Program-made: the position numbers and the translations under genes
The notes under the pieces: model-generated
Database searches by the model: none
What the model saw: only the letters and a program-made list of their open reading frames with translations
Told to the model about the DNA's origin: nothing
In this document: piece after piece, positions 1 through 64,000 of the stretch
Numbering within the stretch: position 1 is the stretch's first letter
How the letters are laid out: each line of letters starts with the position of its first letter
Assembly (NCBI RefSeq): GCF_003813965.1
Contig: NZ_CP033896.1
Coordinates: forward strand, 1,798,001 to 1,862,000
From: Corynebacterium choanae
Lineage (GTDB): Bacteria; Actinomycetota; Actinomycetes; Mycobacteriales; Mycobacteriaceae
DNA length: 64,000 nucleotides
Direction of reading: 5' to 3'

Positions 1-619
1 TTTGCCCCTGTTCCACAGCAGTAACCAATCCCAAATGCCGGGAAGGCAGTTCGATCGCGGGAAAACTCGGCACCGCCCCAACTACCGGCACACCAACTGC
101 CTGCACTGCCTGGGTGAGCATTGCTTCATGTTTAGCGCTAGCAAGCCGGTTGAAAATCACCCCAGCTACCCGCACTTGCGGATGGGCAGTAGCAAACCCG
201 CGTACTAGCGCACCAATGGACTGTGCTGTTCCTCGGGTATCGACTACCAGCACCACCGGCAAACCGAGCTGCCGGGCGACGTCGGCCGTCGACCCTTCCG
301 GACACAGCACATCCCCATGTGGGTCAAAACGGCCATCAAACAGCCCCATAACCCCTTCAACCACTGCAATATCAGCATCCTCCGCGCCGGTGTGGTACAG
401 GCTACGCACCGTATCAGCACCACCAAGCAGGAACGGATCCAAATTACGGCTGGCACGACCGGCCGCCAACAAATGGTAGCCGGGATCAATATAGTCCGGA
501 CCGACTTTAAAAGGCGCCACCGTCATCTGCTCGGACAACACCCGCAGCAAACCTGTGCTGATCGTGGTTTTTCCCGACCCCGACTTCGGGGCAGCAAGCA
601 CAAAACCGGGGGCTACCAT
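1..619 (-). CDS. cobB: Cobyrinate a,c-diamide synthase CobB, N-terminal part (runs off the window)
   Basis: Glutamine-dependent amidation of the a and c side chains of cobyrinate (or hydrogenobyrinate) in the cobalamin pathway. Reading from ATG at 619 the frame stays open to base 1, giving about 206 residues of a protein that is normally about 450 or more. The start shows the P-loop stretch APKSGSGKTT at residues 9-18, followed by VAPFKVGPDYIDPGYH, typical of the CobB/CobQ synthetase domain. The glutamine amidotransferase half lies outside the window. The ATG overlaps the cobO stop by 7 bases, so the pair is probably translationally coupled. Confidence 0.9.
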   Translation of the reverse strand, partial: MVAPGFVLAAPKSGSGKTTISTGLLRVLSEQMTVAPFKVGPDYIDPGYHLLAAGRASRNLDPFLLGGADTVRSLYHTGAEDADIAVVEGVMGLFDGRFDPHGDVLCPEGSTADVARQLGLPVVLVVDTRGTAQSIGALVRGFATAHPQVRVAGVIFNRLASAKHEAMLTQAVQAVGVPVVGAVPSFPAIELPSRHLGLVTAVEQGQ

Positions 620-1233
620 TCGATACCTTTTTGACCTTTGCGACCCTGGTCGAAAGGATGCTTGATCTTTTCCATCCGCGTCACCAAATCAGCAACTTCG
701 ATAAGTTTCTCATCAGCGTTACGCCCGGTAATCACCACATGCTGCCGCCCGGGACGATTCGCCAGCGTTTCCACCACATCGTCCACATCAATCCAGCCCC
801 AGGTCACCGGATAGGTGAACTCGTCTAGCAGATAAAAATCGTGAGTTTCCGCCGCTAAACGCTGCTTGACTTCCTGCCAGCCAGCCTGCGCTTTCGCAGC
901 ATGATCGTCTTCGGCGCCTTCCTTCCACGTCCACGACCAGCCAGCCCCCATTTTGTGCCATTCCACTGCCCCACCGATCCCCTCAGTTTCGTGCAGTTGC
1001 TGAAACAGTCCGAACACATCCTCCTCGCCGGAATGCCACTTCTTCGACTTCACAAATTGGAACACTGCGATGTCCATCCCTGATTTCCAGGCGCGCATCG
1101 CCATACCCATTGCAGCAGTAGTTTTACCCTTGCCTTCCCCCGTGTGCACCGCAGTAATTGGCAATCGCCGCCGCTGCCGAGTGGTCATCCCAGCCAGCTC
1201 TGCACTTGTGGACACCACATTTCCTTCTGCCAT
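613..1233 (-). CDS. cobO: Corrinoid (cob(I)alamin) adenosyltransferase CobO
   Basis: Transfers the 5'-deoxyadenosyl group of ATP to cob(I)alamin or a cob(I)yrinate diamide, making the adenosyl cofactor form; cytoplasmic. The 206-residue length fits the CobO/BtuR family. A P-loop HTGEGKGKTTAAMG lies near residue 31, followed by the family stretches VFQFVKSKKWHSGEE and LLDEFTYP. A strong ribosome site (GGAAGGAG) sits about 7 bases before the ATG. It overlaps downstream cobB and follows the chelatase frames by 147 bases, so all four are probably one corrinoid operon. Confidence 0.93.
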   Translation of the reverse strand: MAEGNVVSTSAELAGMTTRQRRRLPITAVHTGEGKGKTTAAMGMAMRAWKSGMDIAVFQFVKSKKWHSGEEDVFGLFQQLHETEGIGGAVEWHKMGAGWSWTWKEGAEDDHAAKAQAGWQEVKQRLAAETHDFYLLDEFTYPVTWGWIDVDDVVETLANRPGRQHVVITGRNADEKLIEVADLVTRMEKIKHPFDQGRKGQKGIEW

Positions 1234-1380
1234 TGACGGCTCCTTCCACGTTCTTCTTCTTGTAACTTTTCTGCTAGCGCAAACAGCAAACTAGCCGCTA
1301 TTTTCACACCCGAATGTTGCTTACACGGCAGTGGCCACATTCCACCCGCCAATGGATCGCGCAGCAACATACGGTGGCTG

Positions 1381-2166
1381 TTACAGCGTAGCAATGACTC
1401 CAGTCACCGCATCCGCATGCAGCTCGGTGACATGAACACATGCTGCCTGCAAGTGTTTTGCCAGCTCTTTTGCTAACCCGAGTTTGATCCGGCGCCCCTG
1501 TTCACAGTCAATAACGATGGAACCAACACGGCCCGAACGGGCAATTCGGGACGCCGCAGTTCGCACCCCACCTTGTCCTGTCGGCGAAGTATCCCGCCCA
1601 TCGGACAACACCACTAAAAGCGGCCGCCGGGAAGGATCTTTACGCAGTTCCCGCGCCATCAGCTCATCGGCCATTATCAGCGCCGCACCCAATGGGGTGC
1701 GTCCACCCGTAGGGGTGCCTTCTAGCCGTTGCAGTGCTGTCATCGTCGACCGTGTCGGCGGCAACACCAACTCAGGTGCACTTCCCCGGGCGGTGATCAC
1801 AGCCACTTTGTCGCGGCGCTGGTAGGCGTCTGTAAGCAGTGACACCACCGATCCGGTGACCGCTTGGAGGCGATCCTTACCCACCATTGAACCTGAGGTA
1901 TCCACCACAAACACGATGAGATTGGCCTGTTTGCCAAGTTTTACCGCACCTCGAACATCGGCGGGTCGAAAATCAATCATCCCATCGATCAGCGAAGCAC
2001 CCCGGTCAACAGCCGCCATCACCGTTCCAACGAGATGCACCCCTGGACTGTGCTGATCAGGTCGAATAGCAACACCTTGGCGGGCGTATCCTTTCGATCG
2101 CCGTCCACCGGTCCCAAACTCACCTATTCCGGCGCGGCGCATCAGCCGCGGCACGAAAGGGCGCAC
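1381..2166 (-). CDS. Chelatase VWA-domain part (ChlD/BchD-like), separate frame from the AAA part
   Basis: This is the von Willebrand A half of a magnesium/cobalt-chelatase-type protein. The MIDAS motif DTSGSM appears in [17 protein letters not shown], with T and D residues further on in [10 protein letters not shown] and [10 protein letters not shown]. An RR-rich segment ([12 protein letters not shown]) precedes it, as in the linker of single-chain actinobacterial ChlID proteins. The frame begins at GTG 2166 and overlaps the AAA frame by 47 bases in a +1 relation. It therefore lacks its own N-terminal partner domain. It could be translated separately by coupling, by frameshifting, or be one half of a broken gene. 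The neighbouring cob genes suggest metal insertion into a corrinoid ring. Confidence 0.75.
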
Positions 2167-3334
2167 CGGTCACGGCGTGACCCGACGCCTTCCCGGGCTG
2201 CTCAGCATCGTCACTTGCCGGGGACGGACTCGTCGACAACGACTCATCCGCTGGTGAAGAAGATTGTTCCCGCGAACCGCCTGGCGCATCGTCGCTGCCA
2301 GCGTCATCATCTGGTTGTTCCGGCGAATCCTGTTCGGTTGGGTTTTGCGTTTCCGGAGTCTCATCTTCCACCTCCGGATGCTCATCAGCGGCGTTCGCCA
2401 ATTCTTCAGCCAGCTGTTGCTCATCCAAGCCTGGCTCATCAAATGGGGTACGCCGCCGGCGATGCGGCAACGCCAGTCGTGCGGCCACATGGATATCTTC
2501 ATCCTCAACCTGCTGCCGGCCGGCAAGTGCTGCATGTGCCACCGCGGCGCGGGCAATGACCAAATCTGCTCGCATCCCGTCAACATCGAACGCCGCACAC
2601 ACATGCGCAATACGAGCTAGATGCGCTGCAGACAACACCACCGAATCTACCCGTTCACGGGCAGCTGTAAGCTGCTGAGCAAGCCCCGCATCGGCCTCCG
2701 CGAAACGCGCCGCAAACCCTGCCGGATCAGCTTCAAATGCCAGCCGGCGACGCATAATCTCTGTGCGAACATTCACATCCCGGGAAGCCACCACATCAAC
2801 AGCTAAGCCAAACCGGTCAAGCAGCTGGGGACGCAGCTCTCCTTCTTCCGGATTCATCGTGCCAACAAGCACAAAATTCGTGTCAGTGGTGTGAGAGATG
2901 CTATCCCGCTCAATGGTTACCTGTCCTGTCGCAGCAGCATCCAGTAGCGCATCAACGAGATGGTCGGCTAGCAGATTCACCTCATCCACATACAAAATAC
3001 CGCCATCAGCCTGCGCCAACAGACCTGGCTTATATTCTGCCCGTCCAGTAGTAAGCACCGTCTCCATATCTAGCGATCCAACTACCCGATCCTCAGTTGC
3101 CCCCAACGGCAACTGCACGAGCGGAGCATCACCAAGCAGGGCGGCAAACCCGCGGACAGCAGTTGTTTTTGCGGTACCCTTCTCACCCCGAATCACCACC
3201 CCTCCGATCCGCGGATTAATCGCAGTAAGCATGAGCGCTAACCGCAAATCATCCTGGCCCACCACCGCGGAAAACGGGTAGGCAGCCACACGCTTCGAAC
3301 CGGAAAGATGATCCTGGGTCACAGTCAATTCCAT
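2120..3334 (-). CDS. Chelatase AAA+ part (ChlI/BchI-like) with acidic tail
   Basis: ATPase subunit of a magnesium/cobalt-chelatase-type complex. Walker A is GEKGTAKTT near residue 50, Walker B is [12 protein letters not shown] near residue 110, and an arginine-containing [11 protein letters not shown] segment follows. From about residue 320 the chain becomes acidic and Ser/Pro-rich ([18 protein letters not shown]), which is the linker that normally connects to a VWA domain. The frame stops 83 residues into that linker at 2120. The VWA domain continues in the +1 frame from about 2165. The fused length would be about 650 residues, the usual size of the single-chain actinobacterial protein. Confidence 0.8.
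2140..2166 (-). other. Frame junction between the chelatase AAA and VWA parts
   Basis: On the minus strand the AAA frame reads GCG CCC TTT CGT, while the VWA frame reads one base further on (CGC CCT TTC GTG). A single extra base in the CCC/TTT run would explain the split. The VWA-frame reading here ([11 protein letters not shown]) resembles the linker of intact homologues better than the AAA-frame reading (PFRAAADAP). A GTG at 2166 could also serve as a coupled start. The sequence alone does not separate mutation, assembly error and programmed +1 shift. Confidence 0.55.
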
Positions 3335-3576
3335 CCTTTGTCAAACATCCATGTTTGGATTGCCATCAGTGCAGCCCACTTTAGCGCTGCAGACAGCTGA
3401 TAGGCCACCACATACATAACGTCCCGCCGGTGCTGATCGATACCGATCACGCAACCTGCGGGACGAAAACCACTGGTTATCCGACTCACCCGTGTGCAAC
3501 TGCGGCACTAGCGTTTCGCGTCAGGGCTGTGAGCCGTGAACCCGAGCTGGTCAGGCCTGCTGTCTCAATTGTTCGA

Positions 3577-5085
3577 CTATTTGCTCTTATCTGTGAGCTG
3601 CAAAATAGTTTGGGTGCGATCCCACTGTTCGTGGAAAAGATCGGGGCGGGTCGCCAGCTTGATGCCGTAGGACGGCACCATTTCCTTGATCTTTTCGCCC
3701 CACTCCACCATGTGATCACCGAAGCAACGCTCCAGCAATTCCAGCATGACAGCCGGCGCAATCGAAGCACCAGGGGAAGCACCCAAAATACCAGCGATCG
3801 AGCCAACCGAGTTATTGATCAACGCGGTGCCAAACTCCAGCGAACCGAAGCGCGGGCCAACCACCGGCTTAATCACCTGAACACGCTGACCTGCGGTAAC
3901 AAGCTCCCAATCCTCGGAGCGCGCAGATGGCATATATTCGCGCAGCGACTCCATGCGTGCTTCCTGGTCTTTCAGCAACTCTTCGATGAGATACTTGGTC
4001 AATCCCATCTCTTGAATGCCGACGCTGAGCAGCGACATCACGTTGGTTGGACGCAGCGACTTGATGAGATCGAAGTAGGAGCCTTGTTTGAGGAACTTTG
4101 GTGTCCAGCCAGCATAGGGGCCAAACAACAGGCCAGTCTTGCCGTCGATCACCCGGGTATCGAGGTGCGGCACGCTCATCGGCGGTGCGCCGACCGACGC
4201 TTTACCGTAGACCTTCGCATTGTGTTGCTCGATGAGTTCCTCATTGGTGCAACGCAGCCACTGTCCAGATACTGGGAAGCCACCGAAGCCACGGATCTCG
4301 GGAATACCCGCCTTCTGCAGCAGTGGCAGCGCCATACCGCCAGCACCAACGAAGACGAAGTTCGCCTTGATAACCTTCGTGTCCCCTGTGTGGACGTTTT
4401 TCGCTTCAACCTTCCACTGATCACCGAAGTGGGAGATATTGGTAACTTCGTGGCCGTAGCGAATTTCTGCTCCGTGCGACTTTGCAACCGCCAGGAACTG
4501 TTTCGTCAACGCCCCATAGTTAATGTCGGTACCAGCATCGGTCCACGAGATCGCAACCGGATTGGCGTCAAAGTCGCGTCCCTTCGCCATCAATGGAAGG
4601 AAGTTCGCAAATTCGTCGCGGTCATCAGTGAACTTCATATCCGGGAACAGCGGATGATTGTGTAGCGCCTCGAAACGCTTCCGCAGATAGGCAATCTGGT
4701 CTGCACCTTGTGCAAACGACACGTGCGGAACTGGACGGATAAAGTCCCGGGGATCCTCAAGCAGATTATTTTCAATGAGGTACGCCCAGAATTGCCGGGA
4801 GATTTGGAACTTCTCGTTGACAGCCAGCGCTTTGCTGGTCTGGATCTTGCCATTCACCTCGGGGGTGTAGTTGAGCTCACACAATGCTGAGTGGCCGGTG
4901 CCTGCGTTGTTCCACGGCGAAGAAGACTCCTCCGCGGGACCATCGAGGCGCTCGAGCACCATTTGGGTCCAGTCAGGTTCCAACTGCTTGAGCATCGAAC
5001 CGAGGGTGGCAGACATAATGCCCGCACCGATCAGCAGGACATCTACTTCATCGGTGATTTGGGCGGCGGCTTTTGAATCAGTCAC
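3577..5085 (-). CDS. mqo: Malate:quinone oxidoreductase
   Basis: FAD-dependent peripheral membrane enzyme that oxidises malate to oxaloacetate and passes electrons to menaquinone; it links the TCA cycle to respiration and is the main malate oxidase in corynebacteria. The N-terminal FAD-binding stretch is VLLIGAGIMSATLG. Family blocks include SSPWNNAGTGHSALCELNY, AISWTDAGTDINYG, LLFGPYAGWTPKFLK and LLGASPGASIAP. I chose GTG 5085 (VTDSKAAAQITDE), giving 502 residues, the usual family size. The longer open frame to 5166 adds 27 residues with no similarity to the family. It stands 240 bases before the chelatase genes. Confidence 0.95.
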   Translation of the reverse strand: MTDSKAAAQITDEVDVLLIGAGIMSATLGSMLKQLEPDWTQMVLERLDGPAEESSSPWNNAGTGHSALCELNYTPEVNGKIQTSKALAVNEKFQISRQFWAYLIENNLLEDPRDFIRPVPHVSFAQGADQIAYLRKRFEALHNHPLFPDMKFTDDRDEFANFLPLMAKGRDFDANPVAISWTDAGTDINYGALTKQFLAVAKSHGAEIRYGHEVTNISHFGDQWKVEAKNVHTGDTKVIKANFVFVGAGGMALPLLQKAGIPEIRGFGGFPVSGQWLRCTNEELIEQHNAKVYGKASVGAPPMSVPHLDTRVIDGKTGLLFGPYAGWTPKFLKQGSYFDLIKSLRPTNVMSLLSVGIQEMGLTKYLIEELLKDQEARMESLREYMPSARSEDWELVTAGQRVQVIKPVVGPRFGSLEFGTALINNSVGSIAGILGASPGASIAPAVMLELLERCFGDHMVEWGEKIKEMVPSYGIKLATRPDLFHEQWDRTQTILQLTDKSK

Positions 5086-5894
5086 GACAGGAACACATCT
5101 ACTTTCTGCAATATCACGTACCACGACCAGCACCACATCCAGCGAGTTTTTTCTCTTTGCACGCAACTACGGATGATTGCCATGTGCCGCAAAGAGGCAA
5201 AACCCATCCCAGCGCTACAGCACGGGATGAGGATCACGGTGCTACCGCGTTCCATTCACCGGGAGCCGGAGCGGACACAGCCGAGCGAGCGTCCCAGTGA
5301 AGTCGGTATGGCACTTCCACCCCCGTGGGGGGAGGCTGTGTGGTCACTTTTTGTCTTTCGACATTGTACTCCCCACATTCTTCCCTGGTGCGATATCCGA
5401 GCAAGGAAACAAAATACCCTCAACTTTTTACCCCGATAGCCATGGTTACGGCGCACCATTCACCAGCTATCGTCCCATAATCCCAGTTCACCGATACCTA
5501 CCCTCGCTCCGCCATTGAGGATGGTCACAAGTTCCCGCCTGCTGTGACAATGTGCACGTTCGACATCACATCATTCCAAAATGTGCGCTCAAATCAGGAG
5601 CGACACCAGTGTCGCTACCTGCACAAATACACCTAACCGGAGGATGAACTCCCACATAGACGCTGGTCAAAACCCGCTACCCCTACGTCCGCCGCCGCCC
5701 GCGGCACACACAATGTCCGTTTATCGCCGTTTCCCCTCCCTCCACCCCACCCATTTAGGGGAGGTCGCCGATGTGGTGAAGTACCGCTGTTCAAGCTGAA
5801 CAATCCCCTGAACTCTTAGCTACCATCGCCGGTCGCACACTCGCTCTCATAACAACTAGCAGCGCGCTCCCCATGCTCGACTAGGGTGAAGACT
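5086..5894. other. 809-base spacer between divergent mqo and hydrolase genes
   Basis: No convincing gene. Only short open frames without ribosome sites or family features are present. It must hold the promoters of both divergent genes. A GC-rich inverted repeat (CCACCCCCGTGGGGG) lies at 5317-5331 and a pyrimidine-rich tract around 5680-5700. Confidence 0.5.
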
Positions 5895-6992
5895 ATGCCT
5901 TCAGTGACTGATTCCATTCCTGCAGCAAGCCGCCAACCTGAACAACCCTTGCACTGGCGAAAGGATCACCTGGTTGACGATTTTGCCGCCGCCACTATTG
6001 AACTAGGTGCCGACCCCTACGGGGAAGGAACGGTATGTGCCACCCTGGTTGCTTATCGCCCGGACGGTTTCACCGAAACATTCACACCCCGGCACGACAC
6101 CGCTTTGCTGTATGTCCACGGGCTCAGCGACTATTTTTTCCATCGTCACGTCGCAGAGGCATTCGACGCACACGGCATCGACCTCATTGGAATCGACTTA
6201 CGCAAATGCGGCCGCTCCCATCGACACGGGCAACAACTCCACCACTGCCGGTCGCTTACTGACTATTTCCCAGAGCTCAATTTCACGCTTGATGTATTGC
6301 GCACTCACTATCAGCGGGTGCATATTGGAGCGCATTCCACCGGAGGAATCATCGTCGCCGAATGGGTGGATGTTCTCCGTCGCGCCACCGAATCCGGCGA
6401 TACCCAAGCAGCACAGCGGTATCACGCCATTGACTTAATCGTGATGAATAGCCCCTGGCTTGACCTTATGGTGCCCTCATTGTTGCGTGAACCAGCAAAG
6501 CGCCTTGCTCGCCAGTTGTCGCGTTATGTGCCCAACAGACTTATGCAAGGCAAAAACCTCGGCACCTACGGCACCTCTTTGCACCGCTCCGCGCAAGGTG
6601 AATGGGACTACGACCTTCAGCTCAAGCCCATAAACGGGGTGCCGTTAACATGGGGTTGGCTACAAAGTGTGCTAAATGGGCAACGACGCCTCCACCGTGG
6701 GCTCATCGACACCGGTAAACGCACCCTGGTGATGTGCTCAGCAATCTCACGGTTGGGGAAACCCTATTCCCGCGATTCTCATACCGCCGACGTGGTCCTT
6801 GACGTCCAGCAAATTCAGCATTGGGCACCTTCGCTGTCTTCCAAGCAGGTAGATATTGCTGTGATACCCGGCGGCAAACACGATCTATTTTTATCCCTCC
6901 AACAGCCCCGCACCCATGCGATCGAGCAATGTTTGACATGGATCGACAAGCATCAAGCGACTTCCCCATCGCCAAACCCGACAACAAAATAG
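5895..6992 (+). CDS. Alpha/beta hydrolase (S33 / monoglyceride-lipase-like)
   Basis: Predicted cytoplasmic serine hydrolase of unknown substrate, possibly an esterase or lysophospholipase. The oxyanion region is LLYVHGLSDY (residues 71-80), the nucleophile elbow is GAHSTGG (145-151) with Ser148, and the late catalytic His is in IPGGKHDLF. No signal peptide or membrane segment is seen. ATG 5895 (MPSVTD) is preferred over GTG 5886 because AGGGTGAAG lies just upstream. The length is 365 residues. It reads toward mycothione reductase after a 396-base spacer, so cotranscription is uncertain. Confidence 0.82.
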   Translation: MPSVTDSIPAASRQPEQPLHWRKDHLVDDFAAATIELGADPYGEGTVCATLVAYRPDGFTETFTPRHDTALLYVHGLSDYFFHRHVAEAFDAHGIDLIGIDLRKCGRSHRHGQQLHHCRSLTDYFPELNFTLDVLRTHYQRVHIGAHSTGGIIVAEWVDVLRRATESGDTQAAQRYHAIDLIVMNSPWLDLMVPSLLREPAKRLARQLSRYVPNRLMQGKNLGTYGTSLHRSAQGEWDYDLQLKPINGVPLTWGWLQSVLNGQRRLHRGLIDTGKRTLVMCSAISRLGKPYSRDSHTADVVLDVQQIQHWAPSLSSKQVDIAVIPGGKHDLFLSLQQPRTHAIEQCLTWIDKHQATSPSPNPTTK

Positions 6993-7388
6993 CGCTATTT
7001 ACTACCTACACTGTTACCTTCTCCGAAGCGGCGTCGGTGAACTGCTGCGCCGCTTGCCTGGAGTTTACCTGCAACAACACCGCCAACAGTTCGATGTCGG
7101 AATATTGCGCTACGGCAACGTAGTTGAATCCCACGAATACCGTTTCTAGCTACGGCCCAGCATGGCTTGCATTGAGGCTTCCGCACTCATACAGCCCGGA
7201 TTTTCCGGAAGTGTTGCCAGCAGTCACGTCCCACGGTAGTGCAGTACTCCTCACGCGCTGGGACTGCTGTTGTTGCTGAGGACGATTGACACAGAGCAGC
7301 GCATGCCACCGGGTGCATCGTTCAACTGCAACCTTGCTCTGAATACTTTTCCCCCACCTTCATCGCTATATATAGGAAACACACCACC
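6993..7388 (+). other. 396-base spacer upstream of mycothione reductase
   Basis: No supported gene. Just before mtr there is an AT-rich TATATATAGGAAAC segment (about 7365-7381). It could combine a -10-like element with the AGGA ribosome site of mtr. Confidence 0.4.
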
Positions 7389-8789
7389 ATGACGCAACCG
7401 CAGCATTTCGATCTCATCATTCTTGGTACCGGTTCTGGCAATTCCATTCCAGGACCGGACTTTGACGATAAATCCATTGCCATTGTGGAAAAAGGACGCT
7501 TTGGTGGAACCTGCCTGAACGTGGGATGCATTCCTACGAAAATGCTGGTGAAAGCAGCAGATGCGGCGGTGGCTGTGCGGGAAGCATCGCAACTTGGGGT
7601 GCATGCCTCCGTTGACTCAATCGACTGGCCAAGTATCCAACAACGTATTTTTGGCGACCGGATCGATCCCATCGCGCAAAGTGGTGAGGCGTATCGTCGC
7701 GGTGATGAAACACCGAATATCACAGTCTTCGGAGGAACTGGCCGCTTCACCGGCACCAAGGAAGTCACCGTAAGCTTCGATGATGGTCGCGACGATGCGG
7801 TTATTACTGCAGAGACGATTGTGATCGCCACTGGTGCTCACCCGCAGATCTTAGATGTAATCGCTGATTCTGGAGTTCCGTACGAAACCAACGAGACAGT
7901 GATGCGCATGCCTGAACTGCCGCAGAGCATGATCGTGCTTGGCGGTGGTTTTATTGCCTGCGAATTTGCCCACGTGTTTTCCGGGCTGGGAGTTGAGGTC
8001 ACTGTCATTAACCGTTCTGAGCGGCTGCTAAAGAAGCTGGATCGTGACATTTCGGATGCGTTCACCAGCATTGCGCAACGCCAGTGGAACACAAAGTTGG
8101 GGCGTACGGTTGATGCAGCCAAAGTGCTCGACAACGGTGAAGTCGAATTGCGTCTTGATGACGGCTCAACAGTGCAGGCCGAAACACTGTTGGTCGCTAC
8201 CGGTCGCACCCCTAACGGGGCAAACCTTGACCCGGAGCAGGCGGGTATCGCTACCGACGGACCGCGAATTGTGGTCGACGAATTTGGTCGTACCTCCGCC
8301 GACGGGGTGTGGGCGTTGGGTGATGTGAGTTCCCCGTATCAGCTCAAACATGTCGCAAACGCGGAAACCCGAGCTGTGGTGCATAATCTCCGGCATCCCG
8401 ACGACCTCCAGCCGATGCCCCATGATGCGGTGCCAGCTGCCGTTTTCACCCATCCGGAAATTGCTTGGGTGGGCATGACTGAACAGCAAGCCGTTGAGGC
8501 TGGTTACGACACGACTGTCTTCACTCAACAAGTTGGTGACGTTGCCTACGGTTGGGCGTTGGAAGATAGCACTGGCATGGTGAAGCTTATCGCCGACCGA
8601 AACACCGGCAAGCTGCTCGGCGCGCACATTCTAGGCCCCCAAGCTTCGACCCTCATCCATGAGCTCATTATCGCTATGGCGCATGGTCTCGATATGCGCA
8701 CCTTCGCCAGGGATTCCTATTGGGTGCATCCGGCGCTTAGCGAAGTTGTGGAAAATGCGGTGCTTGGCTTGGACTTTGCTGAAGCCTAA
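7389..8789 (+). CDS. mtr: Mycothione reductase
   Basis: NADPH- and FAD-dependent flavoprotein disulfide reductase that regenerates mycothiol from mycothione, the actinobacterial counterpart of glutathione reductase. The redox-active pair is in GGTCLNVGCIPTKM (Cys42 and Cys47). The N-terminal FAD motif is LIILGTGSGNS. The NAD(P)H-binding motif is VLGGGFIACEFAHVF, and the C-terminal dimer-interface motif with the catalytic His is YWVHPALSEVVENA. The stretch NSIPGPDFDD after the FAD glycines is typical of Mtr rather than lipoamide dehydrogenase. 466 residues, the expected size. Confidence 0.94.
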   Translation: MTQPQHFDLIILGTGSGNSIPGPDFDDKSIAIVEKGRFGGTCLNVGCIPTKMLVKAADAAVAVREASQLGVHASVDSIDWPSIQQRIFGDRIDPIAQSGEAYRRGDETPNITVFGGTGRFTGTKEVTVSFDDGRDDAVITAETIVIATGAHPQILDVIADSGVPYETNETVMRMPELPQSMIVLGGGFIACEFAHVFSGLGVEVTVINRSERLLKKLDRDISDAFTSIAQRQWNTKLGRTVDAAKVLDNGEVELRLDDGSTVQAETLLVATGRTPNGANLDPEQAGIATDGPRIVVDEFGRTSADGVWALGDVSSPYQLKHVANAETRAVVHNLRHPDDLQPMPHDAVPAAVFTHPEIAWVGMTEQQAVEAGYDTTVFTQQVGDVAYGWALEDSTGMVKLIADRNTGKLLGAHILGPQASTLIHELIIAMAHGLDMRTFARDSYWVHPALSEVVENAVLGLDFAEA

Positions 8790-8997
8790 TCCCTAGTACT
8801 GGGTCGGCGTCGGCAACTCGGAGGACAGAGCCAACCAGCAGGTTGCCCGGTTGGTGGCTATAGCGGTAAAGAGCGTGATAGCGCAGCATTGCGTATCGTG
8901 TTGTGGATTGCCCTTGGCCCTTAGCGGGTTGTTCGCCTGTGTAGGGATCAGACAGTGAAGTTTCTTCTTCACGCTGACCGCGATACGCTTCACTATT

Positions 8998-10395
8998 GTG
9001 ACTGCTGAATCGTCGGCTTCCGCGACAAAAAACACCGAAGGAAAAAACACCGAAGGAATCTTTGCGGCACGCTATCGCAGGCTGACGTTTGGGCTGTATA
9101 TGGCCATTGTGGCCAGCGCCTTCGATCAGACGGCGATTACCGCGATTATGCCTACTATCGCCGCGGATTTTGGGGATGCTTCCCGGTTTGGGGCAGCCTT
9201 TGTGCTGCCGATGAGTTGTTCTGTTGTGGCGATGGTTGCCGCCGGGATGCTGTCGGATATGCGCGGCGCGGCGATAGTAGTGAAATTCGGCCTTGTAGTC
9301 TTGGGTCTTGGACTGGGTTTAAGTATTATCGCCTGGTCAATGCCCATATTTCTGCTTTCACGGGCGTTGCAAGGCTTCGGTATCGGATTGCTAATCGTCG
9401 CCGTGTATGCCGCTATTGCCCAGGCGTATCCGGTGCGGCTGCGAACTGCGGTGTTTGCCGGTTTTTCCGCCGCGTTTTTGGTGCCATCGCTAGTAGGACC
9501 GCTGTTTGCTGGCATTATTACCAGTATTTGGTCTTGGCATGCGGTGTTTGCGGTTACTGCTGGAATTGTTGGTGTGGCATTTATCTTCCTGCATCAGCCG
9601 CTGCGGGAGTTACCGACAGCGCAGCGCGGGTGGCCACGAGGTGCAAAACCGCAGCTTTTTGCCGGTTTAGTTATTGCAGTCACCCTTGCTGGCCTGTCGG
9701 CTGTTCCTGATCTTGAAACCTGGCAGGCGATCGGTGCCACAGTGGTTGGTGCGATTGTGGTGGGCTATGCGCTGCGGCCACTCGTTCCGGCCGGTTTTTA
9801 TCGCGGATCTACAGTGATTGCTCGGTTGGTTGCCACTCGCGGGGCTGCGGATATGCTCATTGCCGCCGAAATCTATTTGCCGTTGCTTCTGGCGCAACGC
9901 GACGGATACGGACCAACCCTCACCGGTGTCGGGTTGTCTGTTTCTGGGGTGACCTGGTTTTTAGGATCGACCCTGCAAGCCCGGCTGGCGGATCGCGTGT
10001 CGTTTACCAGGTCGTTGAACCTGCTGCAGCTGTCCCTCATCGTCGGTTTAACGATGATTGTTGGGGGTCTTGCGATGGGGCTTCATGCCGCGGTGTTGAT
10101 TAGCGGCTGGGGTGTGATGAGTTTAGGTATCGGGTTTGTCTATCCACGACTGTCCAGTATGCCGCTGGAATTGTGCGATCCGCGCGATACTGGGGCTACT
10201 GGTTCTGCACTGCAGGTCACCGGGCAAACCTCGATAGCTGTGATGACTGCCCTGTGTGCCATTGTGCTTTCACTGGGTCAAACGTTTGCGGTGCACTATG
10301 CCTTCATGCTGGTGTACGGATTATTTGTGGTAATTCCGCTGCCGCTCATTTGGCTTTTGTGGCGTAATCCACCAAAGCTGCACCAACCTGTATAA
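8998..10395 (+). CDS. MFS transporter
   Basis: Integral membrane transporter of the major facilitator superfamily, with a likely drug/proton antiporter style (14- or 12-helix DHA type). The substrate is unknown. The first helix carries ASAFDQTAITAIMPTIAADF, like the motif at the first helix of multidrug exporters. RALQGFGIGLLIV resembles antiporter motif C regions, and about twelve or more hydrophobic segments follow. The only in-frame start before the first helix is GTG 8998, and I see no good ribosome site. The leader encodes a short tandem duplication (NTEG-K-NTEG) from two copies of AAAAAACACCGAAGG. 465 residues. Confidence 0.85.
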   Translation: MTAESSASATKNTEGKNTEGIFAARYRRLTFGLYMAIVASAFDQTAITAIMPTIAADFGDASRFGAAFVLPMSCSVVAMVAAGMLSDMRGAAIVVKFGLVVLGLGLGLSIIAWSMPIFLLSRALQGFGIGLLIVAVYAAIAQAYPVRLRTAVFAGFSAAFLVPSLVGPLFAGIITSIWSWHAVFAVTAGIVGVAFIFLHQPLRELPTAQRGWPRGAKPQLFAGLVIAVTLAGLSAVPDLETWQAIGATVVGAIVVGYALRPLVPAGFYRGSTVIARLVATRGAADMLIAAEIYLPLLLAQRDGYGPTLTGVGLSVSGVTWFLGSTLQARLADRVSFTRSLNLLQLSLIVGLTMIVGGLAMGLHAAVLISGWGVMSLGIGFVYPRLSSMPLELCDPRDTGATGSALQVTGQTSIAVMTALCAIVLSLGQTFAVHYAFMLVYGLFVVIPLPLIWLLWRNPPKLHQPV

Positions 10396-10853
10396 CTCAC
10401 GGTTGTATCCCTGTGCCAGGGTGGGGGATGGTGAAACGACTGTTGTCACGCGCCCGCCCGCGGCGGTGTTGGCTTGTGTGGCACAGTATCCCGGCTGTGT
10501 TTGGCAGATGATATGCGAACATCTTGTGGTCACCTGTGGTGTTTCGCAGGTATCACTGCACTAGTGCCCTTTGAGCAGTGGAAAGTCATCCTTGGTGGGT
10601 CATTGACTCCGGCGGTCACGGATTTTCTGCTACCAAGAACCCGACTAGCAAAACCATTTGCATCCTTGCACTAGCAGCGGCGCGCAGCGGTGAAGATGCA
10701 GTGCTGAACACTAGGCTGTTGTGCGGCTGCCAAGCCGATCTGATCAATGACAAAAAGCGGTGACTCCAAACTGCAGGGAGTCACCGCTTGTCGTGAGTTT
10801 ACGCCGTAAGAAAAGGGTGTTGTATTCTTTTCAGTTTTCCAGCGTAGCGATGA
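10396..10853. other. 458-base spacer between convergent genes
   Basis: No supported gene. It holds the terminator at 10751-10788 for the minus-strand gene. Nothing else recognisable. Confidence 0.4.
10751..10788 (-). terminator. Rho-independent terminator of the membrane/coiled-coil gene
   Basis: A 12-bp perfect stem (AGCGGTGACTCC / GGAGTCACCGCT) with a 9-base loop is followed on the minus strand by a TTTTT run. It lies 65 bases past the stop at 10854. Confidence 0.88.
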
Positions 10854-11894
10854 TTAGGCGCGTGCCTGAACCTGTGGCTTGCGGCCAACACGGGCACCGG
10901 ATACACCACCGGCAACAGCGGCAGCCAGTGCCAGCAGCAGCCCGAAGAAGCCCCACAGGGAGTACTTCGCAGCAGCATCGGTAGCGTCATCGGTTGCCTG
11001 CAGGGCATCGTCGACGGCCTGTTCAGCCTGTACAGAAAGCTCATCGATCTGCTCGGAGGCGTTATCGAGACCCTGCTTGATTTCGCGAACTGACTTCTCA
11101 TAGGCGTCGGCCGCATTGTCAGCTGCCTGACGTGCCTCTTCCGGAGTCATGTCGGTGTTCTTCTGCAGGGAAGCAGCAACCGCGTCGCGGTCAACACTGT
11201 CGGCAAGATCGTTGGCACGATTCTGCAGTTTTTCACCAGTGTTCTTCAAGATCTCTTCAGCGTTTTGCGGATTGGTTGCCAGCTGCTTGGCGGCGTCAGC
11301 AACATCATCCTTGGCAGCATCAAGCTGATCCTGCAGGTAAGCAGGCTGCAGTTTCGGATCGTCGGTATCTTTCAGGATCTGCTTGACGTCAGCAGTAGCC
11401 TGATCGGTATCAATATTGCTCAAGCTGTCGGCAGCCTTATCGGTGCCAATGCTAATGAGATCGCCTGCGCCACCGGCAACAGTAGAAACACCCTTGCCAG
11501 CCACGTTCGCCACGGAACCGAGGATTGAACCAGCGGTGTTCACTGCGGCGACGGTACCCCAGGACAGGGCGACAACAAGTACCAGCACGCTAGTTGCCCA
11601 GGTGATGAACCCGTGTACGAAGCCAACCCGGCCGCTGGTGAGACCGGCTACGAAGCCGGCAATACCGAACGAGACGAGGAAGTTGATAATCGTCCAGATG
11701 ATGATGCCGATGCCGGCACCGTTGGTGACATCATCTGATGCCGGGCTTAACAAACCGAGCCCGATGGCATTGCCGATCAGCGACAAGGTGAGGAATACCG
11801 AGACAAAGCTCACCACACCGGCAAAGATCGCACCCCACGAGAGGTTTGCGCCAGCTTCTTCATCGCGCAGATAAGAATAAAATTTAGTTGCCAT
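10854..11894 (-). CDS. Membrane protein with long amphipathic helical domain, function unknown
   Basis: 346 residues. Three hydrophobic segments lie near residues 20-48, 60-84 and 93-118. A long Ala/Asp/Gln/Lys-rich region (about 130-315) without prolines looks like extended amphipathic helices or coiled coil. A fourth hydrophobic segment (about 317-337, YSLWGFFGLLLALAAAVAGG) and a basic tail (VGRKPQVQARA) follow. The N-terminal part resembles small membrane proteins seen in Gram-positives, sometimes annotated as TIGR04086 or YrzE-like, and the middle resembles apolipoprotein/YtxH-type helices; neither match is certain. It stands alone with its own terminator and a long upstream region. A role in envelope stress or membrane organisation is only a guess. 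Confidence 0.7.
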   Translation of the reverse strand: MATKFYSYLRDEEAGANLSWGAIFAGVVSFVSVFLTLSLIGNAIGLGLLSPASDDVTNGAGIGIIIWTIINFLVSFGIAGFVAGLTSGRVGFVHGFITWATSVLVLVVALSWGTVAAVNTAGSILGSVANVAGKGVSTVAGGAGDLISIGTDKAADSLSNIDTDQATADVKQILKDTDDPKLQPAYLQDQLDAAKDDVADAAKQLATNPQNAEEILKNTGEKLQNRANDLADSVDRDAVAASLQKNTDMTPEEARQAADNAADAYEKSVREIKQGLDNASEQIDELSVQAEQAVDDALQATDDATDAAAKYSLWGFFGLLLALAAAVAGGVSGARVGRKPQVQARA

Positions 11895-12380
11895 AAAAGC
11901 AGTCCTTTCTCAATGAACTAACCCTCAGCATGGGTGCAAGGGTCGTCACACACCACGCAAAGGGGGTATTCATGCTATCAATAGGGGGCAAACTATCGAA
12001 AAATATCGCTGCATTCTTAAGGTTTTTGTGGTTAATGTTGTGATCAATTCGCGAAAGTGAAAGATGTCACACAAGCATGGGGTTGTAGCAACCAACCCGC
12101 CATCCCCGCCCTAAAACCGAACCCCTCACCCCCACCCTGCCGAATGTGAAACGACCGCGTGCAACACTGTTGGCAATCCCCTATTGCCGAGGTTGGCGAC
12201 CGTTGCAAATCCAAAGTGCGCGGCTTCGCCCCTGGTGTAGTGCAGGTGTCACATTCGCAGCATCGATGAGACAACGGTGACGCCCCACACCATTTCCCAA
12301 AACAGCCTCTGGAAGTGACGAGACTGCGACAAACATTAGCTTCTAGGCCACTGCGTGGCGTCCACCGATCCACCGCATGG
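11895..12380. other. 486-base spacer between cobQ and the membrane-protein gene
   Basis: No supported gene. The upstream region of the membrane-protein gene contains GGGGG tracts and an AAAGCAGTCCTTTC segment that gives its AAGGACTGC ribosome site on the minus strand. GAATGTGA (12142-12149) and TCACATTC (12249-12256) form a distant inverted pair about 100 bases apart. Confidence 0.4.
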
Positions 12381-13844
12381 CTACGGGCGCGGATATTCGG
12401 TGATCATTGCGATTAGCGCATCAAGGTTCAATGCTGCTTCCAACGTGTCGGCGATAATATCAAGTTGGGCCTCACGGGCCGCAGCAAAACTCGTGTTATC
12501 AGCAACAATAAAGGAGTCCTGCTTTCCACAGCAGGCCGCAATGGTCGCTAAGAATGATCGCCGAAATTCGTCATCTTCGCACAGGCCGTGCAAATGGGTT
12601 CCAAAACTTGCCCCGGTAACCGCACCGTGGGTGCCAAAAGGCCACGGCGTTTCGGTGTTATTCACCTCCCGGCCATGATGGATCTCGTAGGCACCAGATT
12701 CATAGCGTTGCAGTATTTTTTCTTCGCCAAATTCGATATCACAGGCGAACACCCCAAGACCCTCGACAGCAGTAGCAACACCGGCCTCGACCGGATCGAT
12801 GATGCTACGGCACAGCATCTGAAAGCCGCCACAAATCCCTAACACTGGAAGCTGCTGCTCGGCGCGATAAACAATTGCTTCATCAAGTTTACGTTCCCGC
12901 AGCCAGCGAAGATCAGCCACTGTGGCTTTCGAACCAGGAAGCACCAACAGATCGGCTTGCCGGACACTTGCCGGATCATCAACCCACCGCACCCGCACCC
13001 CAGGTTCCACAGCAAGTGCTTCGACATCGGTGGCATTAGAGATCCGGGGCAGGCGAATTGCTGCAATATCGAGCATTGCTGAGCCAAGTGGCGGTAAACC
13101 AGGGCCGATCGTGTTGCCAAGTTGGGATTGCAGCGAATCCTCGGCGTCAATCCACAGCCCAGGAATATAGGGCACAACCCCCAGGGTGGGGATACTTAAG
13201 CGTTGCGTTAACGTATCAAGCCCCGGTTGCAGAATCGTTGCATCACCGCGAAATTTATTGACGATAAACCCGGCAATATGTGCAGCGTCAGCAGGATCAA
13301 CAATGGTGGCGGTGCCATAAAAATGGGCGAGCACCCCACCACGGTCAATATCGCCCACGAGCAGCACCGGCATGGCACCTGCGGCGTCGAGCAGGCCAAA
13401 GTTCGCCACATCGGTTTCCCGCAGATTAATCTCGGCAGGTGAGCCAGCCCCTTCCACAATGACCACATCGAAGCGGGCTTCCAGGTCACGCAGCGCTTGC
13501 CCGGCAAGCTGCCGCAGGTGGGATCGATGATGAATATAACTGCGGGCACTCACCTGACCGGCAGCGATGCCCTGCACCACAAGCTGACTTTGCCGGTCTG
13601 ATCCGGGTTTCAACAGGATCGGGTTGAATTCGACGGACGGTTCAAGCCCGCAGGCAGCAGCCTGCAATGCTTGCGCCCGGCCGATTTCGCCGCCGGCAGG
13701 GCACACCGCTGAGTTGTTGGACATGTTTTGTGCTTTAAACGGGGCAACCCGTATGCCCCGGCGGGTGAATGCCCGACACAAGCCGGCAACAATCACCGAT
13801 TTTCCCGCATCTGATGTTGTCCCTGCGACAAGAACTGCTGTCAT
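12381..13844 (-). CDS. cobQ: Cobyric acid synthase CobQ
   Basis: Glutamine- and ATP-dependent amidation of the b, d, e and g side chains of adenosylcobyrinate a,c-diamide. The N-terminal synthetase domain carries the P-loop-like [17 protein letters not shown] and the family block [12 protein letters not shown]. Further blocks are [15 protein letters not shown] and [14 protein letters not shown]. The C-terminal class I amidotransferase domain has the nucleophile elbow GICGGFQML and the His of YEIHHGREV. 487 residues, the normal size. Together with cobB and cobO it shows corrinoid amidation and adenosylation capacity. No ring-contraction genes lie in this window. Confidence 0.95.
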
Positions 13845-13883
13845 CGTCCATCTGCCTTGCTCAAAGTTGGTGCTGCTGCTGGC

Positions 13884-14789
13884 TTAGCCGGTGATGCGAC
13901 GATCATGGTCGAAGGTGTCGATTTCGGGATCTGCCAGGGTAAGGATTTCGTTTCCTGTTTCGGTGATCACAATGGTGTGTTCGAATTGGGCGGTGAATTG
14001 CCGATCGCTGTTTTGAATCGTCCAGCCATCATCCCATGTCTCATAGGCAAGATCACCAAGGTTAATCATCGGCTCAATGGTGAGGGTCATCCCGGGGGTG
14101 AGCACATCGCGATAGGCCATCGAATCATAATGGAGCACCACGAGACCATTGTGGAAGGTAGGGCCGACACCGTGCCCGGTGAAGTCGGTGACAACCTGAT
14201 AGCCGAAACGGTGCGCATAGCTTTCAATAACCCGGCCAATAACGTTGATTTCACGGCCTGGTTTGGCAGCTTTGATGCCGCGCAGCGTCGCTTTATGGGT
14301 TCGTTCGACCAGTAGCCGGTGTTCTTCGCTGACATCTCCGGCAAGGAATGTGCGATTGCAGTCACCGTGCACCCCACCGTGGAAGGCGGTCACATCGATG
14401 TTGACGATGTCGCCATCTTCGATAACTGTGGTGTCAGGGATGCCGTGGCACACAATTTCGTTGAGCGAGACACAACACGATTTCGGGAAACCCCGATAGC
14501 CCAACGTTGACGGGTAGGCGCCGTGGTCGCAAAGATATTCGTGCACAATCTGGTCAAGCGCATCAGTGGTTATCCCGGGTGCGACTGCTTTACCGGCAAT
14601 GGCCAGCGCATTAGCGGCTAACCGGCTGGCTTCCCGCATGGCGGCAATGGTTTCTGCGGACTGCACATAGGGTTCGCCGCACGCCTCTTGGACAGTGTCT
14701 TTCCACACATATTCCGGTCGAGTAATCGACTTCGGAACTTTCCGAATTGGGGTGGGTTTGCCAGGGGTGAGGGGCCGTGATGCAGACAT
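13884..14789 (-). CDS. map: Methionine aminopeptidase, type I
   Basis: Removes the initiator methionine from nascent proteins; dinuclear metal enzyme. Metal ligands are visible in [20 protein letters not shown] (two Asp), GHGVGPTFH (His), EPMINLG (Glu) and [14 protein letters not shown] (Glu). The approximately 40-residue N-terminal extension ([18 protein letters not shown]) is the SH3-binding-like extension of actinobacterial MapB-type enzymes. 301 residues. It lies just downstream of the penicillin-binding lipoprotein, an arrangement known from corynebacteria. Confidence 0.94.
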
Positions 14790-15045
14790 AACCGATGATT
14801 CTAGCTCATTGTTTGCCGCGGGTTCGCAGACCTAAATCACCGCCGCACGATCTTGGTACCCGCGTGCAACAACAGGTTTGAAGCAGCCATCCTGTAAGCC
14901 CTGGCTTCTCGTTATCTCAGGGGGCATTGCCCAGGGTGCTAGACCCCTGATCCGGGATTGCTTTCGCAACAGATTGTGACGAAACCTTACCCGCCGCGGT
15001 AAGCGGCGGGCATCGTCTGCCGCTGTTGTATTCCACGGTTTACTG

Positions 15046-16863
15046 CTATCCCAATCCTTGTTCGTCAAGGGCGCGAAGGAAATGGTCGGTGACAGCCACC
15101 GCCGATTCACTGCCGCCCCCGAGAACGATCAGTGTGGCGAAGGCGATATCGCCCCGATAGCCGGCAAACCAAGCATGCGAACCTCCCGCAATTTCAGCTT
15201 CCCCTGTTTTGCCGTAGACATCACCAGCAGCACGCATGCCGCGGGCAGTACCCTGCTGGGTAACGGCAAGCATCATCTGCTGCAGTTGGGCGATCGCTTC
15301 CGGGGCAGGGGCTGGTGGGGCCGGGTCGGTGGCGGAATGATCCCCGGCGATGAGATACGGTTCCGGGGTGGCACCGTGTGCGGCGGTTGCAGCAACTAAC
15401 GCCATCCCAAACGGGCTGGCAAGATCTTTGCCTTGACCAAATCCGGCTTCGGTACGATCAACGAGTTCCTCCCCTTCCGGTACTTGGCCGGTCACTGTGT
15501 CAAGCCCTTGAATGTGATAGTCACGACCCAGCCCGAATTGGGCTGCCACGCTTTTCAGCTCACCGGGGGCTAGGCGAGCAGAGATGTCGGCAAAGGTGGT
15601 GTTACACGATGAGGCAAACGCTCGCAGCAGCGGCACCGATCCAAGGGAAAACGCATTGTAGTTGGTGACAATGCGATGCCCAATGTCCATGGTTCCGGGG
15701 CACGGCACAATACTGCCAGGAGTGACGCCTTGTCGCTCCATACCTGCGGTGGCGGTGATGATCTTAAACGTCGATCCGGGTGGATATTGCCCCATGAGGG
15801 CAACAGGCCCATCTTCGTCGGCGCGGCCAGTTTGGGCGACAGCCAGGATTGCCCCGGTGGAAGGCCGGATCACCACCATCATGGTTTTCATTTCTTGCCG
15901 CAAATCAACTGCAGCTTGCGCCGCCTGCTGCATGCGCGGATCCAGGGAGATTGCAATGGCAGGCGCCGGTGAAGGATCGTTGCGGGTCAGGGTGTCGATC
16001 ACTGCACCATGTTCGTTAACACTGGCAACCAGCCACCCTCGCTCCCCTTCCACATCGGTGGCAACCGCCTGTTTCACCCGTCCAATAATTTCCGGGGCGA
16101 AGTTGGGATCGGTGGCCACAAGGTCAGCTTCTTCATTTACCACCACCCCTTGCACACCGGCTAAGGCTTGGGCAACCTGCTTGCCTGGTGCTTCCCCCAG
16201 CACCGCCACCGAATATGGCCCATTGACGGCTTTTGCCGCAATACTTAACTCCCGCGGATCAACCGGCGGTACAGCAGCATCCCCGTGGTTTGCTCGGGCT
16301 TGCTCAAATGCGGCTGCGATCTCTGCGGCTGCCAGCGCCGGATTGGGGGTGATCTGTGCATTAAGCAAAATCCGGTAGACCATGCCCGGGTTCAGCACCG
16401 CACGGCCATCGGCCGCAACAACGGAGGCACGTTTAGCCGGCAGTCCGCGCAGTTCAAGATGCTGCCCGGCACCGAGTTGGGGATGAACCACTGACGGTTT
16501 GATCCGCACCTGCCACTGTTTGGCAGTTTGGGTCATGAGTGCCTGCGTGTCATAGCTGAAGTGCCGATCACCGGGAAGAGCCCAGTCGATAGTAAACCGT
16601 GCAGTCACCTGCTGTCCTTCACCGGTGATATCCGCTAGCTGCATGGACAGCGACTCTGCCTGTAAGCCCTGAGCTGAGGCCTGAAATAGCGACTCGGTTG
16701 CTTGCGGATCATCGGTGAAAGCACCGGCGGCCGAAAAATCCTCAGCAGAAAGCGCCGCTGCAAAATCTTCGGCGACCGGATCGGGCTGCGGAGGTTTCGG
16801 TGTGCAGGCAACTCCCGCCACCAAACACAGCACCACCATCAGCGCGGAAACGACACGTTGCAT
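15046..16863 (-). CDS. Penicillin-binding lipoprotein (class B-like transpeptidase with NTF2-like N-domain)
   Basis: Extracytoplasmic D,D-transpeptidase for peptidoglycan cross-linking. From ATG 16863 (MQRVVSALMVVLCLVAGVAC) a signal peptide ends in a lipobox-like GVAC. An NTF2-like MecA_N domain follows, then a dimerisation domain. The transpeptidase domain has all three active-site motifs: STFK in PPGSTFKI, SCN in ASSCNTTF and KTG in YGKTGEAE. About 605 residues. The open frame extends to 16908, but that adds residues before the signal peptide. It is followed by map; imperfect repeats lie in its leader. Confidence 0.88.
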   Translation of the reverse strand: MQRVVSALMVVLCLVAGVACTPKPPQPDPVAEDFAAALSAEDFSAAGAFTDDPQATESLFQASAQGLQAESLSMQLADITGEGQQVTARFTIDWALPGDRHFSYDTQALMTQTAKQWQVRIKPSVVHPQLGAGQHLELRGLPAKRASVVAADGRAVLNPGMVYRILLNAQITPNPALAAAEIAAAFEQARANHGDAAVPPVDPRELSIAAKAVNGPYSVAVLGEAPGKQVAQALAGVQGVVVNEEADLVATDPNFAPEIIGRVKQAVATDVEGERGWLVASVNEHGAVIDTLTRNDPSPAPAIAISLDPRMQQAAQAAVDLRQEMKTMMVVIRPSTGAILAVAQTGRADEDGPVALMGQYPPGSTFKIITATAGMERQGVTPGSIVPCPGTMDIGHRIVTNYNAFSLGSVPLLRAFASSCNTTFADISARLAPGELKSVAAQFGLGRDYHIQGLDTVTGQVPEGEELVDRTEAGFGQGKDLASPFGMALVAATAAHGATPEPYLIAGDHSATDPAPPAPAPEAIAQLQQMMLAVTQQGTARGMRAAGDVYGKTGEAEIAGGSHAWFAGYRGDIAFATLIVLGGGSESAVAVTDHFLRALDEQGLG

Positions 16864-17205
16864 AACCGGCAACTGTACCGCCTGTATGCACCCAAGAGCG
16901 TTTCCCACTCCGCGGCAGACAAAGCGGGATCAGCCAAGGTACCTCACCGCACCTCGACCGATTCCCGTGCCTGCCCGGTTACCGAAGAAACACTGGCAAC
17001 GAAGTAACCCTGAAAAAGTAGTTCCCCTGAAAAAAAGTAACCCTGGTACATCAGTGCGTGAGACCAGGGAATCACCACAGTGTTGCAAACCCAACTTTTG
17101 CTGCTGTTGCTGATTGCCAACTGTCCGCAGTGGCGACACTGCGCACAAACGATCGCGGCCGCTGCGCACAGCACCTGGCTGCGCGCAGCGGCATGGGACA
17201 AGCTG
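16864..17205. other. 342-base spacer between pbp and ispG
   Basis: No supported gene. Contains a hairpin (CGCAGTG-GCGA-CACTGCG, 17126-17143) shortly after the ispG stop, and three imperfect repeats at 17001-17045 in the probable pbp leader. Confidence 0.45.
17001..17045. repeat. Three imperfect short direct repeats in the pbp leader
   Basis: GAAGTAACCCTGAAAA, AAGTAGTTCCCCTGAAAA and AAAAGTAACCCTGG follow one another about 140 bases upstream of the penicillin-binding-protein start. No known element is recognised; this could be a regulator-binding cluster or simple slippage. Confidence 0.5.
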
Positions 17206-18378
17206 TTAGCGAGTCACTTTCACTTCCGGTGCACCGGTTGCTTCCACATCGCCCATCTCTTCGGCAAGCCGCATCGCTTCCTCAATGAGCGTTTCGACAA
17301 TCTTCGATTCCGGGACAGTTTTAATCACTTCACCCTTGACGAAGATTTGGCCTTTACCGTTGCCGGATGCCACACCCAGGTCGGCGTCACGTGCCTCACC
17401 AGGACCGTTCACCACACAACCCATCACCGCAACTCGCAGCGGCACTTCCATGCCTTCCAGCGCAGCAGTGACTTCTTCCGCGAGGGTGTAGACATCAACC
17501 TGAGCACGGCCACACGACGGGCAGGAAACAATCTCTAACTTGCGGGGACGCAGATTCATCGACTGCAGAATCATGTCGCCGACTTTGATTTCTTCCACCG
17601 GCGGAGCAGACAGCGAGACCCGGATCGTATCGCCAATACCCTCAGCCAACAGGGCACCAAATGCCACCGACGACTTGATTGTGCCTTGGAAGGCCGGACC
17701 TGCCTCAGTCACACCAAGGTGCAGCGGATAGTCGCAGGCTTCCGCCAGCTGACGATAGGCCTCCACCATGGTCACTGGATCATGGTGTTTCACCGAAATC
17801 TTGATGTCCCCAAAGCCGTGATCCTCAAACAAACTGGCTTCCCACAGCGCGGATTCGACCAGCGCCTCCGGAGTGGCTTTGCCATATTTGTCCATGATCC
17901 GCTGATCGAGCGAACCGGCGTTCACCCCGATACGGATCGGAATACCGGCGTCCCGGGCAGCGTGGGCAACTTCTTTGACGCGACCGTCGAATTCTTTAAT
18001 GTTGCCAGGATTCACCCGCACCGCGGCACAGCCGGCATCAATTGCAGCAAAAATATATTTCGGCTGGAAGTGAATATCAGCAATCACCGGAATCGGTGAT
18101 TTTTTCGCAATAATCGGCAACGCTTCCGCGTCGATCGGTTTCGGGCACGCCACCCGCACAATATCGCAGCCAGTAGCGGTCAGCTGCGCAATCTGCTGAA
18201 GGGTGGCGTTAATATCGTGGGTTTTCGTGGTGGTCATCGACTGCACCGAGATCGGGTGATCGCTGCCCACCCCCACTTTGCCAACCATAAAATTCCTGGT
18301 CTTGCGCCGGGGCGCCAACACCGGCGGCGGGGTGGGGGGCATTCCTAAACCAATGGGGGTGCTCACAGTGACTGTCAC
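17206..18378 (-). CDS. ispG: 4-hydroxy-3-methylbut-2-enyl diphosphate synthase (flavodoxin) IspG
   Basis: Penultimate step of the MEP isoprenoid pathway: converts methylerythritol cyclodiphosphate to HMBPP using a [4Fe-4S] cluster. Cluster cysteines are visible in [12 protein letters not shown] and [17 protein letters not shown], with the nearby E in the family position. The TIM-barrel blocks [14 protein letters not shown] and [11 protein letters not shown] open the protein. 390 residues from GTG 18378; an internal ATG at residue 13 is an alternative start. It clusters with dxr, the first committed step of the same pathway, with the M50 protease between them. Confidence 0.96.
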
Positions 18379-18653
18379 ACTTTCACGTTGAAAAAACTAG
18401 AAACCAATACTTTACAAAAATGAGAACAACGCTACGTGTCGCAACACGCACCGGCTGATGGATCTTCTTCCGGGATGCTTCCACCCTCTGCCAGCCCGCA
18501 GACGGCGAATGCTGATGGGGTTTACGGCGGATGATCACACCATGCGTCTTCAACCCTAGCGGGCGATGCACAATTTCGCCCATTACCGTACTTGCTGCCT
18601 TGGCAAATCACTTCGAGCAGTACTCATCGTCACTGCGGTGCGTGTCGAAACTG

Positions 18654-19901
18654 TTACAGCACGGATATGGGGTTGACAATGTCGGCAACAATAATGACCA
18701 CACCAACCACAACCAGTAGTGCTGAAACACCGACAATGATCGGCACGATCGGCCCGTAGTGCACCGGACCGAGTGGAGCTAACCCGCGCAGCCGACGAAT
18801 CCGGTCACGAATCACTTCGTAGCAGACAATAGCCACATGGCCGCCGTCGAGCGGTGGTACCGGAAGCACGTTAAATAATGCGAGGAAAAAGTTGAGCGAC
18901 GCGAGCATGAGCAAAAACGCGGACCAATGAGAACCTGCGGCAAGCTCCCCGCCGATCCGGGTCGCCCCAACGACCGACATCGGCGATTCCGCATCCCGGT
19001 CACCGCCAAAGACAGACTGCACCACTCCAGGTATTGCCAGCGGGAATTTCGCCAACCCGTACGCGGTTTGCTGCAGCATAAACCCGCTGAATTCTACAGC
19101 GGCGGGCACAGCCGACACGGCGGAATATTCCCGCCACACAGCAGGGGTCGTACCGCGCACCCCGATTGCACCGACGGTCGTCGGCACCAGTTCGCCTGCC
19201 TCGTTCGGCACCAGTCGGGTAACTGATTCCACCGGCACATCCAGCAACAGTTCACGGCCGTCACGCTCCACTGTCAACGTGGCAACCTGTGCGGGACGTT
19301 GCCGCAGCAGTGCAGCCACTTCACCAAAGGAACGTGTCGTTTCGCCGTCGACAGCGGCAATAATATCGCCCGGCAACACTCCTGCTGTGGCAGCAGGACC
19401 TGTCCCTGTGCAATCACTGAAACGCTCCGCATCATACTGCTGTTCCGGTACACAACTGGTGGACTCTACGACGGCTCGTACGTCGGCTTTCGGGTCAGGC
19501 AAGCCAGCACCGACAGCGACGACATAGAGCACTGTCACCCCGATGAGAATATTCATCGCGATACCACCCAGTAGTGTCGCGATGCGGCGCAGCGCTGATT
19601 TCCGCACCATCGCATACGGTGCTTCTTCTGGGGTGAGTTCATCCAGGGAAGTCATCCCGGCGATGTCGCAAAATCCACCAAACGGGAGTGCTTTGATGCC
19701 ATAGGTGGTGTGTCCGCGTTGCACACTCCACAGAGTGGGGCCGAAACCGATAAAGAATCGGCGCACCCGCATGCCGGACAGCCGCGCGATGAGATAATGC
19801 CCGAATTCGTGCAGTGCAATAGTCAGTGCAATACCGACTGCAAACAGCACAGCTCCTGTTGCAAAACCCACGAATAGCCCAACCCTTCCTTGAAAAAACA
19901 C
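18654..19901 (-). CDS. Site-2 intramembrane metalloprotease (Rip1/RseP, M50)
   Basis: Zinc protease that cuts membrane-spanning anti-sigma factors and related targets. The zinc motif HEFGH is at residues 31-35 in the first membrane helix. The second motif NVLPVPPLDGGH sits in a late helix (Asp ligand). A PDZ-like domain lies between (ATAGVLPGDIIAAVDGETT). The C-terminal end is a strong membrane helix. 415 residues. In mycobacteria the equivalent gene (rip1) lies between dxr and ispG, as here. The first 15-20 residues may not be translated. Confidence 0.93.
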   Translation of the reverse strand: MFFQGRVGLFVGFATGAVLFAVGIALTIALHEFGHYLIARLSGMRVRRFFIGFGPTLWSVQRGHTTYGIKALPFGGFCDIAGMTSLDELTPEEAPYAMVRKSALRRIATLLGGIAMNILIGVTVLYVVAVGAGLPDPKADVRAVVESTSCVPEQQYDAERFSDCTGTGPAATAGVLPGDIIAAVDGETTRSFGEVAALLRQRPAQVATLTVERDGRELLLDVPVESVTRLVPNEAGELVPTTVGAIGVRGTTPAVWREYSAVSAVPAAVEFSGFMLQQTAYGLAKFPLAIPGVVQSVFGGDRDAESPMSVVGATRIGGELAAGSHWSAFLLMLASLNFFLALFNVLPVPPLDGGHVAIVCYEVIRDRIRRLRGLAPLGPVHYGPIVPIIVGVSALLVVVGVVIIVADIVNPISVL

Positions 19902-20191
19902 TTCACCGACGGCAAAGTGTGTGTCGCGAAACTACCACACCGCCACCGGCCAGCGGCGAAACGGTGCATCCGCACCACATTTGCACTGGCCAGTGCAGCA
20001 GGCAACCACCGGGGAACGACGCCGGCACAGTGCTGCGCTTCCACCCCTTCCGGGTTTCCTTGTCGCAGTGCTGGCAGCATTCAATTTTTTTGGCAGCTCA
20101 CAGGTAGCGACTGCGACAGTGGCGAAATACCATGCGGTAGTGCACGCAGTAAACGTTTGCCCGCCCGGCGTTGAGCCCGACGAGCAGTGTG

Positions 20192-21379
20192 CTAGCGCAC
20201 CCAACTATCCATTACCTGGTGTGCCTGCCGCCGGGCGGCCTGCTCCACGGTGAGCACATCATCAATAGTGGTCGGGGTGACTTCCGCAAAGTCGGGGCGT
20301 GCATCAAACACGGCAGCAATAGTATCGACAATCTGTGGGAAAGCGATGTCACCGGCGACAAATCTCGCCACAGCTTCCTCATTGACGGCGTTATACACCG
20401 ACGGGTAGCTGCGCCCGGCGTCACTGGCGAAGGCGGCCAGCTGCACCGCTGGGAAGTTGTCATTATCAACCGGCGCAAAATCCCACTGACTTGCTTGCAG
20501 AAAATCCAATGCCGGCTGCACGTTCGTGAACCGCTCCTCCAATCCGAGCGCGTAGGCGATCGGTAATTTCATCGAAGGAGGGCTGGCCTGAGCGATAGTG
20601 GCGCCATCGACGAACGTCACCATCGAGTGCACAATTGACTGCGGATGAACCACCACATCGATAGCTGCAGCAGGCATGTCAAACAATAACGTCGCTTCGA
20701 TAAGCTCTAGCCCTTTATTCACCAACGTCGCCGAATTCAGGGTGTTCATCTGCCCCATCGACCAGGTTGGGTGAGCAAGCGCCTGCGCTGGGGTAACATC
20801 CATCATCTCCGCGCGTGTTTTGCCCCGGAACGGTCCGCCGGAGGCGGTCAGCACCAACCGACTCACCTCCTCGCGACGCCCCGATCGGAGACATTGCGCC
20901 ATTGCTGAATGTTCCGAATCAACCGGCACAATCTGTCCTGGGGCGGCCAAATCGAGCACCAGCTGTGAGCCGGTAACCAGTGATTCTTTGTTGGCTAACG
21001 CTAATTTCGCACCAATCTCCAACGCCGCACAGGTGGCGTGAATCCCGGTCGCCCCTACAAGCGCGTTGAGCACAATATCCGGGTTCTCTGCTTGCCGCAC
21101 CAGTTGCTCAGCCGCCTGGGACCCACCGATCACCGTTCCGCCAAGTGCCTCACCAACCTGCTGGGCGACCTGCTCATTTGCGCAAGCAACCTGATGTGGT
21201 TGCAAACCAAACTGGCGTGCCTGAGCAATGAACAATTCTGGTTGCCCACCACCGGCGGCGATACCTATCAGCTCGAAGCGATCTGCATGCTGCGCGATGA
21301 CTTCGAGAGCTTGAGTACCGATTGATCCTGTCGATCCAAGGACAATGACGCTGCGTTTGCTCGATTCCATGTGTGCCAT
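20192..21379 (-). CDS. dxr: 1-deoxy-D-xylulose-5-phosphate reductoisomerase
   Basis: NADPH- and Mn/Mg-dependent conversion of DXP to MEP in the non-mevalonate isoprenoid pathway. The Rossmann motif is [30 protein letters not shown] is the NKES block, and [13 protein letters not shown] with [10 protein letters not shown] forms the catalytic loop. 395 residues, the standard length. ATG 21379 or the next ATG three codons on are both possible. It starts the rip-ispG cluster, after a 290-base spacer to the protease gene. Confidence 0.96.
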
Positions 21380-22015
21380 TGTTTCATGGTCGCAGCTGCA
21401 GCGTCACCATTGAAGGTGGGAGCCTGTGGCGATAGCCCAAAAGTGGAGTTACACAAGCCACGCTCACACAGCCGACAACCGTTCGGTATCCAAAATCTCC
21501 GATTGCGCGCACCATGCTGTTCGGTTCTTATGGGGAATATAACAGCGCTTACTGCCCCAATCCGGCAAACACTGTCCTTGTGCGCCCCACCCCGGCACAC
21601 ACCCTAGCAATGACAGACGGTGCGTCCCCTTCCCCATTCCCCACCCCCGCATGGGGTAGTCTCTGCGCACTGACAACGGGAGCGAATATTGAGATACGTC
21701 ACATCAGTAGTCTTTTTTCGTGTTTAACACCGGCAAAGATCAACCCGTTACGAAGAAAGTATGAAAAGATAGCAGGTAAGTATCGCATCGCCGCACACCC
21801 CTAATGATTCAATTGGGGTATCGACGATGCGAACAATCATGCGGGAACAGTGTCACGCATTGCCCTGTTCGTTTCGCGAAAAGCAACCTCGGACTGGGAT
21901 GCTTGTGACCGTCTTCCGCCAATATCCAACGACTACGTGCCGGAATAACTCCGCCGAGCCGCACTGATTGCGGCTGTGATCGGATGACCGCGCAACTCTA
22001 GCAAGGAGCAATGAC
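21380..22015. other. 636-base spacer between divergent dxr and the DUF2631 gene
   Basis: No supported gene. It must hold both promoters. A two-tier inverted repeat at 21784-21831 is described separately. Confidence 0.45.
21784..21831 (+). promoter_or_regulatory. Two-tier hairpin upstream of the DUF2631 gene
   Basis: Outer arms CGCATCG / CGATGCG and inner arms ACCCC / GGGGT are nested around a TAATGATTCAATT loop, about 185 bases before the GTG start. It could be an RNA leader structure or an operator. No known riboswitch class is recognised. Confidence 0.45.
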
Positions 22016-22462
22016 GTGGGTTCCCACAGCATCGACGCCGAAGTTTACAACGATGTCTCCACCGCCGAAGAGCCCTCGGCCGCGTGGGGCTGGCACCGAA
22101 TTGGTAAGCGGCGCACCGTCACCGCCGCAGTTCTCAGCGCTATTTTCCTGCTGCTGATGAACTTTGGTAACCACCATGGTCATGTGGAAACCATCTATCT
22201 GGTAGTGATTGCAGTCGCCATCCTGCTCATGGCAGGCCTTTGGGTGAAGCATCCGCACTTCAAGCAAAAGACCACGGTTACCGCACACAACCGTCCAGTT
22301 GGCCACATTGAACCCGATTGGGCACACGATCAGCTGACCTTGACCGGAAAGTATGCGGATCTTAACGATGCACAGCTGCGTAGCCTCAACATTGATCCGG
22401 CGACCGTACACCGTCCAATCGATCCGGTTGCTGCACCTACCCAGCGGGTAATCGTCAAGTAG
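22016..22462 (+). CDS. DUF2631 membrane protein
   Basis: Actinobacterial membrane protein of unknown function. After a 35-residue cytoplasmic segment (EEPSAAWGWHRIGKRR) come two closely spaced hydrophobic helices: TVTAAVLSAIFLLLMNFG and IYLVVIAVAILLMAGLWV. A soluble tail ends in VIVK. The W-x-W-H motif just before the first helix is characteristic of the family, and the gene often lies next to dxr in Mycobacteriales. The start is GTG 22016, with AAGGAG 7 bases upstream. 148 residues, followed by a strong terminator. Confidence 0.88.
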   Translation: MGSHSIDAEVYNDVSTAEEPSAAWGWHRIGKRRTVTAAVLSAIFLLLMNFGNHHGHVETIYLVVIAVAILLMAGLWVKHPHFKQKTTVTAHNRPVGHIEPDWAHDQLTLTGKYADLNDAQLRSLNIDPATVHRPIDPVAAPTQRVIVK

Positions 22463-22528
22463 AGCCAATACAAGGCATCGCACCCTAAGCCAACGGCTTG
22501 CCCGTTACCGCAGGGCGCTATCCCACCA

Positions 22529-22580
22529 CCCACCGACATTGCTGTTGTCGCAACAGCAAGCCTTGTCGGTGGGTTTTTTT
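22529..22580 (+). terminator. Strong rho-independent terminator after the DUF2631 gene
   Basis: Stem CCCACCGACA / TGTCGGTGGG extended by an inner stem TTGCTGTTG-TCG-CAACAGCAA with a small bulge, then seven T residues. It lies 67 bases after the stop. Confidence 0.95.
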
Positions 22581-22926
22581 ATGTCGGCAACATCTCTGCA
22601 AGCAAGCATCCCCGGGAAACTCTCATTAGCGGTAAGTTCTCCTGCTTCTTCCAAGCGACGCATTTACCCCACTCGTTGTTTCACATGGCTTGCCACATAC
22701 TCCCCTTCTTTCGCACGGCGATCAATACCACGGGGCACTGACCGTGTGCCGAATCAGGACTGAGCGCAACACCGTACAGGTTTGCCAAGACGCCAACTGG
22801 TGCCCTCACTCAGGAATGAAAACGGGCACAAGTGCTACTACTCAATGCTTGAACCGTCCTGTTTTCCACCCGCAACAGAGGGCATATCACCCCCTCCTGT
22901 GTGAAGCTCAAAGGTGTGAGCAAAGA

Positions 22927-22944
22927 CAAAACGGCGCCGTTTTG
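22927..22944. promoter_or_regulatory. Perfect 18-bp palindrome CAAAACGGCGCCGTTTTG
   Basis: Uninterrupted dyad symmetry in the long spacer before the peptide ABC operon, suggesting a dimeric regulator site. No regulator is assigned. Confidence 0.4.
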
Positions 22945-22977
22945 ACGTTCCTCGCTCGCTCGCCTGCGAAGAAATAT

Positions 22978-23010
22978 GGCCTAAATTACCCCCGCGAAAT
23001 TTAGGCCTTT
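22978..23010. terminator. Hairpin GGCCTAAATT / AATTTAGGCC
   Basis: A 10-bp perfect stem with a 10-base loop, followed by TTTCCTAT on the plus strand. It could be a weak terminator or an attenuator ahead of the peptide ABC genes. Confidence 0.5.
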
Positions 23011-23239
23011 CCTATCTCACCGTATGGAAAACCCCAGGCCAAGACGTTGGCGCTCACAAAGCAGCAAAGGCTAGTACACCCATAGGAAAAAAGCATAGGC
23101 CGGAAGTTCAACCACACCCGCCTGGCAGCGTAGACTGTGACCACAGGCACAGTTATGTGCCCTCCCTGCCCATCCCACACTAAGGATGACACGGAACGTG
23201 CATCATCCGGCGTGGGGCCACGTGGATGAGGGAGACGCT

Positions 23240-23270
23240 CCGGTTAGCTAATGTTTGGCAAGTTAACCGG
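23240..23270. promoter_or_regulatory. Inverted repeat CCGGTTA-17-TAACCGG
   Basis: Symmetric 7-bp arms about 235 bases before the first permease gene. Could be an operator or a leader hairpin. Confidence 0.4.
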
Positions 23271-23503
23271 TTCACCGCAGGAACTGTTGAGTGAATTCGG
23301 ATGATTTCAACATTCGAGATCACCCCCCAAGATTGCAGTGATCTCCAGCGCACTCCCCTGATCCACGTGGCCCCACTGCTGTTTGATCGCCACAGCAGTG
23401 CACCGCTGGTTCCAAGACGGCACCGAGATACACAATCGGGCGAGCCGTCACAACCAGTACCACCACTGCCAACAGTGTTGTCCGTCAGGAAGGCCTACGA
23501 GAG

Positions 23504-24487
23504 ATGATCAAATATCTGCTCAAGAAAGTGGCGAGTTGGGGGTTGATGATTTTCATCGCCGTCAACGTCACCTATTTTCTTGCGAGCGCGTTTCTAAACC
23601 CCCGCTCTAACTACATTGGACGTCGTCCACCAGTCCCCGAGGATCGCATCGACGCAATCCTCACCCCGCTGAACCTCAACGACAAGATTTCGATCTGGGA
23701 ACGGTGGTGGACATGGCTGTCTAATATTCTCTTCCACTGGGACTGGGGCTACAGCCCGCTCGGCAACAGTGTGAACGAAGAGATCTCCTACCGTATTTGG
23801 GTATCCGCTCGGCTGCTGCTGTTAGCCACGATTTTGTCGATCGTCATCGGTATTTCCATTGGTGTGTACACTGCGTCTCGCCAGTACAAGACGGGTGACC
23901 GGGTGTTCCAATTCATCTCCATCGTGATGATGAACGTCCACATCGTGGTTTCCTCGCTGGTTGTCGTTTGGGCAGCCATCGAGATCAACAAGTCGGTTGG
24001 CAAGAGCTTGTTCTATGTCACTGGTTCTTCCTCGATTGGCGTCACCGGATTCTTCCCGCAGCTCATCGACCTCTTGCAGCACCTCATTCTGCCGACGATC
24101 TCGCTGGTGGTTATCTCCTACGCTGGCTACCACTTCCTGCAGCGCTCCATGCTGCTGGACAACATTAACGCCGACTATGTTCGTACGGCTCGCGCCAAAG
24201 GTTTGACCCGCAGTCAAGCTGTTCGCCGCCACGCGCTGCGTACTTCGATCATTCCGGTTGCTACCACGGTGGCATTCTCTATCCCGGGCGTGTTCGTTGG
24301 TGCAATTATGACTGAAACTATTTTCGGCTGGCGCGGCATGGGTCAATACTTCCTGCAGACGATCAACCGCAATGACATTCACGGTGCAGTGGCTGTTGCG
24401 GCCTTCGGTGCAGCAATGACCGCAGTCGGCGCAATCTTGTCCGACTTGTTCGTCGTATTCCTCGACCCACGAGTGAGGGTGAGCTAA
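23504..24487 (+). CDS. Peptide ABC transporter permease (DppB/OppB-like)
   Basis: First inner-membrane subunit of a dipeptide/oligopeptide (or nickel) importer. About six hydrophobic helices. The BPD_transp_1 coupling loop is YVRTARAKGLTRSQAVRRHALR, and the N-terminal helix MIKYLLKKVASWGLMIFIAVNVTYF is typical of DppB. 327 residues. The stop is directly followed by the ATG of the next permease, so the two are tightly coupled. A periplasmic-type loop of about 60 residues after helix 1 (NPRSNYIGRRPPVPEDRID) fits the family. Confidence 0.9.
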   Translation: MIKYLLKKVASWGLMIFIAVNVTYFLASAFLNPRSNYIGRRPPVPEDRIDAILTPLNLNDKISIWERWWTWLSNILFHWDWGYSPLGNSVNEEISYRIWVSARLLLLATILSIVIGISIGVYTASRQYKTGDRVFQFISIVMMNVHIVVSSLVVVWAAIEINKSVGKSLFYVTGSSSIGVTGFFPQLIDLLQHLILPTISLVVISYAGYHFLQRSMLLDNINADYVRTARAKGLTRSQAVRRHALRTSIIPVATTVAFSIPGVFVGAIMTETIFGWRGMGQYFLQTINRNDIHGAVAVAAFGAAMTAVGAILSDLFVVFLDPRVRVS

Positions 24488-25561
24488 ATGTATAAAAACT
24501 ATCGCAATAAGGGCGAGGATCGCACTGAACGGTTAAGCGCTAACGCCTCACCGGTCAATGACGTCAGTGTCGATTCGAACCCATATAATCAGTCGCTCAT
24601 CTCGACCACCACCTCCGACTATGAGTCTGCCGGCGAACGCATTCGTCGCCTGCGGGCAGAACGCGGCGACTCCCCTGATTCGCCGGAGCAGACCTCTGTT
24701 TCAGCGCCGATGCGGAAATCGACACTGTATTATCGCCGGTTTGTCCGCAATAAGCTGGCTGTGGTGGGTTCGTTTATTTTCATTGCCTTGTTGCTCCTGG
24801 CAACATTGGGCTCATTTGTGGCCCAATGGGATTTCACCGAACCTGACTTCCTGAACCTGTCAGAGCCACCGTCAAGCGAGCACTGGTTTGGCACCTCGTC
24901 CTCTGGTAACGATCTGTTCGCTATGACCGTGCACGGTCTGGGGCGTTCCCTGATTATCGCTGTGACCGTGTCAATTTCGACGACGATCATCGCCTCCATG
25001 GTTGGTACTGCTGCTGCCCTTCTCGGTGGCCGCCCAGAACGGGCCATTTTGGCAGTTATCCACTTCCTGCTGGTGGTTCCTTCCTTCCTCATCATTGCAC
25101 TGTTGGTGTCCGGCTCCGGTGGCGACTGGAAGCTACTCATCGTCGTGCTTATCGCATTCGGTTGGACCTACTATGCCCGTGTGATTTGGTCGATGGCACT
25201 CTCGATTCGGGAACGCGACTATGTGCGCGCCGCAAAATACATGGGTGTTTCAAACTTCACTATTTTGTACCGACACATGGTGCCGAATATCGGTTCACTC
25301 ATCATTATTAACCTGGCACTTGGTGTCGTCTCCACGGTGATGAGTGAGACCGGTCTTTCCTTCCTTGGCTTGGGTGTGAAAATCCCCGACGTCTCCTTAG
25401 GTACCTTGCTGTCCACGGGTGCGAATTCACTCGAGTCCTCCCCCTGGGAGTTCTACTTCCCGGCAGCTGTGCTCACCCTGCTGACTGTGTCGATGGCGTT
25501 TATCGCCGACGGTCTGCGGGACGCTCTTGACCCCAACTCATCTGCAGGAGGCCAGGCATAA
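24488..25561 (+). CDS. Peptide ABC transporter permease (DppC/OppC-like)
   Basis: Second membrane subunit of the importer. The coupling loop is YVRAAKYMGVSNFTILYRHMVP, and the helix block SETGLSFLGLGVKIPDVSLGTLLSTG is the DppC signature. About 80 N-terminal residues before the first helix are polar and probably disordered (SPVNDVSVDSNPYNQSLIST), longer than in most DppC proteins. 357 residues. It begins immediately after the upstream stop and ends 2 bases before the ATPase start. Confidence 0.9.
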   Translation: MYKNYRNKGEDRTERLSANASPVNDVSVDSNPYNQSLISTTTSDYESAGERIRRLRAERGDSPDSPEQTSVSAPMRKSTLYYRRFVRNKLAVVGSFIFIALLLLATLGSFVAQWDFTEPDFLNLSEPPSSEHWFGTSSSGNDLFAMTVHGLGRSLIIAVTVSISTTIIASMVGTAAALLGGRPERAILAVIHFLLVVPSFLIIALLVSGSGGDWKLLIVVLIAFGWTYYARVIWSMALSIRERDYVRAAKYMGVSNFTILYRHMVPNIGSLIIINLALGVVSTVMSETGLSFLGLGVKIPDVSLGTLLSTGANSLESSPWEFYFPAAVLTLLTVSMAFIADGLRDALDPNSSAGGQA

Positions 25562-25563
25562 TC

Positions 25564-27471
25564 ATGGCATCATTACAACCTGTGCTTTCCGTCCGCAATC
25601 TCAACGTGTCCTTCCCTTCAGAGGCTGGCACCGTTGATGCTGTGCGCGACGTCAACTTCGACCTGTATCCGGGTAAAACCCTCGGTATTGTGGGTGAATC
25701 TGGTTCTGGTAAATCAGTCACCTCGATGGCGATCATGGGGCTGCTGCCGGATTATGCGAAAATCACCGGCTCGGTGAAACTCGACGAGCGGGAACTCATC
25801 GGTTTGACCGATCAGCAAATGTCGTCGATTCGCGGTAAAGACATTGGCATGATCTTCCAGGATCCGCTGTCGGCGCTGACCCCAGTGTTTGATATCGGCA
25901 CCCAGCTGGTTGAGGCGCTGCAAACTCACCAAAACATTTCCAAGAAAGCCGCTTGGAACGAGGCAGTTGAGCTGCTTGATCTGGTCGGTATTCCAGATCC
26001 GAAGACCCGTGTTAAAGCCTTCCCGCACGAATTTTCTGGCGGTATGCGGCAGCGTGTGGTCATCGCTATTGCGATTGCAAACAAGCCGCGGATCCTCATC
26101 GCCGACGAGCCAACCACCGCGTTGGACGTGACTATTCAGGCGCAGATCCTGGAGCTGATCAAAAAAGCTCAGAAGGAAACCAACGCCGCCACCATCATGA
26201 TCACCCACGACATGGGTGTGGTTGCTGGCACCGCCGACGATGTGATGGTGATGTATGCCGGTACGCCGATTGAAAAAGCAGATGTGTTCTCGCTATTCGA
26301 TCAACCGCGCATGCCATATACCATCGGTTTGCTGGGGTCTATCCCCTCGCTTGCCGACAATGACAAGGAAGCGCTGACAGCTATCGACGGCACTCCGCCG
26401 ATCGTGGTGGATCTGCCTGACGAATGCCCCTTCGCTGCTCGCTGCCCGATCGCTACTGTGGAATGTCTTGACCATGAGCCACCGCTGACCGAGATCGCGC
26501 CAGGTCACGAGTCCGCTTGTATCAAGTCGCATCTCATTGCGGATCGGAAACTGCAGGGGCAAGACATCTTCCCCCGGCCAGAGCGTCCTGAACAAATGTT
26601 TGCAGGTATTCCCCGCGATGAGCGCGAAACCGTGCTCGATGTCACCAACTTAAAGAAGACCTATCCGCTCGTTAAGGGCGCGCTGCTCAAACGGCGGGTC
26701 GGCTGGGTGGAAGCCGTCAAGGGGCTGACCTTTGATATTAAAGCTGGCGAATGTTTTGCGATCGTCGGCGAATCCGGGTGTGGTAAAACCACCACCCTCC
26801 TCGAGCTGATGGATCTCACGCCGCAAGAAGGCGCCACCATTGTGATCAATGGTGAAAATGCGGCAAACATGAACCGGAAACAGCGGCAAGAAGCCCGCAA
26901 AGATATCCAGATCGTGTTCCAAGATCCAATGGGTGCGCTGGATCCGCGCCTGACCGTGGCTGAAGTGTTGCGGGAACCACTCGAGGCACTCGGCTGGGAG
27001 GGCGATATTAATGCCCGGATCCGCGAGCTGATGGATCTGGTTGGCTTGAACCCAGCACACGTCGACCGCTTCCCCGGTCATTTCTCCGGCGGTCAGCGGC
27101 AGCGTATTTCGCTGGCCCGGGCGTTGGCTACAAATCCGAAGCTGATTGTGCTCGACGAGCCGGTTTCTGCGCTGGACGTGTCTATTCAGGCTTCTATGCT
27201 GAACCTGCTTGATGAGCTGAAAGCCAAGCTGGGGATCTCGTATCTCATTGTTGCCCACGACCTTGCGGTGATCCGCCACATCTCTGACCGTACTGCGATT
27301 ATGTACAAGGGTCAGTTCGTCGAGATGGGTGATACAGAGGATCTTTTCGCTAATCCGCAGCATCCGTACACCAAGGCGCTGCTGTCGGCGATTCCGATTC
27401 CGGATCCGCATGTGGAACGTACCCGCGAGCGCATCATTTTGGACGACGACTATTCGCAGATCACCACCTAA
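25564..27471 (+). CDS. Fused double ATPase of the peptide ABC transporter (DppD-DppF)
   Basis: Two ABC ATPases in one 635-residue chain. Domain 1: Walker A GESGSGKS (about residue 45), signature FSGGMRQRV, Walker B ILIADEPTTALD. Between them is the oligopeptide C-terminal domain with four Cys (CPFAARCPIATVEC...C), typical of DppD. Domain 2: GESGCGKTT, FSGGQRQRI, LIVLDEPVSALD. All catalytic motifs are intact. It powers the two upstream permeases. A strong terminator follows, so the operon consists of permease-permease-ATPase only, with no binding protein. Confidence 0.93.
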   Translation: MASLQPVLSVRNLNVSFPSEAGTVDAVRDVNFDLYPGKTLGIVGESGSGKSVTSMAIMGLLPDYAKITGSVKLDERELIGLTDQQMSSIRGKDIGMIFQDPLSALTPVFDIGTQLVEALQTHQNISKKAAWNEAVELLDLVGIPDPKTRVKAFPHEFSGGMRQRVVIAIAIANKPRILIADEPTTALDVTIQAQILELIKKAQKETNAATIMITHDMGVVAGTADDVMVMYAGTPIEKADVFSLFDQPRMPYTIGLLGSIPSLADNDKEALTAIDGTPPIVVDLPDECPFAARCPIATVECLDHEPPLTEIAPGHESACIKSHLIADRKLQGQDIFPRPERPEQMFAGIPRDERETVLDVTNLKKTYPLVKGALLKRRVGWVEAVKGLTFDIKAGECFAIVGESGCGKTTTLLELMDLTPQEGATIVINGENAANMNRKQRQEARKDIQIVFQDPMGALDPRLTVAEVLREPLEALGWEGDINARIRELMDLVGLNPAHVDRFPGHFSGGQRQRISLARALATNPKLIVLDEPVSALDVSIQASMLNLLDELKAKLGISYLIVAHDLAVIRHISDRTAIMYKGQFVEMGDTEDLFANPQHPYTKALLSAIPIPDPHVERTRERIILDDDYSQITT

Positions 27472-28345
27472 GTTGGGCGGTTTCTGCCGGACTGGTAGCA
27501 GCCTGCTAGCGCAGTAACATACCACCACCGGGCATTGTGCAAATTGCTGCACAGTGCCCGGTGTTTCGTTATTCCCACTCCAGTTGCCGTGGCGCGCCGC
27601 ATCATCCCACCCGCCTATGATGGCGTAGCCGCAATGCCATGATTGAAAAACGTGGGTCGGGTAATGCCATCGCTATCGAGATTTGGTGACCCCTGGCAGC
27701 GCACGGTGGTTGTACCGCGGGGATACCGGGGGTGTTGCCGATTTTTTGCTAAAGCCATCATTGGGAAATGTTCGCAGCACGGACGGAGCCAATGCGGCTG
27801 ATCCCGACATGGTTTTTATGCGCCCACGGGTGCTTGAATTGCCGTGTGCCGTGTGAAAACACCGAGTTGTGCAGCTGTTGACGCTCATCCCAGGAAGCTC
27901 ATCGCACCTGGTGCGAATTTCCTGAAGCTTTTCGGCTGTCCACAGGAGATGGCTATCTTGTAGCGTTGGCGCCGAGCCTGGTGCAGCACCGCGGATAGTG
28001 TGCCGGCACGCTTGCCGCCGATTAGCCGGGGACTATTGTGCAGCGCCCTACTGCCCTACCCTGCATATCTGCAACCGTTGATCGCGACAGCATCGCATCT
28101 GTTGGCAAACAATTAACGCTGTGAGTTGGGACGAATTTGCAGGAGTTCCAGCACGTGGGCTGCAATCAATCGCATCTCACCCGGTGTTCCCATCCAGCCA
28201 AACACCTTGGCGCAAGGTTGCACACTTTGCCGAACTCGCTGCGGCAACCTTGCACCGCTGGGTTGTCTTGTCGCAACAACGCGACTGACACAACATTGAA
28301 ACGTAGGAAACCACGCGCCGATGCGCCACGTCGCCGGTTGTTGGA
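27472..28345. other. 874-base spacer between convergent ABC operons
   Basis: No supported gene. Holds the terminator at 27526-27573. The rest shows only short unsupported frames. Confidence 0.45.
27526..27573 (+). terminator. Terminator of the peptide ABC operon
   Basis: Arms CACCGGGCATTGTGCA and TGCACAGTGCCCGGTG form a long stem with one or two mismatches, followed by TTTCGTTATT. It lies 55 bases past the ATPase stop. Confidence 0.88.
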
Positions 28346-29251
28346 TTATTTAATCGAGCCGGCAGTAAGACCGCTGACGAGCCGTTTTTCAATCACTGCA
28401 AAGAGTATGACCACTGGCACAATTGCCACAATGGAAACCCCAAACACGTAGTGCCAAGAAGTGTCGTATTGGCCGATGAATTTCGTCAACGCCACCGACA
28501 ATGGTTGCTTGCCTGCGCTGGAAAGAATCACCAATGATGCCGCGAACTCATTCCATGCTGCAACAAACGTGAAGATCACTGCAGTCACAATGCCCGGCCA
28601 CACCAATGGCAGATTCACCTTGGTGAGCACCTGCCAGCGACCGGCACCATCGATTTGTGCAGCTTCATCCACTTCACGTGGGACACTGGCGAAAAAGGAA
28701 TGCATAATCCAGGTGGCGAAGGACAGGTTGAACGCCGAATTCACCAGAATCATCGCCAGCCATGTGTCTTGCAGATTCAATGCTAAAAATTCACGCATCA
28801 ACCCTGCCACCAGCACTGCCGGCTGCAGCATTTGTGTCAACAGCACGGTGAACAAAAACAGTCCCCTGCCCGGGAACTTGTAGCGGGCTGTGTAATATGC
28901 GGCAGGCATGGCCACAAGTAGCACCACAATCGTGGCAGACACCGCGATAACAATCGTTGAGATGAGATTATCGAATACCGGGGTTTCCGGGGTGTCCCAC
29001 ATGGTGCGATAGTTATCCCACTGCCACTGGTGTGGGAAAAAGGTTGGATCAACACTTGTCGCCTCTGATTTGGGTTTCAGCGACGAGGTGAACATGTACA
29101 AATAGGGGGCGACAAAGAACAGGAACGTCACTGCACCGGCGAAAATCCGCAGCCCCATATGTGGCCGGTAGCCAGGTCCTGACGCTTCCTGATAGCGTTG
29201 CGCAATCCGCGAGGATCGGCGTTGCTTGCTGCGATTGTGGGAGGCTGCCAT
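28346..29251 (-). CDS. Carbohydrate ABC transporter permease (MalG-like)
   Basis: Second membrane subunit of a CUT1-type sugar importer. The EAA coupling loop is EVDEAAQIDGAGRWQVLTKVNLPLVWP in two parts, the classic MalG form. About six hydrophobic helices, ending in the usual LVSGLTAGSIK. A basic N-terminal tail (HNRSKQRRSSRIAQRY) precedes helix 1. 301 residues. The start lies 2 bases from the MalF-like stop, so the genes are coupled. The sugar is not predictable from the sequence. Confidence 0.9.
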   Translation of the reverse strand: MAASHNRSKQRRSSRIAQRYQEASGPGYRPHMGLRIFAGAVTFLFFVAPYLYMFTSSLKPKSEATSVDPTFFPHQWQWDNYRTMWDTPETPVFDNLISTIVIAVSATIVVLLVAMPAAYYTARYKFPGRGLFLFTVLLTQMLQPAVLVAGLMREFLALNLQDTWLAMILVNSAFNLSFATWIMHSFFASVPREVDEAAQIDGAGRWQVLTKVNLPLVWPGIVTAVIFTFVAAWNEFAASLVILSSAGKQPLSVALTKFIGQYDTSWHYVFGVSIVAIVPVVILFAVIEKRLVSGLTAGSIK

Positions 29252-29253
29252 TG

Positions 29254-30192
29254 CTAGTCCACCTCTTTCATCGGGTTGACGATGGCAATATAGATGGCGA
29301 TAACCACGATGACAATAACGAAGTTGATCACGCTTAACGCACTTGCCCAGTCGATGTGGCGGTCGTTTTGAATGATTTTGAAGATCAATGTGGTGGTGGT
29401 GTCGGCAGCGTTGCCCGGCACCGGTCCGGTGATCGTCCGCAGAATCGGCAGCGAGTTAAACACGTTGATAATGTTGATCACCGTCGAGGTGGCGATAGCT
29501 GGCCGCAGTTGTGGCAACACGACCGAAAAATAGGTGCGCCACGGCCCTGCGCCATCGATTTGCGCAGCTTCGAGCACATCTTTTGGTACGCCTTGTAGAC
29601 CAGCCAAAATGGTGTAGGTCGTAAATGGAAGTGACACAAATACGGCGATGATGATCGCGACGATGAATGCGCTTGTTGCGGTTTTGGTGTAGCCCACCTG
29701 GTTCGATTCGGTGATGCCGAGCTGGTAAAGCCACTTGTTGAGAATGCCTAGGCGGGGCTCGAGGGCGTAATAGAACACGGTGGTAGTCATGACCACCGAT
29801 GCTGCCCAGGGGATCACCACAGCGAGACGAACAAGCTGACGCCCAGGAAACGCCCGATTGAGTAGTTCGGCGAGCAGGAGCGAGATGACAATGGTGCAGG
29901 CGACGACTACTACCACCCAAATGACCGTATTGATCAGCACCCGCGGCAGGTCGGGCATAGCGAAAATTTTGGCAAAATTGTCGAATCCGACGTTGCCTTT
30001 ATCAATGCCCGATTTGGAGATTTTCCGGGTGGAGTTGTAGATCATTACCCCCGCCGGGAACGCTACCACCCCAACGATGAGGAGCAGTACTGGGGCAAGC
30101 CACGGAAGCGCCCGGAGTGTGTCGGAGAGCGTACGCCGATCGCCGCTGTGGCGGCGTGGTTTGCGTGCGGTGGATGCTGCAGCTGACGGCAT
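29254..30192 (-). CDS. Carbohydrate ABC transporter permease (MalF/UgpA-like)
   Basis: First membrane subunit of the sugar importer. About six helices. The coupling loop begins DVLEAAQIDGAGPWRTYFS. The pre-helix basic stretch STARKPRRHSGDRR is followed by APVLLLIVGVVAFPAGVMIY. 312 residues, typical of CUT1 permeases. It is preceded by a 397-base spacer with a hairpin, then the binding-protein gene in the same direction. Confidence 0.9.
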   Translation of the reverse strand: MPSAAASTARKPRRHSGDRRTLSDTLRALPWLAPVLLLIVGVVAFPAGVMIYNSTRKISKSGIDKGNVGFDNFAKIFAMPDLPRVLINTVIWVVVVVACTIVISLLLAELLNRAFPGRQLVRLAVVIPWAASVVMTTTVFYYALEPRLGILNKWLYQLGITESNQVGYTKTATSAFIVAIIIAVFVSLPFTTYTILAGLQGVPKDVLEAAQIDGAGPWRTYFSVVLPQLRPAIATSTVINIINVFNSLPILRTITGPVPGNAADTTTTLIFKIIQNDRHIDWASALSVINFVIVIVVIAIYIAIVNPMKEVD

Positions 30193-30590
30193 TATTAGTC
30201 ACATCCGATCATGATGTTCTGCATGAAAATATCAGTGGGCGACCACTGGGCAGGCGTATGAAGGGGGCTGCTGGAAGCCCCGGAGATGCCTGTGCTGTCC
30301 GCCAGGAACAAGGCCAAATTGTTCACCGTTTGACTGCTAGCCCGGCGTCACTTGCCAGCAAGAGCGTTCGAAGAAGGGTTTCCACCCCACTGGCCCCCGT
30401 ACAGTGCTGGCACGGGGGGATGAACAAACGCCCCGGTCGGCGGGATAAATCCGCGGGGCATCAACGCCCCACTGGTCGCCTTGGACTGCGGCAGATTCGA
30501 ATATGTGGTCAACCAATCGAATCTGTCGCAGTGGTCATCCCCGGTAGACTCCGCAACGGCAAGCGCAGACTGCCGGGGAGATATCGCTGA
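30193..30590. other. 398-base spacer between sugar-binding and permease genes
   Basis: No supported gene. Contains the hairpin at 30394-30418. A separate promoter for the permeases or processing between the two parts would fit. Confidence 0.45.
30394..30418 (-). terminator. Intercistronic hairpin CCCCCGT / ACGGGGG
   Basis: A GC-rich 7-bp stem with an 11-base loop between the binding-protein and permease genes. No T run follows on the minus strand. It could act as an mRNA stabiliser or attenuator that gives the binding protein higher expression. Confidence 0.45.
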
Positions 30591-31835
30591 CTAGTCGCTT
30601 TCTGCCTTCTGCTGGATTTCACCCAACACATCAGCCGGGGCGACTTGTTGCCCAAGCTTGCCGATCGTCGATTGGATCGCACCTTGGGTGGCCTGCCATT
30701 GCGGGTTGGTAAAGGGGTAGAACTTCGCGAATTCAATCATGGGAACGAAGTCTTTGATCGAATCCTTGTCCTTCAGCTTGTCGAGGACTGGCTTGGTCAC
30801 CGGAATGAAGTTCTCCGTGTCGACAAATACTTCATACACGTCATCAGAGTAGAAGTAGTCGAGGAAGGCTTTGATTGCTTCTTTTTTGTCGGTGCCGTTA
30901 TCAAATGCCATGATGTGATCGGCAACACCGAGGGTCATCTCTGATCCGTCGTTGGTGGGGATGCGCGAGATGCCGTAGTCCAGGTCAGGGTTGGTTTCGG
31001 CGATGAAGTTGATATATGGCGGCAAGCCGATGACCATGCCAACTTTGCCCTGGAAGAAGGTCTGTCCGAGCGGGGTGCGCTGGGAGGCACCAGGGTTGGG
31101 CTGGGTTGCTCCTTCATCGATGAGCTTTTGCATAAATGTGGCAGCTTCAATGTTTTTCGCTGAGTCCACTTTGATGGTGTCGCCATCAACGAACGATCCG
31201 CCGTTGCCATAGAACCAGATCGCAGTTTCGGCTTGTGCTTCCTCATTACCAAGCGGCATACCGTAGCCGTCAACACCGCCGAGATCTTTGATCTTTAGCG
31301 CCGCGTCTTCCAACTCTGCCCAGGTGGTGGGCGGGGATGCAATCCCGGCTTCTGCAAACAATGTCTTGTTGTAGAACAAGGCACGTGCGGAGGCGATCAG
31401 CGGCAACGCCCATTGGGTGTCATCCATGGTGGCATTCTTTTTGAAGTTTTCGGGGAATTTCGCCAATGTCTCTGGGGACACTACTTCGTCAGCGGGATAG
31501 AGCAGGTCATCGTTGGCGAAGGCGGTAAACGAGTCGATGTTGAGAATATCTGGTGCTTGCCGGTTTTGGATCTTGGTGGTGACCACCTGGTTGATGTTCT
31601 CCCAGGATTGCACCTCCAGATTCACTTTGATGTCGGGGTGTTGTGCCTCGAAACCGGTGATGGTGTCTTCCCACAATCCTTTGGTGTTATCGGAATAGGT
31701 GGGAACCAGCAAGCTGATTTCGGTGACACCGTCGGCGCTGCTGCCGGTGTCGGCACTATCGCTGGCACAGGCAGCGGTCATCAGCAGGGACATGCCCATG
31801 GTGGTTGCCAGGACGCCTCGTGCAATGTGACGCAT
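30591..31835 (-). CDS. Sugar-binding lipoprotein (extracellular solute-binding family 1)
   Basis: Membrane-anchored receptor of the CUT1 importer encoded next to it. From ATG 31835 a signal peptide (MRHIARGVLATTMGMSLLMT) ends in AAC. The SBP family 1 fold follows, with EISLLVPTYSDN, the hinge-type ALFYNKTLFAEAGI, PTTWAEL and GYGMPLGNEEAQAE blocks. A GGAAGG ribosome site lies just upstream, so the longer open frame to 32063 is not used. 414 residues. No ATPase gene accompanies this system here; a shared MsmK/UgpC-type ATPase elsewhere is likely. Confidence 0.92.
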   Translation of the reverse strand: MRHIARGVLATTMGMSLLMTAACASDSADTGSSADGVTEISLLVPTYSDNTKGLWEDTITGFEAQHPDIKVNLEVQSWENINQVVTTKIQNRQAPDILNIDSFTAFANDDLLYPADEVVSPETLAKFPENFKKNATMDDTQWALPLIASARALFYNKTLFAEAGIASPPTTWAELEDAALKIKDLGGVDGYGMPLGNEEAQAETAIWFYGNGGSFVDGDTIKVDSAKNIEAATFMQKLIDEGATQPNPGASQRTPLGQTFFQGKVGMVIGLPPYINFIAETNPDLDYGISRIPTNDGSEMTLGVADHIMAFDNGTDKKEAIKAFLDYFYSDDVYEVFVDTENFIPVTKPVLDKLKDKDSIKDFVPMIEFAKFYPFTNPQWQATQGAIQSTIGKLGQQVAPADVLGEIQQKAESD

Positions 31836-32715
31836 ATCAGTGGCCTTCCTTCTTGTGAGAGGGTTCTCGTCGCTGTGGTGTGGATCCGTCTCACAGACCT
31901 GTGATCCACGTGTCGCGGTTGTGCGACAGCGAACCTGGCTGAGGTTGCCGCCGCGAGTCTTCCAGCTTGCGCTGGGTAACTGTTCAGATTCCACAGTACT
32001 CACATCAAGGGTGGAATTGATGCCCAATCGGCAATGAGTTTTTTCCACCTTTGCCACCCCCACACTTCACATTGCCGATCGATAATGACTTCTTTAATGC
32101 ATTATCACTCACCGCATGGCGAATTAATAACACCATAAGAACACTTATCCACCCACTCATGGGGGTATTCGTGATGGTTGCAACGACAGTCCTGGCAACA
32201 GGCACTGTCGCCACCCCGGCGATTTTCTATTTCCCCACTACAGCGGGCACCAACCGGGCGTAACCAGGGGTCATTTTCATGGCTTATTTCTCCCCTCAAT
32301 CGGTGGTGCCATGGCTGTCAGTTCCAGCAGACCGGGCACAACTGGGCATACAACAGCCAGCACTACAACGCACTGACGCGGTCGTACAGCTCACCTTCGG
32401 TGTTGCTCACCATGGCAGTGCGGTAACCCTGGTCATCGCCTGCGAAAACTTCCTAAAAAGAGCCCTGCACACTGCACTGCTTACCCCCATTTGCTACACC
32501 CAGCTGTGCACAACACTGGGAAAACCGTGGAGTCGACAGCGCTCCCCGCTTCACGGCACTCCCCTTGCACATGGGAACCTCAGCAACAGTGCCGTGACGC
32601 ATCCCCACGCCCACTTGCCGGCACACTGTCAGCATGCACCATGCCGGCAACGGTGGAAACGAAACAGCTGCTGGCACTATATTCCCCTGAACAATCAGCC
32701 AGCAGCCACACTCCC
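31836..32715. other. 880-base spacer upstream of the sugar-binding gene
   Basis: No supported gene. A frame on the plus strand at 32279-32719 (146 codons) lacks a ribosome site and family features. The symmetric element at 32081-32106 may be the operator of the sugar operon. Confidence 0.45.
32081..32106. promoter_or_regulatory. Candidate operator upstream of the sugar ABC genes
   Basis: GATAATG (32081-32087) and CATTATC (32100-32106) form an inverted repeat. The right arm overlaps a second palindrome, TAATGCATTA (32095-32104). It lies about 245 bases before the binding-protein ATG. The sugar genes have no adjacent regulator gene. Confidence 0.4.
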
Positions 32716-33828
32716 CTAGCTGCTCGAAGCGTCGCGTTCCTCTGCAGCCAGCTGACCACATGCCGCAGCGATCTCCTGGCCACGCGTATCACGCACGGTG
32801 CATGGCACACCTTGTGCCGCGACACGAGCAACAAACTCGTCCTGCACAGGTTTCGGGGACGCATCCCACTTCGAACCCGGCGTCGGATTCAGCGGGATGA
32901 GGTTGACATGCACCCGCGAACCAAGCGCTTTATGCAGCTTTTTGCCCAGCATGTCAGCCCGCCACGGATGATCGTTAATATCGCGAATCAACGCGTATTC
33001 AATCGACACACGGCGCCCAGTGGTGTCGGCATATAGCCGCGCAGCATCCAACACTTCCTGCACAGACCAGCGATTATTCACCGGTACCAAGGTGTCACGT
33101 AGCTCGTCGTCAGGGCAGTGTAGCGACACCGCCAATGTCACCGACAAATCCTCCCCGGCAAGCTTACGAATCGCCGGCGCAAGACCCACCGTAGAAACCG
33201 TGACATTGCGTTGCGAAATCCCGAACCCTTCCGGGCTAGGACTGGTGATCTGTCGAACTGCCGACAGCACCCGCTTATAGTTAGCCAGCGGCTCCCCCAT
33301 GCCCATAAACACAATATTGCTCAGACGGCCGCCTTCATCGCGCATCGTAGCTGCGGCGTGACGAACCTGTTCCACAATCTCCCCAGTTGACAGATTCCGA
33401 TCCAAACCGCCTTGCCCGGTAGCACAAAACGGACACGCCATCCCGCAGCCCGCTTGGGAAGAAATACACAGCGTTGCACGATCCGGATAGCGCATCAGCA
33501 CCGACTCAAGCAGCGTCCCATCGTGCAAACGCCACAACGTTTTCTGGGTCTGCCCATTATCGCAGGCAATACTGGTCACCGGCTCCATCAATGTGGGAAA
33601 CAGTGACTCTTGCACCGCAGCACGCACATTAGCCGGAAGATCAGTCATCTGCTGCGGGTCAGCCTGCAAATGCTCGTAATAATGAGTGGCGATCTGCTTT
33701 GCGCGAAACTTTGGCAGCCCAAGTGCTTCCACTGCAGCGATGCGCTGGGTGGAATCCAGATCGGCAAAATGCTTCGGCGGCATTGCTCGTCGCGAAGCGG
33801 AGAATACTAAAGGAATTTCTGTAGCCAT
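32716..33828 (-). CDS. rlmN: 23S rRNA (A2503-C2)/tRNA (A37-C2) methyltransferase RlmN
   Basis: Radical SAM enzyme that methylates C2 of adenine 2503 in 23S rRNA and A37 in some tRNAs. The radical SAM cluster motif CGMACPFC is intact in [19 protein letters not shown]. The C-terminal methyl-carrying Cys is in [13 protein letters not shown], and [13 protein letters not shown] is a family block. ATG 33828 ([14 protein letters not shown]) gives 370 residues, the usual size; the open frame up to 33954 is not needed. It follows cdsA in the same direction after a terminator. Confidence 0.95.
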
Positions 33829-34158
33829 GGCAGACTCATCATTGCACGAAACACCTGCTAATAGGTAACCCACTTCCCCAACCGGTTTACCCACCGCACG
33901 ACGATCAACACCAGCTAGAGCAGTGAGCGATCGGATCCGCCAGGGAACACACACAGCAACGAACAGGCAGCGACCGGCTTATGTGTGACTTCACTTGGCA
34001 AAACACATCGAACCGCCACTGCAACAACTGACCGGATTTGCCACCTTGCTCGCTTTCAGCCTTGGCTTCACAGCAAGAACGACAAAATAACCGAAAGCCG
34101 GGCTGAAGACCAGCCCGGCTCAGCACGAGACAGCTGTTCGCACAGTGCTTATCAGCGG
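33829..34158. other. 330-base spacer between cdsA and rlmN
   Basis: No gene. Contains the terminator at 34090-34120. The rest is presumably the rlmN promoter. Confidence 0.45.
34090..34120 (-). terminator. Terminator of cdsA
   Basis: Perfect 10-bp stem AGCCGGGCTG / CAGCCCGGCT with a 5-base loop, followed on the minus strand by TTCGGTTATTTTG. About 40 bases past the cdsA stop. Confidence 0.88.
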
Positions 34159-35151
34159 CTACATTTGCGCCATCAGGTTCATAAATAACCAAGTCACCAT
34201 AGCTGCGGGCAGCATACCGTCGACCCGATCCATCACCCCGCCGTGGCCGGGCAGCAGATTGGACATGTCCTTGATCCCCAGTTCGCGTTTAAACTGGGAC
34301 TCGACAAGATCCCCGAGCGTTGCACAGATCACTAAGCCGAACCCCATGATCGCTCCACGCCACCAAGTGTCGTGAATGAGAAACTCGCTACACAGTGCAC
34401 CAGCAATAATGCCGAACACCACAGAGCCGGCAAACCCTTCTAAGGATTTCTTCGGCGACACTGCAGGTGCTAGCGGATGCGACCCAAACAGCACACCTGC
34501 CACATAGCCGCCAACATCGTTAGCAATCACACAGACGATGAACGTCACAATATACAGCTGGCCGGGCACCCCGTCGCGGCTGAGCAGTGAGAGCATCGCG
34601 GCAAATGAGCCGAACAGCGGAATCCACACCAGCACGAACACCCCAATCGCGGTGTCCCGCAGATAATTCTGCGGCGGTGTAGAACGGCCATTGCGGAAGA
34701 GGCGCCCAAACATCAATACCAGCACCGTGGCAACAAATGAGGCCACCAACCCTTGGGCGCCAAACGGCCACGACGACCACAGCATCACTTGGCCGCCCAG
34801 CAGAATCACCAATCGCGGGACGAGATAGCCCACTTCCCGCAATCGACGCAACACTTCATGCGAGCCGAGCCAGACCGCGACCGCCACAAACGGATACCAC
34901 CCGTAGGGGATAACGAAAATACACAGCAGTACAACTGCCCCCAACCCCACTCCGGTGGCGATTGCCTGCTTGAGGTTGCGTCCCGCCCCATTCTTCGGTT
35001 TCGGGAGGGAGGCTTTCAATGCATCCCGTCGACGAATAAGCTGCTCTGGCGGCAGCGGTCGCCCCGGCGGATTCGGTGGCGGGCTATCAACTTGGGGCAT
35101 GGACGAGTTCACCATCACTTGGCCAACAGCATCGTGAAGTACCACGATCAC
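34159..35151 (-). CDS. cdsA: Phosphatidate cytidylyltransferase CdsA
   Basis: Makes CDP-diacylglycerol from phosphatidate and CTP, the precursor of phosphatidylinositol, cardiolipin and phosphatidylglycerol. A polar Pro-rich N-terminus (SPPPNPPGRPLPPEQ) is followed by about eight hydrophobic helices. The C-terminal CDS signature is VSPKKSLEGFAGS plus LLPGHGGVMDRVDGML. 330 residues from the longest start. An ATG at residue 13 or 18 is equally plausible because the leader residues lack similarity. It lies between frr and rlmN, as in other Mycobacteriales. Confidence 0.94.
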   Translation of the reverse strand: MIVVLHDAVGQVMVNSSMPQVDSPPPNPPGRPLPPEQLIRRRDALKASLPKPKNGAGRNLKQAIATGVGLGAVVLLCIFVIPYGWYPFVAVAVWLGSHEVLRRLREVGYLVPRLVILLGGQVMLWSSWPFGAQGLVASFVATVLVLMFGRLFRNGRSTPPQNYLRDTAIGVFVLVWIPLFGSFAAMLSLLSRDGVPGQLYIVTFIVCVIANDVGGYVAGVLFGSHPLAPAVSPKKSLEGFAGSVVFGIIAGALCSEFLIHDTWWRGAIMGFGLVICATLGDLVESQFKRELGIKDMSNLLPGHGGVMDRVDGMLPAAMVTWLFMNLMAQM

Positions 35152-35440
35152 TGCAGCAGGGTCGTAGGAGAGGATTCGATGCGCATTGTTTCTTCTTTAC
35201 ACCGCACCGGAGAAAACCAGTGGTACCAGGCACACAGGTGACGTGCGCCTGGAAGCGCGGAATACATTCCCTGCACCTGCAACCACTGTGGTAACGCTTC
35301 TGCTCGCTGCCGCAACTGCGCCGGGCAACGCGTGCAGCGACACATCGTTTCGTTTTGTCGCAGCACCGCTAGGAAAAACCTGATCGTTTCTCCATGCAAG
35401 GCGGAAAGAACGCAGCAGCGAACATAGGCGCTGCTCGCAG

Positions 35441-35998
35441 CTACACTTCGAGCAGTTCCTTTTCTTTTTTCTCAACCAAGACATCGACCTTGGCCACATA
35501 TTCCTGGGTGGTCTTGTCGAGTTCCTTTTCAGCTGCGATTACTTCATCTTCGCCAGCATCGCCGTCTTTTTGCATCTTCTTGAGCACATCCATGTGCTTG
35601 CGACGCACATTGCGGATCGCGATCTTGGCATCCTCACCCTTGGCCTTGGCAAGCTTTACCATGTCTTTGCGGCGCTCTTCGGTCAACTGTGGCACAGTCA
35701 CGCGCAACACTTGCCCGTCGTTGGTTGGGTTGACGCCCAGATCAGAGTTCCGAATAGCGTTTTCAATTGGCCCCATTGAGCTCATCTCATATGGCTTGAT
35801 GATCAGCATACGAGGCTCTGGCACTGAAATAGTGGCCATCTGAGTGATCGGGGTTGGCACGCCATAGTATTCAGCGATCACGCTGTTAAACATTGCCGGG
35901 TTTGCACGCCCGGTGCGGATAGTCGTGAGTTCTTCACGCGCATGTTCCACAGAGGCAGCCATTTTTTCTTCGGCGTCGAGATGATTTTCTTCAATCAT
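35441..35998 (-). CDS. frr: Ribosome recycling factor
   Basis: Together with EF-G it splits post-termination ribosomes. All-helical domain I with the inserted domain II is recognisable from [22 protein letters not shown] at the N-terminus, [19 protein letters not shown] in domain II, and [15 protein letters not shown] with the [19 protein letters not shown] helix at the C-terminus. ATG 35998 ([13 protein letters not shown]) gives 185 residues, exactly the family length. It follows pyrH in the same direction across a 342-base gap containing a hairpin. Confidence 0.97.
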
Positions 35999-36340
35999 GA
36001 TTGTTTCGGGTATCCATCCAAGTAGGTTGTCGAACTTGCCACGTACCAGAGGCAGCAGGAGCTGCATCGTAGCGGCACTATCGGCAACAGCTTTCGGTGA
36101 TTCGTTGCCTGGTCGCTATTCTAGCGGCACCGCCTGGCAACCTTACGGTTGACAGGCGGATCTGCATCAAATGTGACTACGGTGATACCGCAGCAGCGAG
36201 TTTCCCACTGATTGGGAGGTCTTTGGGCTAACAGCTACTGCAGCAATGCATCGCCGCGAGTGTTGCGAGATAAACGCAGAGGCTACAGCCTGCATTCGGC
36301 GCGGCTTGACGCTATGTTGGCGATGCTTTGTCGCGCCAGG
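35999..36340. other. 342-base spacer between pyrH and frr
   Basis: No gene. Holds the two-tier hairpin at 36130-36159. Usually pyrH and frr are much closer together, so the gap itself is notable. Confidence 0.45.
36130..36159 (-). terminator. Two-tier hairpin between pyrH and frr
   Basis: CCGCCTG / CAGGCGG with an inner CAACC-TTAC-GGTTG stem. There is no T run on the minus strand, so attenuation or mRNA stabilisation is as likely as termination. Confidence 0.5.
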
Positions 36341-37069
36341 TTAGGACTTGACGAGCGTGCCGATTTGTTCGCCGGCGACGGCACGGGCAATGTTGCCCTT
36401 GGTCAGCAGGTTGAACACCAAAATCGGCATATTGTTGTCCATACAGAGGGAAAATGCGGTTGCGTCAGCGACCTTCAGTCCCTTTTCAATACATTCGCGT
36501 GGGGTGATCTCTGAATAAAGTTTCGCGTCAGGGTTCGTGCGGGGATCCGCATCGTACACCCCGTCGACGGCCTTTGCCATGAGCAGCACTTCACAGCCGA
36601 TTTCCAAAGCACGCTGCGCTGCGGTGGTGTCGGTGGAGAAATAAGGCATACCCATGCCGGCACCGAAGATGACAACTCGTCCCTTCTCAAGGTGACGGCG
36701 GGCTCGAAGGGGCAGATATGGCTCTGCGATCTGCGCCATATTGATGGAGGTTTGCACGCGGCAATCCACTCCAAGCTGCTGCAGAAAATCTTGCAGCGCA
36801 AGACAGTTCATCACAGTGCCAAGCATGCCCATATAGTCACTGCGCGCCCGATCCATCCCCCGCTGGGAAAGTTCAGCTCCACGGAAGAAGTTACCGCCAC
36901 CGATGACCACACAAACTTCGTGGCCATTTCGGGCAACTTCTGCGATCTGCTGGGCGACATTTTCGACCACGTCAGGATCAATACCAACATTACCGCCGCC
37001 GAACATCTCACCCCCCAACTTCAGCATCACGCGCTTGTAACCTGAACGGGTGGTTTGTTCGTCGGCCAT
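36341..37069 (-). CDS. pyrH: Uridylate kinase PyrH
   Basis: Hexameric UMP kinase of the amino-acid-kinase fold; forms UDP for RNA, DNA and envelope precursors. Family blocks: [20 protein letters not shown] (N-terminal nucleotide loop), [40 protein letters not shown], and [16 protein letters not shown]. 242 residues, the normal size. The ATG at 37069 follows an AGGAGAACCAC ribosome site. It reads in the same direction as tsf but is separated by 402 bases and a strong hairpin. Confidence 0.97.
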
Positions 37070-37471
37070 GTGGTTCTCCTATCAAGGTGCGGAATGTGCC
37101 CCTACAGCGCTGCAGCAAGCCAGCAACAATGGTTGCAGAGCACACCACAACGTGCAGCTTGGTCACCGGACGGTTCCGACAACAGTGTTGAGCTTAACGA
37201 CTCACGCTGTCGGCAACCGTTGCGAACACCATGTGTCAATAACGCAAGCGCTCAAGGGCAGGTATTACCAACCGTCTATCGTAGCGCACATTGTCACGCT
37301 TGCGATTGCGGCCCGAGCTAGCAGTAATACAGCAGGCAAAATCGGGTGATGGTTGGCCTGCAATGCACTAGCCCCAGATAGCACCACACCCCAAGCACAC
37401 AGAGTGTCCTTGGGGTGTGGTGAGCTTATTGGCCTTTACCGACGGTGCAAAACCACCGGCGCAATAAATGC
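37070..37471. other. 402-base spacer between tsf and pyrH
   Basis: No gene. Contains the 14-bp hairpin at 37382-37422 right after tsf. The rest is the likely pyrH promoter region. Confidence 0.45.
37382..37422 (-). terminator. Hairpin after tsf
   Basis: A perfect 14-bp stem (CACCACACCCCAAG / CTTGGGGTGTGGTG) 50 bases past the tsf stop. There is no long T run on the minus strand, but its position and strength suggest the end of the rpsB-tsf unit. Confidence 0.7.
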
Positions 37472-38305
37472 TTAGCTGTGCTGGCCAACTTCGAAGCGAA
37501 CGAAGTCGGTGAGGGTGACACCAGCTTCATCCATGACCTGCTTCACGGTCTTCTTGTTGTCAGCAACGGAAGCCTGCTCGTTGAGGCAAACATCCTTGTA
37601 GAAGCCCTTGAGACGGCCTTCGATAATCATCGGCAGAGCTTTTTCTGGCTTGCCTTCTTCACGGGAGATCTGTTCGGCGATTGCGCGTTCCTTCTCCACG
37701 ATTTCAGCCGGCACATCTTCAATGTTGAGGTACTGAGCCTTCATTGCAGCAACCTGCATGGCAGCAGCGTGGGCAGCCTTCTCAGCAGCTTCACCAGTAC
37801 CGGTGTAGGCAACGAGTACGCCAACGCTTGGTGGCAGGTCAGCGCTGCGGTGGTGCATGTACTTCGCGACGTTTTCACCTTCGATGGTGGTGGCACGACG
37901 CAGTTCCAGCTTCTCACCAATCTTGGCGGACAGCTCCTGGATAGCTTCTTCAGCAGTCTTGTCGCCGTCAACCTTGGCAGCCTTCAGCTCTTCGGTGGAG
38001 TTAGCCTTCACCTCAGCAGCGGCAGCAGCGATACGGTCAGCGAAGGTCTTGAACTCTTCGGTCTTCGCAACGAAGTCGGTCTCGGAGTTCACTTCGATCA
38101 TGGTGTTGCCGGAAACAGCAATCAGACCTTCAGCAGCGGTACGCTCGGCACGCTTGCCAACATCCTTAGCACCCTTGATACGGAGCAATTCGACAGCCTT
38201 GTCGAAGTCACCTTCGGTTTCGTTCAGGGCGTTTTTGCAAGCGGTCATACCGGAACCGGTGATCTCGCGAAGCTTCTTTACATCTGCAGCGGTGTAGTTC
38301 GCCAT
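37472..38305 (-). CDS. tsf: Elongation factor Ts
   Basis: Guanine-nucleotide exchange factor for EF-Tu. The N-terminal UBA-like domain is [19 protein letters not shown], followed by the signature [20 protein letters not shown], and then the core blocks [14 protein letters not shown] and [23 protein letters not shown] 38305 with an AGGA site upstream gives 277 residues, the typical length; the longer frame to 38368 is not used. It follows rpsB by 243 bases with an intervening hairpin, as is common for the rpsB-tsf operon. Confidence 0.97.
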
Positions 38306-38364
38306 AACTTGGGCGATCCTCCTCGATAGAAAAACTGGTGGGGTTGCTCTTTGCACAATACCCT

Positions 38365-38395
38365 GCAACGGGTGGGGCTACCCCCACCCGGTTGC
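38365..38395 (-). terminator. Attenuator-like hairpin between rpsB and tsf
   Basis: GCAACGGGTGGGG / CCCCACCCGGTTGC with a 4-base loop and one bulge. Such a hairpin between rpsB and tsf may tune the ratio of S2 to EF-Ts. Confidence 0.65.
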
Positions 38396-38548
38396 TGAGT
38401 GCGCGATTGTGCATCAAGCATTTGCGATGGTTGTGGCGGTCGCGACACAGCAACTTTGTTTCGGTTCGTTGATGTGAACCACAAGCAGTGTCGCCTCATC
38501 CCTGTCTGCATTCATACGGACTGGGAGTTTCCCGCCAAACAATGCGAC

Positions 38549-39382
38549 TTAGTTGTTGGTTGCTTCTTGTTCTGCAACAGGAGCGGATTCCGGCTGTGCT
38601 TCTTGAGCAACTTCTTCGGAAGCCTCAACCTTTGCGGCAACCTCCACCGGCTGATCGCCAGCAGCTTCACGAGCAGCGTTGAATTCGCGCTCTGCCTTAG
38701 CCTTCTTGCCCTCTTCCACAGCGGTGGAGATGATCTTGGTCAGCACGTCAACGGAACGAATAGCGTCGTCGTTGCCAGGAACCGGGTAGTTCACAACATC
38801 CGGGTCACAGTTGGTGTCGAGGATAGCCACGACTGGGATGTTGAGTTTTTGAGCTTCAGCAATCGCGATCTGCTCTTTGTTGGTGTCAACGATCCACATT
38901 GCGGAAGGGATCTTGTGCATGTCAGCGATACCGCCGAGGACACGCTCCAGCTTGGTGCGCTCACGGGTAAGCATGAGCACTTCCTTCTTGGTGCGACCTT
39001 CGTAGCCGTCTTCAGCAGCATCCATAGCCTGCAGCTGCTTCATACGGGTCAGACGCTTCGACACAGTCTGGAAGTTGGTGAGCATGCCGCCGAGCCAGCG
39101 GTGGTTCACATATGGCATACCGCAGCGCTCAGCTTCGGTCTGCACGGCTTCCTGAGCCTGCTTCTTGGTACCAACGAACAAGATGGTGCCACCGTGAGCA
39201 ACAGTTTCCTTCACGAATTCGAAGGCCTGATCGATGTAGGTCAGGGTCTGCTGCAGGTCAATGATGTAGATGCCGTTGCGGTCGGTCAAGATGAAACGCT
39301 TCATCTTTGGGTTCCAACGACGGGTCTGGTGGCCAAAGTGGACACCGGAGTCAAGAAGCTCACGCATGGTTACGACTGCCAT
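38549..39382 (-). CDS. rpsB: Ribosomal protein S2
   Basis: Small-subunit protein S2. The first residues [27 protein letters not shown] (in parts) and [35 protein letters not shown], and [20 protein letters not shown] are S2 signatures. The core ends near residue 230. A C-terminal Ala/Glu/Val-rich tail of about 45 residues ([20 protein letters not shown]) is usual for actinobacterial S2. 277 residues. It is the first gene of the rpsB-tsf unit, with a long upstream spacer. Confidence 0.97.
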
Positions 39383-40428
39383 GTGATTCGCCCTTTCTTG
39401 GTAGAGGTTTGAGGTTAATTCTTGGAAAGATTCTGCAGGTTTTCCCTACAGCCTGGCGACACCAGTGTTCCCACCAACGGAGTGATGATTGTTGAAAGTC
39501 AACAACCATGCCTGCTCACAATTGGACCTACTCGGAACCCTGGCCACCAACTCGAAAAACTGCGAAATCGCAAGATTGCCAAGTCGATTGGCTTCGTGCC
39601 GCGCGAAGTCAGTGTGTCTGGATGCGCCCTGCAATCACACCGGGTCCGTACTGCCTACTACCTTGCTTATCGATAGCTTGCAGCAGGCGAGAGTTCGTTT
39701 CGACCTCATCCGATGTGCACAGATTTCAAGCGTGAGTTGCCGAATGTTAATTCAGCACGCAAACGCCAAACATCATTTGTGGACACACTGCTAACCGACG
39801 AGCATAACGGGTTGTTCAGGATTGACCAAAACCACCCTCTCCCCTTACTCTGCTGGTGTGTACAGCCCCAAGTCACACCTATAACTACCGCCCCACCTGC
39901 ACCAGTGGAGTTACCCACTTGCAGCGCCCCGGGACTGACCCCTGGGTAGCGGTCATCCGCATCGTAACTGCCAGGCTTGGCACACCTACTTACCAGCATT
40001 CCTGACGTCGGCTACACGACCCACCACTGCCGTCTATGACAATGCCGTGCCTCAAACATCCCAAATCGGCGGGCGCATATAAATCACCATCATTGTTGCT
40101 CGCTCGATAGCCACTGCGGTTTTGCGGCCGCTCGCTCAGTGGGGCCGGTGGAGTCTTTCTCACCGGGTATTTCTTTTGCATACCCGTGCAGCACGAACAG
40201 TCACACAGTGGTCACATGACCCCTAAAGGTACACATCCCCACAAGTCGCAGTGAGGTATATCACGTTCCAAACGTGACTAACCCGTGATAAGTTTGGTAG
40301 GCAACGCCAATTAAGGCAAGGCTCACTTTCTTGTTGTGGTTGTTGTTCCAGCCCACCACCCCAGCCTTATTACTGCACATCTTCTGTTGTCCATGTCGGC
40401 TTGCCGCCCAATTCTGAAAGTCCCCCCT
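39383..40428. other. 1046-base spacer between divergent rpsB and the methyltransferase gene
   Basis: No supported gene; several short frames on both strands have neither ribosome sites nor family features. It must contain the rpsB promoter. The inverted repeat at 40261-40277 is the only clear element I see. Confidence 0.5.
40261..40277. promoter_or_regulatory. Inverted repeat TCACGTT-CCA-AACGTGA
   Basis: A perfect 7-3-7 dyad about 150 bases before the methyltransferase start. It looks like a dimeric-regulator binding site. No regulator gene is adjacent. Confidence 0.5.
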
Positions 40429-41235
40429 ATGCATCATCCCACCACTCCTGAGGCCAACATTCCCGCTGAACGCCGTCCCGGACATTGGGTATTGGCCGAA
40501 CTCGGTAAAAAAGTATTGCGCCCGGGCGGAAAAGAACTCACCGAAACCCTCATTGCCGCACTCCCACTGCGGGGTGCTGATGTTGTGGAATTTGCCCCTG
40601 GGATGGGGATGACTGCCGGGTTACTCCTGGCGCAGCAACCCGCCACCTACACCGGCGTGGATCGAGATGAAACTGCGGTGAAAACTGTCACTGCCGCAGC
40701 CGCCGGCGCGATACCGGTAACAGTCAAACAAGCGAGCGCAGATGCCACAGGGTTGGCTGCTGAATCCGCTGACGTGGTGATCGGCGAAGCAATGTTGACG
40801 ATGAATAACGACAAACAGAAACAAGCCATCATGCAGGAGGCGTTTCGTGTGCTGCGACCGGGTGGCCGCTACGCCATCCATGAATTGTCGATGGTTCCCG
40901 ACAGTGTCGACGATTCGGTGAAAACCCAACTGACGAAATCACTCGCCCAAGCAATCCGAGTCAATGCCCGACCCTTGACCCACGCAGAGTGGAAGCACCT
41001 TGCTGAATCGGTGGGGTTTCACGTAGTTGGTGAATATTCCAAGCCGATGGCGCTGCTCGAGCCTCGCCGCATGATTGCCGATGAAGGGCTGCGGGGAATG
41101 GCAACCATTGCGAAAAATTTGCTCACTAAACCAGCGTTGCGCCGCCGCGTCCTTACGATGCGTTCCACATTCCGCACACATCGAGATCATCTTGGTGCTA
41201 TCGGGTTGGTTTTGGAAAAACCAGCCACCACCTAA
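40429..41235 (+). CDS. Class I SAM-dependent methyltransferase (UbiE/Methyltransf_11-like)
   Basis: Small-molecule methyltransferase of unknown substrate. Motif I is VVEFAPGMGMTAGLLL, followed by the acidic residue of YTGVDRDE; motif II is SADVVIGEAMLTM and motif III VLRPGGRYAIHEL. ATG 40429 (MHHPTTPEAN) with GAAAG upstream gives 268 residues. It reads toward a small cupin gene 55 bases downstream, a pair likely to be cotranscribed. A role in quinone or lipid modification cannot be told from the sequence. Confidence 0.82.
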   Translation: MHHPTTPEANIPAERRPGHWVLAELGKKVLRPGGKELTETLIAALPLRGADVVEFAPGMGMTAGLLLAQQPATYTGVDRDETAVKTVTAAAAGAIPVTVKQASADATGLAAESADVVIGEAMLTMNNDKQKQAIMQEAFRVLRPGGRYAIHELSMVPDSVDDSVKTQLTKSLAQAIRVNARPLTHAEWKHLAESVGFHVVGEYSKPMALLEPRRMIADEGLRGMATIAKNLLTKPALRRRVLTMRSTFRTHRDHLGAIGLVLEKPATT

Positions 41236-41290
41236 ACCAGGAACCAGCAAGACGGGTTGCAGACCCGACGAACCTTTACACTAGGAAGCC

Positions 41291-41695
41291 ATGACACAAG
41301 AACTACCAATCCACGACACCTCCACATTCCCAGCGCGCCCGAATTTAGAATCCGGCGAGACGATGCACACCTACAATCTGGTGGATCTGGCCCCAGCTCC
41401 CAGTGATGCTGCTCGTCCCGCGGTGCAACGGCTGGGTGCTCACAGTGGTGCGACGATTATTGCAATGACTTTCACCCCTGGCCAGGTTTTGGCTGATCAT
41501 AAAGCGGCGCATCCGATTTTGGTGCAGGCGGTTGCCGGCGAGCTGCAATTTAGCTGCGGCGATGAGACGGTGACGCTGACACCGGGGATGGTGTTGCATC
41601 TTGACCCGATGGTGGTTCATCGGGTGAGCGTGGCTGCTGATGCCAAGGAAAATGGGGTGTTGTTTTTGACGATGCTGACACCGCGGCGGGATTAG
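41291..41695 (+). CDS. Small cupin-domain protein
   Basis: Single-domain cupin (beta barrel) of 134 residues. The metal-binding region is partly visible: FTPGQVLADHKAAHPILVQAVAGEL (His residues of motif 1) and MVLHLDPMVVHRVSVAADA (His of motif 2). Function unknown; it may be a small-molecule dioxygenase-like or sensor protein. A 55-base gap from the methyltransferase suggests one operon. Confidence 0.8.
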   Translation: MTQELPIHDTSTFPARPNLESGETMHTYNLVDLAPAPSDAARPAVQRLGAHSGATIIAMTFTPGQVLADHKAAHPILVQAVAGELQFSCGDETVTLTPGMVLHLDPMVVHRVSVAADAKENGVLFLTMLTPRRD

Positions 41696-41932
41696 TCTGC
41701 AACCTGTTGCGGATTGTCTGCTTGGGGCTGATGGGCAGTCCTCTCTGTCCCATCTCGCACTGGGGTTTTTGGGTGGTCGGGATGGTGAGGCTTGCTGCTG
41801 TGCCGGTTGTGGCGGATATTTGTCGCTGCAACCGGTTGGGGGTACGACACAGTCACAGTGTTTGTGCATTGTTGTAACTGGGGTGGGGAAACCAGCCGGC
41901 GGCGTGAATTTCTGCCACGGAGTGTTTGCGGG

Positions 41933-42595
41933 ATGCGGCGAAATGCTGCCATAGCTATCCGTAGGTTGTTTGCTGTTGTGTGCTGTTGTTTGTTGGGGGT
42001 TTATCCTGCTCCCGCTACTGGTGGGCAGTTGAGTCTATCTGAGGGGGCAGTGTCTTCGACGCTTGTGTATCGTGCTGATGCTGCCCCGGGCACTACGCGG
42101 GTGGTGCAGGGTGGTGGATGGTCGCAGGTGCCGCACCGTACTGTTTCGTGGCAGGCGCGTGGAGTTGGGCGTCGTCGGTTTGTGAATCCATTAACTAGCC
42201 GGCGGGATCTGCCGGTGGTAATTCGATCGTTCGATCCACCAGCGAAACGATGGTTGCCTGGTCATCGTGGGGTGGATCTTGATGCGATGGTTGGTGCGCC
42301 TATTTTTGCACCTGCTGCAGGAACTGTACGGTTTGCTGCGGTGCTTGCCGGTACACCAACGGTGTCGATTGGCCATCAGGGTGGGCTTATTACCAGCTAT
42401 CAGCCGGTGACTGCGGTGGTGCGCCGAGGAGAGGTGGTGCAACAAGGCCAGTTGATCGGGGTGTTAAGTGAGCCGGTTACACCGTTTCCGGGATTGTCGT
42501 GGGGTGCCAGGTTTGGGCAAACGTATATCAATCCGATGTGGCTGCTTCAGCCGCCGCATATTCGGTTAAAACCTGCTGGTAGCCCACCGTCGTAG
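41933..42595 (+). CDS. Secreted M23/LytM-like protein, probably lacking the second zinc motif
   Basis: Signal peptide (RRLFAVVCCCLLGVYPAPATG) followed by a LytM/M23 domain. The first zinc motif is present as HRGVDLDAMVGAPIFAPAAG. At the place of the conserved HxH motif the sequence reads VSIGHQGGLITSYQPV; the usual His after Y is replaced by Q. This variant, with a TYxPV-like end, is common in the actinobacterial family next to rpsB and suggests a non-catalytic, peptidoglycan-binding role. ATG 41933 gives 220 residues; the upstream frame to 41792 has no signal sequence. Confidence 0.8.
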   Translation: MRRNAAIAIRRLFAVVCCCLLGVYPAPATGGQLSLSEGAVSSTLVYRADAAPGTTRVVQGGGWSQVPHRTVSWQARGVGRRRFVNPLTSRRDLPVVIRSFDPPAKRWLPGHRGVDLDAMVGAPIFAPAAGTVRFAAVLAGTPTVSIGHQGGLITSYQPVTAVVRRGEVVQQGQLIGVLSEPVTPFPGLSWGARFGQTYINPMWLLQPPHIRLKPAGSPPS

Positions 42596-42679
42596 ACGGG
42601 GCGCAGTTTCGTATCTTGTGACGTGTTTGTTCCTGCATGGTGGCCGCAGATGGTTCGTGTGTGGGCCTGTCGGTGGTGG

Positions 42680-43651
42680 CTAGGCTCGCGGATGGGCTCG
42701 TTGAAACACCTCAAGCAGGTGCTGTTCAGAGACATGGGTATAGATTTGGGTGGTTGACAGGGAGGAATGCCCGAGCAACAGCTGGACTAGGCGTAAATCG
42801 GCGCCGTGGTTGAGTAAATCGGTGGCGACACTGTGGCGCAGTGCATGAGGGGAAAGGGCGTCGATACCCGCAGCGGATGCTAGCCGTTGCACAATCCGTC
42901 GCACTTGCCGCGGATCAATGCGACCACCTTGGTTGCCAACAAATACTGCGGTGGTGTCAGGGTTGGCCAGCGTATCGCGGTATTCGAGCCACAGCTGCAA
43001 CGCATGGTGGGCAGGTTCACCGAAGGGGACGGTGCGCTGCTTGCCGCCTTTCCCGGTTACGCGAAGCATTCGTCTATGTTCGTCGATGTCGTGAAGCTGG
43101 AGTCCGGTAAGTTCACTAACCCGCAGACCGGTTGCATACATAAGCTCGACGATGCAATAGTCACGGGCGATGACAGCAGCCTGCTTCGGGCGGGAGCCGG
43201 TTCGCTGTCCGATACTGCTGCCATCATCAACCCCAGCAGCTGTACTGTCTGCTAGTGGATGGGGTGCTTGCAGCAGCTGGGTGGTTTCTTCCTCGCGAAG
43301 CACCCGGGGCAAGGTGCGGCCGACTTGAGCAACGGTAAGACGCAGCGACGGATCTGTGGGGATAAGCCCTTGTTTCCGCGCCCAACTGCAAAATTGTCGA
43401 ATCGCCGCCGTGCGACGGGCCATTGTCGACGCAGACATTCCATGGCGTTTCTGCTGATACAAAAAGTCACGGAGATATTCCAACGTCAAGTCCTGCAAAC
43501 CTGATAGACCGTCCAGCACCAGGGCTATATCGGCGGTGTAGGCAGTAACCGTATTCGAGCTGCAGTTGCGCACATGCTCAAGCCACAGCCCAAATTCGTC
43601 GATGAGCGATGACCATTGCACGTCACCGGAAGCTGTCTTCGGCGATTCCAC
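42680..43651 (-). CDS. xerC: Tyrosine recombinase XerC
   Basis: Site-specific recombinase that resolves chromosome dimers at dif together with XerD. The N-terminal SAM-like core-binding domain (FGLWLEHVRNCSSNTVTAY) is followed by the catalytic domain. Arg is in ATGLRVSELTGLQ, HALRH in LSPHALRHSVATDLL, His in LLGHSSLSTTQIYTHV, and the Tyr nucleophile is in that same segment. The likely start is GTG 43651 (VESPKTASGD), 323 residues; the open frame to 43888 is longer than the family. The stretch between (TGSRPKQAAVIARD) is a short insertion. Confidence 0.92.
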   Translation of the reverse strand: MESPKTASGDVQWSSLIDEFGLWLEHVRNCSSNTVTAYTADIALVLDGLSGLQDLTLEYLRDFLYQQKRHGMSASTMARRTAAIRQFCSWARKQGLIPTDPSLRLTVAQVGRTLPRVLREEETTQLLQAPHPLADSTAAGVDDGSSIGQRTGSRPKQAAVIARDYCIVELMYATGLRVSELTGLQLHDIDEHRRMLRVTGKGGKQRTVPFGEPAHHALQLWLEYRDTLANPDTTAVFVGNQGGRIDPRQVRRIVQRLASAAGIDALSPHALRHSVATDLLNHGADLRLVQLLLGHSSLSTTQIYTHVSEQHLLEVFQRAHPRA

Positions 43652-43903
43652 AACACCACAGTGTAGTGCACCGATGTGGACAAGTCTGATTGACTTGGGC
43701 GCCGCAATACCTGCGTTCAACCCGCTGCTACACGACACCAGGTAAGGTGTACACGCCACGGCCCCGGCAAGGTGGTGCGGTGGCACACGGCCTGCAGCAC
43801 ACAACCAGGTCAACACACACTCACCTGCTGATCGATAATTGCATGCCAGGCACACCCCTACGCCTGCATGCGCACCACTGCCCTGCAAATACGCAGCCTG
43901 ACT

Positions 43904-45427
43904 CTACGCAGGTGGGGTGTGGTGTTGCTCTGTCGTGCTCCGGGTGAGCCAAAACAGTTGTTGGTTACAGTCAATTTTTCGACTGTAGTGCAACGCGACC
44001 AACTGCCGAGACAACACCGCTGGCGGCAACCCCGACAATTGCAGCAACTGGGCGAACGTGTGTTTCCCGGGCTGTGTTTGTAAGGCATGGATCACCTGCT
44101 GCTGAAGTGACTGGCAGGCGGCGGCGGTAGTGTTATCGACTGCCAGCGGTAACACCTGGGCACGAATATCTGTTGAGTTCGCAACGAGTTGGGCTTGCTG
44201 CTCGGCAATTAGCCGATGGCATCCCATCGATCCAGGTTGATCAACCGGACCGGGAATCGCTAGCACAGGTGTGTTACAAGCAGTTGCTGCCGCGATACAC
44301 AACGAACTCACCGCATCGTTGCGATAATCCACCATCACCACAGCATCAGCCCAAGCAGCAACCAGCATGGCCGTATCGGCCACAGAAGTAGCCGGTGTTC
44401 GCTTTCCTGGTGGGAACCGGGACACCACCATGCCACCCCGGTGCGCAAACGTATCCAACAACTCGGCTGTGCGACGACAGGACACTTGTCCTAACGCCAC
44501 CGGCACCACCGCAATCGCCGATGTCCCCGAAGCCGTAGTGGCCTGCTGCAGCACCCGAAACCCAATCCCGTCCACGGGCACCGTCAACACCGTGATTCGG
44601 TCATCACGCAGCAAACTGCGCACAATCCGAGTCACAGTGTCCACCGCATACACAGCCGGCCGGCTGCTGCCCAGCACTGCAACCACCCGCCGCCGCGCCG
44701 GGGAAGATGCTGCCTGGATTGGATCTAGCTGTAAGGCAGCGCCGCTGTCCTGGTGTACCGATTTACCGCCGGCACACCACAGGGTTCGTGGATACACCCA
44801 ACCTGGGGCGTGGACTGTACTGGCAGCCGGTTGCACACTGTGGCAGTTGGTATCGGTCTGGCCGGATTGTGACAATGATGCTGGGCAGGCTGAGTGCACA
44901 TCCTCTTTTTGCCGTTTCAGCACACGGTTGGGATCCTCCACTGGCCCGTGCTGTTGGAGCCTTCCTGCACCGGCTGGTCTGTGCTTTCCAGGGTTTTCCG
45001 AAAAATGTGTGTGTGCTGCAGGTGGTGGCGGCACCCTGTTACCTGGCTGCGTGTTCGCCGCAGACCCCGCCGGTATCCCTGTTCGTTGCTTGGTCGGGTT
45101 AGTTCCAGGTTGCGGCGCCGAATGACGCGCACCAGTAGCCTTCCGATTTTCCTGCCTCGGGTCAGGATTCCCAATATCTGTGGGTGTCGCTGTGGTGGCG
45201 AAGGTCTCCATGGTGCAGCCCTGCACAGGTATCCCCGATGCCCGAAGATACCCAAAAGCTCGCGCAAACTGACGTGTCGGCCACGCTGGATGGGAAGAAT
45301 TGAACTCCCGCACAGGTGAATGGTGATAGGTAGCCTGCCGGGCACCATCTTCAGCGTGCGACCAGTGTGCATTACTCGATGCGTGAGCCCCAGCAGCATC
45401 CCGATACGGTGACGATTGACCGATCAT
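43904..45427 (-). CDS. dprA: Divergent DprA (DNA processing protein) with decayed motifs and a long insert
   Basis: DprA normally loads RecA on incoming single-stranded DNA. Recognisable here are HPAWPTRQFARAFGYL (about residues 46-61) of the N-terminal part and a Rossmann-like core (about 249-427) with VVAVLGSSRPA, PPGKRTP and the well kept IPGPVDQPGSMGCHRLI. A winged-helix C-terminus (442-492, QVIHALQTQPGKHTFAQLL) closes the protein. Lost are the GID..AH helix (here VDGIGFRVL) and the RNR..AGLS region (here SVADTAMLVAAW). An approximately 140-residue Pro/Gln/His-rich insert (71-212) splits the protein, and the usual first 60-100 residues are missing. ATG 45427 overlaps the comM stop by 4 bases, the coupling found in intact operons. 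507 residues. Confidence 0.75.
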   Translation of the reverse strand: MIGQSSPYRDAAGAHASSNAHWSHAEDGARQATYHHSPVREFNSSHPAWPTRQFARAFGYLRASGIPVQGCTMETFATTATPTDIGNPDPRQENRKATGARHSAPQPGTNPTKQRTGIPAGSAANTQPGNRVPPPPAAHTHFSENPGKHRPAGAGRLQQHGPVEDPNRVLKRQKEDVHSACPASLSQSGQTDTNCHSVQPAASTVHAPGWVYPRTLWCAGGKSVHQDSGAALQLDPIQAASSPARRRVVAVLGSSRPAVYAVDTVTRIVRSLLRDDRITVLTVPVDGIGFRVLQQATTASGTSAIAVVPVALGQVSCRRTAELLDTFAHRGGMVVSRFPPGKRTPATSVADTAMLVAAWADAVVMVDYRNDAVSSLCIAAATACNTPVLAIPGPVDQPGSMGCHRLIAEQQAQLVANSTDIRAQVLPLAVDNTTAAACQSLQQQVIHALQTQPGKHTFAQLLQLSGLPPAVLSRQLVALHYSRKIDCNQQLFWLTRSTTEQHHTPPA

Positions 45428-47670
45428 AAATCCCCCTTTTCCCTCGCTGATTGTGCGGTTGCACACGGGTGCACAGCATCAGCGACAACAGAGACTTCAG
45501 CATGGGTAGGAACCGCTTTTCCTGCCAAGTCAGCGACAGTCCAGGCAAATCGCAGCAGCAGCCGTCTCCTAGCTGGAGTCATCGCTGCAAGGACTGCTGC
45601 AAGCGGTCGAATATTGCTGCTATGACACGCAACCCGCATAAAGTCTGCATAATGCACGCCCGCATTTGTGGCCACCGATCCACTCATTCCCTGCCATCGT
45701 CGATGCGCCTGCCAGGCCATCGATTGCAGCAGGCACGCCACATGCGACTGTATCGAATCCGGCAATTGTTGCTCCGCCACAGGAATCGGGAGTGCCCCTT
45801 GCAGATGTCCGGTGGCGTCGATAATCCGGGAAACGGAAAACCAGCGGCCACAACCGGTGGTCACCAGCACTGGTTGCTGGTGAAACTCTCTCATCTGCAA
45901 GGCGGCCAGCAGCGCAGGTGGTGTCTTCGAATCGAGAACAACAATGGCGTCGGAACGGTGCTGCTGTCGATGCGGGGCGACAATAGCAAAACCAGCACCA
46001 AGCACATGCCCGGCGCGACTCGCCTCCGGCGACACATACTGCAAAGCAGGTTCACCAGGACACGCGCCAGACGCAAAGTGTTCAGCAGCCCGGTCACGCA
46101 GTGGGGTGTCTCGACTGGTGTCCCAATTTTTCGCTGACCTGTTGGCGCTGTGTGGCAGGCATGCACCGGCTGCCGGGGTGGATGGTTGCTCAATAATCCA
46201 AGCTTTCACCGAACTGCCATCGACACACTGCCATTTTCGCCCCAGCACACGCTGCATTGCCGCAGCCACCTGCTGGGCTGTCTGCACATCGGTGCCGGGG
46301 ATAAGCGGGTGGCCGCCAACAATACCGGTCGCTATCCCAAGCAGGAACGGATCAGCGGCCACTCGAGGCTGTGTTCTGCCGCAATAGCGGGTCAGCACCT
46401 CCCAATTCACGGATCCGATGGCAATATCCACCCCAGTCCGCACCTGGTCGACACCAGGTTCATCGGGTGCCTTCTCGCACCGGACAAGTGATGAGGTGTC
46501 AGCCGTCAATATTCCACAGTTCGCAGGGGTAGACGGCGGGTTGTTCGGCGAACGATCGGTTTGCTGCTGTCCACAATCGACCGCTGATACTCTTGTGCGC
46601 CGAGCACTGTTTGTTGCAGCATCTGGCTTGTTCACGGTCGCAGCGGGAAAACAGTGCATCCTCTTGTTTCCAACGCGAGATCTTGCTGCAGCAACCGCAG
46701 CAATGCTTGTAGTCTCTGCGGTGGTTGCGGCCAGTTGCTGTGCCAATGCAGTCACCGCGGCCACGGTGTCTGGGGAATATGAGGGAGCGCTCTCGTGAGG
46801 TGACGGCGGCACCCCCACCGCAGCAATGTTGCCCTGACCGTTGCTATCAGCTGCCTGGTGGTGTGTCGCTGGAGGTTGTTGCGTCGGGTGCGCGAGACAA
46901 CGATGTGTTGCTGACAATGCTGCCGCGGCCATCGGTGCGTTAAGCGGTAGGTTTGATTGTGTCGCCACCCGGTGCGGGTGGGCTTCTTCCATCCCAGTGT
47001 CCTGCGCTGGGTGAAGCAGCGATGAACAAGGTAGCGGCTGCGTATTCAGGTTTTGCTGGACAGCACCACTATGCAGAACACCTGATCTTGCTTGCGCTCG
47101 TGGACTAGGAGGTGTTGGCTGCTGGAGAAACTCCAGGACTTCCTGCACGGTTTCACCCGCAAAGCAGGTGAGCTCTGCGCCGGTTATGCCGGGCGGCAGC
47201 TGTGCATCGGCGGCAATAATTGCCATCCCAAAGCCTGCTTTTTGCGCCGCACCGCACCGCTGCTGTAGTCCCGGAACTGGCACGAGTCGACCACTTGGGG
47301 TTACCCGGGAGAGCAATACTATCTTCTCCAAATGGGATGCCACCCGATCCCTTTGTGGCTGAGGCAGCAATCCACACACCACTGCCATCACTGCCGCAAG
47401 ATCACAGTCTGCAAATGCCGACTGCCGCAACATACCGCTGCAGGTGAGCTGCATCTGGCAAGTATTTGGCACCGTGAGAAGTTGCTCAACGATCCTTCCG
47501 ATCCGGCTAACCCATCCCCGCCAACTGGGTTCATCGACTGCCGGATGCAACCAGCTGCACAGCTTTCCTCCGGGGGCGTTTACACCGGGCAAAGTTACCG
47601 GCCGGGTCTGTAACCGGTGTAACTGCGGTGTAGACCCGTTGGTGGTTACCGTGACAGCTTGGCTGTACAT
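45424..47670 (-). CDS. Divergent ComM/YifB (Mg-chelatase-like ATPase) lacking Walker motifs
   Basis: ComM is a hexameric AAA+ helicase for recombination of taken-up DNA. The N-terminal Lon-like domain is still recognisable (DCDLAAVMAVVCGLLPQ; SRVTPSGRLVPVPGL; AAQKAGFGMAIIAADAQLPP). The AAA region keeps only traces. GGHPLIPGTDVQTAQQVAA (residues about 452-470) stands where the Walker A of GGHHLLLIGPPGSGKT should be. VVLDSKTPPALL (about 577) stands where Walker B LFLDE should be; its Asp remains and the Glu is Ser. The C-terminal RFAWTVADLAGKAVPTH is canonical. About 230 Ala/Thr/Pro/Gln-rich residues separate the two domains. ATG 47670 overlaps yraN, giving 748 residues against about 500 in the family. 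Confidence 0.75.
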   Translation of the reverse strand: MYSQAVTVTTNGSTPQLHRLQTRPVTLPGVNAPGGKLCSWLHPAVDEPSWRGWVSRIGRIVEQLLTVPNTCQMQLTCSGMLRQSAFADCDLAAVMAVVCGLLPQPQRDRVASHLEKIVLLSRVTPSGRLVPVPGLQQRCGAAQKAGFGMAIIAADAQLPPGITGAELTCFAGETVQEVLEFLQQPTPPSPRAQARSGVLHSGAVQQNLNTQPLPCSSLLHPAQDTGMEEAHPHRVATQSNLPLNAPMAAAALSATHRCLAHPTQQPPATHHQAADSNGQGNIAAVGVPPSPHESAPSYSPDTVAAVTALAQQLAATTAETTSIAAVAAARSRVGNKRMHCFPAATVNKPDAATNSARRTRVSAVDCGQQQTDRSPNNPPSTPANCGILTADTSSLVRCEKAPDEPGVDQVRTGVDIAIGSVNWEVLTRYCGRTQPRVAADPFLLGIATGIVGGHPLIPGTDVQTAQQVAAAMQRVLGRKWQCVDGSSVKAWIIEQPSTPAAGACLPHSANRSAKNWDTSRDTPLRDRAAEHFASGACPGEPALQYVSPEASRAGHVLGAGFAIVAPHRQQHRSDAIVVLDSKTPPALLAALQMREFHQQPVLVTTGCGRWFSVSRIIDATGHLQGALPIPVAEQQLPDSIQSHVACLLQSMAWQAHRRWQGMSGSVATNAGVHYADFMRVACHSSNIRPLAAVLAAMTPARRRLLLRFAWTVADLAGKAVPTHAEVSVVADAVHPCATAQSAREKGDL

Positions 47671-48233
47671 GGCGCAAACACCTCCTGCCACTGCCAACAC
47701 CACAATGCTGTCCGAGAGGTTGCAAGCCGCCACAATTGCACAGTGTGTGCACAGTAACGACTGCTTTCGTCTGCTTCCGGCAACACCGGCAGTGAATTGT
47801 TGACCTGTGCTAGTTGGGTGAGTGTAACCCCACGAGTGTGGGTACTTGCAGCAATCACCCGGGAGGGAAACGCTGCTACCGCATCGATCCAAAAGGGCGA
47901 CAATACCTCTGCGGAACAGTCTGGCATCACCCCCACCACATCGAGCCGCACGCTGCTTGCCGAATGCACTCCTGCCAAGCGTTTGCCGGCACGGGCAAGC
48001 TGCGCAAAATATCCACTCGACAACGGCACCCTCCCATCGGTTGGGGGTCGAATAAGTGTTTTTACCGCTACTACAGCTAATTCGTGGGCAGGATATTCCA
48101 CCAGCAGATCTGCTTCAGCCTTGGGATATCGCACATTTTCTTGGCGGATCATCGCCCCCTGCTGCTCGTAGCAAAGCGTTGCAGCGGTCTGATTTCGGCG
48201 CAAATTCGGCCGATAGGTCGACAAAGACAACAT
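47646..48233 (-). CDS. Divergent YraN-like (UPF0102) protein lacking the nuclease Glu
   Basis: YraN-type proteins have a Holliday-junction-resolvase-like PD-(D/E)xK fold. Here EADLLVEYPAHELAVVAVKTL (first 20 residues: EADLLVEYPAHELAVVAVKT) keeps the acidic residues and the Lys, but the consensus EVK is AVK. The N-terminal GExxAxxYL helix is reduced to NQTAATLCYEQQG. RLDVVGVMPD is the conserved C-terminal strand. About 80 residues beyond it have no recognised family match. ATG 48233 gives 195 residues, against about 120 in the family. First gene of the yraN-comM-dprA unit. Confidence 0.6.
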   Translation of the reverse strand: MLSLSTYRPNLRRNQTAATLCYEQQGAMIRQENVRYPKAEADLLVEYPAHELAVVAVKTLIRPPTDGRVPLSSGYFAQLARAGKRLAGVHSASSVRLDVVGVMPDCSAEVLSPFWIDAVAAFPSRVIAASTHTRGVTLTQLAQVNNSLPVLPEADESSRYCAHTVQLWRLATSRTALWCWQWQEVFAPCTAKLSR

Positions 48234-48251
48234 TTCAAGCTCACTTATCAA

Positions 48252-48638
48252 TCGTTTCCATCAACAGCAATGTCCCTGCGCACATCCCAAACCCCGTTGG
48301 TGCGGCTAGGCGATGCTTCCCGAACGGCGATTTCCCAACGCCAACATTCCCCCGGCGAACAACGACACAACCACATCCCCGAGACCCCAGACCAGGTATG
48401 CCCCGAATGGATACACCCCCCGGAATAGTTCTCGTGCCTGCGATGCATATTCAACCCAGGCACACCGCAGCCAAACACGGCAACGAGCAGTGCACAGCGA
48501 CTGATCACATTGTTACCGCCGCTGCAAGCAGCTGCCCCGACACAGCCCCAGCAATGCCGAAAGCCTGTGGAAAACTAGAGTTCTCCACAGGCTTACAGTG
48601 CCGGAACAGGCGTGATTGATTGATATTGTGCTATGCGC
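48252..48638. other. 387-base spacer between DUF2469 and yraN
   Basis: No gene. Holds the strong hairpin at 48561-48594. The rest is the likely promoter of the yraN-comM-dprA unit. Confidence 0.45.
48561..48594 (-). terminator. Terminator after the DUF2469 gene
   Basis: A nearly perfect 16-bp stem (AAGCCTGTGGAAAACT / AGTTCTCCACAGGCTT, one mismatch, 2-base centre), followed by TTTCGG on the minus strand. It separates the rplS-lepB-rnhB-DUF2469 side from the yraN-comM-dprA unit. Confidence 0.8.
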
Positions 48639-48947
48639 CTACTGCTCTGGAACGTACATGTCCGGTTTATCAAGCTCTTCGATATTGACATCCTTATAGG
48701 TGATCACCCGCACATAGCGAACGAAACGCGCCGCCCGGTACATATCCCACACCCACGCATCAGACATGCGAATCTCGTAGTACACGTCAAGACCCTGATT
48801 GTGCGGAATGAGTTCTACCGCGTTGGCAAGATAAAAGCGCCGCTCAGTTTCAATCACATAAGAGAATTGGCTGACAATGTCGCGATATTCGCGGTAGAGC
48901 GACAGCTCAACATCAGCCTCATAGTTGTCGAGTTCTTCAGCGCTCAC
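48639..48947 (-). CDS. DUF2469 protein
   Basis: Short acidic cytoplasmic protein conserved in actinobacteria next to rnhB; function unknown. The sequence is typical over its whole length: MSAEELDNYEADVELSLYRE at the start, VVYYEIRMSDAWVWDMYR-like segment (here LDVYYEIRMSDAWVWDMYRA), and FVRYVRVITYKDVNIEEL. 102 residues. About 85 bases downstream of rnhB, probably cotranscribed, and followed by a terminator. Confidence 0.93.
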   Translation of the reverse strand: MSAEELDNYEADVELSLYREYRDIVSQFSYVIETERRFYLANAVELIPHNQGLDVYYEIRMSDAWVWDMYRAARFVRYVRVITYKDVNIEELDKPDMYVPEQ

Positions 48948-49032
48948 AAATATCCTCCGCAGGAAAATTGGTAGTGAAACAACGTCACCGGCTCACGATC
49001 TCATACAAAGCAGCAAATCAGCCGTTGTTGCC

Positions 49033-49818
49033 TCACAGTGTGGTGGGCTGATTCGCGGTTGTGTCTGCGGTGTGCGTCGTTAACCATTGACTGTGGGCTT
49101 GCGCCACATTGGCATAAGTGTAGCGATGGATTGGGCTCGCCCCGTGGCGGCGCACCGATTCCATATGTTTCGCTGTCCCGTAGCCTTTATGTCCTGCAAA
49201 CCCATATCCGGGATAGATCTCGTCATAGTCTGCCATCAAGCTATCCCGAGCAACTTTTGCCAGCACACTCGCTGCAGCAATACACAGTGCAGTCGCGTCA
49301 CCTTTCACAATCGGGATGTGCGGCATTGGCAACCCAGCCAGCTGCACCGCATCGGTGAGCACATATCCTGGTTGCACTTGCAAACTGGTTACCGCCCAGC
49401 GCATCGCCGCAAAGTTCGCCCACTGTAGCCCATAGGTATCAATATCTGCAGGCTCGATAAACACCACAGCTGTCGCTACTGCCACCGATTCAATCACCGG
49501 CACGAGACGTCGTCGTTTGGCGGCGGTGAGCTGTTTGCTATCGGTGAGTTCCTGCAATTCGGGAAGCTCTCTGCTTGGCAGAATGCATGCCCCGGCAGCC
49601 AAAGGTCCGGCACAGGCACCACGCCCTACCTCGTCGACACCTGCCACCGGCCCCAACCCAGCAAGATCAACGGCTGCCTCAAGATCACGCAGCCCGCCAC
49701 TGCCCGTGACGGGGACGTGATTTGCTGCCCGCATCCACGGCAGTCGTGCTATCAACGCTCCGGGGAGCTGTTCGGGATGTTTACCCAACACGATCATCTC
49801 CTGCCGCAGATCCAGCAT
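49033..49818 (-). CDS. rnhB: Ribonuclease HII
   Basis: Removes ribonucleotides and RNA primers from DNA hybrids. Active-site residues are visible: GVDEVGRGACAGP (Asp and Glu) and LTDAVQLAGLPMPH (Asp), with the later CIAAASVLAKVARD carrying the fourth Asp. The first 60 residues before VDLAGLGPVAG are poorly conserved, so an ATG near residue 29 (position 49734) is also possible. 261 residues from the longest start. Between lepB and DUF2469, the usual actinobacterial order. Confidence 0.94.
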   Translation of the reverse strand: MLDLRQEMIVLGKHPEQLPGALIARLPWMRAANHVPVTGSGGLRDLEAAVDLAGLGPVAGVDEVGRGACAGPLAAGACILPSRELPELQELTDSKQLTAAKRRRLVPVIESVAVATAVVFIEPADIDTYGLQWANFAAMRWAVTSLQVQPGYVLTDAVQLAGLPMPHIPIVKGDATALCIAAASVLAKVARDSLMADYDEIYPGYGFAGHKGYGTAKHMESVRRHGASPIHRYTYANVAQAHSQWLTTHTADTTANQPTTL

Positions 49819-49928
49819 GGGGCACGCAATGTATCGAATCGGGAAACCCGAACATGCTGCGAAAACTTCAAGGTAATTGAGGATTGCTTGTTTAGCCTAG
49901 CGGGTGAGCTTGCCGCTGTTGCGGCAGC

Positions 49929-50708
49929 TTACTGTTGCTGAATATCAGGATCGGCAACCCCACCAATCCGGCTAAACGGCAACACGATCGCCTGCACCTT
50001 GCCGACAATATTGTCGACTGGCACAGTTCCTTGATATTCGTCGCCGAGATGATATCTGGAATCGGCAGAGTTTGTCCGATTATCTCCCATGACAAAGACG
50101 TTATCTTCAGGGACAGTTATCGGACCGAAGTAGATGCCCCCGCAGGCGTCAGAGCCGACTGCTGGATCAGTGGGATAGGTTGGGGGCTGTTGAATATAGG
50201 AAGAATCGACTTCTTTCCCGTCAACCATCACCCCAGGATCCCCTTCGAGGCATTGAATCGTTTGGCCACCGGTTGCGATCACTCGTTTGACGAGATCGTT
50301 TTCATCGGGGGCAACAAGTCCAACCTTCGCACCAATATTTTGCAACCCCCGCACCATGGCGTTCGTTGACCGGGTGGACACATAGTTGGTGTTCCACGAC
50401 GGCGGACCACGGAAGACGACGACGTCGCCGGGTTCCGGGTCGGTGAAATCATAGGTCACTTTGTCAACGAAAATGCGGTCGCCGGTGCATCCAGCGCAGC
50501 CGTGCAGGGTCGGTTCCATCGACTGGGAAGGAATCACATACAACCGGCCGATGAAGGTTTGCATGACGGCAACCAGCACCAGGGTGATCAGGATAACCAG
50601 GGGAATCTCGATATACCAGGGCTGTTCTTTGCGTTGCTTCCGGTTTTTCCGAATATGGCGCACCGACCCTACTGGTTTATCCGAGTTCGTTGCAGATTCA
50701 TGGGACAT
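49929..50708 (-). CDS. lepB: Signal peptidase I
   Basis: Type I signal peptidase with one N-terminal membrane anchor (IEIPLVILITLVLVAVMQTF). The Ser nucleophile is in IPSQSMEPTL and the general-base Lys in DLVKRVIATGG; the C-terminal box MGDNRTNSADSRYH is canonical. A basic, Arg/Lys-rich cytoplasmic leader (RHIRKNRKQRKEQPW) precedes the helix. ATG 50708 gives 259 residues. It removes signal peptides from exported non-lipoproteins such as the M23-like protein. It follows rplS after a 500-base gap with a terminator. Confidence 0.96.
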   Translation of the reverse strand: MSHESATNSDKPVGSVRHIRKNRKQRKEQPWYIEIPLVILITLVLVAVMQTFIGRLYVIPSQSMEPTLHGCAGCTGDRIFVDKVTYDFTDPEPGDVVVFRGPPSWNTNYVSTRSTNAMVRGLQNIGAKVGLVAPDENDLVKRVIATGGQTIQCLEGDPGVMVDGKEVDSSYIQQPPTYPTDPAVGSDACGGIYFGPITVPEDNVFVMGDNRTNSADSRYHLGDEYQGTVPVDNIVGKVQAIVLPFSRIGGVADPDIQQQ

Positions 50709-51212
50709 CGTCACGCAGGCAAACACTACCAGTATTTAGCTGCGACTGTTGCGCACCGATTGCTTGGCAGCCGCCATGTGGGAGTATCCTGCGCAGGCGT
50801 AACGTGGTTTTCCTGCCATGTTGCGCGACCAATATTCCGGCCACGGCGCCGGTTAGCTACCGCCTAGCAGCTGAAAAAGCAGGAGGTGGCGGCGATGATC
50901 GCAAGACAAGTGTTGGATCAGCTGCTCAACCGGTAACAACAAGTCTTGACGACGGAGACGTATCTGCCACCCCAGTGTGCATGAAATCGGCACCGACAAC
51001 TTTCACAGCGAAATATTCCAGCTGCCGAATGCCCTGCTGTGCAGGCTTACAAGCAGGGAAAACACGCCTTGTGCACGCTGCTCGGTGGGGCGACTATGAG
51101 ACGCGAAAACCCCCAGCGAGAAGAGAATATCGCAGTCGATATTTGGCTTCTAACTGGGGGTTGCACCGTACAGCTGATGGCGGCATATGCCGCTGCTGCA
51201 CAAGGAGTTGGC
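50709..51212. other. 504-base spacer between rplS and lepB
   Basis: No gene. Contains the multi-tier terminator of rplS (51106-51162) and presumably the lepB promoter. Confidence 0.45.
51106..51162 (-). terminator. Terminator of rplS
   Basis: A three-tier hairpin: AACCCCCAG / CTGGGGGTT outside, GAAG / CTTC next, and AATATCG-CAGT-CGATATT at the tip, followed by TTTT on the minus strand. About 50 bases past the L19 stop. Confidence 0.9.
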
Positions 51213-51554
51213 TTAGCGCTTTTCCTTGATCTTGGCTGCCTTGCCACGCAGGTTGCGCAGGTAGTACAGCTTCGCCCGGCGAACCTTACCGCGGGTGATC
51301 ACATCGATGTGGTCGATGTTCGGGGAGTGCACCGGGAAGGTACGCTCCACACCGATACCGAAGGAAATCTTCCGAACAGTGAAGGTTTCCCGGATACCGG
51401 AACGCTGGCGACGGATAACGACACCGCGGAACACCTGGATACGGGACTTTTCACCTTCGATAACCTTCACGTGCACGTCGACGGTGTCGCCGGGACGGAA
51501 GTCTGGGATGTCGTCGCGCAGCTGTGCTGCATCGACTTTGTCAAGAATATGCAT
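51213..51554 (-). CDS. rplS: Ribosomal protein L19
   Basis: Large-subunit protein at the 30S-50S interface. Typical segments are [58 protein letters not shown], and [21 protein letters not shown]. 113 residues, the normal length. It has its own terminator, and upstream it is separated from tex by 485 bases, so it is probably transcribed alone. Confidence 0.97.
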
Positions 51555-52039
51555 AACGGGTAAACACTCGTTTCTGTTGAACTAAGGAGAGGAATAGAGG
51601 AACCGAGCGGCGAAAACCAAACCGGCACTGCAAACGTGTGCAGGTGGTGCTCGACTGGTTCATATCCAGAACCTGCTGCTGGCTGTCTGCGCTTGGCAAG
51701 GAATTCCGCGGTGAGCGTGACTTCCTCGCAGCCCCTACGACCACCGTGAAAGGAATCGTTGTTTGATGTGCTTTCCCGGTCGGGTTGGTAAGCGTGGTTC
51801 AAGATAACGCTTGACAGCTAGGCAACTGGACAAGTATTGCATGGTCTGCCAGAAGTTTCAAACTTCCCAACCAGGATCGTTGCCGTGAGTGAGCTGTGGT
51901 GCACATCCCGCCACAATCGAGCAACGACCCACTTCCCCACGGCCAGGAATAATCGCCGGTTTGCCACCAGGCACCGGCATGTCAAGGGTCACGCCAAAAG
52001 CAGGTGACTGCTTGCCCCAGGCTGCAACCCACCGCCGGG
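51555..52039. other. 485-base spacer between tex and rplS
   Basis: No supported gene. Probably holds the rplS promoter. No inverted repeat of note was seen. Confidence 0.4.
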
Positions 52040-54415
52040 TTAACGCCCAAATCCGGCGTTGCGCAGCGCATCTGCCAAACTTGTGGCAGGCGCAGAAGAG
52101 CGCTGTCCACTGTTGTTCGATTGTTGCTTCGATGATCCTCGGCCACCCCGATTGTTGCCGCGGTTACCGCTTCCTGTGCTGCCCTTCGGCCGGTCGGCGG
52201 TGCCGCGGCCAGGTTTACGGTTCTGGGTTGACTGCTTACCCGCAGTTGCTGCGTCCGCGGGGAGAGGATCATCTAGCCGCAGCGTCAAGCTGATGCGTTT
52301 GCGGGGCACATCGACGTCCAACACTTTCACTCGCACCGTGTCGCCTGATCGAACCACGTCATGCGGATCAGCGACAAAGCCTCGTTTCATCGCGGAGACG
52401 TGAACGAGCCCGTCTTGATGGACTCCAATGTCAACAAATGCACCAAAAGCTGCCACGTTGGTCACGGTGCCCGCCAGAATCATTCCAGGGGTGAGATCAC
52501 CAATGCTGGTGACATCGTCGCGGAATTCTGCGGTAGTAAATGCGGGGCGAGGATCGCGGCCAGGTTTCTCCAACTCGCTGACAATGTCGGTAACTGTCGC
52601 TAATCCAACGGTGTCGGTGGTGAAATCGGCCGGGTTGATGGTCGAAACAAGCTGCCGATTACCAACCAGGGTGTGTAATTCCACGCCTGCGGTTTGCGCG
52701 ATGTTTTCTGCTACCGCATACGATTCGGGGTGGACCGCTGAGGCGTCGAGCGGGTTCGCCGCCCCAGGAATTCGGCAAAATCCGGCGCACTGTTCAAACG
52801 CTTTCGGCCCTAGCCGGGACACGTTCTTCAATTCGGCACGGCTAGTAAATGGTCCGTGTTGTTCCCGGTGGGCAACAATATTTTTCGCAATGGTGGGGCT
52901 GACACCGGCGACCTTGGTTAACAACGGCCAGGAGGCGGTGTTGATATCAACCCCCACAGAGTTCACTGCCTGCTCCACTACCCCGTCAAGGGTGCGGGCA
53001 AGCTGGGTTTGGTTGACATCATGCTGATATTGTCCCACTCCGATCGATTTCGGATCGATTTTTACCAGCTCTGCAAGTGGGTCTTGGAGACGACGGGCGA
53101 TCGAAACCGCCCCGCGGAGGGAAACATCAAGGTCGGGGAATTCTTCCGCCGCAATCGATGAAGCAGAATAGACACTCGCCCCGGATTCGCTCACAGTAAC
53201 AACTGTTGGCGCAGGGGTTGCGTCCCCGCCGGCGAGGGACGCTACTTCCCTGGCAAGTTTGAGCGATTCGCGTGACGCTGTACCGTTGCCGACTGCGATC
53301 AGCTCCACCCCGAATCGTTGCACTGCGGAAGCTAAGGTTGCAACTGCTTCCTGCCAGCGGTTAGCTGGCTGATGGGGATACACAATGGCAGTGTCGAGCA
53401 CTTTACCGGTGCCGTCGACAACGGCACATTTACATCCGTTGCGATAGCCCGGATCGATGCTTAACACCACTTTCGATCCGGCTGGGGCGGCAAGAAGCAC
53501 ATCATGCAGGTTTGCCGCAAACACTGCTAATGCCCCATCTTCAGCGAATTGTTTTAACCGCATCCGCGCATCTAAACCGGCAGACACTGCAAGCTTGGTG
53601 CGCCAGCCTTTCGCAACAGTGCTAAACAGCGGACTGGTGGGGTTGGCCTGCCAATTCGCTAACTGCACAATGTGGGCAACATAGTCTTCTTCCGGCAGAT
53701 AGCCATCGGTAACAACCGAAAGGATCCCTTCGGATTCGCCGCGGAAACACGCCAAAATACGGTGCGATGGCATGTCGGTAAACGCTTCAGCAAAGTCGAA
53801 ATAGTCCGCGAATCGGGCACCTTCCCCAGCTTTGCCATCGATCACTGTGGCAACAAGTTTTCCGTTGGTAAAAAACAGGTCGCGAAGCGGACCGATCACG
53901 GCCGCGTTGAGCGCAAGTTCGTCGATAACAATGGCTTGGGCACCAGCCATCGCCGCGGCAGCGTCCGGCACATCAGCAGTGACATATCCTTGGGCGGCCT
54001 GGGCAAAGTCGAAGGAAGGATCCCCACCCTGCTCAATAAGGATGTGCGCTAGGGGTTCCAGACCTTGTTCCCGGGCAATATCGGCTTTCGTTTTGCGCCG
54101 TTTCTTAAACGGCAGGTAGAGATCTTCCAGGCGTGATTTCGAATCGCACCCATCGATGAGCGCCCGCAGTTCATCGGTGAGTTTGCCCTGCTCTTCGATC
54201 GCGGCAAGGATCGTAGCTTTCCGATCGTTGAGTTCGCGCAAATATCGCAAGCGTTCGGTGAGCTGGCGCAGCTGGCTGTCATCCAATCCACCGGTTTTTT
54301 CTTTCCGATAGCGGGCAATAAAAGGAACCGTATCCCCATTATCGAGCATGGTCACCGCGGCATCAACCTGCCACGGTGCACAGTGAAGTTCGGCAGCAAT
54401 CGTTTCGGTAATCAC
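52040..54415 (-). CDS. Tex-type RNA-binding protein
   Basis: Large nucleic-acid-binding protein that affects transcription and stress tolerance in other bacteria. Domains in order: N-terminal helical Tex domain (VPFIARYRKEKTGGLDD), YqgF/RuvC-like fold (VVLSIDPGYRNGCKCAVVD), helix-hairpin-helix (LLTKVAGVSPTIAKNIVAHR), and a C-terminal S1 domain (GTVTNVAAFGAFVDIGVHQD). A Gly/Arg/Ser/Asn-rich tail (RGNNRGGRGSSKQQSNNSG) follows the S1 domain, a feature seen in some actinobacterial homologues. 791 residues. Confidence 0.95.
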   Translation of the reverse strand: MITETIAAELHCAPWQVDAAVTMLDNGDTVPFIARYRKEKTGGLDDSQLRQLTERLRYLRELNDRKATILAAIEEQGKLTDELRALIDGCDSKSRLEDLYLPFKKRRKTKADIAREQGLEPLAHILIEQGGDPSFDFAQAAQGYVTADVPDAAAAMAGAQAIVIDELALNAAVIGPLRDLFFTNGKLVATVIDGKAGEGARFADYFDFAEAFTDMPSHRILACFRGESEGILSVVTDGYLPEEDYVAHIVQLANWQANPTSPLFSTVAKGWRTKLAVSAGLDARMRLKQFAEDGALAVFAANLHDVLLAAPAGSKVVLSIDPGYRNGCKCAVVDGTGKVLDTAIVYPHQPANRWQEAVATLASAVQRFGVELIAVGNGTASRESLKLAREVASLAGGDATPAPTVVTVSESGASVYSASSIAAEEFPDLDVSLRGAVSIARRLQDPLAELVKIDPKSIGVGQYQHDVNQTQLARTLDGVVEQAVNSVGVDINTASWPLLTKVAGVSPTIAKNIVAHREQHGPFTSRAELKNVSRLGPKAFEQCAGFCRIPGAANPLDASAVHPESYAVAENIAQTAGVELHTLVGNRQLVSTINPADFTTDTVGLATVTDIVSELEKPGRDPRPAFTTAEFRDDVTSIGDLTPGMILAGTVTNVAAFGAFVDIGVHQDGLVHVSAMKRGFVADPHDVVRSGDTVRVKVLDVDVPRKRISLTLRLDDPLPADAATAGKQSTQNRKPGRGTADRPKGSTGSGNRGNNRGGRGSSKQQSNNSGQRSSAPATSLADALRNAGFGR

Positions 54416-54855
54416 AGCGACCCACTATATCGGCAACCATACTCACGCTTGTCGCCGCGGTCAGCAACCTCGCATGTGACGGGGACACGACCAGCAACGA
54501 CATCCGACCGCGTCGCGTCGGATTGCTGTACCGCGCAATGTTGCCGCTCATGGTTTCTTTTCCCGCTTCAGCGAGAAGCAGCAGCACTGCTAGCGATGAG
54601 AAAACCAACACTGCAGCAACATCAGTTTCATCCTGGTCGCCGACGGCACACACCGAAAACGACTAAGGTTGTTACCACACAGGCGGCGGCGCCTCACCGA
54701 TGGTCTTCCCGCCACCCGTGCACAGCGAGTGCATGCATTGCTTCGCGGATACTGCGGCCGTTGTATGAGCGCACCTCAACACAGGACGGGTTCACCGTCG
54801 CAGCGCAAGGTCACACTCCGGACACCCTCGAAAAGGCAAGGAGACCCCTATCATC
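54416..54855. other. 440-base spacer between divergent tex and the DUF1648 gene
   Basis: No supported gene. It presumably has the promoters of both genes. Confidence 0.4.
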
Positions 54856-55824
54856 ATGTTTCACCGAGAGATTTTCCGCTTCCGTTTCCTTGCACTAGGG
54901 CTTCCTACAGCCATTACCGTCTTCGGGATACTGTACGGGTTAGCGGAGCTGCCGATGCTCCCTAACCAGATTGCCAGCCATTTTGGGGCGGACGGGCAGG
55001 CGAATGATTACTCCTCCCCGCTGGCGTTTATTGCCGGAATCGGCGCCCTCCAGCTTGCTCTGGTGGTGTTCATCGGATATCTAGCAGGGACAGTCAATCG
55101 GCTCATCGTTGTGGTCAACAATGCGTTTGCCTTGTTTTTCTCTTGGGGCGTGCTCGGCCTTACCATTCACCGCAATGTTGCGGCGAGCGGGGACGTCACC
55201 CAAGCAACCCTGCCGTGGCTGCCAATGCTTGCGATTTTGGGATGCTCCATTGGGGTTGGGATCGTTCTAGGACTGTTCGCAAAACCGGTGTATCCAGCCG
55301 AAGATGGGGTCAGCCGTAATGTCGATAAGACTCTGGTGGCGGATCATTCAACCACCCAATGGGTAGGTACGGCACGCATGCCAGCAGTGATCATTGCAGT
55401 ATTGCTGCTGTCACTTGCTGCACTGGCGACAATTACTGTGTATCTGTTTCTCGACGAAGATGCGTCGACTGCGACGAAGGTGATTCTCGGCGGCGCAACG
55501 CTGCTCATGCTGCCCACGCTGGCAATGACGAAACTCACTGTCACCGTCAACCAAGATCAGGTCACGGTAGCGTTTCTTGCCGGATTGTTCCGCAGCACCA
55601 CTGCCGTCGCTGCGATTACCGCTGTGCAGACACAACACATCAACCCGATGAGCTACGGCGGCTGGGGGTTGCGCTTCAGCAAACATGGCATGGGCTATAT
55701 TTTGCGCAGCGGCGAGGGAATGACACTGCACCGAGCCAACCAAACACCGCTGGTGGTAACCGTTGACGAGGCGCAGCAGGGCGCTGCCATCGTGCAAGGT
55801 CTCATTGAGCGAAACGCCAAATAA
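54856..55824 (+). CDS. DUF1648-domain membrane protein
   Basis: Membrane protein of unknown role. The DUF1648 motif (LPNQIASHFGADGQANDYSS) follows the first hydrophobic segment, as in SdpI-type immunity and related proteins. About seven hydrophobic segments in total. The second half (TKLTVTVNQDQVTVAF) resembles a PH-like DUF1648-associated domain with MSYGGWGLRFSKHGMGYI. 322 residues from ATG 54856, with AAGGCAAGGAG upstream. No neighbour suggests a pathway. Confidence 0.82.
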   Translation: MFHREIFRFRFLALGLPTAITVFGILYGLAELPMLPNQIASHFGADGQANDYSSPLAFIAGIGALQLALVVFIGYLAGTVNRLIVVVNNAFALFFSWGVLGLTIHRNVAASGDVTQATLPWLPMLAILGCSIGVGIVLGLFAKPVYPAEDGVSRNVDKTLVADHSTTQWVGTARMPAVIIAVLLLSLAALATITVYLFLDEDASTATKVILGGATLLMLPTLAMTKLTVTVNQDQVTVAFLAGLFRSTTAVAAITAVQTQHINPMSYGGWGLRFSKHGMGYILRSGEGMTLHRANQTPLVVTVDEAQQGAAIVQGLIERNAK

Positions 55825-56018
55825 GCCGTATCGCACCACAGCGACTATCACTATTCACCCAGGTCACGTCGCTGCAATGCGGTAAAAAAGCAACGAACAC
55901 CTTTCTGTCCCTGCACTAGCGCTTTAGCCATCGCCTGCCAGCTAACACTCACAGGTGGCAGATCTTTTGCCATCCATTCGATACGAACTTAAGGTCGGCC
56001 GCCCCAGGGCGTTGGTGG

Positions 56019-56399
56019 TTAGAGTGAAATATTGCAGGCACTCTTGCTGCCAGGGTCAAGAAACCCTGCCGAGGTGGTGCCATACCAATATTGGGGGTTG
56101 CCCAACGCGGTAACCACATGTTTGGTCACTTCGCTGGCGGCACGTGTACTGCGGCTGTGGACAACTACCCGGTGCAGGATCTCTGCTACTGGCGGATGAC
56201 CTTCCCGCTGCTGATATTCACTCACCAGCATGTTGTCTGGTTCGCAAGCAAACGATAGCTCTTCGACTGCGATATTCATCGGGGTGCAATCCTCGTCGGT
56301 TAAATGCTGCGATAGTTCAGGTTCGAGGCGCTGCCACTCAGACCTGGTGAGCAGCACCTGAATATCGGTGGTCCACTGTGTTGGTTCCATAATCGCCAT
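56019..56399 (-). CDS. Small hypothetical protein
   Basis: 126 residues from ATG 56399 (MAIMEPTQW). No family recognised and no signal or membrane segment. The sequence is balanced in composition, with alternating hydrophobic and charged stretches (IQVLLTRSEWQRLEPELSQ; VAEILHRVVVHSRSTRAA), and looks like a real folded protein. The start lacks a strong ribosome site; GTG 56444 and ATG 56390 are alternatives. It reads with trmD, which starts upstream, after a 227-base gap. Confidence 0.5.
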   Translation of the reverse strand: MAIMEPTQWTTDIQVLLTRSEWQRLEPELSQHLTDEDCTPMNIAVEELSFACEPDNMLVSEYQQREGHPPVAEILHRVVVHSRSTRAASEVTKHVVTALGNPQYWYGTTSAGFLDPGSKSACNISL

Positions 56400-56626
56400 T
56401 ATTGCACTGCTGGAGGATCCTGAGTTGTTCAACGGGGCGATCACCGTGGCAAACCCTCAGGCCGCCCAGGTGACCTGCTGGTAACGCACAAACACCGGCG
56501 CAAACTGGGTTCCCTGCAGACTTGCCTGCCGCAACACCTGCACTGTGCCTGCACAACACCTGGAAAACGTGGTAGATCAACAACCACACGGCGAGCGCTG
56601 CGTGGTCATCCTTGGATGATCAACAG

Positions 56627-57556
56627 CTAGCGGTCATCCGATGGATTGTGCACGTCCCCATCTGATTGCTCGATTGATGCTAAAAACGCAAGATCCTCGG
56701 CGGTCAGGTCACCTCGTTTAGCAGCTGCCGTGAGCAGATCTGGACGAATGGTTGCGGTACGTTGCAAGGATTGTTCCCGCCGCCAGCGGGCAATCTTGCC
56801 GTGGTTGCCACTGAGTAACACTTCCGGCACAGCAAGCCCTTCCCACAGCGCTGGCTTGGTGTAGCTTGGACCTTCCAGCAACCCATCAGAAAAGCTGTCC
56901 TCCGCATGGGAACTGGCATTACCCAACACCCCAGGGATCAGACGAATAATCGCCTCGGCGATGACCAGCACCGCCACCTCCCCACCGATGAGCACATAGT
57001 CCCCAATGGACACTTCCCGTACCCGATAGTGTTTCCTGGCGGCAGTAATCACCCGCTGATCGATGCCTTCATATCGCCCGGGGGCAAACACCACATGATC
57101 CTCCCCTGACCAGGCTTGCGCGTCTGACTGCGTAAATGGTCGCCCCGCAGGGGTTGGCACAATGAGCAGCGGTTTGTCGGCGTCAGCTGGTGTTTCACCG
57201 CGGGCTGGATCAATACGATCACCTTGCTCATAGCCGGTAAAGGTGCTGTCGCGCAGGTCGTCATGGCGTGCCACATTCCGATGCGGGGTGGCTGAACCCA
57301 ACGGGGTCGCACGTTGCGCGAGTCCCGATGTGGAGGCCACATCAACCAAGGCTGGCCCCCACACACTGGGCTTCATCACCATGCCAGGACCACCACCATA
57401 AGGAGAGTCGTCGACTGCTTGATGCACATCATCAGTCCAGTCCCGCAAGTTGTGGACGGTAACGCTGACCTGCCCGCGTTCAATCGCTTTGCCAATGAGC
57501 GCCTGCCCTAATGGGGAAAGATAATCCGGAAAAATTGAGATGACATCAACACGCAT
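56627..57556 (-). CDS. trmD: tRNA (guanine-N1)-methyltransferase TrmD with an insert
   Basis: Makes m1G37 in tRNAs, protecting against +1 frameshifting; dimeric SPOUT fold. MRVDVISIFPDYLSPLGQAL and VHNLRDWTDDVHQAVDDSPYGGGPGMVMK are N-terminal signatures. The knot region is FAPGRYEGIDQRV and EVSIGDYVLIGGEVAVLVI, and the C-terminus has DGLLEGPSYTKPALWEG. 309 residues; the extra approximately 55 residues lie near positions 78-135 (GLAQRATPLGSATPHRNVA and following), between the substrate loop and the knot. The catalytic knot is intact. The gene is followed by the hypothetical ORF. Confidence 0.95.
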   Translation of the reverse strand: MRVDVISIFPDYLSPLGQALIGKAIERGQVSVTVHNLRDWTDDVHQAVDDSPYGGGPGMVMKPSVWGPALVDVASTSGLAQRATPLGSATPHRNVARHDDLRDSTFTGYEQGDRIDPARGETPADADKPLLIVPTPAGRPFTQSDAQAWSGEDHVVFAPGRYEGIDQRVITAARKHYRVREVSIGDYVLIGGEVAVLVIAEAIIRLIPGVLGNASSHAEDSFSDGLLEGPSYTKPALWEGLAVPEVLLSGNHGKIARWRREQSLQRTATIRPDLLTAAAKRGDLTAEDLAFLASIEQSDGDVHNPSDDR

Positions 57557-57803
57557 GGTGGGGGCAGGTTCCTATTCTCACGAGGGAAAGTAGCTGTACA
57601 AGGATACACCTGGTCAGCGGGGTGATTTTGGTGGCACGCCAGTAACGATGCCACCCATCCAGCAGGGCGTTGTCTACAAATACCCGGCAGGTAGCAAGGA
57701 TAAACAGCAGCAATGCGGCACTGGCTGCAATACCGGTAGCAACAGCCAAGGGGTATTTCGCTCGGGTGCGGATCGCTGTGCACCCGGCCAAGAACTGCAG
57801 CAA
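57546..57803 (-). pseudogene. Possible remnant of a membrane-protein gene between rimM and trmD
   Basis: An open frame of 85 codons contains one hydrophobic helix (YPLAVATGIAASAALLLFIL) followed by VFVDNALLDGWHRYW. It begins only at TTG. A +1 frame continues upstream from ATG 57807 into another frame, so a single shift would join them. A membrane protein between trmD and rimM exists in some corynebacteria, so this may be a decayed copy. No ribosome site is visible. Confidence 0.3.
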
Positions 57804-57975
57804 CCATTGCTATGTCTTCCGCCACAGTACTTAGCGATCCAGTTTGACCCCAGTACCCCTGCCTCGTCCGATCCCGGGGCAATGACCAGGGGCGGTGGCA
57901 ACCGAAACAAAGCAAAGCGTTGCGCAAGCATCCCTGGCAAAGCTTTGCCGCGGAAAGCGGGGTCACGCAATGTTG

Positions 57976-58482
57976 CTATAGATCAAGGAGCCCATCAGGT
58001 GGAGTAATAGTTACGGTGGAGTGCTCCAGGTCAACCTCTGGCACGATGGCGTGCACAAACGGAATGAGCACCTCCCGCTGATCAGCAGCGAGTCGAACTT
58101 GCAGTAACGTGCCACCGGGACCTGTGGTTACTTCTGAAACAACCCCGATCTTCGCCCCGTCGCACACTACTGTCAGGCCTTCGAGTTCATGATCGTAAAA
58201 GCCCTCTTCGTCATCGTCGTCATCTAATACTGGGGCGAAGAACTTCGTGCCCCGCAGCGTATCTGCCGTTGTCCGATCAGACACTTCCTGAAAAGTGATG
58301 AGTAAACGCTGCTGATGAGGACGAACATGCGCAATGGTGAGCTCATGGGTTTTCCCCGTTTGCGTGCCGTGCAGCACCTCACCTACCGCAAATCGCACCT
58401 CCGGCTGGTCAGTGGTGGGATCGACTACGACTTCCCCTCTGATTCCGTGGGATTTGATCACGCGACCAATACAAACATCCAT
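57976..58482 (-). CDS. rimM: 16S rRNA maturation factor RimM
   Basis: Assists assembly of the 30S head with S19. The N-terminal RimM domain is MDVCIGRVIKSHGIRGEVVV, then a PRC-barrel domain with EVTTGPGGTLLQVRLAAD and VLIPFVHAIVPEVDLEHS. An acidic stretch (LDDDDDEEGFYDHELEG) precedes the PRC barrel. 168 residues. It lies upstream of trmD in the standard order, but rpsP, usually adjacent, is 3.2 kb away with a plus-strand gene inserted between. Confidence 0.95.
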   Translation of the reverse strand: MDVCIGRVIKSHGIRGEVVVDPTTDQPEVRFAVGEVLHGTQTGKTHELTIAHVRPHQQRLLITFQEVSDRTTADTLRGTKFFAPVLDDDDDEEGFYDHELEGLTVVCDGAKIGVVSEVTTGPGGTLLQVRLAADQREVLIPFVHAIVPEVDLEHSTVTITPPDGLLDL

Positions 58483-58928
58483 AGCGGTTGATCCTAATCG
58501 ACGCCGCAGCGACTACCTAGCTTGCCGCCCATGAGCGAACAGTGAAAAAGGGCTGTAGCTGATGGCAGAAACGGCATTGCACACGTCGAGATCATCGCTT
58601 CGGAAAACAGTCAAGAAACCCCCTCCAGTAAGGCGTGGTGCGGCAAGCAATGACGCCACCAGAACCCGCCACAATCCGCATCTCGGGATGAATTCTTGGT
58701 AAGAAATGGTTGCGAAGTGATAACAGTTTGCTTCCATTGCTCTTACGCTCAGCAGGTCATCCGTAGCGACGTATTGTTTCTATCAACGCTGCGCGGACAA
58801 TGGTTACCAGCATTTTCCTTGTTAGACACCCCTCATTTACGAAAAAATTACCCCCGAAGCAGAAGCGATAATCCGCCCTTGGTGTGCGTTTACAGTCGAG
58901 TCGATCGTGTTCTAGCTCACCCTATTAC

Positions 58929-58957
58929 CTGACATTCGCATGGGATCACGCTAAACT
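58929..58957 (+). promoter_or_regulatory. Sigma-A-type promoter of the peptide-binding gene
   Basis: A -35-like CTGACA (58929-58934) and a -10-like TAAACT (58952-58957) with a 17-base spacer. Transcription would start near 58964, leaving a leader of about 250 bases before GTG 59216. Confidence 0.65.
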
Positions 58958-59001
58958 TTCCCGCAGTGACCGTCATTTTCACGATCATCACAGAAAAACC
59001 C

Positions 59002-59025
59002 GGTACCAGCCATATGGCCAGTACC
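59002..59025 (+). promoter_or_regulatory. 24-base dyad just past the promoter of the peptide-binding gene
   Basis: Outer arms GGTAC / GTACC surround the perfect palindrome GCCATATGGC. Located about 40 bases downstream of the predicted transcription start, it could be an operator for repression of the peptide-binding lipoprotein, or an RNA hairpin. Confidence 0.5.
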
Positions 59026-59215
59026 TCCGTTTCACCGCCTTAACAAGGCAGCAACAGGCTGGCACACCTGCTGGGTGTTGCACAGCGGCTCGAATGCTAT
59101 TGCGACAGCAATTGCACCGACATTGTTGCGAAGCATTGTTCACAGGTGGCATGTGATGGTTGCACTGTGGAAGGTGGCGTCTACTTCACTTGTACACGAC
59201 GAAGGGTTGAATAAC

Positions 59216-60922
59216 GTGAAGAGCTCCAAGTTCTTGCTGCAGACCACTGCTGCTATTACCGCATCCGCACTGTTGCTGGCGGGCTGCTCAAGCTCCGATG
59301 AGGCAAGCAACAGCTCCAGCTCCGCACAGAGCTCCGACAAGGCAACCTCTGCCTCCGCGGAAACGGGCGAGATCGCTGGCTCCGACTATGCGCCAACTGA
59401 CTATGACGACGTCAAGGACGGCGGCACGCTCACCTTGGCCACCTACGAAGTGCCGGAACAGATGAACGTGTTCCACGCTGACATGACCGGCCCGACCAGG
59501 ACGCTCTGGGTGAACTACAACCCACAGGTAGCTCTCTACGATGAAAACGGCGAGTACTACCCAAATCCGGAGTACGTCACCAACATCAAGGAAGAAACCG
59601 TTGACGGCAACACGGTTGTCACCTTTGACATCAACGAAAAAGCCACCTTCAACGACGGCACCCCAATTGACTGGACCGCATGGGAAACCACCTGGCAGGT
59701 CAACAACGGCACCAACCCGAACTTCCTGGTGAACTCCACCGACGGCTACGAGCGCATTGCCACTGTGGCCCGCGGTGAGAACGACAAGCAGGCTGTGGTG
59801 ACCTTCGCTGGTGCCTATCCTTGGTGGAAGGGTCTGTTCAACACAATTGCACACCCTGCCCTGAAGGACGTTGACAACTTCAACTCCTATGTCAAGGAAC
59901 CACATCCTGAGTGGGGCGCAGGTCCGTTCATTCCAGAGACCTTCGACTTCAACACCGGCCAGGTTGTGTTCGTCCGCAACGACAAGTGGTGGGGTCGCCC
60001 AGCGAAGCTGGACAAGAAGATCTTCCGCCAGATGGAATCGCAGGCCGCTCTTAACGCCTTCAAGAACAACGAGCTTGACGCGACCTCCATCGCTTCGAAG
60101 GAACGCTACGCTGCGATCAGCACCATGCCGGGCATTGAAATCCGGACTGCGACTGATCCATTCCTCGAGCTCAACGCTAAGGCTCCACAGCTTGATGATC
60201 CAGCCGTGCGCGAAGCTATCTTCCGTGCGATCGATCGTGAAACCCTGTCCAAGATCCGTTTCAACGGTCTGCCCTACTCCGAGACCCCACCGAACTCCCT
60301 GGTGCTCTACCCATTCCAGGAAGGCTATCAGGACAACCTGACCAAGGCACTCGGCAACGATCTCGGCCCTGAAGCCGCCTCGAAGATCCTCGAGAACGCC
60401 GGCTATGTCAAGGAAGGCGACTACTACGCCAAGGACGGCAAGACGCTGGAACTGCGTTACACCCTCTTCGGCACCGACGAGGCTTCCCGCGCTAGCGCTA
60501 CCGCAACCCAGAAGATGCTGAAAGACGCTGGTATCAACGTCACCATCGATGAGCGTCCAAGTGCGGAATTCTCCGACACCATCAAGCAGCGCGACTTCGA
60601 TATTCTGCCGATCGCTTTCCGTGGCTCTGATCCATACGGTGTTGCATACTTCGGCCAGACCTACAAGTCTGACTCGCAGCTCAACCTCTCCGGCACCGGT
60701 ACTGCAGCCTTCGACGAAAAGATCAAGGAACTGCAGGAACTGCCAACCGCCGAGGAACAGATCAAGCGCGCGAACGAACTCGAAACTGAAGCGTTCGAAC
60801 TGTGGGGTCTGCTGCCATTCGCTAACGGTGCACAGATCGTTGCAGTCAAGGAAGGCCTGGTGAACTCCGGTGCTGTTGGCTTCAGCGCACCTCCAATCGA
60901 AGCTGTTGGCTGGAAGAAGTAA
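59216..60922 (+). CDS. Peptide-binding lipoprotein (SBP family 5)
   Basis: Receptor of a dipeptide/oligopeptide ABC importer. The signal peptide FLLQTTAAITASALLLAGC has a perfect lipobox LAGC. A Ser-rich linker follows, then the SBP_bac_5 fold (TLTLATYEVPEQMNVFHAD, ATFNDGTPIDWTAWETTWQV, LNAKAPQLDDPAVREAIFRAI). I chose GTG 59216 (VKSSKFLLQTT) with GAAGGG upstream over the longer frame from 59075. 568 residues. No permease genes lie next to it; the peptide permease/ATPase genes at 23.5-27.5 kb lack a binding protein and are a plausible partner. Confidence 0.93.
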   Translation: MKSSKFLLQTTAAITASALLLAGCSSSDEASNSSSSAQSSDKATSASAETGEIAGSDYAPTDYDDVKDGGTLTLATYEVPEQMNVFHADMTGPTRTLWVNYNPQVALYDENGEYYPNPEYVTNIKEETVDGNTVVTFDINEKATFNDGTPIDWTAWETTWQVNNGTNPNFLVNSTDGYERIATVARGENDKQAVVTFAGAYPWWKGLFNTIAHPALKDVDNFNSYVKEPHPEWGAGPFIPETFDFNTGQVVFVRNDKWWGRPAKLDKKIFRQMESQAALNAFKNNELDATSIASKERYAAISTMPGIEIRTATDPFLELNAKAPQLDDPAVREAIFRAIDRETLSKIRFNGLPYSETPPNSLVLYPFQEGYQDNLTKALGNDLGPEAASKILENAGYVKEGDYYAKDGKTLELRYTLFGTDEASRASATATQKMLKDAGINVTIDERPSAEFSDTIKQRDFDILPIAFRGSDPYGVAYFGQTYKSDSQLNLSGTGTAAFDEKIKELQELPTAEEQIKRANELETEAFELWGLLPFANGAQIVAVKEGLVNSGAVGFSAPPIEAVGWKK

Positions 60923-61023
60923 TCTAGCTAAAAAGCTGCAAGCGGGACTTGTCCCCTTCCCAGTAGCAACATTGCCCGCAGGCACTGTTCGCACTCGGTA
61001 GGGACACTCGCCGCTGACACACC

Positions 61024-61079
61024 ACACACGGGGTGTAGCACTGCTCACTGACCAGGGCAGCGCTACACCCCGTTTGTGT
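61024..61079 (+). terminator. Terminator of the peptide-binding gene
   Basis: ACACACGGGGTGTAGC pairs with GCTACACCCCGTTTGTGT over about 16 bases, with a partly paired CTGCTC/GGGCAG loop region, followed by TTGTATTTCTTT. About 100 bases after the stop. Confidence 0.85.
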
Positions 61080-61586
61080 GTTGTATTTCTTTGACGCCAA
61101 CCCTGCCAGGCTTCACCCCACAGCGTCACTGTGCATGGTGAGATCCTCACCGTGAACAGGATGCCCCACCCCCGCTGTGGACAAGGGGTGCCGTTTTCGT
61201 TTCCGTTTAAGACCGGCCCGCAACTTCACCGTTGTGGCGGGTTGTGAACCCAGCATCATTCCTAGGGTTTCCTCCAGCTACTCAAATCCAATGGTGAAAC
61301 GAGTTCATCACCAATATCTGGTTAAACCTATTTCAACCACGCGGCCAAGTGGATGTGAGCCATGCTGCCAGCGACCGGTAGCACTCCCCACCTGCGATTG
61401 GATTGCCCCGCCGCAGTACCATCTCGACAGGAACCGATAGTGGATCCCCAGTGCAGCACACCTGCGATTCCCTTACAGAACTATCCTGAAACCAGCTTCA
61501 CCAGCACGAGTTGTTGTTCTGCGCACCACCAGCAGTCGCCGACAATGAGACCAGACATCGGCGTTTTTTCGGGGTGTGGCAATAGC

Positions 61587-61632
61587 AAAAACGCCGGCTC
61601 CTACCGATCAACATGATCAGTAGGAGCCGGCG
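61587..61632 (-). terminator. Terminator of rpsP
   Basis: A long stem CGCCGGCTCCTAC / GTAGGAGCCGGCG extended by GATCA / TGATC around an ACA loop, followed by TTTTTGC on the minus strand. About 80 bases past the rpsP stop. Confidence 0.93.
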
Positions 61633-61714
61633 CTGTTACCGACAGCAACTGCTAGCTCACCCAGCAGGCGAATATCGCAGTAGCTGAAGGCTTGCGTCTC
61701 TTCGAGGAAAGAAG

Positions 61715-62233
61715 TTACTCGGCTGCAGCTTCTTCAGCCGGAGCTTCTTCGGTTGCTTCAGCAGCTTCTTCGGCCTCGTCAGCCTTCTTAGCAGCTTCTT
61801 CAGCAGCCTTCTTTGCTTCAGCTTCCTTCTTAGCCTTATCTTCCTTCTCCTTGCGCTTCTTCTCGGAGAAAGCTTCAACGCTCGGGCCCTTGTTCGCTTC
61901 TTCCAGGGCCTGGTTGAACAGTTCAAGCTTGGATGGCTTCTCAGGAGCAACCTTCAGGGTGCCTTCTGCACCTGGCAGACCCTTGTGCTTCTGCCAGTCG
62001 CCGGTGATCTTCAGCAGTGCGAGTACTGGATCGGTTGGCTGTGCACCAACACCCAACCAGTACTGTGCACGCTCGGAGTCGATGCGGATTACCGACGGCT
62101 CAGCCTTTGGCTCGTAGATGCCGATGTTTTCGATGACCTTACCGGAACGGCGGGTACGTGCGTCGGCGATAACCACACGGTAGTGCGGGGTGCGAATCTT
62201 ACCGATACGCTGCAGTTTAATCTTGACAGCCAT
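61715..62233 (-). CDS. rpsP: Ribosomal protein S16 with long charged tail
   Basis: Small-subunit protein S16. The family domain is [20 protein letters not shown] at the start and [39 protein letters not shown]. After about residue 110 the chain becomes an Ala/Glu/Lys-rich tail ([20 protein letters not shown]) of about 60 residues, a common feature of actinobacterial S16. 172 residues. It has its own strong terminator. Confidence 0.96.
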
Positions 62234-62958
62234 GATGGCTCCTTACATATCTTGCAATGGTCACTGGACAGTACAGACACCACCACAGCAGTTTTTCACT
62301 GCTGTACCTGGTCGGTTCAGTCCTTGGATTTTAGCTGCGCGTGACCACCGTTCGACCGTGGTCGGGTGCGGTGCTACGCAGCGGAGTAGTCTTGCGACCC
62401 CATCATCAAATGAGTAGACGCAGACAACCTGAAAAATAGTAGCAGATAACCGCAGCAATCTGCCAATACGACTGCCTTGCCCCCGTGAGGTGATCACAGC
62501 AACTATTCCCGTGAGTTGAACGCAGCAACGATTTTTTCCATCCGCTAAGAATTAGCAACTAGGGTCATAATCTTGCGCCATGGGAGTTCTTCGGCTGCAC
62601 GATCCCATCTCAACTGCTGCCACCAACGATGTACGGTACGGATGGGACACGCGCGGCACAACATCCCGACTTCCCCTACCCTGCCAGGTAGCATGGACGT
62701 TGCATGACTTGCGATAAGAGCAGCGCTCAGCGAGCCGCAGGACAGTCCACACAATCGTGCAAACAGTGAGGGTGCAAGTAACTAGAGCTGGTGACCATAT
62801 GCTCTAGCCGCCAGCGGCTGTCCACTCGCGACTTCCCCCACCCACGGCGGAACACGGTTCAGGCTTCGAAGAAGAGCGTGTCGCGCCAGTTGACATCACT
62901 GCAGTGCTGACATCCAAGTCAACGCCTAACAACAATCAGCAACGTGTGAAAGGTGTGT
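62234..62958. other. 725-base spacer between rpsP and the HTH-like ORF
   Basis: No supported gene. The signal-recognition-particle gene that often follows rpsP in actinobacteria is absent. Probably contains the rpsP promoter. Confidence 0.4.
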
Positions 62959-63198
62959 GTGCGAACAATGCCGTCTCGACAAATCTCTGGGCGACTTCAA
63001 CAGCGCCTTTTTGCAGTACAACAGGCTGCCGTTGCCGAAGTCGAAGCAAAACAGCGCGTACACGACACGGTGGTGGAGGCACATGCCGCCGGTGCCGACT
63101 GGGCACAAATCGCCCATTTTCTGGGAGTGACTGAAGCTGCGGCACGTCGACGGTTTCATCAACAACCAGTTCCGACCGAACAGCCCACCTTGTTCTAG
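62959..63198 (+). CDS. Small HTH-like protein
   Basis: 79 residues from GTG 62959, with AAAGG 5 bases upstream; ATG 62968 is an alternative. WAQIAHFLGVTEAAARRRFH near the C-terminus has the shape of a helix-turn-helix, and an N-terminal QQRLFAVQQAAVAEVEAKQR segment is probably a helix. Function unknown. It could be a DNA-binding regulator of the neighbouring partial gene, but that is only a guess. Confidence 0.5.
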   Translation: MRTMPSRQISGRLQQRLFAVQQAAVAEVEAKQRVHDTVVEAHAAGADWAQIAHFLGVTEAAARRRFHQQPVPTEQPTLF

Positions 63199-63648
63199 TG
63201 ACGATCGCCCCCAAAAAAGACCCTGCTTTTCGCTCGCCTGCCAAGCCGTACCTGTAACCGGGTTTTCCTGCAATCAACCGAGACAGCTACCGCCAAGATG
63301 CGCCACACAACGGTATCTGGACAACCAGCACCCCTTCCAAAGGATCGCTACCAGCGAGAACAGCACGGTGAATCGAATTAATCCCCGTGAGCATCCCAGA
63401 GCAACCCAGCACCGCGCGTCTACGATCCATGTCAAGCTAGCGCCTATCCAGCATTTCGCGTCATGTTCCGCAATACAGTGCCAGGTACTCATGACTGAGG
63501 CACGATGCCAACAATCCTGAGGGGTTCGCACAAACCCCCGGACCGAGCTTGCTCATGCCGATTCCCGAACCCGTGTTGCTGTACTCCAGAAATACGTCTA
63601 AGTCCAAGGAAAGTATCTCGGGAGGACATGTGCGGGTGCAGGTGGTTG
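63199..63648. other. 450-base spacer before the partial accessory gene
   Basis: No supported gene. Short frames only. Confidence 0.4.
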
Positions 63649-64000
63649 CTAAGGAAGATGTTCCTCCAGGGTGATAACGGTGTCGTATAGACCCATCCGA
63701 TGCTGCTGCTCGGGGTGCGAGCGGATGCCGGTATAGGCCAGGGAGGCGTCTTCGTAGCGGCGGAAAGCGAAAACAGCCTGGTTCATGTGCAGGGAGTTGA
63801 ATACGCCCAGACGTACCAGTAAGTGAAAGTCAGCCACGCTCAGGCCAGTGACTGACTTGAACAAGTCTGGCTCCAGCTTGGTGATGACGTCATGCAGGGT
63901 GTTTTCGCGAAAATCCGTCAGGTACATGAAAGCCGGAATGCGGGTAGCAAATTTGATCAGTTTTTCTTGTATTTGCTTTCGCTTAGATCTGTATTCTTTC
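63649..64000 (-). CDS. C-terminal part of a large accessory protein (possibly restriction or helicase type)
   Basis: The minus-strand frame runs from the stop at 63649 without interruption beyond base 64000, so the gene continues outside the window; the ATG at 63927 is internal. Conserved-looking stretches are KFATRIPAFMYLTDFRENTL, SVTGLSVADFHLLVRLGVFN, FRRYEDASLAYTGI and RMGLYDTVITLEEH. From memory these resemble the tail of DEAD/DEAH-box restriction-type proteins, but I cannot name the family surely. The AT-rich, Lys-rich part at the edge (KEYRSKRKQIQEK) differs from the rest of the window. Confidence 0.55.
   Translation of the reverse strand, partial: KEYRSKRKQIQEKLIKFATRIPAFMYLTDFRENTLHDVITKLEPDLFKSVTGLSVADFHLLVRLGVFNSLHMNQAVFAFRRYEDASLAYTGIRSHPEQQHRMGLYDTVITLEEHLP

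Follow-up and report, generated by a model that had tools for sequence, protein, structure and literature searches.

What function, if any, is left to a yraN-comM-dprA operon whose three products appear to have lost their catalytic motifs and whose genes are nevertheless open from end to end? Such an operon lies in the window analysed here, a 64,000-nucleotide stretch of the genome of Corynebacterium choanae. In Gram-negative bacteria, ComM is described as the canonical helicase for branch migration during transformation, its counterpart in Firmicutes being RadA (PMC11612176), and for YraN the term helicase-associated nuclease has been used (Hardy et al. 2024, preprint, as cited in PMC12455585). 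Among the titles and abstracts listed by searches of the open-access PMC literature, none dealt with a ComM lacking its motor or with an inactivated YraN.

Organization of the yraN-comM-dprA locus

On the minus strand of the window, the gene order is lepB, rnhB, DUF2469, YraN-like, ComM-like, DprA-like and xerC, the names lepB, rnhB, DUF2469 and xerC being those that we assume for the flanking genes. The trio consists of a yraN-like gene (47646..48233; 195 aa), a comM-like gene (45424..47670; 748 aa) and a dprA-like gene (43904..45427; 507 aa), and is bounded by two synteny markers, DUF2469 (48639..48947) and xerC (42680..43888), all on the minus strand. With family-like starts at 48233, 47670 and 45427, respectively, the three frames comprise 1,450 codons without a stop, and they overlap by 25 bases (yraN/comM) and by the 4 bases ATGA (comM/dprA), exactly as an initial sequence-only reading had described. 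The annotated frames were favoured by codon statistics in most 150-base windows (the exceptions inside the trio genes were centred at 47575, 46525, 45025, 44950 and 44050), and the absolute coding signal was weak in the 5′ part of dprA. The relatives of the window genome are Corynebacterium. In 76 of the 80 neighbourhoods fetched with DUF2469, that of C. mendelii included, yraN, comM and dprA were contiguous and in this order; with DUF2469 on one side and xerC on the other, the trio occupies the position that is usual in Corynebacterium.

The family identities given in the sequence-only reading hold, although the similarities are weak. The DprA-like protein passed the Pfam cut-off for DNA_processg_A (58.3 bits; cut-off, 29.6), whereas the YraN-like protein for UPF0102 (19.2 bits; cut-off, 23.6) and the ComM-like protein for Mg_chelatase_C (15.2 bits; cut-off, 26) stayed under theirs.

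Remnants of the three proteins

The YraN-like protein scored 34.6 bits against a local profile of 78 YraN rows. An E-D-E-K quartet was assigned from conserved columns in combination with the PD-(D/E)XK motif, which we take to name the YraN catalytic residues. In the profile alignment, the quartet of the window protein reads -DAK; the early Glu is unaligned, and the Glu of ExK is replaced by Ala (codon 48066..48068, minus strand), which bears out the earlier observation that EVK had become AVK. In the rows from other loci, all four residues were present in 96 of 96; these are rows and not species, since two locus sets overlap, and the residue-by-residue check of the intact state covers these 96 rows. 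The window protein resembles YraN (UPF0102, PF02021) in its core fold region, as detected by profile, in its place in the operon and in the comM overlap, but differs from it at the active site, in its longer C-terminus and in its score under the Pfam cut-off. By these alignments, the YraN-like protein has lost its predicted catalytic residues.

The ComM-like protein keeps both terminal domains. The Lon-like (ChlI) N-terminal domain (47101..47622, minus strand; residues 17-190, confident from 51) was recognized by the family profile and by structure match, with no Pfam match at E 1. The C-terminal helical (Mg_chelatase_C) domain (45466..45759, minus strand) scored 20.7 bits with the local family profile and had a pLDDT of 77-93 over residues 641-730; other ComM proteins matched this domain at residues 710-807 of an 822-aa ComM-like frame. 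Between the two lies the former AAA+ core with inserts (45763..47079, minus strand), in which no ATPase was recognizable. The P-loop was absent, and a hidden Walker motif was found neither by the family profile nor by hhalign nor by an AAA+ core profile, with which the window piece scored at chance level (194 of 500 shuffles did as well). This long middle part was of low confidence in the predicted structure (pLDDT mostly <50) and is misplaced by global alignment, which weakens the model in this region. The confidently folded domains matched ComM and DprA structures in AlphaFold models that were built on alignments rich in intact homologues. The ComM-like protein is similar to ComM/YifB (TIGR00368; PDB 8rxt, 8rxs and 8rxd) in its terminal domains and operon place, but it differs in lacking a P-loop and a recognizable core, in its low-confidence middle and in its length (748 aa versus about 500 aa).

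The sequence-only reading had reported that Walker A was replaced by PGTDVQTA and that the Walker B Glu had become Ser. The loss of Walker A stands, but neither the particular replacement nor the Glu-to-Ser change was supported by the alignments made. With the same core profile, a GGHdLI relic was recognized in the ComM-like protein of C. mendelii, immediately ahead of the position where Walker A is missing (none of 500 shuffles scored as well), and a GGH.LI.PG stretch common to this protein and that of the window (E 0.036) leaves the proposed Walker A placement possible. Judged from the alignments, the loss is larger than two motifs, the whole AAA+ core having become unrecognizable. A single-sequence search with the window ComM matched 16 of 242 genomes, its own included; the other 15 matches were weak (E 6e-5 to 0.0097), and C. 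mendelii, whose gene was found by synteny, was not among them. Because disruption of Walker A is reported to abolish DNA binding and helicase activity of ComM (PMC11612176), a motorless ComM would not be expected to act as a branch-migration helicase.

The DprA-like protein keeps the folds of its family, and its pocket motifs are lost. The Rossmann domain (44144..44695, minus strand) had a pLDDT of 90-97 over residues 251-420, and the C-terminal winged-helix region (43943..44107, minus strand) had a pLDDT of 76-91, with a DprA_WH score of 14.5 bits, below the cut-off of 22.9. GTR, GID..AH, RNR and RSGA were all gone from the motif table of the window protein, so that the absence of RNR and GID..AH noted previously was confirmed. 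Both folds and a PGP..S.GCH.LI.E.AQLV stretch are shared with DprA (PF02481; PDB 3uqz and 3maj), whereas the lost motifs, a rewritten, low-confidence N-terminal part and the length of 507 aa are not. The score for the TIGR00732 equivalog was 55.2 bits, under the cut-off of 191.15, and of 39 core columns with at least 95% conservation in 94 relative rows, the window protein keeps 12 and that of C. mendelii 26. A long Pro/Thr/Gln/His-rich insert (44700-45200; residues about 78-240), with mostly low pLDDT and weak coding signal, separates an N-terminal remnant from the Rossmann fold.

ComM and YraN in C. mendelii and across the genus

A match to PF01078 over the cut-off was present in all 242 Corynebacterium genomes, because this domain also matches other ATPases. 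The best match was 7.4e-35 or stronger in 236 genomes and 3.3e-9 or weaker in six, namely the window genome (G000), C. mendelii (G141), C. otitidis (G152, identified by identical flanks), G050, G186 and G224. The weak matches of C. mendelii and C. otitidis sit elsewhere in the genome, and the same is presumed for the other four. PF02021 matched at 1.2e-14 or stronger in 236 genomes; at 0.001, there was no match in G000, G152, G186 and G224, and the matches in G050 (5.0e-6) and C. mendelii (1.4e-4) were weak. Strong ComM and strong YraN matches are missing from the same six of the 242 genomes. C. marambiense (L089), in which yraN and a truncated comM start lie about 6 kb from DUF2469 (14050-14770), was ruled out as a further ComM-broken case by a strong ComM match elsewhere in its genome.

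The loci of G050, G186 and C. otitidis yielded no comM, and in each of them a YraN-like frame overlaps dprA (217, 290 and 258 aa, respectively, with mechanically chosen starts; the YraN signal of C. otitidis is weak, 13 bits). The quartet was broken in all five YraN-like frames from the six ComM-less genomes, one of the five being a weak match: it reads -DAK in the window, -DCV in C. mendelii, RDDS in G050, VDDS in G186 and RPDR in C. otitidis, and in the profile alignment the ExK Glu position of C. mendelii is occupied by Cys, not Ala. An altered stretch over the dead site, LVVVDVSVRRG, is identical in G050 and G186, in frames that are 42% identical overall, which would fit a role for the dead site. 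In both genomes (L160 2065-2718 and L161 8106-8978), this stretch replaces the ExK site, and the adjacent dprA scores normally. In G224, the surroundings of DUF2469 and dprA showed neither yraN nor comM; retention of a dead YraN is therefore not a necessity. By parsimony, the loss pattern requires a minimum of four changes, and a single common clade was rejected (p-AU 0.0002). Well supported branches provide only three independent pairs, for which a paired sign test (p 0.25) is underpowered and cannot reach significance. Across the genus, ComM loss and loss of the YraN catalytic residues go together.

DprA behaved differently. It was found in all 242 genomes, with weak matches in the window genome (1.9e-16), G184 (1.2e-29) and C. 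mendelii (1.4e-37); G184 has two DprA matches, and its ComM and YraN matches are strong. The mean residual of the DprA core was -4.55 in the window, -2.6 in C. mendelii, -1.2 in G050 and between -0.32 and 0.42 in G186, C. otitidis and G224, the lowest value among 74 intact genomes being -2.0. In C. pilosum (L078; mean residual -2.0), the DprA core changes faster than expected and the ComM Walker A and YraN ExK are intact. A normal-scoring DprA is kept in three of the four ComM-less lineages, so that losing ComM does not entail losing DprA. Strong DprA degeneration is special to the clade of the window and C. mendelii.

The state of the trio is shared with C. mendelii, a relationship out of reach of a reading of one sequence. 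A tree built from the six flanking proteins grouped the two species with an SH-aLRT of 100, with long-branch warnings; it comprised 85 of 86 rows, the remaining row having been dropped as too short. Support was 100/100 when 35 chosen rows were analysed with a mixture model. The locus of C. mendelii CCM 8862 (L075) contains the same three overlapping genes with a dead YraN and a motorless ComM, but its DprA is much less degenerate, with RNR kept and a family-profile score of 243 bits versus 82 for the window. In pairwise BLAST, the YraN-like proteins were 33% identical over 104 gapless codons (E 3e-13) and the DprA-like proteins 29% identical over 272 (E 3e-16), and the ComM-like proteins were barely similar (best piece, E 0.003). 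The six flanking proteins are 73% identical between the two species, and the DprA core is 29% identical versus 60% expected, a value as low as which was seen in none of 441 intact pairs of similar distance. For rnhB and xerC, dS was about 2.2. The values for YraN (pS 0.71, pN 0.51) and DprA (pS 0.66, pN 0.49) are indicative only, since synonymous changes are at or near saturation and pN < pS rests on local alignments, which favour similarity; a search for another strain of the species found none.

Decay or retention of the trio

As one explanation, the sequence-only reading had offered that the three genes decayed jointly once DNA uptake was lost. The proposed check of comEC and comEA did not support this: comEC and frames that we take to be comEA-like and holA-like are open in the window genome, although uptake may have been lost by another route. 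ComEC loss as a trigger was likewise rejected: the Competence domain of ComEC was found in six of six ComM-less genomes and in nine of nine others (partial in G155 and in two pieces in G001). The C. otitidis match (L170) contains one in-frame TGA. The window genome showed no additional copy of comM or dprA: there was one DprA match, and the only ChlI-domain match was a frame outside the trio that is presumably RadA.

Slow decay under relaxed selection, in which the recombination module became useless and the frames stay open by chance or for want of time, is a serious competitor that we consider rather unlikely. All three genes change very fast, there are low-complexity inserts, relaxed selection would also produce the fast change of the DprA core, and loci lacking comM, or both yraN and comM, exist in the genus. 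However, C. mendelii has the same state, and neutral decay is unlikely because the two trios are deeply diverged and yet without a stop. Among simulated unselected trios, 28 of 500 were still open at 0.02 changes per site and 0 of 500 from 0.05 upwards, in a lenient simulation with substitutions and no indels. The gapless similarity of YraN over 104 codons points the same way; the open-frame argument would be weaker if catalytic loss had been late and separate in each lineage. Improbable, in our judgement, is a role of yraN and comM as a translational leader, kept open only to couple translation to dprA through stop/start overlaps. The overlaps are kept in the window, and in G050, G186 and C. 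otitidis the first start of dprA, chosen mechanically, lies 4-13 bases inside the dead yraN frame, but a leader needs no fold and the YraN core and ComM terminal domains are recognizable, dprA of G224 stands without yraN and comM, and the window DprA is itself degenerate, so that there is little to protect. Still less credit is due to adaptive change in conflict with phages or plasmids towards a new role such as DNA sensing, as ShosA ranks below DprA structures. An assembly or sequencing artefact has a negligible chance, given a single-contig genome (2,986,773 bases, 99.95% complete), open overlapping frames and the same state in the independent assembly of C. mendelii.

On balance, we slightly favour the view that a standard yraN-comM-dprA operon was converted to pseudoenzymes that are kept as non-catalytic partners. 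The repurposing suggested by the sequence-only reading fits the data better than decay does, with retained function as a candidate only. The AAA+ motor of ComM would have been lost in the ancestor of the window species and C. mendelii. A YraN nuclease that depended on ComM would then have been useless or harmful, and its active site may have been lost because the helicase partner was gone; the genus-wide association shows that the two losses go together, and their causal order is our inference. DprA would have degenerated afterwards in this clade. The remaining folds (the YraN core, the Lon-like and C-terminal domains of ComM, and the Rossmann and winged-helix folds of DprA) would stay encoded in overlapping open genes, for which translation and a degree of purifying selection are likely. 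Most likely, if we may guess, these proteins serve as DNA- or RecA-binding scaffolds or as regulators of homologous recombination, and the RadA-like protein encoded elsewhere in the genome could cover branch migration.

A broader proposal, plausible although we would not bet on it, is that cells tolerate the YraN nuclease only as long as the ComM motor is present, so that each ComM loss leads either to deletion of YraN or to a conserved pseudonuclease coupled to dprA, the operon of the window clade encoding a non-catalytic complex for the control of recombination. The trio offers a natural experiment on whether YraN acts in the service of ComM: the nuclease site disappears along with the motor. 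Roles of YraN, ComM and DprA beyond catalysis likewise become testable, in bacteria in which the role of this operon is unclear.
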